Shown here piece by piece: positions 1 through 35,304 of a stretch of 35,304 nt of DNA (positions are counted from its first letter, which is position 1; each line of letters opens with the position of its first letter). The stretch is from Candidatus Aegiribacteria sp. (GTDB lineage Bacteria; Fermentibacterota; Fermentibacteria; Fermentibacterales; JCC-6). Both the position numbers and the translations under genes were made by a program. The notes below the pieces were generated by a model that saw only the letters and a list, made by a program, of their open reading frames with translations, did no database searches and was not told where the DNA came from. The DNA is taken from the NCBI GenBank assembly GCA_030600545.1, contig JAUVLV010000025.1, forward strand, positions 1 through 35,304. Direction: 5' to 3'.

Positions 1-146
1 TGCTCACTCCACATGGTATCGAAGAGGTGCAGCTCAAGCGGCGTCGGCATCCTTTTAACGTATCCGGCAAGCTTTTCGGCTTCCTCAATCGTCATGGCCA
101 GGTTGCGATGCCGTATGACTTCTTTCAGTTCATCCCTGAGATTCAT
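1..146 (-). CDS. purL: Phosphoribosylformylglycinamidine synthase subunit PurL, N-terminal fragment
   Basis: Only the first 48 codons are in the window; the gene continues past base 1. PurL makes FGAM from FGAR, ATP and glutamine-derived ammonia in purine synthesis. The visible peptide starts MNLRDELKEV and runs to PTPLELHLFDTMWSE, and the last two bases begin a His codon, giving the Trp-Ser-Glu-His block that precedes the conserved Cys-Ser-Tyr-Lys of the family. About 48 residues ahead of that block fits the small (PurS/PurQ-dependent) PurL better than the large single-chain form. The ATG at 144-146 has a GAGGG ribosome site four bases upstream. It is the third gene of a run purB, GAF protein, purL, which supports the call. 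The fragment is short, so the form of the enzyme remains uncertain. Confidence 0.85.
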   Translation of the reverse strand, partial: MNLRDELKEVIRHRNLAMTIEEAEKLAGYVKRMPTPLELHLFDTMWSE

Positions 147-188
147 CAATCCCTCTCACTAATACCTGAAGCAAGTTCTGAATTCAAA

Positions 189-1355
189 TCAAATCTGATC
201 TGGCGCTCCAATTGAGGAAATGTAGGCTTTTTCGTCAAGATTCTTAAGAACATTCTCCAGGCTTTCCTCACTGTCAGTATCCACTACCAGGTATCTTAAA
301 CGGATTGAACCCAGGAAATCTCCTGCATCATTCTGAAGCTTTGGAAGATCATCCAGCAGTCTTTGCATTACATTTTCCATACCATCCTGGTCGGTTCCAG
401 GAAGAAGCATTGTGATTTTGTCCGTTCCCGTGCGAAGGGCTATATCGATGTTCCTCATCGTTGCTTTCAGGTGATTGGCTCCTATAGACATGAACTCCCT
501 TGCCCTGAACCTGTCATCCATACTGCCCCGTTCGATAACTAGATCCACAACAGCCAGCGGACTGTCAAATCTTCTTACGCGTTCCAGCTCCTGCGTGAGG
601 ACAGGCTTCAGCCTTCCCTTGCCGGGCAATCCGGTGTCAGGGTCCATATCCGCGGCAGATTCGAACCTTCCGAGAAGCCGTATTCCCTCGAGAGCCGCGG
701 CACCAACCGCTGCAATCGAGACCAGTCTTTCCTTCGGTAACGTAGCTGATATAGGGACATCGATAAGACAGATTACCCCGTAGAGAACTCCCTGGGACAT
801 CATAGGTGCTGCTATATCAGGCAGAAAATCAGGTATGGCTGTTTTTTCCAACCTTTTTTTGGTTAGCTCGCTCTCCTTCTCAAGATTCTTTTTTTCAAAG
901 ACTATTCCTGTTTCCGCAACGAATCCTACGTGTCCGTCCCCCACATTTACAACCAGAGGCTGTTTCAGTATATTTTCAAGACCTTCGGAGTAAACCAGCC
1001 CAAGTTTTCCGCCCCTTACGTCTGCCAGGAAAACAGCAATTTTCTCACAGCTGGCAAGCTTTTTCATCGCTCTCGATAAAAGCTTGGCCAGTTCGTCAGG
1101 TGTCCTGGCCGCGAATACCTGCTTAACGATCTCCGGGAAAATGATCGCCAGATCCCTGTGCTTCTTCAAATCGAGATCAAATCTCGTATGTAATGCATCA
1201 GCTTCCTGTTGCTGGTATCGAAGAGAAGTTATGTTACTCTTCAGTGAGCTTATCCGTTCTTCGAAATCCTTAACCTTCCTGCTGCTCAGGCTTGCAAGAA
1301 TGATCCACATCAGCAACAAACCGGCTACAAATCCTGCTATAATACCTGGTATCAT
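189..1355 (-). CDS. Membrane-anchored GAF plus degenerate GGDEF domain protein
   Basis: The 388-residue product has one N-terminal membrane segment (about residues 3-23), a short coiled coil (about 25-60), a GAF-like domain (about 65-225, with the typical AAPMMSQGVLYGVICLID strand pattern) and a C-terminal domain related to diguanylate cyclases (about 235-375). The second starts with DPDTGLPGKGRL, equivalent to the D-x-LTGLPNR start of GGDEF domains, but the active site is lost: the GGDEF loop reads GTDKI (in RTGTDKITMLLPGT) and the Mg-binding D-x-D-x-F-K strand is absent. It should not make c-di-GMP; a ligand-sensing or scaffold role is inferred. The ATG has a GAGAGGGTG site upstream. It lies between purB (38 bases) and purL (42 bases), so it is probably co-transcribed with purine genes. 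The ligand is unknown. Confidence 0.7.
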   Translation of the reverse strand: MIPGIIAGFVAGLLLMWIILASLSSRKVKDFEERISSLKSNITSLRYQQQEADALHTRFDLDLKKHRDLAIIFPEIVKQVFAARTPDELAKLLSRAMKKLASCEKIAVFLADVRGGKLGLVYSEGLENILKQPLVVNVGDGHVGFVAETGIVFEKKNLEKESELTKKRLEKTAIPDFLPDIAAPMMSQGVLYGVICLIDVPISATLPKERLVSIAAVGAAALEGIRLLGRFESAADMDPDTGLPGKGRLKPVLTQELERVRRFDSPLAVVDLVIERGSMDDRFRAREFMSIGANHLKATMRNIDIALRTGTDKITMLLPGTDQDGMENVMQRLLDDLPKLQNDAGDFLGSIRLRYLVVDTDSEESLENVLKNLDEKAYISSIGAPDQI

Positions 1356-1393
1356 TTATATCACCCTCTCTGGAAAATCACTGAGTCTCATTT

Positions 1394-2686
1394 CTAAAGA
1401 CCAAGTCTGTCAAGAGTATTATTCTCATTCCGGAGGTGATACTCAAGGGTGCATCTTCTGTCGATTTCCTCACCGTTGATATACTCCCCGATTTTGGGAT
1501 CATTCTTTACCATATCCAGTAATCCATTCTTGCTCTCCATTGCGCTCATCGCTACGTTCTGAACCAGCCTGTACGCTTCCTCTCTTGTAAGACCCGCATC
1601 GATAAGCATCAGCAGAATCGTCTGGGAGAAGAATCTGTCACCTGCGGAATTGATATTATCGGCAACAGTTCTCGAAAAGATCCTCAGGCTTGATATCAGC
1701 GAAACCGCCTTTCTGAGCGCATACAGGGTTATGCCGCAGGCATCGGGAAAAATGAACCGCTCAGCGGACGAATGGCTGATATCACGTTCGTGCCAGAGAA
1801 CCGTATTCTCAAGGGATGGTATAAGGTATCCTCTCAGCATTCTGGCAAGACCGCAAAGTCTCTCACTGATAATAGGATTCCTCTTGTGAGGCATGGCGCT
1901 TGAGCCTTTCTGACCTTTCCCAAAGGATTCCTCAACCTCTCCTACTTCCGATCTCTGAAGGTGCCGTACTTCTGTCCCGAACCTTTCCATTAATCCGCCA
2001 ATGGCAGCAAGGGCATAAATGAAATCCGCGTGTCTGTCCCTGGCCACAACCTGAGTGGCAACATTCTCGATCCCTATTCCCAGCTTACCGCATACGTACT
2101 CTTCAACTGCAGGATCAAGATGGGCGTAAGTTCCAACCGCACCGGATATTTTACCCACGCAAGCCGATTTCAACCCGTCTTCAAGCCGTTTCCGCACTCT
2201 TGAGTATTCAGAATAGAAACCGGCGAACTTCAAGCCCAGCGTTGTTGGTTCAGCGAACATACCATGACTTCTTCCGATGCACAGAACTCCACGAGTCCTC
2301 TGGACAAGACCCTTAAGGGCTTCTCCAAGAGCATCCAGCTCATCCATGATGAGTTCTCCGCTGTCCCTTATCTGCGTGGCAAAGCACGTATCGAGTATGT
2401 CACTCGATGTCATGCCGTAATGAATATGTCTGGACTCGGGTCCAAGGCTTTCCGATACGCTGGTAAGGAAGGCAATAACATCATGGCGTACAGTGTTCTC
2501 AATCTCGGCAACACGATCTGCATCAAAGGAAACTTTCTCCTTTATTTTTTCAAAATCCTCTGCAGAAACAAAGCCTGATTCAACCCTCGCCTCAACGGCC
2601 AGCAGTTCGATCTGAAGCCATCGGGAATACCTGGATTCCGTTGACCAGATATCCCTCATTTCTGGAATTGAGTAACGTTCAATCAT
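1394..2686 (-). CDS. purB: Adenylosuccinate lyase
   Basis: PurB cleaves SAICAR to AICAR and adenylosuccinate to AMP, releasing fumarate in both reactions; it is a cytosolic homotetramer. The 430 residues match the short bacterial form. The fumarase/aspartase superfamily signature is present as GSSAMPHKRNPI (about residue 263), with the HYGMTSSDILDT block (about 89) and the RSHGMFAEPT block (about 139) that carry the catalytic histidines and substrate-binding residues. The start MIERYSIPEMRDIWS is the usual family start, and an AGAAGGGG ribosome site lies just upstream of the ATG. It is the first gene of a probable purB, GAF protein, purL unit. The 100-base gap upstream is A/T-rich and probably holds the promoter, but I see no convincing -35/-10 pair there. 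Confidence 0.97.
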   Translation of the reverse strand: MIERYSIPEMRDIWSTESRYSRWLQIELLAVEARVESGFVSAEDFEKIKEKVSFDADRVAEIENTVRHDVIAFLTSVSESLGPESRHIHYGMTSSDILDTCFATQIRDSGELIMDELDALGEALKGLVQRTRGVLCIGRSHGMFAEPTTLGLKFAGFYSEYSRVRKRLEDGLKSACVGKISGAVGTYAHLDPAVEEYVCGKLGIGIENVATQVVARDRHADFIYALAAIGGLMERFGTEVRHLQRSEVGEVEESFGKGQKGSSAMPHKRNPIISERLCGLARMLRGYLIPSLENTVLWHERDISHSSAERFIFPDACGITLYALRKAVSLISSLRIFSRTVADNINSAGDRFFSQTILLMLIDAGLTREEAYRLVQNVAMSAMESKNGLLDMVKNDPKIGEYINGEEIDRRCTLEYHLRNENNTLDRLGL

Positions 2687-2787
2687 TAAGACCCCTTCTG
2701 ATAACCCGTAATATAACTATCCAATCACACTGAATATAAAAGCAAAAGAATCATTTAAGGTATTCAGCATCCCTGGTAAGTAATTCA

Positions 2788-3114
2788 TCAGGGAAGCTCC
2801 GTCCCGGAAGTCAATGGGCTGTAAATCCAGGCAAATAAGGACATATGTGGAACGTAAATCCTGTACCAGTCATCAATACCGCCAGTAACCTGCAGGGAAT
2901 CGCCCTCCTGAACCTGTCCAAGTATCGAAAAGCCTGTTCCAGGGCCGGATCGAAGATTTACAAGGTTACCTGTTACTGTGATCAGATTCCACACAACATG
3001 AGCCTCACTCCCATTTGCTTCTTCAGGTATCACAATCCGATTATCAGTACATGAGGAAAACGTAAGATAAACAAACAGCAGGCAGGCAGATATAGTTATT
3101 CTATCAGTTAACAT
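2788..3114 (-). CDS. Small SH3-domain (SH3b) lipoprotein
   Basis: The product is about 108 residues: a hydrophobic signal segment ending TFSSC (a loose lipobox, Cys about 22), a short linker, then one bacterial SH3 domain (about 45-100) with the diagnostic NLRSGPGTGFSILGQV stretch and a conserved Trp-Tyr (DDWYRIYV). SH3b domains often bind peptidoglycan or target cell-wall proteins; here the domain stands alone, so an envelope role is inferred. I place the start at the ATG at 3112-3114 because AGGATGG lies six bases upstream and this ATG follows the stop of the IspH-UbiA gene by two bases; an in-frame ATG at 3135 would overlap that gene and lacks a ribosome site. Translational coupling with the gene upstream is likely. 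Lipid attachment is less sure than export, because the lipobox is not ideal. Confidence 0.72.
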   Translation of the reverse strand: MLTDRITISACLLFVYLTFSSCTDNRIVIPEEANGSEAHVVWNLITVTGNLVNLRSGPGTGFSILGQVQEGDSLQVTGGIDDWYRIYVPHMSLFAWIYSPLTSGTELP

Positions 3115-3116
3115 CG

Positions 3117-4838
3117 TTACCATCCTGTAATACATACTAATACCGGAAGAACTCCGGCGGTAAACAAGCTTCCATCCGCAATTACTCGTTTTGAAAGCTC
3201 CAGGGGAAAGGGAGTTCTTGCGAGGATAAGAAAACCCGCCGCAAGGCTCAGCAGTCCTGGAAAAAAGGCTGCGGTACTATAGGGAAGATAACCGGATACG
3301 ATACCTGCTACAAGAAGAACCGATGCAAGTGAAAGGCACAGCCAGAACAATACAACACTTCTGGACTTTCCGACATGGATAGGGATAGTATCCATTCCCA
3401 TCAGAGCATCTCCTTGCAAATCAACAATATCTGTTAGAAGGCACCTGCTTAGAAATAGAAAGAATAAAGCTGCCGCCCAGAGCATCGTTCCAGGTGTAAC
3501 AAATTCACCTGCAGATATATATCCGGGCAGAAAAGTAAGCAGAAAGGACCATGCTCCGGCAAACAAAAGGTCCCTGGAACCGGGAAGAGACCTTAATCCC
3601 CCGAGCGGGTATACTTTACGCATCAGCGGTATGGAATACAACAGGAAAAGTACAAGCATCACTCCCAGAATAACTGGCCAAAGTGGATTAAGAAAGACTG
3701 ATAACACAAGGGAACCAGCAAAAGCTATCACCGAAATAACGGTAAGAAGCATACGGTGAATCCTTATGAATTCCTGCCTCCTTAACCTGGACGGGCGAGA
3801 GTATTCGGATTCAAGCACAGAGGTTAAAGTATGAACCGCATACAGGAAAAGCGATGCAGCCATTACAGGCATCAGCCAGTTCACGATATTCAGAATGCAT
3901 GCTCCGGCAGCTCCCAGTACGAATGTTACGGGCAAAACGTGGAAATTACCGAAAATCGCGTTCTGAATGAATTTCCGGATTTGTCCCGTTCTCAGACCTC
4001 CGCCCTGGATTTCAAGAAGCTTTTCCCTGACTTTCCTGATACTCCAGCTTGGCGTGGATGCTCCGGAGGTCAAAAGCACGTTTTCGTATTGTTCCAGTTC
4101 ATCAGCATCGAGTTCTTCGTATGTTTCAATATGATACGAAGGCAGTCCTTCCTCACTGGCTATCTCCACGAGCCTTGCGGTATTCGCGCTGTTCTTTCCT
4201 CCTACAACCACAACACAATTCGCCTTATCGCACAGTTGCCTCAACTCATCCTGACGGAGGCTGGTTGAATTGCAGATAGTGAAAGCGTATTCCAGTTCTG
4301 GAAACTTCTTCTGAAGGGCATTTTTCGTTCTCTCGAATGCTTCCGTATTCTGTGTAGTCTGGGACAGGAGAAACGGTTTTGAGATACCGGATAGAGTCGA
4401 AATTTCATCCGGTCCTGAAATGACCTGCGCTTTTTCTCCGCTGTACGACAGTATTGATCTTACTTCCTGGTGCGAATGGTCACCCAGTATGATTACATCG
4501 TATCCTTCCTGGCATTTCTTCTTCGCTATCGCAAGTACTCTGCCAACCCTGGGACAGGTCAGGTCCCTTATCTTCAGGGGAAGCTGGTTCAATTGCGTAC
4601 ATTTCTCCAGTTCGGTTCCATGGGTTCTGAGAAAAAGAGTGCCCCGGTCCATTTTCTCCGGAGTCATACATATGCTTACTCCCCGTTTCTCAAGGGCACG
4701 CAACACCTGTGGATTGTGAACCAGTTCGCCGTAGACCGCGTATGGATCACCACCTTTCCGCAGCTCGGAAAGGACCATATCAACAGCCCTGCGAACACCC
4801 CAGCAGAATCCGGCAGTATGTGCGGTGATTACGCTCAA
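3117..4838 (-). CDS. ispH: Fusion of IspH (HMBPP reductase) with a UbiA-type prenyltransferase domain
   Basis: Residues 1-285 are IspH/LytB, the [4Fe-4S] enzyme converting HMBPP to IPP and DMAPP in the MEP pathway. The three cluster cysteines are present at about 12 (AGFCWGVRRAVD), 95 (LTCPRVGR) and 189 (TICNSTSLRQ), with substrate histidines at about 41, 73 and 123, Glu125, and the S-x-N pair at 217/219. Residues about 290-573 form a polytopic membrane domain of the UbiA family: the second Asp-rich motif is clear (TDIVDLQGDALMGMDTIP, D510 and D514, counting from the distal ATG), but the first motif is diverged (SVLESEYSRPSR, no Asp pair). I choose a TTG start at 4836-4838: GGGAGAAGG lies just upstream and it gives the family-standard N-terminus with Cys at 12. 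An ATG at 4949 would add 37 unconserved residues. The prenyl acceptor is unknown; residual transferase activity is uncertain. Confidence 0.85.
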   Translation of the reverse strand: MSVITAHTAGFCWGVRRAVDMVLSELRKGGDPYAVYGELVHNPQVLRALEKRGVSICMTPEKMDRGTLFLRTHGTELEKCTQLNQLPLKIRDLTCPRVGRVLAIAKKKCQEGYDVIILGDHSHQEVRSILSYSGEKAQVISGPDEISTLSGISKPFLLSQTTQNTEAFERTKNALQKKFPELEYAFTICNSTSLRQDELRQLCDKANCVVVVGGKNSANTARLVEIASEEGLPSYHIETYEELDADELEQYENVLLTSGASTPSWSIRKVREKLLEIQGGGLRTGQIRKFIQNAIFGNFHVLPVTFVLGAAGACILNIVNWLMPVMAASLFLYAVHTLTSVLESEYSRPSRLRRQEFIRIHRMLLTVISVIAFAGSLVLSVFLNPLWPVILGVMLVLFLLYSIPLMRKVYPLGGLRSLPGSRDLLFAGAWSFLLTFLPGYISAGEFVTPGTMLWAAALFFLFLSRCLLTDIVDLQGDALMGMDTIPIHVGKSRSVVLFWLCLSLASVLLVAGIVSGYLPYSTAAFFPGLLSLAAGFLILARTPFPLELSKRVIADGSLFTAGVLPVLVCITGW

Positions 4839-4966
4839 GAACCTTCTCCCTTTAAAGATATACGCATCCGCGTTTAACATAGCAGAGGACGGAGAGAACT
4901 GAAAATAGAATCGAGAAGGCAGCAGGATAAACACGCCGCCAGAACCCAAAGCCTGTTAGAATCGGG

Positions 4967-5599
4967 TTATCTGATGGAACCCTTGATTGCTCCCCAGCTT
5001 CCTGTTTCCAGTGAAACCGGGAATACTCCATCTGCTCTGAAGAAAGCGTTAATCTCGTATCCCGCCTCCTCCACTGGATTCCATACAGTCAGGTCAGTGC
5101 TGTGAAAACTGTGGGGCGTTCCTGTCCAGTTGTCGAATTCATCGTAAATTACGGATGGAAGACCTTTTGTTGAATATACTGTGGTATTCGCTATCATCCA
5201 GAAGTTTGCTCCTGTTGATAAAGGTATTGAATAGTTCACGATTACAGGTGCATTGTGAAGTGCGGTGATAGTATCGGATGCGAGCCTTATTATGGGTATA
5301 TCAGCGTCACCGGTCCAGAGTTCTACAACAATCTGATCGGTATCCCACGGAAAGTTAACATGCTCGTAAAACCACCATTCGGTGTAGTTACATTCAAAAC
5401 CTGTTGCAACGGGCATGAAATCCGTAACATCGAACCATGTTCCGTAATAATTTATTCCAGGCCATACCCAGGCAGAATTTCCATCATCGTACTGGAGGAT
5501 GTCATCGGTTCCGCCTGTGACAGGATCTTCTACACGATAACTGCCTGTTGCGAAAGCAGAAGCAGTTACAAGAGCAAGAACAACGAGCACCTTTTTCAT
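4967..5599 (-). CDS. Secreted protein with signal peptide and Ser-Trp-Gly-x-Ile-Lys C-terminal tail
   Basis: The 210-residue product has a clean signal peptide (MKKVLVVLALVTASAFA, cleavage near residue 18) and no other membrane segment. The mature part is rich in Trp, Tyr, Asp and Asn and looks all-beta (for example GNSAWVWPGINYYGTWFDV), as in lectin-like or surface-exposed domains, but I recognise no family. The last residues, ETGSWGAIKGSIR, look like a detached short tail after the folded domain and resemble short conserved C-terminal tails on secreted proteins of some FCB-related bacteria; that comparison is from memory. AAAAGGA lies four to five bases before the ATG, and a good promoter (TTGACA, 17 bases, CATGAT) lies upstream. 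It may be transcribed alone or run into the IspH-UbiA gene 128 bases downstream. Function unknown. Confidence 0.7.
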   Translation of the reverse strand: MKKVLVVLALVTASAFATGSYRVEDPVTGGTDDILQYDDGNSAWVWPGINYYGTWFDVTDFMPVATGFECNYTEWWFYEHVNFPWDTDQIVVELWTGDADIPIIRLASDTITALHNAPVIVNYSIPLSTGANFWMIANTTVYSTKGLPSVIYDEFDNWTGTPHSFHSTDLTVWNPVEEAGYEINAFFRADGVFPVSLETGSWGAIKGSIR

Positions 5600-5647
5600 T
5601 TATTTCCTTTTCAGTTGCTTAAGTTACAGAGTAACATAGACAATCTA

Positions 5648-5676
5648 ATCATGCCTATGTGTATATTTGCTGTCAA
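5648..5676 (-). promoter_or_regulatory. Sigma70-type promoter for the secreted-protein gene
   Basis: On the minus strand a perfect -35 hexamer TTGACA (5671-5676) is followed after 17 bases by CATGAT (5648-5653), four of six matches to TATAAT. Transcription would start near 5641, giving a leader of about 40 bases before the ATG at 5599. The element lies just past the end of uvrB, so the downstream gene can be expressed independently of pheST-uvrB. Confidence 0.55.
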
Positions 5677-5704
5677 GCTTGAAAGATGCGGGTTTCAGAT
5701 TATT

Positions 5705-7675
5705 TCAGAGCTTTATTTTTCTCATCGCGTCCCTGTATTTCGCGGCTGTTTCAAAATCAAGTTTTTCCGCAGCTTCCAGCATCTTTCTCTCTATATACAT
5801 CACAACTTCCTCAGGAGTTCCAGGGATGTTCCCGGTGATTTCCCTGTCTTCCTCGGATGACCTGAAAATATCCGCGATACTGGTTGCGCTGATTATCTCC
5901 CTCCGGGATTTTCGTATACTCTCAGGTGTAATGTTATTATCCTCATTATATTCAATTTGAATAGTCCTTCTTCTTGCGGTCTCACTGATCGCGAATTCCA
6001 TGGAATCGGTAATTCTGTCAGCGTACAGAATAACTCGACCGGCCATATTTCTCGCTGCTCTTCCGGCTGTCTGGATAAGGCTGGTTCTTGACCTGAGGAA
6101 CCCTTCCTTGTCAGCGTCCAGAATCGCGACCAGGGAAACTTCCGGCAGATCAAGCCCTTCCCTGAGAAGATTCACACCGATCAGAACGTCAAAATCCGCC
6201 AGCCTCAGTTCTCTCAGAATTGAAACTCGTTCAAGGGCATCAACCTCACTATGAATGTACCTGGAATTGATGGACAGATCCTGGAAGTAGGAAGTCAGCT
6301 CTTCAGCCATTTTCTTTGTCAATGTGGTAACCAGTACTCTTCCACCGGATTCAACAGCATTTCTTACCTCACCAACGAGATCATCTATCTGGTTCGATGC
6401 AGGTCTTACCTCCATATCAGGGTCCACAAGCCCGGTGGGTCTTACAATTTGCTGTACTATCCTGGCAGAACGTTCAAGCTCGTATTCGGCGGGAGTAGCG
6501 GACATGCATATCTTCTGCCCTGTGATATCAATAAATTCTTCAAGATAGAGGGGACGGTTATCCAGGGCCGATGGAAGACGAAAGCCATTATTAACAAGTG
6601 TTTCCTTTCTTGACCTGTCGCCTTTGTACATTGCGGACAGCTGCGGGATTGTCCTGTGTGATTCATCGATGAAGACAAGCATTCCTCCCTCGGGGAAGTA
6701 ATCAATAAGACAGGCCGGACGTTCCCCTTCTTTTCTGCCTGAAATATGTCTGCTGTAATTCTCAACTCCGCTGCAGTAACCAGTTTCCGCAAGAAGTTCT
6801 ATATCGTATCTGGTTCTGGACTCAAGCCTTTGAGCCTCAAGGAGCTTACCTTTACATCTGAAATCGGCCAGAGTCTCCTGCAGCTCCTTCTCTATTTTGC
6901 CTATGGCAAGGTTCAGGTCCCGCTCGGATGTTACGAAATGCCTGGCGGGGAATATGTTAATCTCCTGCAAATCTTCAAGTACCGCACCGGTCAGATGATC
7001 GATTTCCTGTATGCTGTCTATCCTGTTTCCGAAGAACTCCACCCTTGCAGCCATATGGCCATAGGCAGGTACAACATCCACAACGTCTCCGCGGACCCTG
7101 AACTTCCCTCTTGTAAGCGCCACATCATTTCTGGAATAACGCATTTCCACCAGTTCCATCAGGAACCGCCCCTGATCGAGTTCCATCCCCCTTCCAATAT
7201 TCAAACTGCCCGAAGCGAACGTGGAGGGGTTCCCAAGGCCGTAAATACAGCTGACTGATGCTACTACGATCACGTCTTTCCGGGAAAGAAGTGATGTGGT
7301 TGCCCTGAGTCTCAGCCTGTCCAGTTCCTCATTGAGGTCGGCATCTTTTTCAATGAATGTATCGGTGGTAGGAATGTAGGCCTCTGGCTGGTAATAATCG
7401 TAGTAGCTTACGAAATACTCTACTGCCGCGTCGGGGAAAAAACCCTTTAGTTCGCTGTAAAGCTGAGCGGCCAGGGTTTTGTTATGGCTGACAACCAGAA
7501 CGGGTTTACCAATTTCCTGGATAATCCCCGCCATTGTAAAGGTTTTGCCCGAACCTGTAACACCAAGAAGGGTTTGCCACTGGTCTCCTTCCCTGAGCCC
7601 TCGCGTAAGCTCTCTTATGGCATCTGGCTGGTCTCCGGATGGCTGAAATTTGCTTACAAGGTTAAAGAGCGGCAT
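5705..7675 (-). CDS. uvrB: Excinuclease ABC subunit B
   Basis: UvrB is the damage-verification helicase-like subunit of UvrABC nucleotide excision repair. The 656 residues are full length. In order: start MPLFNLVSKFQPSGDQPDAI, Walker A GVTGSGKT (about 39-46), the beta-hairpin that inserts into DNA (YYDYYQPEAYIPTTDTFIEK, aromatic residues intact), helicase motifs V/VI (GVNLLREGLDLPEVSLVAI and QTAGRAARN), and the C-terminal UVR helical hairpin (RKMLEAAEKLDFETAAKYRD) that contacts UvrC/UvrA. The ATG directly abuts the TGA of pheT (AAAGGATGAATG), so translation is coupled to pheT and the AAAGGA is its ribosome site. A coupling of uvrB to PheRS genes has no obvious functional meaning. No terminator hairpin is evident after the stop. 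Confidence 0.97.
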   Translation of the reverse strand: MPLFNLVSKFQPSGDQPDAIRELTRGLREGDQWQTLLGVTGSGKTFTMAGIIQEIGKPVLVVSHNKTLAAQLYSELKGFFPDAAVEYFVSYYDYYQPEAYIPTTDTFIEKDADLNEELDRLRLRATTSLLSRKDVIVVASVSCIYGLGNPSTFASGSLNIGRGMELDQGRFLMELVEMRYSRNDVALTRGKFRVRGDVVDVVPAYGHMAARVEFFGNRIDSIQEIDHLTGAVLEDLQEINIFPARHFVTSERDLNLAIGKIEKELQETLADFRCKGKLLEAQRLESRTRYDIELLAETGYCSGVENYSRHISGRKEGERPACLIDYFPEGGMLVFIDESHRTIPQLSAMYKGDRSRKETLVNNGFRLPSALDNRPLYLEEFIDITGQKICMSATPAEYELERSARIVQQIVRPTGLVDPDMEVRPASNQIDDLVGEVRNAVESGGRVLVTTLTKKMAEELTSYFQDLSINSRYIHSEVDALERVSILRELRLADFDVLIGVNLLREGLDLPEVSLVAILDADKEGFLRSRTSLIQTAGRAARNMAGRVILYADRITDSMEFAISETARRRTIQIEYNEDNNITPESIRKSRREIISATSIADIFRSSEEDREITGNIPGTPEEVVMYIERKMLEAAEKLDFETAAKYRDAMRKIKL

Positions 7676-9343
7676 TCATCCTTTCAGCGCGGACAGTGTA
7701 ATCTCGAAAGCAGAAGCAGGACGGGAAATACCCCAATTATCAAGAACCTCCGGGTGCAATTCGCCGATTACACCTGAAATTCTGCCATCGATGTTAACAG
7801 CGGCACATCTTCCTGGAATGAACCGATCGTCATCTGTATCCTTAAGTGAAAGTTTCAGTTTTCTGGCATGGCAAACTGAACCGATGATGGAATGAATGTT
7901 TCCAAAATCGGCCTTATTGCCACAGACAAGACAGGTAAGTAATACTTTTGTTCGGCAGTAACCTTCTTCACCGGCGGTGAGAACTTCCCCGGTCTCGAAT
8001 ATTCTATGTGGATACGCGGCATGAGCACTGGTACTTTCCACTTCCAGAAGGCCTGGAAGAAGAGTATTCCTGACCACATCGTATTCCGCTGTCATCGGGT
8101 TCGCTATGCTCACCGGGCTGTTCGGCGTTCGCGTTAGTGCCGTTACCTTTTCCCTGCTTGTCAGAACAGGGCGAAGAATCTCTTCACAGTCCATCCCGAT
8201 AAGAAGAAGCCTTACCGCATCCGCGAGATCTTCTATGGGAGCACACTTCCCCAGAGTGAACTGCTCAGGAAGAAGAGGTTCAAAGGAAGAAAGCCCCATT
8301 GAGATGGCAATATCTTCGATCATGTCAACTGCGTGAATACCATCTCTCCTGTAAGGTGGCAGTACACCTGTTATCCCGGTCTCATCAAGCTTCACAGATG
8401 TATAATCCATCTGCTGAAGCGCTTCCTGAGCTGTTTCAGGAGATATGTCCACACCCAGAAGTTTCCTGATGGAATTCATGGACGCGGTCATCTGGTCACT
8501 GAAAATAACCGGCGATACGACTGTTTTCCCGGGATAGGGTTCAGGATAGTTCACTCGTATGGGAAGGATTTCTGCTCCCCTGTCCTGAAGGTTGCATGCC
8601 AGTATGGTTGCCGAAAGCTGAACCGTATCCCAATCGGTGCCCGTAACCTCGCAGAAAAGCCTGGAATCGCCTGCGCTGACTCTTCCCGTCGTTTGGCTAT
8701 TCAAAACCGGCGGAAACGAAAGGACGTTTCCACCGCTGTCCTCAAGCAGGGGCATCAGATCAGCACCGTCAAGAAGATGGGCATAGGTTCGGCCGGTTTC
8801 TGTCTCATCCAGTATTTCCGAAAGCGTCATTTCCTGATCGAAGCCCAGTGGGACAAAGGAAGTATCTGTAGAAACGGCCCGGTACTTAATGGGAAACTCA
8901 ATTTCATCCAGGAGGTAAAACCCGGCACCGGCAGTTTTTCTGTTCCTTCCGAAGGAGGCGGCCAGTTTCTCCTGAACATCGATCAGCGCATCAAGTTCCC
9001 TCTCATCGGGAGCCCACCCGCATGCGGTGAAGGCCGCGACAAAAGGTCTGATCTTTGCAAGCTCAGTGTCAACGAAAATCTCCATATCCGGCTCAGGCAA
9101 TTCTGCCAGATGTTTCTCAGCCCCGGTATTCCAGCATCTGAGGGCCCTTGCTACGCCCTCAACACACCACAGATCCGGCCTGTTGGTATCGTTGAGTTCT
9201 ATCTTGAGCTTATTCCCCTCCGACGCGTCTATTTCACCCTTAACCAGAGAAAGGAGGTCCGCCAGTTTTTCGTCACCCGGATCTTCGATGCGAGCCATTG
9301 TGAAAAGATCCTGCCTGCTGACTTCTATCTTAGGCATTTTCAT
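7676..9343 (-). CDS. pheT: Phenylalanyl-tRNA synthetase beta subunit, archaeal/eukaryotic type
   Basis: This is the beta chain of the alpha2-beta2 PheRS that charges tRNA-Phe. At 555 residues it matches the archaeal/eukaryotic cytosolic form, not the roughly 800-residue bacterial form: it starts directly with MPKIEVSRQDLFTMA, without the N-terminal EMAP-type tRNA-binding domain, and lacks the C-terminal anticodon-binding domain. The B1-like start has NDTNRPDLWCVEGVARALR, the central B3/B4 editing region has LSFPPVLNSQTTGRV, and B5 has PPYRRDGIHAVDMIEDIAI. The C-terminal catalytic-like domain carries NPMTAEYDVVRNTLLPGLLE. I number from the ATG whose product starts MKMPKIEV; an ATG two codons later is an alternative. 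It overlaps pheS by 14 bases and abuts uvrB with no gap. Confidence 0.95.
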   Translation of the reverse strand: MKMPKIEVSRQDLFTMARIEDPGDEKLADLLSLVKGEIDASEGNKLKIELNDTNRPDLWCVEGVARALRCWNTGAEKHLAELPEPDMEIFVDTELAKIRPFVAAFTACGWAPDERELDALIDVQEKLAASFGRNRKTAGAGFYLLDEIEFPIKYRAVSTDTSFVPLGFDQEMTLSEILDETETGRTYAHLLDGADLMPLLEDSGGNVLSFPPVLNSQTTGRVSAGDSRLFCEVTGTDWDTVQLSATILACNLQDRGAEILPIRVNYPEPYPGKTVVSPVIFSDQMTASMNSIRKLLGVDISPETAQEALQQMDYTSVKLDETGITGVLPPYRRDGIHAVDMIEDIAISMGLSSFEPLLPEQFTLGKCAPIEDLADAVRLLLIGMDCEEILRPVLTSREKVTALTRTPNSPVSIANPMTAEYDVVRNTLLPGLLEVESTSAHAAYPHRIFETGEVLTAGEEGYCRTKVLLTCLVCGNKADFGNIHSIIGSVCHARKLKLSLKDTDDDRFIPGRCAAVNIDGRISGVIGELHPEVLDNWGISRPASAFEITLSALKG

Positions 9344-10901
9344 TCGCCTTTCCTTTTAGAAGGCGATCCGGCAGAACCCTGATTCCCCTCAGCCTTGACA
9401 GGTCAGGAGTTATCAGGTCGCGGATATCCTCAAGTCCCATGGCGAGCATTGCCATTCTGTCCAGACCCAGCCCCCATGCTATCACAGGTACGTCAATACC
9501 GAGAGGCTGGCAGACTTCGGGCCTGAAAAGACCTGCTCCTCCGCCTTCAACCCATCCCAGAACCGGATGCTTGATATGCATCTCAACTGAAGGCTCAGTA
9601 AAGGGAAAATATCCCGGGAGGAATTTGTAATCGGATGCCCCTGCTATTTCTTCAGCAAAAAGTTTGAGAAGACCGAGAAGATGCCTCATATTAATATGTT
9701 CACCAAGAACTATACCCTCCACCTGAAAGAAATCCGGAAGGTGGGTGGAATCAACCTGATCGTACCGGAAACATCTCGCGATACCGAAATACTTTCCAGG
9801 AATCTTTGGATTCGAAGCCATTGCCCTTGCCGACAGCGCAGTTCCCTGCGATCTGAGAATGGCCTGAAGGGATTGTTCACGGCTGAAACTGTAACCCCAG
9901 CCCCTTCCACCGGTATTACCACCATTCTCATGAACTTCAGCAACTCTTTTCTCCAGCTCCCTTTCGGGAGGAGGAACTTCGATGCCCTCATTCAGATAAT
10001 AGACATCGTGGATATCCCTTGCGGGATGAACCTGGGGCATGAAAAGGGCGTCATTATTCCAGAATTCGTTCTCAGCCAGAGAGCCTCTCATTTCAGTGAA
10101 GCCAAGGGCCATGAACCGTTTTCTGACCGTATCAAGAAATTGCCTGTAGGGATGCAGCCTTCCGGTGTGTATCTGCGAGGGGGGAATATCCAGCTGATAC
10201 CTTCTGAATTTCGCGTTCTTCCAGGATCCGTCCGCCAGTATCTCGGGAGTCATGACCCCAATTGTAACGTTCTCCTGCGCCTCTCTGAGAGCTTTCCGTC
10301 CCTCCTCCATAATATCTATTATCCTGGTTACAACTACGTTCACCGCAAACTCCGCTCTGCTCTTACCTCTTTGAGGGCTCCTTTCGCGGAGAATAGAAAC
10401 CACGTCCGCCGGCAACCGCTCCATCTTCAGTTCGTTACCTGCTGAAAGAGGTTCGTAAACAAGATCCCAGATTTTCTGGAACACCGTTTCTTCAGGTTCT
10501 CCGATCAGATGAATCCCATCAGCATCCTTTTTCAGAATACCGGTTTTCATCAGTGATCCGAATGCGCTGCCCCAGCGTCCACTGTCAAAAATGGTGTTCT
10601 TCTGTATTTCCTGCAGGGATACTGCACCTCCGGCGATTTCCCGCAGCATCGCCAGTTCGGGCGAAACACCGGCCTTTAAGTTACTGATACCCATTGGTCC
10701 AAGCTCAACGAATTCTTCCTCATCCCTTGATATCTCTCTGATAAGTTCTCTGGATAGAAGCCATTCGGCTGCCCTTCTGTAAGAACCCTCATCGGGGAGA
10801 GCACTTCTTTCGATTATTTCTGCATCGGATGATTCCCCGTTTTCCGCGAGGTAGGCAAGCAGTTTCTCCTCCAGCGGATGCAGATCTCTTTCCTCAGTCA
10901 C
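9330..10901 (-). CDS. pheS: Phenylalanyl-tRNA synthetase alpha subunit, archaeal/eukaryotic type
   Basis: This is the catalytic alpha chain of PheRS. Its 523 residues fit the archaeal/eukaryotic type (about 500) and not the bacterial type (about 340). The N-terminal 180 residues look like the winged-helix repeats of that type (LLAYLAENGESSDAEIIE, and an AGGAVSLQEIQK repeat). The class II catalytic core follows: HTGRLHPYRQFLDTVRKRF, motif 2 region with FWNNDALFMPQVHPARDIHD, SRASNPKIPGKYFGIARCFRYD-like segment (here MASNPKIPGKYFGIARCFR), and motif 3 GLGLDRMAMLAMGLEDIRD. The start is GTG at 10899-10901 with AAGGGA six bases upstream; the overlapping ATG two bases earlier would stop after three codons. 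It follows the caspase-like gene by 11 bases and overlaps pheT, so it is within one transcription unit. Confidence 0.95.
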   Translation of the reverse strand: MTEERDLHPLEEKLLAYLAENGESSDAEIIERSALPDEGSYRRAAEWLLSRELIREISRDEEEFVELGPMGISNLKAGVSPELAMLREIAGGAVSLQEIQKNTIFDSGRWGSAFGSLMKTGILKKDADGIHLIGEPEETVFQKIWDLVYEPLSAGNELKMERLPADVVSILRERSPQRGKSRAEFAVNVVVTRIIDIMEEGRKALREAQENVTIGVMTPEILADGSWKNAKFRRYQLDIPPSQIHTGRLHPYRQFLDTVRKRFMALGFTEMRGSLAENEFWNNDALFMPQVHPARDIHDVYYLNEGIEVPPPERELEKRVAEVHENGGNTGGRGWGYSFSREQSLQAILRSQGTALSARAMASNPKIPGKYFGIARCFRYDQVDSTHLPDFFQVEGIVLGEHINMRHLLGLLKLFAEEIAGASDYKFLPGYFPFTEPSVEMHIKHPVLGWVEGGGAGLFRPEVCQPLGIDVPVIAWGLGLDRMAMLAMGLEDIRDLITPDLSRLRGIRVLPDRLLKGKANENA

Positions 10902-10912
10902 TCATTTCCCTT

Positions 10913-13264
10913 CTACCGGATCTTCCACAGTTCAATATCCTCATTGATAAGGAACATGCCCTGCTGTGGCCTTGGTACAGCATTGTCACCCTTAAGAACC
11001 GCGCCACACTCAGGACAGACGTAAGTATTTTCGGTAAGCTCAGCGTCACATTCTGGACATATCATCTGCAATTTTTCATCAATGTATGTCATAAGCTCCA
11101 GCGCGGAAACATAACCGTTTTCGTTGCTGTCTGCATCTCCTCTGGAACCCTGCAGAAGAATCGGAGTAAGAATTCGCTCGCTTACACTCAGATCCTCCCT
11201 GGCGGCAGTTAAAATAAGAACGTTGCTTCCTTCAGAAAAATCGTTAACAAAACCACCTGAATGACATGCGTCAAGGAACAGGAACACCGGTGATACCGCA
11301 AGGGAATCCAGCAGAGACGCTATCCTGTCATCCGATATATCATCATCGTACAAGCAAATTGACTCGTTTGCTGAATCAGGTTCTTCATCCCCTCCCGAAC
11401 CTGGATACGACTGATCGCCATGACCGCTGTAGAAAATAATAACTTTATCCTCGGGTCCAGCGGCATTCAGCAGAGCCGATATTCCGCTTACGAACTCCTC
11501 CGCGGTTGCCATCGCGTCTACCAGCAGTATGGCATGATCAGCTGGAACCCCCTGGTTTTCAATGAGGAAGTTGTACACTTCTACGGCATCCATACTTGCT
11601 CTGTTAAGAACATCGGCTGTAGAGGAGTAACCGCTGATCCCTGCGGATATTGCCCATATCTCCGACTCAGGTGATGGTTCCGCCAGTGCTGTCCTCTCAA
11701 TTTTGTTAACTTCAAGAACGAAAGGTGTCTGCCCGCTCCTTTCGTAGAGATAGACAGTTATCCCGTATTCGGCGCTGTCTTCAGTGTACACTTCTACAGC
11801 CTCATCACCTGCGGCATCAAAATTGCTCATTGATCCCTCCGCGACCAGATCGAAATCAGGGCCGGTAACAAAGAGGTCGAGATCAACGTTCCTGTCCTCA
11901 CCGGAGAGTTCTATATCCAGAATGGTCTCCGATTCCGCCCTGACCGTGAAGAACTTTACAGGTGAATCCTCACTTATCACTCCTCTGTATGCCCCCTTGA
12001 TTTCCATATCATCAGCCCGGGCTATCCGGACAGTAGCCTGGCTCAACGTCTCAATATCTTCGAAGTAGGGATCTATCCATACGGTATCTCCCGCAGATAC
12101 GTACAACAGGAATTCCTCATTCCCTCTTGCAGATGATAACGTGAGAACCGGCTCACCGGCTTCTCTGAACACTCTTACATCTCCGTCACGGGTTTTCTCG
12201 AACTTCACACTTATCATGAACAAACCTCCATGATCCGGGGCGAAACCAACAGGCAGGCTGAATTCGGAGTCAACATTCATAACTTCTTTGACTGGTATAA
12301 GGTTCGAGAGAGAACCCGGATCTCTTGTGTACATTTCGTAAGAAACGCTTTCATTCTCTCCCGGATCGAAAAGAATCACATCCGCAACAGTAACATTCCC
12401 GGCCGGTTCAAGCATGAGTGTCTCAATTGAAGAATAGGACTGGGAACCCATAAGGTACTCACCTGATGCGTCCGAGAGAATGAGATCGATATCGGCTCCG
12501 GGAGACAGTATTGCAAGGTTAAGGAAAAAACTGGATTCGTGCTCAGGTATAAGGTATCGATGGATCTCTCCCGGAGTAATCGATTCTGTCATACCTGAAA
12601 GATCGAACTCAGGGAACTGCCCTGAAGGCTCTATCGACAACCTGTACTTCCCTGAGCCGCTTTTTCCGTATCTGCTTACAACGGCAGTCACGACTTCTCC
12701 CGGAAGAACCGAAACGGTAACGGTTTCAAACCCTTCAAGTGACATACTGCTGCCCCAGGAACTCATGTTTGTGCCGTACACTTCAAGATCAAGATCGGTT
12801 CCTCCAGTACCATCTAGCCTGAATGTCCATCTGCCCCGGTCGTCGGGACTGAAAGTGAATGTTTCCGCCATTACGTTCCTGCCGAGAGCACTCTCAGCGT
12901 CTCTACCGGGAAACAACTCCGATGGATGTACTTCCGCAACAGTAAGCACAGCGGAATCTGAGTGATATTCGGAGTTACACTCAAGATGAACGTAGAACCA
13001 GTAATCGGCGAAAGCTGACAGTATCATATCGCTGCCGGATTCGGACTGGCAAAGAATACCACCGTTTTCATTAAAGGCCTTCAGTTGCATTCCATCCGGC
13101 ACAGATACTCGCAGACAAACGTAATCATCTTCCAGAATACGCACCCATCCTTCTCCCGAAGAAACATCAACGATCGCCTGCTGGCCTGCGGATATTGTTT
13201 CTATTTCCGTGGAACCTGGAAGCACAACAGACAGAATTAATGATGAAAGCAGAATTGACAGCAT
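10913..13264 (-). CDS. Secreted caspase-like (peptidase C14) protease with EF-hand loop and zinc ribbon
   Basis: The protein of about 783 residues has a signal peptide (MLSILLSSLILSVVLP), roughly 500 residues of repeated beta-rich modules resembling pre-peptidase C-terminal (PPC-like) domains (for example GTGGTDLDLEVYGTNMSS and GEDRNVDLDLFVTGPDF), then a caspase-family domain (about 535-715). The catalytic dyad is visible: His615 in FYSGHGDQ and Cys667 in LFLDACHSGG. A 12-residue EF-hand-type loop (DSNENGYVSALE, about 712-723) follows, then a short zinc ribbon with two CPEC pairs (about 736-753). Metacaspase-type enzymes cut after Arg/Lys and many need calcium; specificity here is unknown. 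I use the ATG at 13262-13264, which has AGGAG five bases upstream and yields the signal peptide; the longer reading from 13327 starts inside a repeat. It precedes pheS by 11 bases. Confidence 0.85.
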   Translation of the reverse strand: MLSILLSSLILSVVLPGSTEIETISAGQQAIVDVSSGEGWVRILEDDYVCLRVSVPDGMQLKAFNENGGILCQSESGSDMILSAFADYWFYVHLECNSEYHSDSAVLTVAEVHPSELFPGRDAESALGRNVMAETFTFSPDDRGRWTFRLDGTGGTDLDLEVYGTNMSSWGSSMSLEGFETVTVSVLPGEVVTAVVSRYGKSGSGKYRLSIEPSGQFPEFDLSGMTESITPGEIHRYLIPEHESSFFLNLAILSPGADIDLILSDASGEYLMGSQSYSSIETLMLEPAGNVTVADVILFDPGENESVSYEMYTRDPGSLSNLIPVKEVMNVDSEFSLPVGFAPDHGGLFMISVKFEKTRDGDVRVFREAGEPVLTLSSARGNEEFLLYVSAGDTVWIDPYFEDIETLSQATVRIARADDMEIKGAYRGVISEDSPVKFFTVRAESETILDIELSGEDRNVDLDLFVTGPDFDLVAEGSMSNFDAAGDEAVEVYTEDSAEYGITVYLYERSGQTPFVLEVNKIERTALAEPSPESEIWAISAGISGYSSTADVLNRASMDAVEVYNFLIENQGVPADHAILLVDAMATAEEFVSGISALLNAAGPEDKVIIFYSGHGDQSYPGSGGDEEPDSANESICLYDDDISDDRIASLLDSLAVSPVFLFLDACHSGGFVNDFSEGSNVLILTAAREDLSVSERILTPILLQGSRGDADSNENGYVSALELMTYIDEKLQMICPECDAELTENTYVCPECGAVLKGDNAVPRPQQGMFLINEDIELWKIR

Positions 13265-13278
13265 AAATGCTCCTATCT

Positions 13279-13308
13279 GTTTGGGGTAGTGTTTGGGGTG
13301 TTTGGGGT
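13279..13308. repeat. Three copies of GTTTGGGGT beside the inverted repeat
   Basis: The nine-base unit GTTTGGGGT occurs at 13279-13287, 13291-13299 and 13300-13308; the second and third copies touch and the third runs into the left arm of the large inverted repeat. It lies between the caspase-like gene's ribosome site and the hairpin. The repeat is directly visible; its role (end of a mobile repeat, or a protein-binding array) is not known. Confidence 0.7.
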
Positions 13309-13382
13309 CAGACTTAACTTGCGGCACTTACTCTAATAACATCCTAATAATTATGTAAGTGCCGCAAGTTAAGTCCGACCCC
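13304..13382. repeat. REP/MITE-like palindrome with 28-base arms
   Basis: The left arm (13304-13331, starting GGGGTCAGACTTAACTTGCG) and right arm (13355-13382) are inverted copies with one mismatch in 28 bases, around a 23-base A/T-rich loop. Very similar GGGGTCAGACTTAA-type ends are known to me from dispersed palindromes linked to REP-associated (Y1/IS200-like) transposases; no transposase is present here. It fills the gap between the unknown 232-residue gene and the caspase-like gene, supplies the stop codon of the former, and on RNA would form a strong hairpin that may terminate transcription or protect the 3' end, although no T-run follows on the minus strand. Confidence 0.75.
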
Positions 13383-14067
13383 TTATAACCTTTTCCGCAA
13401 AGGATCGGAAATCGGGTTCAGAAGTGGATAGATTCTCGGTTTCCCTGAGCCGGATGGCAAGGTCCCAACAGGATAGTAGAACGTATCCGAAGAGCTTGTT
13501 GTCGAGTATCATTACTGACGGAACGATCTGTCCAGCATATCCCAGGCGAAGCAAGAATCTGTTTTCAGGTATGTGCTGGGGTGGCCAGACGGCAAAGGAA
13601 ACATTGAGGCATGGATCGGTTGAGTTCTCGGTTCTCAACAGTGTTTTGAGAAGTTCGAAGTCCCCACCGAGATGATGTACGGCGGATCTGATCTCGTGAC
13701 GGGTTCTAATGGAGTTCCGCGCCGGAGAGGGAAATGATGTTGAGAACACGGCGGGTTCATCCCTTGGATATCCAAGCTCCAGAAGCGCTGAAGCCTCCGA
13801 AAGACATGCTCCGAAACAGCTGTAAGCTATATCAGGTGGCAGGTAAATGGAAGTTTCCGTAGTACCGGAAAGAAGGTTCATCTGCCTTGACAGCTCTTCA
13901 ACTCTTCCGCTGGAAGGGCTCCTTGATATTTCATTTACATGGGTACGAAGTGTATTGAATCCCTGCATCCATACTTCAGATGTTCTTCCGCCACTCCAGA
14001 TGGCTGTGTAGTAAAGAAGTCTGGAAATATCGGATGGAGTCAGGAAACTGGATGGAAAGAGCTGCAT
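13369..14067 (-). CDS. Uncharacterised 232-residue protein downstream of the Xer recombinase
   Basis: I recognise no family. The sequence is soluble-looking, without signal peptide or membrane helix, with short aromatic and Cys-containing blocks (DIAYSCFGACLSEASALLELGY, about residues 80-100; NVSFAVWPPQHIPENRF, about 154-170; VLLSCWDLAIRLRE, about 196-209). The ATG has GGGAG five bases upstream, so translation initiates independently even though the gene overlaps the recombinase gene by 28 bases. The last four codons (Arg-Gly-Arg-Thr, then TAA) lie largely in the right arm of the REP-like inverted repeat, so insertion of that repeat may have replaced the original C-terminus. Codon use and coding continuity look like those of its neighbours. 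It is the last gene of the LysM-led unit. Confidence 0.65.
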   Translation of the reverse strand: MQLFPSSFLTPSDISRLLYYTAIWSGGRTSEVWMQGFNTLRTHVNEISRSPSSGRVEELSRQMNLLSGTTETSIYLPPDIAYSCFGACLSEASALLELGYPRDEPAVFSTSFPSPARNSIRTRHEIRSAVHHLGGDFELLKTLLRTENSTDPCLNVSFAVWPPQHIPENRFLLRLGYAGQIVPSVMILDNKLFGYVLLSCWDLAIRLRETENLSTSEPDFRSFAEKVIRGRT

Positions 14068-14957
14068 AAATCTCCCGATCTTGGATGATATCTGTCAACG
14101 ATTCCCCGCAGATAGGTTTTATCTACGTCGGTGTAAATTTCAGTGGTCTTGATGTCAGCATGTCCCAGCAGTTCCTGTACAACCCTCAGGTCAGCACCTC
14201 CCTGGAGCAGATGCGTTGCAAATGAATGCCTCAGTGTATGAGGATGGATAGCTTTATTAATACATGCCATTTTCGTAGATTCCCTTACGATATTCCATAC
14301 GGTCATCCTGGATAGAGGATTTCCCCGGTACGTGAGGAACAGAACCGGAGTGGATTTCCCACGCACCAGCCGGGGTCTCACCGTATCTATATACAGCGAA
14401 AGCCATCTGACTGCGGCTCTGCCTATTGGAACTATCCTTTCTTTGGAACCCTTTCCCACGGGTCTTACAAGAGCCTCCTCCAGATGAATGCGGGAAACGG
14501 TTATCCCGGTAAGTTCACTTTCCCTCAGACCGGCGCCGTAGGCAAGTTCAAGCAGAGCACGATTCCTTGTTGAAAGCAGGGAATCGCCTTCCCACACCTC
14601 TATGAGCGCTGCAACAGTCTCCACGCTAACCGCATGGGGAAGCCGCAGTGATTGCTTCGGTGAATGAATAAGCTCGGCTGGATTATCATTCCTCAGCTCC
14701 GATGACTGCATGTATCTGAAAAAACCTCTGATGGTGGATAATTTTCTCCTGATGCTGACAGGTGAAAAACCTGAGGACGAAAGGAAATTCATGTACTCCG
14801 CAATGTCCGCGACAACCGCTTCAGGAAGTGTACATCTGTTTTCGATCAGCCAGTTGTTAAAATGTTTCAGGTCATCACTGTAAGCGGAAATAGTTCTGAT
14901 TGCCAGTTTCTTTTCAAGAGCTGAATACTCCAGGTAAGAATCCAGAGTTTTATCCAT
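14040..14957 (-). CDS. Tyrosine recombinase, XerC/XerD family
   Basis: This 305-residue protein has the two-domain Xer layout: an N-terminal SAM-like core-binding domain (about residues 1-90, YLEYSALEKKLAIRTISAYSDDL reduced to its start) and a catalytic domain. Catalytic residues are all present: Arg145 (GAGLRESE), Lys172 (GKGSKER), His240 and Arg243 (HPHTLRHSFATHLL), His266 (LLGHADI) and Tyr275 (TEIYTDVD). Length, spacing and the HTLRHSFATHLLQGGADLR block are those of XerC/XerD, which resolve chromosome dimers at dif, so it is likely a housekeeping recombinase and not a phage integrase. The C-terminus extends about a dozen residues past the usual HPR end. It overlaps the upstream gene by 8 bases and the downstream gene by 28. 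I cannot say whether it is XerC or XerD. Confidence 0.92.
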   Translation of the reverse strand: MDKTLDSYLEYSALEKKLAIRTISAYSDDLKHFNNWLIENRCTLPEAVVADIAEYMNFLSSSGFSPVSIRRKLSTIRGFFRYMQSSELRNDNPAELIHSPKQSLRLPHAVSVETVAALIEVWEGDSLLSTRNRALLELAYGAGLRESELTGITVSRIHLEEALVRPVGKGSKERIVPIGRAAVRWLSLYIDTVRPRLVRGKSTPVLFLTYRGNPLSRMTVWNIVRESTKMACINKAIHPHTLRHSFATHLLQGGADLRVVQELLGHADIKTTEIYTDVDKTYLRGIVDRYHPRSGDLCSSFHPVS

Positions 14958-16362
14958 TCTTCAACCATGCCTGAAAACCCTCACCTGTACCTGCCCGAGT
15001 TATTCCGGTGGAAATACTCCCTCTGGTGAGAGATACCGTAACACCTCTGGATTCAAGCTCATGCACGATTTTGATAGCCCTTTTGTGATCGACGCAGGCT
15101 TCAATAAGTGCGGGAGGTTTCCTGAGAAGATCCCATGATTCTCTAAGTGAAACTCCGATTACATCTCGAAGCGCTTCAGCTACTTTATCCTCGTCATCCG
15201 GGGCCGGAGGGCACAGGAAAAGCTTAAGCACAGCAACCCCCGAAACGTGAGACTCATGGTTTTTGTCGCTTGGCCATCGACGGGTTTCATCAACGGAGAT
15301 ATACCTTTCTGATCGTAAACCGATGTCTTTATCCGAAACACCCAGGATATCGTTTTCTTCGGTGAACAGGTCGGTATATGAAACTCCGATAACCGGTGGA
15401 AGAAGAAGATTCTGTGATATGCTGCTAAGCGGAGGATAGGGTATCACAATGTCAGGAAAAGGACCGATGGCTGATGAATCCTGATCTTCGCTGCCGACCA
15501 GCGGTGGCAAATCTCCACTTACGATTTCTGGAGGAGAAAATTCAATGGCTTCCGGGATACTGCTACTGCTGATATCAGGCAGGACGGGAGGTGTCTCGAG
15601 AAATCCTCTATCCAGGGATTTTGAAGGAAGTCCCACTGCATACCTTGCAGGGGGGTGCATAACTACCCTTCCATAGGAGTTCTCAAACTCATCAAGCGGA
15701 GGTGCTCCGACTGTGTACTTCTTCGGAAGACCGCTAACGGGAGGAATCAGAAAATCATTATCCTCAGCTGCATCCTTCTGTTCTGTGATGAGCACATCGC
15801 CAGAGCTTTTATCTGAATATGTTGTGTCATTTGCATTCGCTTGAGTGTCGTGAGTTCTGAATACCGCATTTGACCTTCGACTGAGAGAGATGTTATCCTG
15901 AAGTAATGATTCGGTTTCGATCCTTACGATTCCGCCAGCCTCCGTTACAGACTTCTTTATCCTCTTTGCTGTTTCGCTATCGATTCCCTTGCTCAGGATA
16001 AAGGGCATTCTGGAAAGCCAGAGAACGATCTGTTCCTGTGGAAGATGGGTTAATTCCTGCAGTCTTCTTCGTAATCTTGTTCTGTATCCGGGGCGGTAAT
16101 TAACCAGCAGAACCCGAAATAGTGCAGTGCATTGAACTTCCTTTTCACTGTCCGGAAGGATTCTGCATCTTACACCTGGGTCTCTTCGAAGATTGTCTGC
16201 TATCTTCTGTGCTTCTCCCTCAGAAAGACCATTGCATACAATTTCTTCCTCATGGCTGAAAGCAAGAAGAGTTTTATCCAGAAACTGTCCCGTGCATTCA
16301 CTCAGAATGCGCACAGTTTCCTCCGAGGGCTTATCGCCCTTTACAACCGCCTTCCATTTCAT
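14950..16362 (-). CDS. Protein with three ribosomal L7/L12-C-terminal-like modules and a proline-rich linker
   Basis: No named family is recognised. Three segments share one pattern, a strand, a helix, a P/N-glycine turn, then a helix and a last strand, as in the C-terminal domain of ribosomal protein L7/L12 (and the related ClpS fold): residues about 1-70 (NGLSEGEAQKIADNLRR then GVRCRIL), 79-150 (SRMPFILSKGIDSETAKRI, then GGIVRIE) and 374-447 (RKPPALIEACVDHKRAIKI, then GVTVSL). Between the second and third module, about residues 165-365 are low-complexity and probably disordered, with recurring Pro-Pro-hydrophobic turns (IPPVSG, APPLDE, TPPVLP, LPPLVG, YPPLSS, LPPVIG). No signal peptide or membrane helix is seen, so a cytoplasmic scaffold or adaptor is inferred. 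GGAAG lies upstream of the ATG. It sits between the LysM gene (18 bases) and the recombinase (8-base overlap). Confidence 0.65.
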   Translation of the reverse strand: MKWKAVVKGDKPSEETVRILSECTGQFLDKTLLAFSHEEEIVCNGLSEGEAQKIADNLRRDPGVRCRILPDSEKEVQCTALFRVLLVNYRPGYRTRLRRRLQELTHLPQEQIVLWLSRMPFILSKGIDSETAKRIKKSVTEAGGIVRIETESLLQDNISLSRRSNAVFRTHDTQANANDTTYSDKSSGDVLITEQKDAAEDNDFLIPPVSGLPKKYTVGAPPLDEFENSYGRVVMHPPARYAVGLPSKSLDRGFLETPPVLPDISSSSIPEAIEFSPPEIVSGDLPPLVGSEDQDSSAIGPFPDIVIPYPPLSSISQNLLLPPVIGVSYTDLFTEENDILGVSDKDIGLRSERYISVDETRRWPSDKNHESHVSGVAVLKLFLCPPAPDDEDKVAEALRDVIGVSLRESWDLLRKPPALIEACVDHKRAIKIVHELESRGVTVSLTRGSISTGITRAGTGEGFQAWLKNG

Positions 16363-16380
16363 AGGTCTTCCGAATCACCG

Positions 16381-17406
16381 TTAGATCTGTTTTCTGACCA
16401 GTTCGATTCTGTCACCTATATGTACGAGATCAGAGGATGCAATCGAGAAGATCAATGCCGATGAAGTACTCTGCGTAATATCAAGAATTATCAGCTCGGA
16501 AACAGGTATGTCCAGAGTCTCTACGGTTCTGCCGGAAGGACTTAAAACCTCATGACCGTATTTGAACATGCTGAAAATGTCTCCGGGCTGCAGCCCGCTT
16601 GATGCTCCTTTATCAATGTATAGTACATCGTATGAGTATGCCTGCTCAGCATCGGGGTCCTGAAATGCAATAACATACGCATCAAGATTCTCGATTATTT
16701 CGGAAGTTAAAACAGGTATCGCGGCTGAAGATGTGTAAGGAACCAAATAATCACCTTCATTCACAGACATGTATGCATGTTCCACGATTGCTACGCTGGA
16801 TGACGCTGCTGTATCTGTAATTCTGCATACACCGGCAACCCTGATTACATTACCAAGCAGAACTCCTGTTTGAGGATGCCGCACTTCCTCGCCCGTTTTG
16901 TAAATCTTGTATACTCTGTTGATCTCCACTCCCTGATCCTGACCGATATCTATTGCGACCAGATCTCCCGGATATGCTACCATTTCACCATATTTATCAT
17001 TATCATCTACATCCGTTTCGATGATATAGCTTACCGGATCGGGCGGTTCATCGGTAACCATACCGGCAGTTTCAAGAAGAAGTCTGCTGAGAAGTGGTCT
17101 GCTGCTGGTTCCAGCGGTTGTATATGAACCGTAAATATCTGCACCGTAAGATATTGAACTAACCGAATTACCGTAAATATCAGGTATTATCAGTTCACTT
17201 CCCGGCCGAAGTAATTCAACTCCTTCAATGGACGGATTTGCATTCAGTATATTTTCCCAATAAAAGGGATTGCTGTAATAGCGGATTGCAAGATCCCACA
17301 AAGTATCTCCATACCTTATACAATGGGTTCTTGCCGCAGTAGATACAGAAAATACTGCTCCCATCAAAAGAATAAAAACAGACAATGCTACAGTGAAGCT
17401 TTTCAT
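16381..17406 (-). CDS. Secreted LysM-domain protein
   Basis: The 341-residue product begins with a signal peptide (MKSFTVALSVFILLMGAVFS, cleavage near residue 25) followed at once by one LysM domain (about 27-75: RYGDTLWDLAIRYYSNPFYW, and the LRPGSELIIPD end), which binds N-acetylglucosamine-containing glycans such as peptidoglycan. The rest contains two beta-rich repeats (about 145-230 and 250-340), each with a GDLVAIDIGQDQGV- or LYIDKGASSGLQPGD-like turn, resembling the C-terminal repeats of FlgT-like and other LysM proteins. A periplasmic, wall-binding role is likely; the ligand of the repeats is unknown. GGGAGG lies upstream of the ATG, and a strong promoter lies 60 bases further up. It leads the unit with the L12-like protein, Xer recombinase and the unknown gene. 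Confidence 0.85.
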   Translation of the reverse strand: MKSFTVALSVFILLMGAVFSVSTAARTHCIRYGDTLWDLAIRYYSNPFYWENILNANPSIEGVELLRPGSELIIPDIYGNSVSSISYGADIYGSYTTAGTSSRPLLSRLLLETAGMVTDEPPDPVSYIIETDVDDNDKYGEMVAYPGDLVAIDIGQDQGVEINRVYKIYKTGEEVRHPQTGVLLGNVIRVAGVCRITDTAASSSVAIVEHAYMSVNEGDYLVPYTSSAAIPVLTSEIIENLDAYVIAFQDPDAEQAYSYDVLYIDKGASSGLQPGDIFSMFKYGHEVLSPSGRTVETLDIPVSELIILDITQSTSSALIFSIASSDLVHIGDRIELVRKQI

Positions 17407-17466
17407 TTCAACCTGACCTCCCGCAGTGGTCTCTATATTAATGAGCGAACTTCATAACTTCATAAT

Positions 17467-17495
17467 ATTCTAAGTTCACAAGTTCCTCAAGTCAA
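17467..17495 (-). promoter_or_regulatory. Sigma70-type promoter of the LysM-Xer gene unit
   Basis: On the minus strand TTGACT (17490-17495) and TAGAAT (17467-17472) are separated by exactly 17 bases, each matching five of six consensus positions. Transcription would begin near 17460, leaving a leader of about 54 bases to the LysM start. It lies just beyond the stop codon of the lectin-like lipoprotein gene, marking the boundary between the Lon unit and this unit. Confidence 0.65.
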
Positions 17496-17514
17496 TCGCA
17501 ACTGAATACGGGTT

Positions 17515-18237
17515 TTATTTCACTGAGGGATACAGTACTGAATGATTAAGAATGCCCGCTGTTTTTGTAACAGTAACCGTATAGGTTCCACCAACCCCAA
17601 CAATAGATTCCCGGTTTGGTATGTTTACTGCAAGGTACAATTCTCCATTACCAGGCGAATCGCCCGTCCATGTGCTGCCTGCCGCCACTGGACTGGACTC
17701 ACCAACAGTCATGACAAGCTGTCCGTTCGTTGCTCCCGGAACAAGGGCTGTGGTCGTGGAAAAGTAATCAATACCTGAAGGTCCGCAGGTTCCCGTCTCC
17801 ATGGAAACGATTCCAGTTGCCTGTATGCTCAGCCTTTCAGTATCAGACACATCAAAGCCTGTATTCACCCATCCTTCTGCAGGATGAATGTCAACGGTTA
17901 AAGTGGATTCACCTGCAGAACTGCTCCAAATCACTGACTCAATCTCCCCTAAATGGAATTCCCTCTCACCCGAATCTGTCCTGATTCTGATGTTCTCGCC
18001 GTCGCAGGTAATGTAACCTCTGAAGGAACCTCCCTCTCTGAGGAACACCCTGCCTTCTTCGTACTCAACAGATGTTTCAGAATTGCTGAAGACAATATGC
18101 CGTCCCTCTATCGATTCCAGCTTTCCAGACAGAACCCGGCCGTCCGCGGTTATCATCCTGTCCGGCTTGCTCTTGCATCCTGTTATGGATAACATCGTAA
18201 CGAAGATCAGGAATAAAAAACAACCTGTCCTGATCAT
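17515..18237 (-). CDS. Lipoprotein with a PA-IL (LecA)-like C-terminal domain
   Basis: The 240-residue product has a lipoprotein signal with a good lipobox (LSITGC, Cys21). Residues about 30-105 form a small beta-rich region (GRVLSGKLESIEGRHIVFSN) and the last 130 residues resemble the PA-IL/LecA galactose-binding fold: EGWVNTGFDVSDTERLSIQ, then GPSGID, then GATNGQLVMTVGE, GSTWTGDSPGNGELYLAVN. In LecA calcium and sugar are bound by Asp/Asn residues near that last block; here part of the pattern (GELYLAVNIPN) lacks the terminal Asp of NND, so sugar binding is uncertain. The ATG overlaps the stop of lon by 4 bases (ATGA), so translation is coupled. A cell-surface or periplasmic role is inferred. 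Alternative: a generic domain with the same fold and no lectin activity. Confidence 0.72.
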   Translation of the reverse strand: MIRTGCFLFLIFVTMLSITGCKSKPDRMITADGRVLSGKLESIEGRHIVFSNSETSVEYEEGRVFLREGGSFRGYITCDGENIRIRTDSGEREFHLGEIESVIWSSSAGESTLTVDIHPAEGWVNTGFDVSDTERLSIQATGIVSMETGTCGPSGIDYFSTTTALVPGATNGQLVMTVGESSPVAAGSTWTGDSPGNGELYLAVNIPNRESIVGVGGTYTVTVTKTAGILNHSVLYPSVK

Positions 18238-20576
18238 GAGCCAACCTCCTTCAAGCCGGGAATGAGATTTTCTATAACGTCCTGAACTTTCTTAATAAGT
18301 TCGAAATGCATAAGTTTTCTTGTTTCCTCCGGGATTTCCTCTATGTTCCTGCTATTCTCAAACGGCAGGAAAACCCTCGTAATCCCGGCAGCCAATGCTC
18401 CCAGAGTTTTTTCCTTGATGCCCCCCACGGGCATTACACGTCCCTGCAGACTTATCTCTCCGGTAACAGCAATGTCAGGAACAACAGGTTTTCTGGTCAA
18501 TGCTGAAAGGATGGATATGAGAATGGCCACACCAGCCGAAGGGCCATCCTTGGGGGTTGCCCCCGCAGGTACATGAAGATGAATATCAACTTCCCTGAAA
18601 TTCGTCTTTAAACCATATTCATCAGCATGTGTCCTGATCCAGGACAATGCAGCCTTCACCGATTCCTGCATCACCTGCCCGAGCTGCCCGGTCAGTATAA
18701 GTTCTCCCTTGCCGCTCATTATAGTGGTCTCTATCAATAGTATCTCTCCACCTGCAGGTGTCCAGGCAAGGGCAGTGGAAACACCAACCCTGGGTTTGTC
18801 CGAAATTCTCTCACGGGTAAACTTTATGGGGCCAAGGAATTCCGATAATCTGGATGGTGTGATAATCACGAGATCATCATTTCCCCCGGCGACTTTCATC
18901 GCTACTTTTCTGCAGATTTTTCCGATGGTACGTTCGAGCTCCCTTACCCCGGCCTCGCGGGTATAATCAGCAATTATTCTGCTTAAGCCCTTCCTTCTGA
19001 AGCGGAGTACTTTACCAGTGAGTCCGGCGTTATCCATCTGTCTTTCTACAAGATATCTTTTAGCTATTTCCAGTTTTTCGGCAGATGTATATCCCGGTAT
19101 ACGGATGATTTCCATTCTATCCCGCAGAGGTGAAGGTATAGTGTCCATGCAATTTGCTGTAGTTATGAATTGAACACCGCTGAGATCGAACGGAACATTC
19201 ATGTAATTATCTCTGAAGGAAAAATTCTGCTCGGGATCGAGAACTTCAAGCAGGGCGGATGTGGGGTCTCCCCGGAAGTCGCTGCCTATCTTGTCAACCT
19301 CATCCAGCATAAACACGGGATTGTTGCTCCCTGCTTCTTTCAATCCCTGAATTATCTTACCCGGCATCGCTCCGATATAGGTTCTTCTATGACCCCGGAT
19401 TTCAGCTTCATCGTGAACTCCCCCAAGAGAAAGTCGCACGAACTTGCGTCCTATCGCTCTGGCTATGCTTTTACCCATCGAAGTTTTTCCGACTCCGGGA
19501 GGTCCTACAAAGCATAATATAGGGGCCTTACCACTGGGATTCAGTTTCCGGACAGCAAGAAATTCCAGAACCCTTTCCTTCACATCCTTCAGATCGTAAT
19601 GGTCTTTCTCCAGAACTCTCTGTGCACGATTGATATCAAGTCTGTCCTTTGTGCTTTCCTTCCATGGCAGATGAAGAATCCATTCAATATAGTTTCTTAT
19701 AACCGCAACTTCGGGAAGCCCCGGATGCATTCTTGTGAGACGGTCCAACTCCTCCATCGCAGCTTTTCCAACCATTTCGGGAAGGTTCTTTTTCTCTATC
19801 TGCTGCCTGAGTTCCTCAGCATCCGGATTCTCGGTTTCACCACCCAACTCCTTCTGAATGGCCTTCATCTGTTCTTTAAGTATGTATTCTTTCTGATCTT
19901 TCTCAATTTCCGTTCTGACCTGCCCCTGGATCTTGTTACGAAGCTTCAGTATCCTGATCTCCTTTTCCATGAGACCTGACAGCATGCTGAGACGTTCAAG
20001 CACATTATCAACTTCAAGGATACTCTGTTTTTCCTCAATATTTGCTTCTATTCTGCTGGCTGCCAGAAAACTCAGTTTCTCCGGATCGCCAGAAAGCTCC
20101 AGGAACTGCGAATCGTCAGGAATGGTCCGGGTAAGTTCAAATATCTGCTTCAGCTGAATTCCCACAGTATTCTGCCAGGCATTCAGCTCAACATCGTCTT
20201 TGGGAAATACTGATTCCAGCTTCTCAACCCTTGCCAGAATATAGGGTTTATCCGTCTCAATGAATTCCAGAATACGGAAACGCACAAGCCCCCTTAAATG
20301 AAGTCTTATGATGTTACCCGGAAACCTGTACAAGCGATCAATACCAGTAACGGTTCCCGTCCTGTAAAGATCTGCTGGAAGGACAGGTGCATTGATGATG
20401 TTATTCAGGCTGACAACACCTATCAGTTTCTCCGCGCGGACCGCATCGTCTACAAGTTCAGCGGTTCCAAGCTTCGTAATTGTCCTTGGAACTACAGTAA
20501 AAGGATACACAACTCCGTCAGAACTCGGCAGGACAGGCAGTATCTCAGGTAGTTCCAGAGTAGTTACCCGGTGCAT
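18234..20576 (-). CDS. lon: ATP-dependent Lon protease
   Basis: Lon degrades damaged and regulatory cytosolic proteins. The 780 residues cover the N-terminal substrate domain (about 8-200), a coiled-coil linker (about 200-245), the AAA+ module with Walker A GPPGVGKT (358-365), Walker B VFMLDEVDKIG (421-431) and the sensor/arginine-finger region (DRMEIIRIPGYT), and the C-terminal protease domain. The catalytic Ser680 lies in TPKDGPSAG and Lys721 in VGGIKEKTLGA. The start ATG overlaps the stop of hsp20 by one base (TAATG), with AAGGAG seven bases upstream, so translation is coupled. The four-gene unit TPR/PEGA/TonB protein, Hsp20, Lon, lipoprotein joins a holdase and a protease for misfolded proteins; I see no heat-shock (CIRCE or sigma32) element upstream. 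Confidence 0.98.
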   Translation of the reverse strand: MHRVTTLELPEILPVLPSSDGVVYPFTVVPRTITKLGTAELVDDAVRAEKLIGVVSLNNIINAPVLPADLYRTGTVTGIDRLYRFPGNIIRLHLRGLVRFRILEFIETDKPYILARVEKLESVFPKDDVELNAWQNTVGIQLKQIFELTRTIPDDSQFLELSGDPEKLSFLAASRIEANIEEKQSILEVDNVLERLSMLSGLMEKEIRILKLRNKIQGQVRTEIEKDQKEYILKEQMKAIQKELGGETENPDAEELRQQIEKKNLPEMVGKAAMEELDRLTRMHPGLPEVAVIRNYIEWILHLPWKESTKDRLDINRAQRVLEKDHYDLKDVKERVLEFLAVRKLNPSGKAPILCFVGPPGVGKTSMGKSIARAIGRKFVRLSLGGVHDEAEIRGHRRTYIGAMPGKIIQGLKEAGSNNPVFMLDEVDKIGSDFRGDPTSALLEVLDPEQNFSFRDNYMNVPFDLSGVQFITTANCMDTIPSPLRDRMEIIRIPGYTSAEKLEIAKRYLVERQMDNAGLTGKVLRFRRKGLSRIIADYTREAGVRELERTIGKICRKVAMKVAGGNDDLVIITPSRLSEFLGPIKFTRERISDKPRVGVSTALAWTPAGGEILLIETTIMSGKGELILTGQLGQVMQESVKAALSWIRTHADEYGLKTNFREVDIHLHVPAGATPKDGPSAGVAILISILSALTRKPVVPDIAVTGEISLQGRVMPVGGIKEKTLGALAAGITRVFLPFENSRNIEEIPEETRKLMHFELIKKVQDVIENLIPGLKEVGS

Positions 20577-20953
20577 TAATCTCCTTTTTCAATTTCTATG
20601 GGTTCTCCCGGTTTATTAACGGTAATTCTGACACTTGTCTGTTCTTCAGCAGGAAGTATCAGACTGAGAATTCCGTTTTTCAATGATGCTGTAACCTCAG
20701 CTATGCTGATCCTCCCGGGAATATGTATCTCGCGATGAAAATAACCCGTATAGATTTCTATCTTCTCGGCACTGAGTGCCTTTGCAGGAGGAGTTTTGAT
20801 CCCTCTGATCAATACGCTTTCGGGGTATACCGTAACATCGATATCATCGGATGATACTCCGGGCAGCTCAACGAACAGAAGCCAAAGGTTTTCGGCCTCG
20901 TATATGTCAACTGCCGGTGTCCAGCTGATGTCACCTTCTCGTAGCAGAAACAT
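20576..20953 (-). CDS. Small heat-shock protein, Hsp20/alpha-crystallin family
   Basis: Hsp20 proteins are ATP-independent holdases that bind unfolding proteins. The 125 residues are a compact alpha-crystallin domain: WTPAVDIYEAENLWLLFVELPGV (about 11-33, start of domain), YFHREIHIPGRI (about 90) and the KNGILSLILP strand (about 104-113), followed by a short tail in which the oligomerising I-x-I motif appears as VRITV. The N-terminal arm is very short (about 10 residues), so large oligomers may be less stable. No strong ribosome site precedes the ATG, only TCAGG, and it follows the TonB-domain gene by 11 bases, so translation may depend on the upstream gene. It is directly coupled to lon. Confidence 0.9.
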   Translation of the reverse strand: MFLLREGDISWTPAVDIYEAENLWLLFVELPGVSSDDIDVTVYPESVLIRGIKTPPAKALSAEKIEIYTGYFHREIHIPGRISIAEVTASLKNGILSLILPAEEQTSVRITVNKPGEPIEIEKGD

Positions 20954-20964
20954 GGCCTGAGGTA

Positions 20965-23067
20965 CTATTCGATATCGAATCGGACCGAGACATTCGTTGT
21001 AACCTCAACTGGCTGATCGCCCTGCATTGCAGGGCTGAAGACCCAGTTACTAACAGCTTCCAGCGCCGCCTGGCCGCATCCAAGACCCAATGGATCGCTT
21101 ACTATGGTAACATTCTTCACCGAGCCATCAGTACCAACTACAACAGAAAGCGTCACGTAGCCATGCAGGTCTCCCCTGGCCCTGGCCATTGAAGGTACGG
21201 CAGGAGCGGTCTGCTGTATGGCAAAGGGAGATGAGATAGGCAGTTCCTCCACCGGTTCCGTAACAATTGCTGTATCGGGGGCAACTTCTTCGGTGACTTC
21301 GACAGCTACAGCATTGTATTGAATAGATGCAGTCTCACCCGCTACAATTTCAACAGTATGCGTATCGTCCTGGAAATCCGGGTTGGAAAGTCTTACTGTA
21401 TATGTCCCCGGCTCGAGTTCAACACCTCCGAAGGGTGTAGTACCAACATGAGTGCCATCGACGAATACATTGGACCATGGTTCGGGTCCCACATTGAGCT
21501 GGCCGGTTTCAGCAATTTCTGCCAGTGATACCGTACGGCTGTACCCTTCTTCGTCAAGATTAATGGTCATAGCGAAGTCTTCTCTGTTCTCCATCTGGAC
21601 TACCATTCTATAACTACCAAAGGGAAGGACCTGGGTCATTCTGCGGCCCGTGGCAACGCGGTTTCCATCAATATAGAAGCTGGCGTTACCCGGTGTATCT
21701 GAAGCAAGCTGCACTGTAATCTGTGACTGCTCTGAAGCAAGGATGTTCAGTGTCTGGTTCAGGTCAATCGGATTAACCACAAGAACAGATTCAGGCATGG
21801 TCCGATAACCTGTAAGTACTGCCTGGAAGACATGCTCTCCGGTTAGTATTGAATCAATACTGCCCTCGATTATTTCACCGTCTACCATAAAACTCACAGC
21901 TTCAGCTCCAGGGTCATCCTCACCTTCGGGCATCTCGTAACTGAAACTTACCCGCAGTGTTGAGAAACCCAGGCTGTCAAGAACCAGTGTATCGGTTCCA
22001 ATCTGACCTTCTTCGAATACGGGATTCCAGGTCAGTGTTTCAAAACCGGGGGCGGATATCGTGACAGTTCTTTCGGTGAATATCGTATCACTCAGTATGA
22101 ATATTCCCGCAACTCCTTCTTCAACGGAAACACCATCAAGCATCATCCCGATATCTTCGACGCCCTGAATTACGACTGTTTCGGTAAAGGGCTGGACCGG
22201 TATGGCTTCTATTATCTCTGGTTCGGATTCCTTACCGCCGAAAACCATTATAACCACGAATATTATAATAACTGCTGCAACAGCGCCAACAATCGCGAAT
22301 AATTTCTTTTGTTTGTCACCACCGGCTTTCGCTGCGGTAGCAGCAACAGGTTTCTTCTTCTTTTCTTCCCGCTTCTTTTCGGGTTTTTTCTCTTTTGCTT
22401 TCTTTGCAGGCGGTTTCTTCCTGACAATTTCAGAGGGGGGAACCGCTGCAACTTTCTTCTTCTTTTCAACCTTGGAAACGGCGGGTGCTTCCGCTGCTAT
22501 TACTTCTTCTTTCTCCGCAACTACATCTTTGTAGCCTTCAGCAAGATTCAGAAGTTCTTCCAGAACAGATGCGCCCGACCACATATCGAATATCCTCCTG
22601 ATATTCTCAACCGCGATTACAGGATCACCGGCTTTAAATCTGCCGCGAACCAGGTCAGCAAGGTCGTCTACTTTGATAGAACGCCTTACAAAACTAATCT
22701 TCTTCTTTACAAGATCGTTATCAGGGTCGTGACGTTTTGCCCTTTCAAGTTCCTGCAGCGCTCTAACAGCATCATCAGCTCCTAACGCTTCGTCCGACCT
22801 TTTTATACAGTCATCCACGAAACTGGATGACGATATGTTCCGTCCTGCGGCATGCGTCCTGCTCGACCTGCTCTTATTGAATTTTTCCATTGCAACGATT
22901 TCACGTTCCACAATGTTCATTCGATCCATAATCTGATGATTATTCGGATCCAGTTCAAGGGCTTTGCGGTAGGTTTCAAGAGCTGCCTTCCGCTTACCCT
23001 GCTGAATCTGCATTCTAGCAGTCTCTAGTAATTTCTTAACTTTTTCAGCTCCTGAGCCCATCTCCAA
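20965..23067 (-). CDS. TPR, transmembrane, PEGA and TonB-C domain protein
   Basis: The 700-residue protein appears to span the inner membrane once. Residues 1-140 contain two TPR-type helical repeats (ALETYRKALELDPNNHQ, and VRALQELERAKRHDPDND), 195-250 are Lys/Pro/Glu-rich, 255-277 form the membrane helix (LFAIVGAVAAVIIIFVVIMV), 300-590 hold about four PEGA-like beta repeats (clearest at 524-575, VFVDGTHVGTTPFGGVELEPG), and 620-700 a TonB-type C-terminal domain (GYVTLSVVVGTDGSVKNVTI, GCGQAALEAVSNWVFSPA). This implies a cytosolic TPR part and a periplasmic PEGA-TonB part. Unlike true TonB the membrane helix is internal, so a scaffold across the envelope is inferred. The listed start is TTG; an ATG two codons later (23059-23061) is as likely. 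It follows a strong promoter. Confidence 0.8.
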   Translation of the reverse strand: MEMGSGAEKVKKLLETARMQIQQGKRKAALETYRKALELDPNNHQIMDRMNIVEREIVAMEKFNKSRSSRTHAAGRNISSSSFVDDCIKRSDEALGADDAVRALQELERAKRHDPDNDLVKKKISFVRRSIKVDDLADLVRGRFKAGDPVIAVENIRRIFDMWSGASVLEELLNLAEGYKDVVAEKEEVIAAEAPAVSKVEKKKKVAAVPPSEIVRKKPPAKKAKEKKPEKKREEKKKKPVAATAAKAGGDKQKKLFAIVGAVAAVIIIFVVIMVFGGKESEPEIIEAIPVQPFTETVVIQGVEDIGMMLDGVSVEEGVAGIFILSDTIFTERTVTISAPGFETLTWNPVFEEGQIGTDTLVLDSLGFSTLRVSFSYEMPEGEDDPGAEAVSFMVDGEIIEGSIDSILTGEHVFQAVLTGYRTMPESVLVVNPIDLNQTLNILASEQSQITVQLASDTPGNASFYIDGNRVATGRRMTQVLPFGSYRMVVQMENREDFAMTINLDEEGYSRTVSLAEIAETGQLNVGPEPWSNVFVDGTHVGTTPFGGVELEPGTYTVRLSNPDFQDDTHTVEIVAGETASIQYNAVAVEVTEEVAPDTAIVTEPVEELPISSPFAIQQTAPAVPSMARARGDLHGYVTLSVVVGTDGSVKNVTIVSDPLGLGCGQAALEAVSNWVFSPAMQGDQPVEVTTNVSVRFDIE

Positions 23068-23112
23068 CCTGCTCCCTTTGGTTGTTAGTCCGAGCCATTT
23101 ATCAGATTCATA

Positions 23113-23142
23113 ATGCTATTTTTACTAATACCCCTATGTCAA
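23113..23142 (-). promoter_or_regulatory. Sigma70-type promoter for the TonB-domain, hsp20, lon, lipoprotein unit
   Basis: On the minus strand a perfect -35 TTGACA (23137-23142) precedes TAGCAT (23113-23118, four of six matches) by 18 bases. The start point would be near 23106, with a leader of about 39 bases. It lies in the 160-base gap between recG and the TPR/PEGA gene, the rest of which is A/T-rich with no further feature visible. Confidence 0.55.
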
Positions 23143-23227
23143 GTGCCACATATTGAGAAAACCATATTTCACATCTATACAAAGATAGGCAGTAAACACT
23201 ACTTCTGACAACCTACTATAAATAACA

Positions 23228-25252
23228 TCATAGTTCAGGAATATCCAGCCCCCTGAAACGCCATCCGTACTCTTCTTTAATTAATTTTAAAAAACTACCT
23301 CGATTTGCGAGGTTTGCTGCTTCCATAAAAAGATCCGTATCATCAATTAATGAAGCTATACGGAACACCGGAACCCCATGCTGCCTGGTACCGGCAACTT
23401 CTCCGGGACCTCTTAATTTAAGATCCTGTTCGGCGATTCTGAACCCATTATGGGTTGAGGCAAGAATATCCAGCCGCCTGGCTGCTTCGGCTCCGCAACC
23501 CTTATCCTTCATCAGAAAGCACCAGGAATCTCTCCCGCCCCTGCCGATTCTTCCTCTGAGTTGATGAAGCTGACTGAGTCCGAATCTGTCGGCATGTGCT
23601 ACTACAATAATTGTGGCCTCAGGGACATCGAGCCCTACTTCAACAACGGTAGTACTGACAAGAACAGAAATCTCACCGGAAACGAACCTGTTCGTAACAG
23701 TGAGCTTATCCTCCGGCTTCATTGCCCCTGTAAGCAGCCCGATACCAAAATCACCAAGGGGACCACGCTTAAGTATTTCAAAGGAAGTATTGGCATCCTT
23801 CAGGTCCAGCTCCTCAGAAGTTTCTCTGAGAGGATAGATGATGTAAGCCCTCTCCCCGCTGACAAGTCTGTCCATCAGAAACTGGTAAACTTCATTCCTG
23901 GCATCCCTGTTCATGATCCTTGTGGTTGTGATGCCCCGTCCGGGAGGCATTTCATCCAGTACCGTCATATCAAGGTCGCCGTAGACGGTCATGGCCAGTG
24001 TTCTCGGTATGGGTGTGGCGGACATGAGCATGAAATGTGGGCTTGGCTCACGTCCGGAAAGTAGTTTTTCCCTTTGCTCAACTCCGAACTTGTGCTGCTC
24101 GTCAATTATGCATAGTCCCATTCCTGGTATTACTACCCTGTCCTCAAAAACAGCATGGGTCCCAATAAGAACATCAAGAGATCCGTCCTTCAGTGATTCA
24201 AGCAAAACCTTTCTGTCTGAGGCTTTCGTACCACCGGTCAGTAGTCCACATCTTATTCCAACCGGTTCCAGCATAAGGCTGACCGTTCTGTAATGCTGTG
24301 AGGCCAGGACTTCCGTTGGAGCAACCATCACCGCCTGATAACCGGACTTGCAACAGACAGTGCATGCTGCAGCTGCCACAACCGTTTTTCCGGATCCCAC
24401 ATCTCCCTGAAGCAGCCTCCTCATGGGAACGCTCCGCCCAAGATCTGCGGTAATAACATCCAGTGCTTTCTGCTGTGCCCCTGTGAGGCTGTAAGGTAAA
24501 CCACTGACGAATTTCGCAAGAGAACCATCGGGTGGTATCATGCCGATTCCCACACGCTGAGATGCCCTGGACCTTATGTGATTCAGAAGAGCCTGATGAA
24601 TGAAGAGTTCTTCAAGAGCAAGTGTTCTCCGGGCCCGTTCGCCCTGCTCCGGGTCATCCGGAAAATGCACTTTGCGCACAATTTCTCCACGGTTCTTCCA
24701 GCCCATTGATTCAAGAACGTCAGAAGGCAGTACTTCGGGCATTGCGGAGGCGTACATCTCAAGCACAGCTTCAACGAGTTTCCGCATTACCCCCTGGGTG
24801 ATCCCCGCTGTAAGAGGATACACGGGGATGACAAACCGGGTATCCGAGGTTTTCTCATCGAGGAATACCAGTTCAGGATGAACGATGGTTATCCCGCCGA
24901 AAATCTCTACCTTTCCGCTGGCAATTACCTGCGTACCAGTCGAAAGTTTGTCCGCGATGTATCTGAAATGGAAGAAAGTCAGCTTCAGGTCCCCTGTATC
25001 ATCCTTGAGAATTGCTTCGAATCTTCTTTTCCCCTTCCTCGATTTAAGATATCCTGATGAAACAATTGTACCGGATACATTGGCTTCCTCACCGGGAACC
25101 AACTTCTGAACCGGGGTTATTAATCTGCGGTCATTATAACCTCTGGGTACATGAAGAAGGAGATCTCCAATTGTTTCAATACCAAGCTTTGACAGCTGCC
25201 TGCTCCTGGCAGGACCGACTCCCTTTAAATACCTTACATCAGTTTTCAGCAT
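23228..25252 (-). CDS. recG: ATP-dependent DNA helicase RecG
   Basis: RecG remodels stalled replication forks and Holliday junctions. The 674 residues match the family. The N-terminal helical/HhH segment and wedge domain begin with YLKGVGPARSRQLSKLGI (about 8-25) and the OB-fold wedge (about 50-150). The helicase core has Walker A QGDVGSGKTVVAA (about 276-288), the DEAH-type box as IIDEQHKFGVEQREKL (about 375), motif III MSATPIPRTLAM, and motif VI QLHQLRGRIGRGG. The C-terminus contains the conserved DLKLRGPGEVAGTRQHG segment. GAGGGG precedes the ATG. It is a single-gene unit divergent from the TPR gene at 25408, and the upstream gap holds an operator-like dyad. Confidence 0.97.
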   Translation of the reverse strand: MLKTDVRYLKGVGPARSRQLSKLGIETIGDLLLHVPRGYNDRRLITPVQKLVPGEEANVSGTIVSSGYLKSRKGKRRFEAILKDDTGDLKLTFFHFRYIADKLSTGTQVIASGKVEIFGGITIVHPELVFLDEKTSDTRFVIPVYPLTAGITQGVMRKLVEAVLEMYASAMPEVLPSDVLESMGWKNRGEIVRKVHFPDDPEQGERARRTLALEELFIHQALLNHIRSRASQRVGIGMIPPDGSLAKFVSGLPYSLTGAQQKALDVITADLGRSVPMRRLLQGDVGSGKTVVAAAACTVCCKSGYQAVMVAPTEVLASQHYRTVSLMLEPVGIRCGLLTGGTKASDRKVLLESLKDGSLDVLIGTHAVFEDRVVIPGMGLCIIDEQHKFGVEQREKLLSGREPSPHFMLMSATPIPRTLAMTVYGDLDMTVLDEMPPGRGITTTRIMNRDARNEVYQFLMDRLVSGERAYIIYPLRETSEELDLKDANTSFEILKRGPLGDFGIGLLTGAMKPEDKLTVTNRFVSGEISVLVSTTVVEVGLDVPEATIIVVAHADRFGLSQLHQLRGRIGRGGRDSWCFLMKDKGCGAEAARRLDILASTHNGFRIAEQDLKLRGPGEVAGTRQHGVPVFRIASLIDDTDLFMEAANLANRGSFLKLIKEEYGWRFRGLDIPEL

Positions 25253-25276
25253 CTTTCCCCTCAGTTCTATTGAAAA

Positions 25277-25308
25277 TTAAAACTAAAGTTTTAACGGGAT
25301 TCAGGCAA
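25277..25308 (-). promoter_or_regulatory. Palindrome and weak promoter-like elements upstream of recG
   Basis: A perfect 8-base inverted repeat TTAAAACT-AA-AGTTTTAA occupies 25277-25294, 25 bases before the recG ATG. On the minus strand it overlaps a weak promoter pair TTGCCT (25303-25308), 17 bases, TAGTTT (25280-25285). Its position over the -10 is typical of a repressor operator, but the A/T-rich arms could arise by chance. The rest of the 155-base divergent gap shows no convincing promoter for the plus-strand gene. Confidence 0.35.
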
Positions 25309-25407
25309 GGTGGGCTTTATAAAGAACAAACGGGGGTTGACGAATGGCTCAACAGGAAGTAATGAAGGCGAAACCGTGAAAAATACCTATGGAGGTAAAT
25401 ACCAATA

Positions 25408-25917
25408 ATGGAGCTAAGCACCAGAAGCACTCTTGAAGAAGCCATCAGAAATGATCCTGATGACATTGACGCCCGACTCAATCTTGCTGAACTGATTCAG
25501 AAGGATCGGAGTCCCGAGGAAGCTCTGAATATTTACGATACCGTAATAGAAATGGACCCGGACAACCCGCTTGCCTACCTGGGTAAAGGTCTCTGCTGGG
25601 CCATGTCTCTCCTTGATAACATTCCAACTGCGGAGATATGGGAAAGAGAAGTTGATGAACAGGAGATGATCGATAATGCAATGGAATTTCTGGAACAGGC
25701 CGCGGAACTGGATCCTGAACTCACAGAAGCCTACAACGCCATGGGTAGGCTTTTCGCGATAATAGCCCAGGAGGAAGACGCTGTGGACATGTTCAAGCAG
25801 TCACTCCAGGTCGATGCCACCCAGCTTGATGTCCTTGAAGATCTCAGAGAAATAACCGGCAAACCCGTCTGGAAAATCCTTGACAAAGGTACATGGATGG
25901 GAGAAGAGGAAGAGTAA
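25408..25917 (+). CDS. Acidic TPR protein
   Basis: One of only two genes on the plus strand. The 169-residue product is soluble and strongly acidic (ending MGEEEE), and consists of tetratricopeptide-type helical pairs: EEALNIYDTVIEMDPDNPLAYLGKG (truncated here to its middle), about residues 35-65, and AMEFLEQAAELDPELTEAYNAMGRLF, about 91-117, then AVDMFKQSLQVDATQLDVLEDL. TPRs mediate protein contacts; there is no catalytic domain. The ATG is preceded by GGAGG, but 12 bases away, longer than usual, and no alternative in-frame start fits better. It is divergent from recG and convergent with the ketopantoate reductase gene 30 bases downstream, without a hairpin between them. Partner unknown. Confidence 0.8.
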   Translation: MELSTRSTLEEAIRNDPDDIDARLNLAELIQKDRSPEEALNIYDTVIEMDPDNPLAYLGKGLCWAMSLLDNIPTAEIWEREVDEQEMIDNAMEFLEQAAELDPELTEAYNAMGRLFAIIAQEEDAVDMFKQSLQVDATQLDVLEDLREITGKPVWKILDKGTWMGEEEE

Positions 25918-25947
25918 GAGCAACAAAAACAACAGACAATACGATAA

Positions 25948-26811
25948 TCATGCAGAGGGTTGTAAAGCTCTGGCTCTTATAAGACCTGTAACAGAAGCGG
26001 CTGTGGGACACTTATCCTGCAGCTGTTTTTCATGAAACCCCGTCAGAAAATCAATTTCCGTTCTTCTTCCGGCAAGAATATCCTGTAGCATGCTGCACCT
26101 GTTGGAAGATGATTCAAGCAGGAAACCCAGCATTTCTTCTGCCTTTTCTACCGCTGCATCCCTGAGATCAGCTGGAATTACACAGGTCAGCTCAGTGAAA
26201 AGAGTATCGGCAATCGCTCCGAGACCGGCTTGAAGCAGCCGGTTATTCCTTAGGTCAGAAAGAGCGCCCAGTGGGTTTATAACGCTGTTGGCAAGCCATT
26301 TGGACCATCGCACAATTTCCATATCTTCTGTGGGAACTACATGAAAAGAACTCTCATTGAAAAGCTCCTCTGCCCGGCCTCCAGATAATACTATCAGATC
26401 GCCTTCAGTGGTCTTTATAAAGTTACTGTTCCGAATATTGAAGCCTGCGGTAAGAACGGCTGGCTCTACTCTTTCTTTCCAGGATTCTCCCCATTCCTCT
26501 TCAAGTCCCATACCGTTCGTAAGGCAGATGCAATGTTCTTCAGTGGATTTCATGGCAGCTTCAGCGGCATTCTTCAAATCGTACGCTTTCAGTGCTACAA
26601 CACAGTAATCACAGCGGATGTGATCACCGGACTCAATTTTTTTTATAACAGCTTTACCATGTATGGCTCCGACTGCTTCGATTTCAATCATGCCCCGGCC
26701 GCTTCCAGTCGGCCCTGCAAGGAATATGTCCAGATAACTGGAAAGGGTAACGGCAAGTCCTTTTCCGACTGCACCGTCACCCCAGATAACTGCTGATTTA
26801 TTTCTCGGCAC
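25948..26811 (-). CDS. panE: 2-dehydropantoate 2-reductase (ketopantoate reductase)
   Basis: PanE reduces ketopantoate to pantoate with NADPH in pantothenate/CoA synthesis. The 287 residues have the N-terminal Rossmann fold (VIWGDGAVGKGLA, about 8-20; note Asp in place of the usual Gly-x-Gly second residue), the VVALKAYD strand, and the C-terminal helical domain. The E. coli active-site equivalents are visible: Asn in LTNGMG, Lys and Asn in KWLANSVINPLGAL, and Ser and Glu in NRCSMLQDILAGRRTEIDFLTG. The start is GTG at 26809-26811, overlapping the YtxH gene by 14 bases; no ribosome site is evident and no better start precedes the Rossmann strand, so translation likely depends on the upstream gene. 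The family includes paralogues of unknown substrate, so the pathway call is moderately firm. Confidence 0.82.
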   Translation of the reverse strand: MPRNKSAVIWGDGAVGKGLAVTLSSYLDIFLAGPTGSGRGMIEIEAVGAIHGKAVIKKIESGDHIRCDYCVVALKAYDLKNAAEAAMKSTEEHCICLTNGMGLEEEWGESWKERVEPAVLTAGFNIRNSNFIKTTEGDLIVLSGGRAEELFNESSFHVVPTEDMEIVRWSKWLANSVINPLGALSDLRNNRLLQAGLGAIADTLFTELTCVIPADLRDAAVEKAEEMLGFLLESSSNRCSMLQDILAGRRTEIDFLTGFHEKQLQDKCPTAASVTGLIRARALQPSA

Positions 26812-27184
26812 TTTTTTCAGCGGGTTTCTTCACTTTTTTTTCGACTTTTTCCTTTATGTCTTCGACCTTTTCCAAACCCTTATCTCTGGCCTGTTCGAGT
26901 TTTTCCTTTGTTTCCTCAAGCTTATGGATTGTTTCCTCGTACTTCTCTTTTCCGGTTGTGGAAATCTCGTCGATCATTTTCTTTCCTTCGGCTATCAGCT
27001 TATCAGCTTCAGCCCGGAAATGGATGTAGAATTCTTCACCCTTGTCGTAAAGCTCTCCTGTTGTCGCACGCACTTTCTCTCTTGTTTCCTCACCCTTCGC
27101 AGGCGCGTAGAGAAGGGCGACAATACCTCCGGCCAGAGCACCCGCTACGAATGCCCAGAATTCTCCTTTGCTGTTTTCAGCCAT
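26798..27184 (-). CDS. YtxH-domain membrane protein
   Basis: The 128-residue product has an N-terminal membrane helix (FWAFVAGALAGGIVALLYAP, about 9-28) followed by the conserved YtxH junction YAPAKGEETREKVR, then a long highly charged coiled coil (about 45-128) ending in Lys/Glu/Ala-rich repeats. YtxH proteins are small envelope/stress proteins in many bacteria, with no established biochemical activity. AAAGGAG lies seven bases before the ATG. It sits 12 bases after secA and overlaps the ketopantoate reductase gene, so it is probably in the same transcript; a role beside SecA is only suggested by position. Confidence 0.82.
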   Translation of the reverse strand: MAENSKGEFWAFVAGALAGGIVALLYAPAKGEETREKVRATTGELYDKGEEFYIHFRAEADKLIAEGKKMIDEISTTGKEKYEETIHKLEETKEKLEQARDKGLEKVEDIKEKVEKKVKKPAEKSAEK

Positions 27185-27196
27185 TGCTTTCTCCTT

Positions 27197-30100
27197 TCAT
27201 TTCCCGCAACATTTCTTGTATTTCTTTCCACTTCCGCATGGACACGGATCGTTCCTGCCAACTTTTGGGTCCTCCCTTACAACAGTAACCTGTTTCCCAC
27301 CTCTTCTCTGCGGTTCCTGTCCCTGAACAGGACCCGCTAAAGGAAGTGTTGAGGAAGGATGCATGGCATTTCCGCTAACCTGCCTGTTATCCGGAAGGTC
27401 GGCTCTTGCATTCCGGGGCCAGAGGGACAGTACCTGCCTTACAACCAATTTATCAATCCTGTCAAGCAGTTCCTCAAACAGCCCGAAAGCTTCTTTCTTG
27501 AATTCAACAAGCGGGTCTCGCTGTGCGTAAGCCCTTAGATTAATACCTGATTTAAGGTGGTCTATCCCGTACAGGTGTTCTCTCCACATCGCATCAATTG
27601 AACTCAGTACTGCCCGTTTTTCAAGTTCATCAGACAGTGCGAAACCAATCTTCTCCTTCTTCATGTAGTAGTAGTCAAGTACCTTATCAGCGGCAGCATT
27701 TCTTGCCTCCTCGGCGGAATATTCGCCCGACTGCTGGTCGGAAAGATCGAATCTTGCTCCTGACATCTCTCCCAGAAGGATCTGTGCCTGCTCAAGATCC
27801 CATTCCTCACCCTCGGTTTCATCAGGTATTGTTTCGATGAGAATGTGCCTTGCTACTGCTCTTATCATATCAATTACTTCTTCAGCGAGTTCCTCACCCC
27901 CGCAGAGAGCCTGAAGCCTCCTGTCGTAAATAACCTCTCGCTGGCGGTTGACTACATCGTCGTATTCAAGAAGATGTTTCCTGATTCCGAAGTTGTACTC
28001 CTCAACCCTTCTCTGGGCTTTCTGTATAGCCTTTGTAAGAAGAGAATGCTCAATCGGTTCACCTTCATCGTCCTTACCGCTTTTTTTCATGAAATCGATA
28101 AGTTTCTCCGATGCGAAAAGCCTGAAAAGATCATCCTCAAGCGAGAGATAAAATCTGCTGGATCCGGCATCTCCCTGACGGCCGCTTCTTCCGCGGAGCT
28201 GCCTGTCAATTCTTCGGGATTCGTGCCTGGCTGTACCTATAACGAAAAGACCGCCGGGAACTGTATTGCCGCTTCGGTCCATTACTTCTTTAATATCTTC
28301 AGCCAGTTTGATGTCCGTTCCACGACCGGCCATATTGGTAGCTATTGTAACCGCGCCCTTCTGACCCGCCCTTGAGATTATTTCTGCCTCCTGCTTATGA
28401 TGCTTTGCATTCAGAACGCTGTGAGGGATCTTTCTGGCTTTAAGCAGTTTTGAAAGCAGTTCCGAAATATCCACCGAAACCGTACCTACAAGTATAGGCT
28501 GCTGCATCGAATGAAGCCTCTGGATCTCATTCATTATGGCGTTGTACTTCTCACGCCTGGTTCTGTAGACCTGGTCGTTGTAATCCTGCCGTACTACAGG
28601 AACATTTGTAGGCGCTACAAACACATCGAGATCGTAAATACTCTCGAATTCATCGGCCTCGGTTTCAGCTGTTCCGGTCATCCCCGCAAGCTTCGAATAC
28701 ATTCTGAAGTAGTTCTGTATGGTTATTGTCGCAAGGGTCTGGGTTTCGCTTCTTATCTCAACATTTTCCTTGGCTTCAAGAGCTTCGTGAAGACCATCGC
28801 TGAACCGCCTGCCGGGCATGAGTCTGCCGGTGAACTGGTCAACGATTATCACTCGGTTATCCTGAACAACATATTCTACATCTTTCTCGTACATCTGGAA
28901 TGCCCTGAGAAGCTGATCGATGTTATGCAGAGCTTCAGCTTTCTGAGAATGCTCATGGTATGTCGTTCTTCGCAGCTCAGATTTTTTCTCTTCGGAAATA
29001 TCCTGAAGTTCAATTTCTGAGATTTCATCAGCGATATCACTGAGAAGAAAGAAATCCGGGTCATTGGGAGAGAGTGTTTTCCTGCCGGCTTCGGAGAGGG
29101 CAATAGATCTTTCCTTTTCGTCAAGGGCAAACAGAAGATCTTCTTCCAGTTCATGAGTTCTCTTCTCACGCAGAAGGACCCCCTCCATCCTCTGAATGGC
29201 CTGAAGCCTGTCAGGATCCTGAAGCGCGTTTAAAAGTTTCTTCTGCTTCGGAGCCCCCTTCCTGGCCTTCATGTACAGAAGAGCTGCCTCTTCTTCATTA
29301 CCCTTTTCCCAGAGTTCATTCGCTTCGGCAACTATGCTGTTTACAAGAAGGGTCTGTTTCCGGGCCAATTTGTGAACATCGTTCCTGTATTCCTTGTAGC
29401 GGTTCTGAGAATGTGCTACCGGTCCGCTGATGATAAGAGGTGTTCTGGCTTCATCAACGAGTACGCTGTCTACCTCGTCAACGATTACGTAGTTATGTCC
29501 CCGCTGAACCCTGTTTTCAAGTCGGACAGCCATATTGTCCCGAAGGTAATCGAAACCGAACTGGCTGTTGGTTCCATAGGTGATGTCCTTTAAGTACTGT
29601 TCCCTTCGCTCCTCAGGATTCATTTCCCCATGAATGCAGCCGATGGACAAGCCAAGATATTCGTAAACACCACCCATCCACTCGGCATCTCTTTTAGAGA
29701 GGTAATCGTTTACGGTAACCAGGTGGGCACTCTTCCCTACGGGGATGTTCTCGATGGGCAGAAACTCCCATTTTTCCGGATCATCACCAAATTTTTCCTC
29801 AGCAAGCTCCACCCATTCCGGATTCAGATCAAGAGCGTTCAGGTACATGGGCATTACGGCAACGAGTGTTTTACCCTCACCTGTAGCCATCTCGGCTATT
29901 CTTCCCTGGTGAAGCACTACAGCCCCCATTATCTGAACATCGAACGGGACCATATTCCACTTGAGATCGCTGCCGGAAACCAGCCAGAACCGGCCAAGAA
30001 GCTTCCTGCAGGATTCTTTAACGACCGCGAAGGCTTCACACAAGATATCGTCAAGGGTTTCACCCTTTGCGAGCCTGACTCTGAACTGCCTTGTAAAATC

Positions 30101-30232
30101 CTTCAGTTCATCTTCAGAAAGCGGTTCAATATTCTTACAATATTCGTTAACTTCATCAACGTATGGCTGGAGATCAGAAATTTTCTTTTTCTGTCTGTCA
30201 CCGAACATTGAACTGACCAGTTTCTTAAGCAC
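27197..30232 (-). CDS. secA: Preprotein translocase ATPase SecA, with extra insertions
   Basis: SecA drives Sec-dependent export through SecYEG. At 1011 residues it is longer than the roughly 900 of E. coli. Walker A is ATGEGKTLVAV (116-126), Walker B DEVDSVLVDEARTPL (252-266), motif MAGRGTDIKL and the arginine-finger region RQLRGRSGRQGD follow, then the scaffold/wing domain and the C-terminal zinc-binding tail NDPCPCGSGKKYKKCCGK that binds SecB or ribosomes. Two insertions are visible: about residues 134-166 (including EWVELAEEKFGDDPEKW) between Walker A and the NDYLSKRD motif, and about 275-430 within the preprotein cross-linking region (Glu/Lys/Leu-rich helices). Similar insertions occur in Bacteroidota-type SecA. 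The start is GTG with GGAGG nine bases upstream. It leads secA, YtxH protein, panE. Confidence 0.97.
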   Translation of the reverse strand: MLKKLVSSMFGDRQKKKISDLQPYVDEVNEYCKNIEPLSEDELKDFTRQFRVRLAKGETLDDILCEAFAVVKESCRKLLGRFWLVSGSDLKWNMVPFDVQIMGAVVLHQGRIAEMATGEGKTLVAVMPMYLNALDLNPEWVELAEEKFGDDPEKWEFLPIENIPVGKSAHLVTVNDYLSKRDAEWMGGVYEYLGLSIGCIHGEMNPEERREQYLKDITYGTNSQFGFDYLRDNMAVRLENRVQRGHNYVIVDEVDSVLVDEARTPLIISGPVAHSQNRYKEYRNDVHKLARKQTLLVNSIVAEANELWEKGNEEEAALLYMKARKGAPKQKKLLNALQDPDRLQAIQRMEGVLLREKRTHELEEDLLFALDEKERSIALSEAGRKTLSPNDPDFFLLSDIADEISEIELQDISEEKKSELRRTTYHEHSQKAEALHNIDQLLRAFQMYEKDVEYVVQDNRVIIVDQFTGRLMPGRRFSDGLHEALEAKENVEIRSETQTLATITIQNYFRMYSKLAGMTGTAETEADEFESIYDLDVFVAPTNVPVVRQDYNDQVYRTRREKYNAIMNEIQRLHSMQQPILVGTVSVDISELLSKLLKARKIPHSVLNAKHHKQEAEIISRAGQKGAVTIATNMAGRGTDIKLAEDIKEVMDRSGNTVPGGLFVIGTARHESRRIDRQLRGRSGRQGDAGSSRFYLSLEDDLFRLFASEKLIDFMKKSGKDDEGEPIEHSLLTKAIQKAQRRVEEYNFGIRKHLLEYDDVVNRQREVIYDRRLQALCGGEELAEEVIDMIRAVARHILIETIPDETEGEEWDLEQAQILLGEMSGARFDLSDQQSGEYSAEEARNAAADKVLDYYYMKKEKIGFALSDELEKRAVLSSIDAMWREHLYGIDHLKSGINLRAYAQRDPLVEFKKEAFGLFEELLDRIDKLVVRQVLSLWPRNARADLPDNRQVSGNAMHPSSTLPLAGPVQGQEPQRRGGKQVTVVREDPKVGRNDPCPCGSGKKYKKCCGK

Positions 30233-30256
30233 AGTACCAATCCTCCATATATCGAA

Positions 30257-30293
30257 GCGGTAATTGTACCGCGTGTTTTCTACTATCTTGCAA
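30257..30293 (-). promoter_or_regulatory. Candidate secA promoter with a palindrome over its -10
   Basis: On the minus strand TTGCAA (30288-30293) and TACAAT (30263-30268, five of six matches) are 19 bases apart. The -10 lies inside a perfect dyad GCGGTA-CAAT-TACCGC (30257-30272), which could be an operator or, in RNA, a small hairpin 25 bases ahead of the secA start. The spacing is longer than ideal, so the promoter call is tentative; the palindrome itself is directly visible. Confidence 0.4.
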
Positions 30294-30336
30294 CCACTAT
30301 AATAATGAAAATACAGGAATTCTGAAACATCAATAT

Positions 30337-30474
30337 TTAAAAAGGCTGAGTTTCAGTGGTTCTATCCTTTGATTCATCACCTGTTCCCGGCCATGGCGGC
30401 CTTTGAAGATATAGAATCGCAAGAAGAAGTAATAAGATGCTAATAACTATCAGAAGTACTGTTTTCAAATTCAT
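30337..30474 (-). CDS. 45-residue single-pass membrane peptide
   Basis: From the ATG at 30472-30474 the product is MNLKTVLLIVISILLLLLAI followed by a short hydrophilic tail with PPWPG and a Thr/Glu-rich end. It is one membrane helix (about 5-25) with an N-terminal Lys, consistent with a small inner-membrane protein, or a signal-anchor. The gene overlaps the end of the preceding secreted-protein gene by 35 bases in another frame; GGAAC ahead of the ATG is only a weak ribosome site, so translation would rely on coupling. A longer in-frame reading reaches 30621 but runs through the neighbour's coding region and is not supported. Confidence 0.45.
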   Translation of the reverse strand: MNLKTVLLIVISILLLLLAILYLQRPPWPGTGDESKDRTTETQPF

Positions 30475-31384
30475 CAATAAGTTCCAGCAGTGAATCGGAT
30501 TTCTGAATATAAATCTCCGAAGTATCCCCCAGACATGAAGCTTCCAGAAGCCGTTCTCTTGAGAAAAGCACATCCCCATCCCGAAGAGCATCCCTTCCCG
30601 AGATGTAAAGAGCCCAGCCAAGATTCCGGCTGGATTCAGGACATATTCTGTCGGTCCTGGCCCGCCTCAGCGCCCATATACGCCTGCCAGTATCCTCCTC
30701 GGCTTCTGCCAGAGTTGCATATGACTGCCAGTAGGAATAGCCGGTTGACCCTTCAAGTCTGATCAGATGAATCTGTTCTCTTGAACGCTCGATTTCTCCG
30801 TTCTCCGCAAGTTTTTCCGCAAATACGCACCTGTAGAAATCCTCATCCGGTTGAAGGTCAGCTGCAGTTTCAACAAGAGCAAGCACACTGTCTGCGCTGA
30901 CTTCGTTCTGAAGCAGTATGGCAAGCCATATGCACGCATCCGCGGCTGCCGAATCATTTCCGCAGGAGGAAGTATCGAGCAAATACTCAAGCGAGGACGA
31001 GGGATTAATGCCCAGTTCTCTCTCAGCGGCGGCAAGGTAGTAACGGCATACTCCGCCCCCTCGCACATAATTTCCATATTCCATCATCTCTTCGAACATC
31101 TCAAGGCTTCTCAAAGCCCTGAGATATTCCGCAAGATACCACTGGCTGGCAGGTTCGATTCTCCAGGCAGCAAGGGCTGGCTCGAGAGCGTCTTCAGGTT
31201 TTTCCATTCTGTTGCATACCCATGCGTACCTGTAAAGGAGCCATGGATTGGCCGGATCCTCAAGTGTCTCCTCAAGCAATAACGGAAGCGCACCTGGAAG
31301 GTTGCCTGCCTTTGTAAGGGAATCACCGGGCGAAACTGTCAGCAGGAACAGGTACAGTGTCAGGAAATACTTCTCGGGAAGCAG
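30440..31384 (-). CDS. Secreted helical-repeat (TPR-like) protein with no standard start codon
   Basis: The protein is helical-repeat rich (for example LYRYAWVCNRMEKPEDALEP, LALVETAADLQPDEDFY, ALYISGRDALRDGD), without catalytic motifs. The frame is open upstream to the stop at 31388-31390 but holds no ATG or GTG; the first TTG, at 31277-31279, would begin inside the helical part. The preceding in-frame residues LLPEKYFLTLYLFLLTVSPG look like a signal peptide, so I place the start at CTG 31382-31384, with GGGAT ten bases upstream; a CTG at 31361-31363 after GAGAAG is an alternative. The TTG at 31279 gives a conservative 279-residue form. A base error in the assembly is possible. The gene lies three bases after the exported-protein gene's stop and overlaps the small membrane peptide gene. 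Confidence 0.6.
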   Translation of the reverse strand: MLPEKYFLTLYLFLLTVSPGDSLTKAGNLPGALPLLLEETLEDPANPWLLYRYAWVCNRMEKPEDALEPALAAWRIEPASQWYLAEYLRALRSLEMFEEMMEYGNYVRGGGVCRYYLAAAERELGINPSSSLEYLLDTSSCGNDSAAADACIWLAILLQNEVSADSVLALVETAADLQPDEDFYRCVFAEKLAENGEIERSREQIHLIRLEGSTGYSYWQSYATLAEAEEDTGRRIWALRRARTDRICPESSRNLGWALYISGRDALRDGDVLFSRERLLEASCLGDTSEIYIQKSDSLLELIDEFENSTSDSY

Positions 31385-31387
31385 TTT

Positions 31388-31771
31388 CTAAAATCCCGTC
31401 AGTGAAGAGTCAGGAAGTGAACCGCTGCAGTGGAACTGAAATGTGAAATCATTTGAAGGTTGCCATCTTAAATTCAGTCCTCCGAGGACGCGTCCGGTTG
31501 AAAATCCGTGGAAATCGTAAAGCCTCGCGTAACCTATATCTATAGAAGCACTCCAGGCAGGGTGAAGCAGGAAGGACATGGTTCCAACGGTTAAACCGCT
31601 TCCAAGAGTTCTTCCGCCTCCGGAAGTCATGCTGAAACTCGTATATCCGGAATAGTCCGGATTGAACCAGGAGCCTGTGGGTTCAATCAGGGAGAAACTT
31701 GAGGGCTCAAGGCCTACGGCAAAAACAACTGATGTGACGGCAAGCATTAATACTGCAATAGTGATTTTCAT
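31388..31771 (-). CDS. Small exported protein, possibly outer-membrane beta-strand type
   Basis: The 127-residue product has a signal peptide (MKITIAVLMLAVTSVVFA, cleavage near residue 18). The mature 109 residues alternate hydrophobic and polar residues with Gly/Ser turns (GYTSFSMTSGGGRTLGSGLTVGTMSFLL reduced to its theme) and end in Phe, typical of beta-strand outer-membrane proteins; with so few strands it may be a truncated or oligomeric barrel. No family recognised. AAGGAG precedes the ATG by 11 bases, a little far. A promoter TTGACC (31836-31841), 17 bases, TATTAC (31813-31818) lies upstream. It leads the secreted helical-repeat protein and the small membrane peptide. Confidence 0.65.
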   Translation of the reverse strand: MKITIAVLMLAVTSVVFAVGLEPSSFSLIEPTGSWFNPDYSGYTSFSMTSGGGRTLGSGLTVGTMSFLLHPAWSASIDIGYARLYDFHGFSTGRVLGGLNLRWQPSNDFTFQFHCSGSLPDSSLTGF

Positions 31772-31812
31772 AATTGAATCTTCTCCTTAAAGTATTTCAA
31801 CCATCTATTATA

Positions 31813-31841
31813 GTAATATATTACCCCGGAGGCCGGGTCAA
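31813..31841 (-). promoter_or_regulatory. Promoter for the exported-protein unit, with a palindromic -10 region
   Basis: Minus-strand TTGACC (31836-31841) and TATTAC (31813-31818) are 17 bases apart. The -10 overlaps the perfect 12-base palindrome GTAATATATTAC (31813-31824), and a short dyad CCCGG-AGG-CCGGG fills the spacer side (31825-31837). These symmetric elements lie between the divergent exported-protein and PqqD-like genes and might serve both, but no good plus-strand promoter is visible. Confidence 0.4.
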
Positions 31842-31866
31842 TGTTCCATTTTCTGTAAAGCACTGT

Positions 31867-32087
31867 ATGGAAAAGCTAGTATATCCGGATAATGTTGTCT
31901 TCAGGGAGGAACCTGAAGGTGGCATTCTCTTCAATGTTGACACAGGGGAATTGAAACTCGTTGAAGATGTCGCATGGGGAATATGCGACCTTATAGAAAA
32001 AAGAAGAATAGAAACCAGATTCTGAAAAAACTCAAAGAACTTTACCCCGATGAAACGGAGCGCAGATCCAGCATTTTGACCGATTGA
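31867..32087 (+). pseudogene. PqqD-like (RiPP recognition element) gene with a frameshift at an A6 run
   Basis: The first frame (31867 to the TGA at 32023-32025) encodes MEKLVYPDNVVFREEPEGG and then GILFNVDTGELKLVEDVAWG, a clear PqqD-type fold start: Arg-Glu/Asp strand, a Gly-Leu-hydrophobic strand, then the Trp-x-hydrophobic helix. After the A6 run at 31997-32002 the other frame (-1) encodes QILKKLKELYPDETERRSS and stops at 32085-32087; this is the expected C-terminal helix-Tyr-Pro end of the family. So one base is gained or lost, or ribosomes slip there. PqqD-like domains bind RiPP precursor leaders or partner radical-SAM proteins; none is adjacent. The ATG lacks a good ribosome site, supporting a decaying gene. 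A frameshift in the assembly is an equally simple explanation. Confidence 0.6.
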
Positions 32088-32113
32088 TAATAAACAATTT
32101 TTTCCATGAACAG

Positions 32114-32147
32114 ACAGATGCCGTTTATAGGGATCTGTTTTTCTTTT
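32114..32147 (+). terminator. Intrinsic terminator after the PqqD-like gene
   Basis: On plus, ACAGAT-g-CC (32114-32122) pairs with GG-g-ATCTGT (32130-32138), giving eight base pairs with bulges around a 7-base loop, followed by TTTTTCTTTTTT. It lies 27 bases after the PqqD-like end. Its loop and left arm overlap the end of the flippase-like gene on minus, where no T-run follows. Confidence 0.5.
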
Positions 32148-33057
32148 TTATTATTCCCAGTACGATTATTCCCAGAAGCACTGCGAACCAGAGGGTGGCG
32201 AAGCGCATGATGAGTGTGGTTACCGCTGCATCGGGTTCTGACATTGCGCCTGTTAGTATTGCTCCTATGGTTATTTCGGTGAGGCCGAGGCCGCCGGGTA
32301 TCATTGAGACAGCTCCCGCAATGGTTCCCGCCGAGTGAGCGAGCAGGGCAAGTCCGACCGGAAGCGCCGGTTCGATTCCAAGTGATAGTGCAACCAGGCA
32401 GAGTACAAGGGCTTCAACTCCCCACGACAGGATTCCAAGCGGAACCGAGATCAGAAGGCTTTTCATATCAAGCAGAGATGAGCAGTTTTTGTGGAATTGT
32501 TCGAAGTTCCCACGGTGTTTCTCAACCGGTTTTATTCTGCAGAGAAGGTTTGTGAGGAATCCGAAAGCCTTCTCCCACAGCAGGAAAATCATTATCGCAA
32601 TGACGAATACCATTCCGGCAGCTACCGCAACCATAGCTCCTTTGTGCTGAACCAGAATAAGGCCGATCACGGCAATGAAGATCATGCTCAAAAGGTCAGT
32701 TATCCGTTCGGCTACTACAACCGGTGATGTTTTAGAGACCGGGATGTTCCTTCGGTCTCTCAGAAGGTAGCATTTCAGTAGTTCGCCGAGTTTGCCGGGC
32801 GAGACGGTCATCGAAAAGCCTGCAATGAAAACCGAAAGGCTTTCCTTCCATGGGATGTGTACGTTTACTTTTCCAAGGAAGTAGTGCCACTTGAAGAATC
32901 TAAGAAGGTAGTTAAGAAGTGAAAGCGACAGGAAAAGGGGTATCCAGTACAGGGCAATACCGGATATGGCGTCGCCAACTTGTTTCGCGTCGGAGAGGAA
33001 TACAATAGCCGTGTACACAGCTATGGCAAGGATGAGTGACCAGACTGTTTTTTTCAA
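32125..33057 (-). CDS. Flippase-like multi-pass membrane protein, UPF0104/YbhN (lysylphosphatidylglycerol synthase TM-like) family
   Basis: About 310 residues with eight or so membrane helices. Family marks: the amphipathic LLNYLLRFFKWHYFL near residue 48, SPGKLGELLKCYLL (about 86), VVVAERITDLLSM (about 114), and the C-terminal SMIPGGLGLTE turn (about 254) with the final TLWFAVLLG helix. Proteins of this family include AglD and MprF membrane domains and are linked to lipid or glycolipid flipping; the substrate here is unknown. I choose the TTG at 33055-33057: GGAGAAG lies seven to ten bases upstream and the start follows the TPR gene's stop by four bases. An ATG at 33087 would overlap that gene by 26 bases and has no proper ribosome site. 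It ends in a wall-synthesis unit with a penicillin-binding protein. Confidence 0.82.
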   Translation of the reverse strand: MKKTVWSLILAIAVYTAIVFLSDAKQVGDAISGIALYWIPLFLSLSLLNYLLRFFKWHYFLGKVNVHIPWKESLSVFIAGFSMTVSPGKLGELLKCYLLRDRRNIPVSKTSPVVVAERITDLLSMIFIAVIGLILVQHKGAMVAVAAGMVFVIAIMIFLLWEKAFGFLTNLLCRIKPVEKHRGNFEQFHKNCSSLLDMKSLLISVPLGILSWGVEALVLCLVALSLGIEPALPVGLALLAHSAGTIAGAVSMIPGGLGLTEITIGAILTGAMSEPDAAVTTLIMRFATLWFAVLLGIIVLGIIKKKNRSL

Positions 33058-33061
33058 GAAA

Positions 33062-33868
33062 TCACTTCTCCGGGGAAGGGCTGGCATCCTTTATCATGTG
33101 TTTCAGTTCTTGCGCAAGCCTGTCCATGCCGGGAATGTCCTCAATGAGTTTGAGGGCCTTTGTGGCAAGCTTCGATGCTTCACCCTTCTCTCCCTGCATG
33201 GCGCATGCTCTTGATGCAAGAGCAAGAGCGTTGGCCCTGCTGCTGTTCAGTATGATGTTTCCCGCGGGGATGAGTTCGTATGCTGTCATTGCCTGGACTC
33301 TGGCCTCAACTGGTTTCTTCTTCTTGAGGTAAAGCATGGCAAGGTTCGTGTGAATGCCGCTTCTGGCTGAACCGTCTCTCAGTTCGAGGGCTTCCTTCAG
33401 AAGTTCTTCAGCCTCATCAAGCCGCTCGCCAAGTTCTATAAGCATACCCGCTATGTTCATATTCATGGTTGGCTTAAGGGTATCATCACGGTTCAGTGCT
33501 TCTCTGTAGAGTTCCTCAGCCTTTTTATGGTCTTTTTTGCCGCCTGCCACATAACCGAGCTGCGCGAGAGCCATAGCGCTGTCATCTCCCTTTTCAATCG
33601 CCTGTTTGATTATCGATTCTGCCTCATCGTACTGACCGGCTTTGATATAGAAATAGACAAGCGCGTTGGTAAGGGGGTCTGAAACATCCTTCTTTTTCAT
33701 ATTCCGCTTCAGGAAGTCTATCATGTCGTCTGTTTTTCCGCCTGCCGCGAGTTTGGCAGCTTTTCTAAGCTGGATCTGTTTCCAGGAACTGGATTTGACG
33801 AGGCGCCATGCCAGAAATAGAACAAGCATGATGAGAAAAGCAATAATAGCAAACCAGATTTGTGGCAT
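33062..33868 (-). CDS. Membrane-anchored TPR protein
   Basis: The 268-residue product has an N-terminal membrane helix (IWFAIIAFLIMLVLFLAWRL, about 4-23) and then five or so TPR-type repeats through the rest (YFYIKAGQYDEAESIIKQAI, KKAEELYREALNRDD, LDEAEELLKEALELRDGSA). This is the arrangement of tethered TPR scaffolds; the repeats should face the cytosol if the positive residues after the helix (RLVKSSSWKQIQLRK) follow the positive-inside rule. The ATG overlaps the stop codon of the penicillin-binding-protein gene by one base (TGATG), with GGAG upstream, so translation is coupled. Role with cell-wall synthesis is inferred from that coupling only. Confidence 0.82.
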   Translation of the reverse strand: MPQIWFAIIAFLIMLVLFLAWRLVKSSSWKQIQLRKAAKLAAGGKTDDMIDFLKRNMKKKDVSDPLTNALVYFYIKAGQYDEAESIIKQAIEKGDDSAMALAQLGYVAGGKKDHKKAEELYREALNRDDTLKPTMNMNIAGMLIELGERLDEAEELLKEALELRDGSARSGIHTNLAMLYLKKKKPVEARVQAMTAYELIPAGNIILNSSRANALALASRACAMQGEKGEASKLATKALKLIEDIPGMDRLAQELKHMIKDASPSPEK

Positions 33869-35304
33869 CAGTTAACTCCGTTATTGGTGTAATTCATGTC
33901 AAATTCGGTGAAATCGGGAAGTGTCGTGTCCGGCAGGAATACTCCGTTTGAATAATTATGAAGAGTACAGTAGTGCTGTGGAGCGGTTCCCTCCCAGAAT
34001 TCCTCCTGCCTTGCATATTCTCCGCATGATTCGAGGGCAAGTTTACCAGTAATGGTACAGATAATCGCGGTTTCCACAGAATTCTCGGGCGGGCCGGGAA
34101 ATGCTACCGTCGAATCAACCGGGATATCTCTTAGAGCATCCCTCATGAAGGCGTTCCATATTGGAAGAGCAATACTGCTTCCCGACTGTCCTCTGCCATT
34201 CTGCAGCCTCATTCTGACAACATGATTATCGTACCCTACCCAGATGCTTGTAACAAGATCGGGTGTGAATCCGACGAACCATGCATCCGCGTAATCACTT
34301 GTGGTTCCGGTTTTCCCACCGGCTCTTCTTCCAGAGAAAGGACCTCCCCAGTACCATCTGCTTCCAGCAGCGGTTCCTTCCCGAATGACCGATTGCAGAA
34401 GGGAATTCATAAGGTATGCACCTGTTTCGGAAAGTACCCTCCTTCCAGAGGAAGGGGTCTGGTTGTCTTCAAGAACATTTCCGTACCTGTCTTCCACTCT
34501 GAGGATGGCGACTGCATCCCTTGCCAGGCCTCCCGTGGCGAAGGGAATGTATGCCTGAGCCATTCCCAGGGGATTGACCATACAGCTGCCCAGGGATAGT
34601 GAATGAACTATCGGGATCCTAGAGGTCAGTCCCATTGCCCTTGCTCTCGCGGCAACAGCTTCAACTCCTACCGCCATGCCGAGACGAACGGCGGCAACGT
34701 TAAAGGAACGTGCGAGAGCCGTTCTGAGTGTGACCATACCGTGGAATGTGTGATCGTAGTTCCTGGGGCGCCAGGAACCGGGTGACATATCCACAACAAC
34801 AGGCTGATCAAGAATAGTGCTGCCAGGGGACCAGCCCTGTTCTATGGCCTCGGCATAGACAAAAGGTTTGAAGGCACTTCCAGGCTGTCTGCGGGCCTGA
34901 ACAGCGCGGTTGAATTCACTGTCCTGAAAATCCCTGCCTCCAACCATGGCTTTTATGTATCCTGTGCTGGGGTCAATTGCCACGAGGGCTCCCTGTATGT
35001 AGTCGGGCGCTCCAGAAATTGTATCCCGTACGGCTTGCCAGTAGCTGCCGGAGCTTTCATACCTGAGCCTTTCAGAATTGCTGATAAACTCACCCGCCTC
35101 GGAATCCCAGACAGGCTCCTTTCCGGTAAGAATGCTGTCTACTGCATGTTCAGCCATAACTTGCATATCCGGATCGAGTGTTGTGTATACCGTTAGGCCC
35201 TGTTCGTAAACGGCCGACCAGCCGTACCTGTTTACAAGATATTTCCGGATGTACTCCGAGAAGTAGGTCCACTCCTGCTCGATCTCGGGACGGTGAATTT
35301 CCAC
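33868..35304 (-). CDS. Class A penicillin-binding protein, transpeptidase part (5' end beyond the window)
   Basis: Only the C-terminal 478 codons are present; the coding frame is open through the window edge, so the start and the glycosyltransferase domain lie outside. The transpeptidase domain that cross-links peptidoglycan is complete: Ser-x-x-Lys in PGSAFKPF (active-site Ser), Ser-x-Asn in ARSFNVAAVR, and Lys-Thr-Gly in GGKTGTTSDYADAWFVGF. The segment before it (EYIRKYLVNRYGWSAVYEQGLTVYTTLDP shortened to its theme) is the linker typical of PBP1A, ahead of the GYIKAMVGGRDF strand. The C-terminal tail has Cys-containing CTITGKLALESCGEYAR, then an acidic end. It is followed directly by the TPR and flippase-like genes. 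The first residues here are not a start: GTG at 35302-35304 is internal. Confidence 0.92.
   Translation of the reverse strand: MEIHRPEIEQEWTYFSEYIRKYLVNRYGWSAVYEQGLTVYTTLDPDMQVMAEHAVDSILTGKEPVWDSEAGEFISNSERLRYESSGSYWQAVRDTISGAPDYIQGALVAIDPSTGYIKAMVGGRDFQDSEFNRAVQARRQPGSAFKPFVYAEAIEQGWSPGSTILDQPVVVDMSPGSWRPRNYDHTFHGMVTLRTALARSFNVAAVRLGMAVGVEAVAARARAMGLTSRIPIVHSLSLGSCMVNPLGMAQAYIPFATGGLARDAVAILRVEDRYGNVLEDNQTPSSGRRVLSETGAYLMNSLLQSVIREGTAAGSRWYWGGPFSGRRAGGKTGTTSDYADAWFVGFTPDLVTSIWVGYDNHVVRMRLQNGRGQSGSSIALPIWNAFMRDALRDIPVDSTVAFPGPPENSVETAIICTITGKLALESCGEYARQEEFWEGTAPQHYCTLHNYSNGVFLPDTTLPDFTEFDMNYTNNGVN

Follow-up and report, generated by a model that had tools for sequence, protein, structure and literature searches.

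What is the membrane domain at the C-terminus of IspH doing in bacteria of a fermenting phylum? Fusions of this kind have been seen before. Rao et al. 2015 listed 47 of them, reportedly confined to sulfate-reducing hosts, and proposed a Rosetta-stone reading (PMC4746011). Our literature search found no study of an IspH-UbiA fusion later than that one. What is new here is the fixation of the fusion in a fermenting phylum, together with an argument from gene content against a quinone role. The window, meaning the whole stretch of DNA that was analysed, is 35,304 nucleotides from a Candidatus Aegiribacteria sp.

The first-pass annotation had the coordinates of the gene right and left its strand unmentioned. 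The gene lies on the minus strand (1722 bases), and a plus-strand reading of the same interval was ruled out by its many stops. The TTG start recurs in relatives with a similar ribosome site. The features are as follows.

3117..4838, minus strand: ispH-ubiA fusion gene, 573 aa, a single open frame from the TTG start at 4838 to the TAA at 3119-3117
4846..4850, minus strand: ribosome-binding site GGGAG, 7 nt 5' of the TTG; GGGAG/GGAG-like before the TTG in relatives
3996..4838, minus strand: IspH (LytB) domain, residues 1-281 (PF02401, TIGR00216, PDB 3dnf)
4803..4805, minus strand: cluster Cys12, invariant in 44 homologues
4554..4556, minus strand: cluster Cys95, invariant in 44 homologues
4272..4274, minus strand: cluster Cys189, invariant in 44 homologues
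3990..3995, minus strand: short linker, residues 282-283; pLDDT below 50 at residues 281-283 in the full-length model
3120..3989, minus strand: UbiA-fold membrane domain, residues 284-573 (PF01040, AlphaFold2, Foldseek 7bpu, 4od4, 6m31)
3798..3824, minus strand: eroded first Asp-rich motif TSVLESEYS, residues 339-347, aligned to NDIFDIEID of DGGGP synthase
3408..3431, minus strand: intact second Asp-rich motif DIVDLQGD, residues 470-477; D477 invariant and D473 nearly so across the family

The gene order pheT-uvrB-secreted protein-ispH/ubiA-SH3 lipoprotein-purB-GGDEF-like is largely retained across the phylum. Between uvrB and ispH-ubiA lies a small secreted protein (4967-5599, minus strand), which keeps its position in much of the phylum and is fast evolving, with 36-65% identity. 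Elsewhere in the window, a large protein (10913-13327, minus strand) has a C-terminal stretch that looks, by eye only, like a caspase-type peptidase (HG...DACHSGG).

The distribution of the fusion was examined in a same-order comparison set of 41 genomes belonging to the same genus, family or order. Matches to the fusion were present in 40 of them, and in 37 of the 41 the fusion is one full-length frame. The exceptions are G008 and G010, where it is cut at contig ends, and G013, where it is broken in a poor assembly; G036 had no fusion match at all. Full-length fusions are also found in 20 genomes from 20 other families, and in one other phylum 15 of the 17 genomes searched have one. The relatives that bear the fusion include Candidatus Aegiribacteria, Sabulitectum, Fermentibacter and other Fermentibacteria. 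These are members of Candidatus Fermentibacterota (formerly Hyd24-12), in which the fusion is fixed and is the rule for the whole phylum. An artefact, either a frame error or an assembly join of two adjoining genes, has next to no probability: its one point of support is G013, where the halves lie on two contigs, but that assembly is 61% complete in 390 contigs, whereas the frame runs without a break at residue 285-290 and is unbroken in the same-order and other-family genomes just counted, and the same junction and gene order recur across independent MAGs. The homologues are thus not always separate genes, and the single frame first proposed from the sequence of one genome is real. At the G013 locus itself (L021, G013:C231) the frame stops after about residue 420 with the remainder on the other contig, which may represent a broken gene or an assembly chimera.

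Descent was examined with a tree of IspH domains comprising 37 fused and 20 single sequences, those of Rao et al. 2015 not being among them. The fused IspH domains cluster on this tree (4 changes versus 16.8 in shuffles), and a single clade for all of them was not rejected (p-AU 0.646), branch support being weak.

The N-terminal half had been described as a complete IspH with its cluster cysteines and substrate histidines, and this description holds. The whole ORF matches PF02401 (LYTB/IspH) at E=5e-79, the domain scores 246.6 bits against TIGR00216 (cut-off 187.85), and its closest solved structure is PDB 3dnf (E=3.5e-48). Residues C12, C95, C189, H41, H73, H123, E125, T162, N219 and S261 show no variation across 44 fusions; in the 3dnf alignment those from H41 to S261 correspond, in that order, to the E. 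coli substrate residues H41, H74, H124, E126, T167, N227 and S269. The source genome has no second IspH, the fusion being the sole copy, and it also encodes IspG, one polyprenyl-diphosphate synthase and UppS. Because all the site residues are invariant, no other IspH is present and these other genes are in place, the IspH half very likely functions as the final enzyme of the MEP pathway. Compared with three close relatives, dN/dS is about 0.08-0.12 for this half and 0.13-0.19 for the UbiA half.

The UbiA half is hydrophobic (residues 284-573), and its family match is weaker. PF01040 (UbiA) is matched by the whole ORF at E=4e-7 with 29.9 bits, under the Pfam cut-off of 34.2, and at E=1.1e-7 when the domain is searched alone. 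UbiA is matched by 22 of 22 aligned homologous domains (best E=6e-19), and the G039 homologue, at 40.9 bits, stands above the cut-off. AlphaFold2 gave a pLDDT of 90 for the domain, and the predicted whole chain had a pLDDT of 90.5 and a pTM of 0.85, the placement of its two domains relative to each other being provisional. With the domain model, Foldseek returned 7bpu and 4od4 at probability 1.00 (TM 0.56-0.69, with E only 1.5e-3), so that DGGGP synthase and Aeropyrum UbiA are the nearest solved folds. These results bear out the membrane UbiA fold claimed in the first-pass annotation. The HMGCR-UBIAD1 complex 8djk was also among the fold matches, which reflects the shared UbiA fold alone.

A search of the family profile against PDB sequences returned DGGGP synthase (7bpu, 6m31) as the only match (E=1.1e-6), and this match fixes the motif register of the UbiA half. 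DGGGP synthase differs from it in being a stand-alone protein with an intact NDxxDxxxD. In the profile alignment, residues 339-347, TSVLESEYS, take the place of N-D-I-F-D-I-E-I-D; the first Asp-rich motif is diverged, as had been suspected. In Fermentibacterota the Asn and two of the three Asp of this motif are gone and one acid is left, which within the phylum is Glu, or Gly in L035/L036. Outside the phylum most fused families retain the Asn, and many have N-xxx-D. The second motif, DxxDxxxDxxxGxxTxP, is retained family-wide, and R465, W430, P438 and D555 are strongly retained; a second phylum with the fusion has lost the leading Asp of motif 2. Both Asp sites thus erode, differently by lineage, around a retained core.

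Could the UbiA half prenylate a quinone? Among 17 Fermentibacterota genomes, none had MqnA/D, MenD or, over cut-off, DsrA. The sole other UbiA above the Pfam cut-off in Fermentibacterota is a decaprenyl-phosphate phosphoribosyltransferase (274 bits against NF008977, cut-off 234; three representatives typed), and this assignment rules it out as MenA. It belongs to the same superfamily as the C-terminal half and differs in being stand-alone, in keeping its first motif intact and in moving phosphoribose rather than prenyl. From the lack of both menaquinone routes tested (MqnA/D and MenD) and the identity of the other UbiA gene, we rejected quinone prenylation as the role in this phylum, where it is unlikely, barring an undescribed quinone route. 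An archaeal-type lipid route in Fermentibacterota was ruled out as well, since PcrB (GGGP synthase) was absent over cut-off from the same 17 genomes, with two weak partial matches below it. Sabulitectum silens is described as a strictly anaerobic obligate fermenter (PMC5763382).

These searches produced some further observations. DsrA is present in three other fused genomes (G097, G120 and G260), in agreement with the sulfate reducers of the literature. PcrB (GGGP synthase family) is over cut-off in two other fused genomes, and G044 has stand-alone DGGGP synthase-like UbiA genes besides, which hints at archaeal-type lipid genes; the loci behind these observations are L153 (G044), L152 (G193) and L040. 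Genes like decaprenyl-phosphate phosphoribosyltransferase, over the NF008977 cut-off, were found at G000:C33:21047-21535 and at L041-L049, and this suggests a decaprenyl-phosphoryl-pentose pathway outside Actinobacteria.

What, then, might the UbiA half do? We lean tentatively, a little short of an even chance, towards an active IspH anchored in the membrane, with a UbiA half that would bind or sense prenyl diphosphate as an anchor and would not prenylate quinones. The sole HMBPP reductase would be made as one chain, its C-terminal UbiA fold holding IspH in the membrane. The active IspH half would yield IPP and DMAPP at the membrane face, as a source for the UPP pathway, and the UbiA half would still use its second Asp motif to bind prenyl diphosphate, most likely serving as both anchor and prenyl-diphosphate binder or sensor, so that IspH output might follow demand. 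We favour anchoring with prenyl-diphosphate binding over an active enzyme, by a small margin, because motif 1 is eroded and motif 2 is kept. Against an anchor or sensor, motif 2, R465, W430, P438 and D555 are kept as they would be in an active enzyme.

Such a mode of working would resemble the control of HMG-CoA reductase by the UbiA-family protein UBIAD1 (PMC4374513, PMC8641950), and no homology is claimed. In both cases a UbiA-family membrane protein is coupled to a reductase of an isoprenoid pathway; UBIAD1 and HMG-CoA reductase are separate proteins of the eukaryotic mevalonate pathway, and the likeness is an analogy only. Perhaps a degenerate prenyltransferase has become, in the UbiA half, a sensor of prenyl diphosphate controlling MEP output within the same chain, a bacterial counterpart of UBIAD1 in working and not in descent, but we consider so specific a role unlikely.

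The alternative that survives best is a bifunctional protein, in which IspH would make IPP and DMAPP and the UbiA half would prenylate a non-quinone acceptor with DMAPP or a longer prenyl diphosphate. This is possible, if clearly short of even. It is near the proposal of Rao et al. 2015 (PMC4746011), and it would account for the family-wide second motif, for the Asn-xxx-Asp of motif 1 in most members outside the phylum and for purifying selection on both halves. However, in Fermentibacterota motif 1 has lost the residues described above, down to the last acid in L035/L036; no tested menaquinone or GGGP route is there to supply an acceptor; the second phylum no longer has the leading Asp of motif 2; and Rao et al. 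did not succeed in obtaining the full-length protein in active form (PMC4746011). The first-pass annotation had imagined the first and last parts of prenyl metabolism on one chain, an idea already in Rao et al. 2015. The joining of the two halves stands, while the "last part" is unproven, the usual quinone acceptors being seemingly missing.

A bare membrane anchor, with ligand binding lost from the UbiA half, would fit the eroded motif 1 and the weak UbiA match in this lineage. In a bare anchor, though, nothing would keep R465, D473, D477 and D555 from drifting, and they are invariant or nearly so; the dN/dS of this half also speaks against it, and we regard this explanation as improbable.

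Anchoring with prenyl-diphosphate binding remains our preferred reading, and its setting can be compared with that of the fusions described before. The Fermentibacterota protein and the fusions of Rao et al. (PT_UbiA_5, PMC4746011) are alike in domain order, length class, IspH cysteines and anaerobic hosts, and both have a UbiA domain of about nine helices at the C-terminus of IspH. They differ in their hosts, sulfate reducers there and here Fermentibacterota without DsrA or a tested menaquinone route, and in their motifs: the UbiA half of the earlier fusions is reported to have two DXXXD repeats, of which the Fermentibacterota fusion keeps the second only. In IspH-RPS1 fusions, too, anaerobes carry an IspH that is extended at its C-terminus, but that extension consists of ribosomal protein S1 repeats and lacks a membrane domain.

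For the role of the IspH-UbiA fusions described in 2015, the simplest idea is that they feed a quinone prenyltransferase. Because the fusion is the only IspH in fermenters that have neither a tested quinone pathway nor another prenyl-transferring UbiA, that idea is removed for this phylum, quinone prenylation being unlikely here. The eroded first motif of the Fermentibacterota proteins would make them a natural comparison for distinguishing between an enzyme, a sensor and an anchor.
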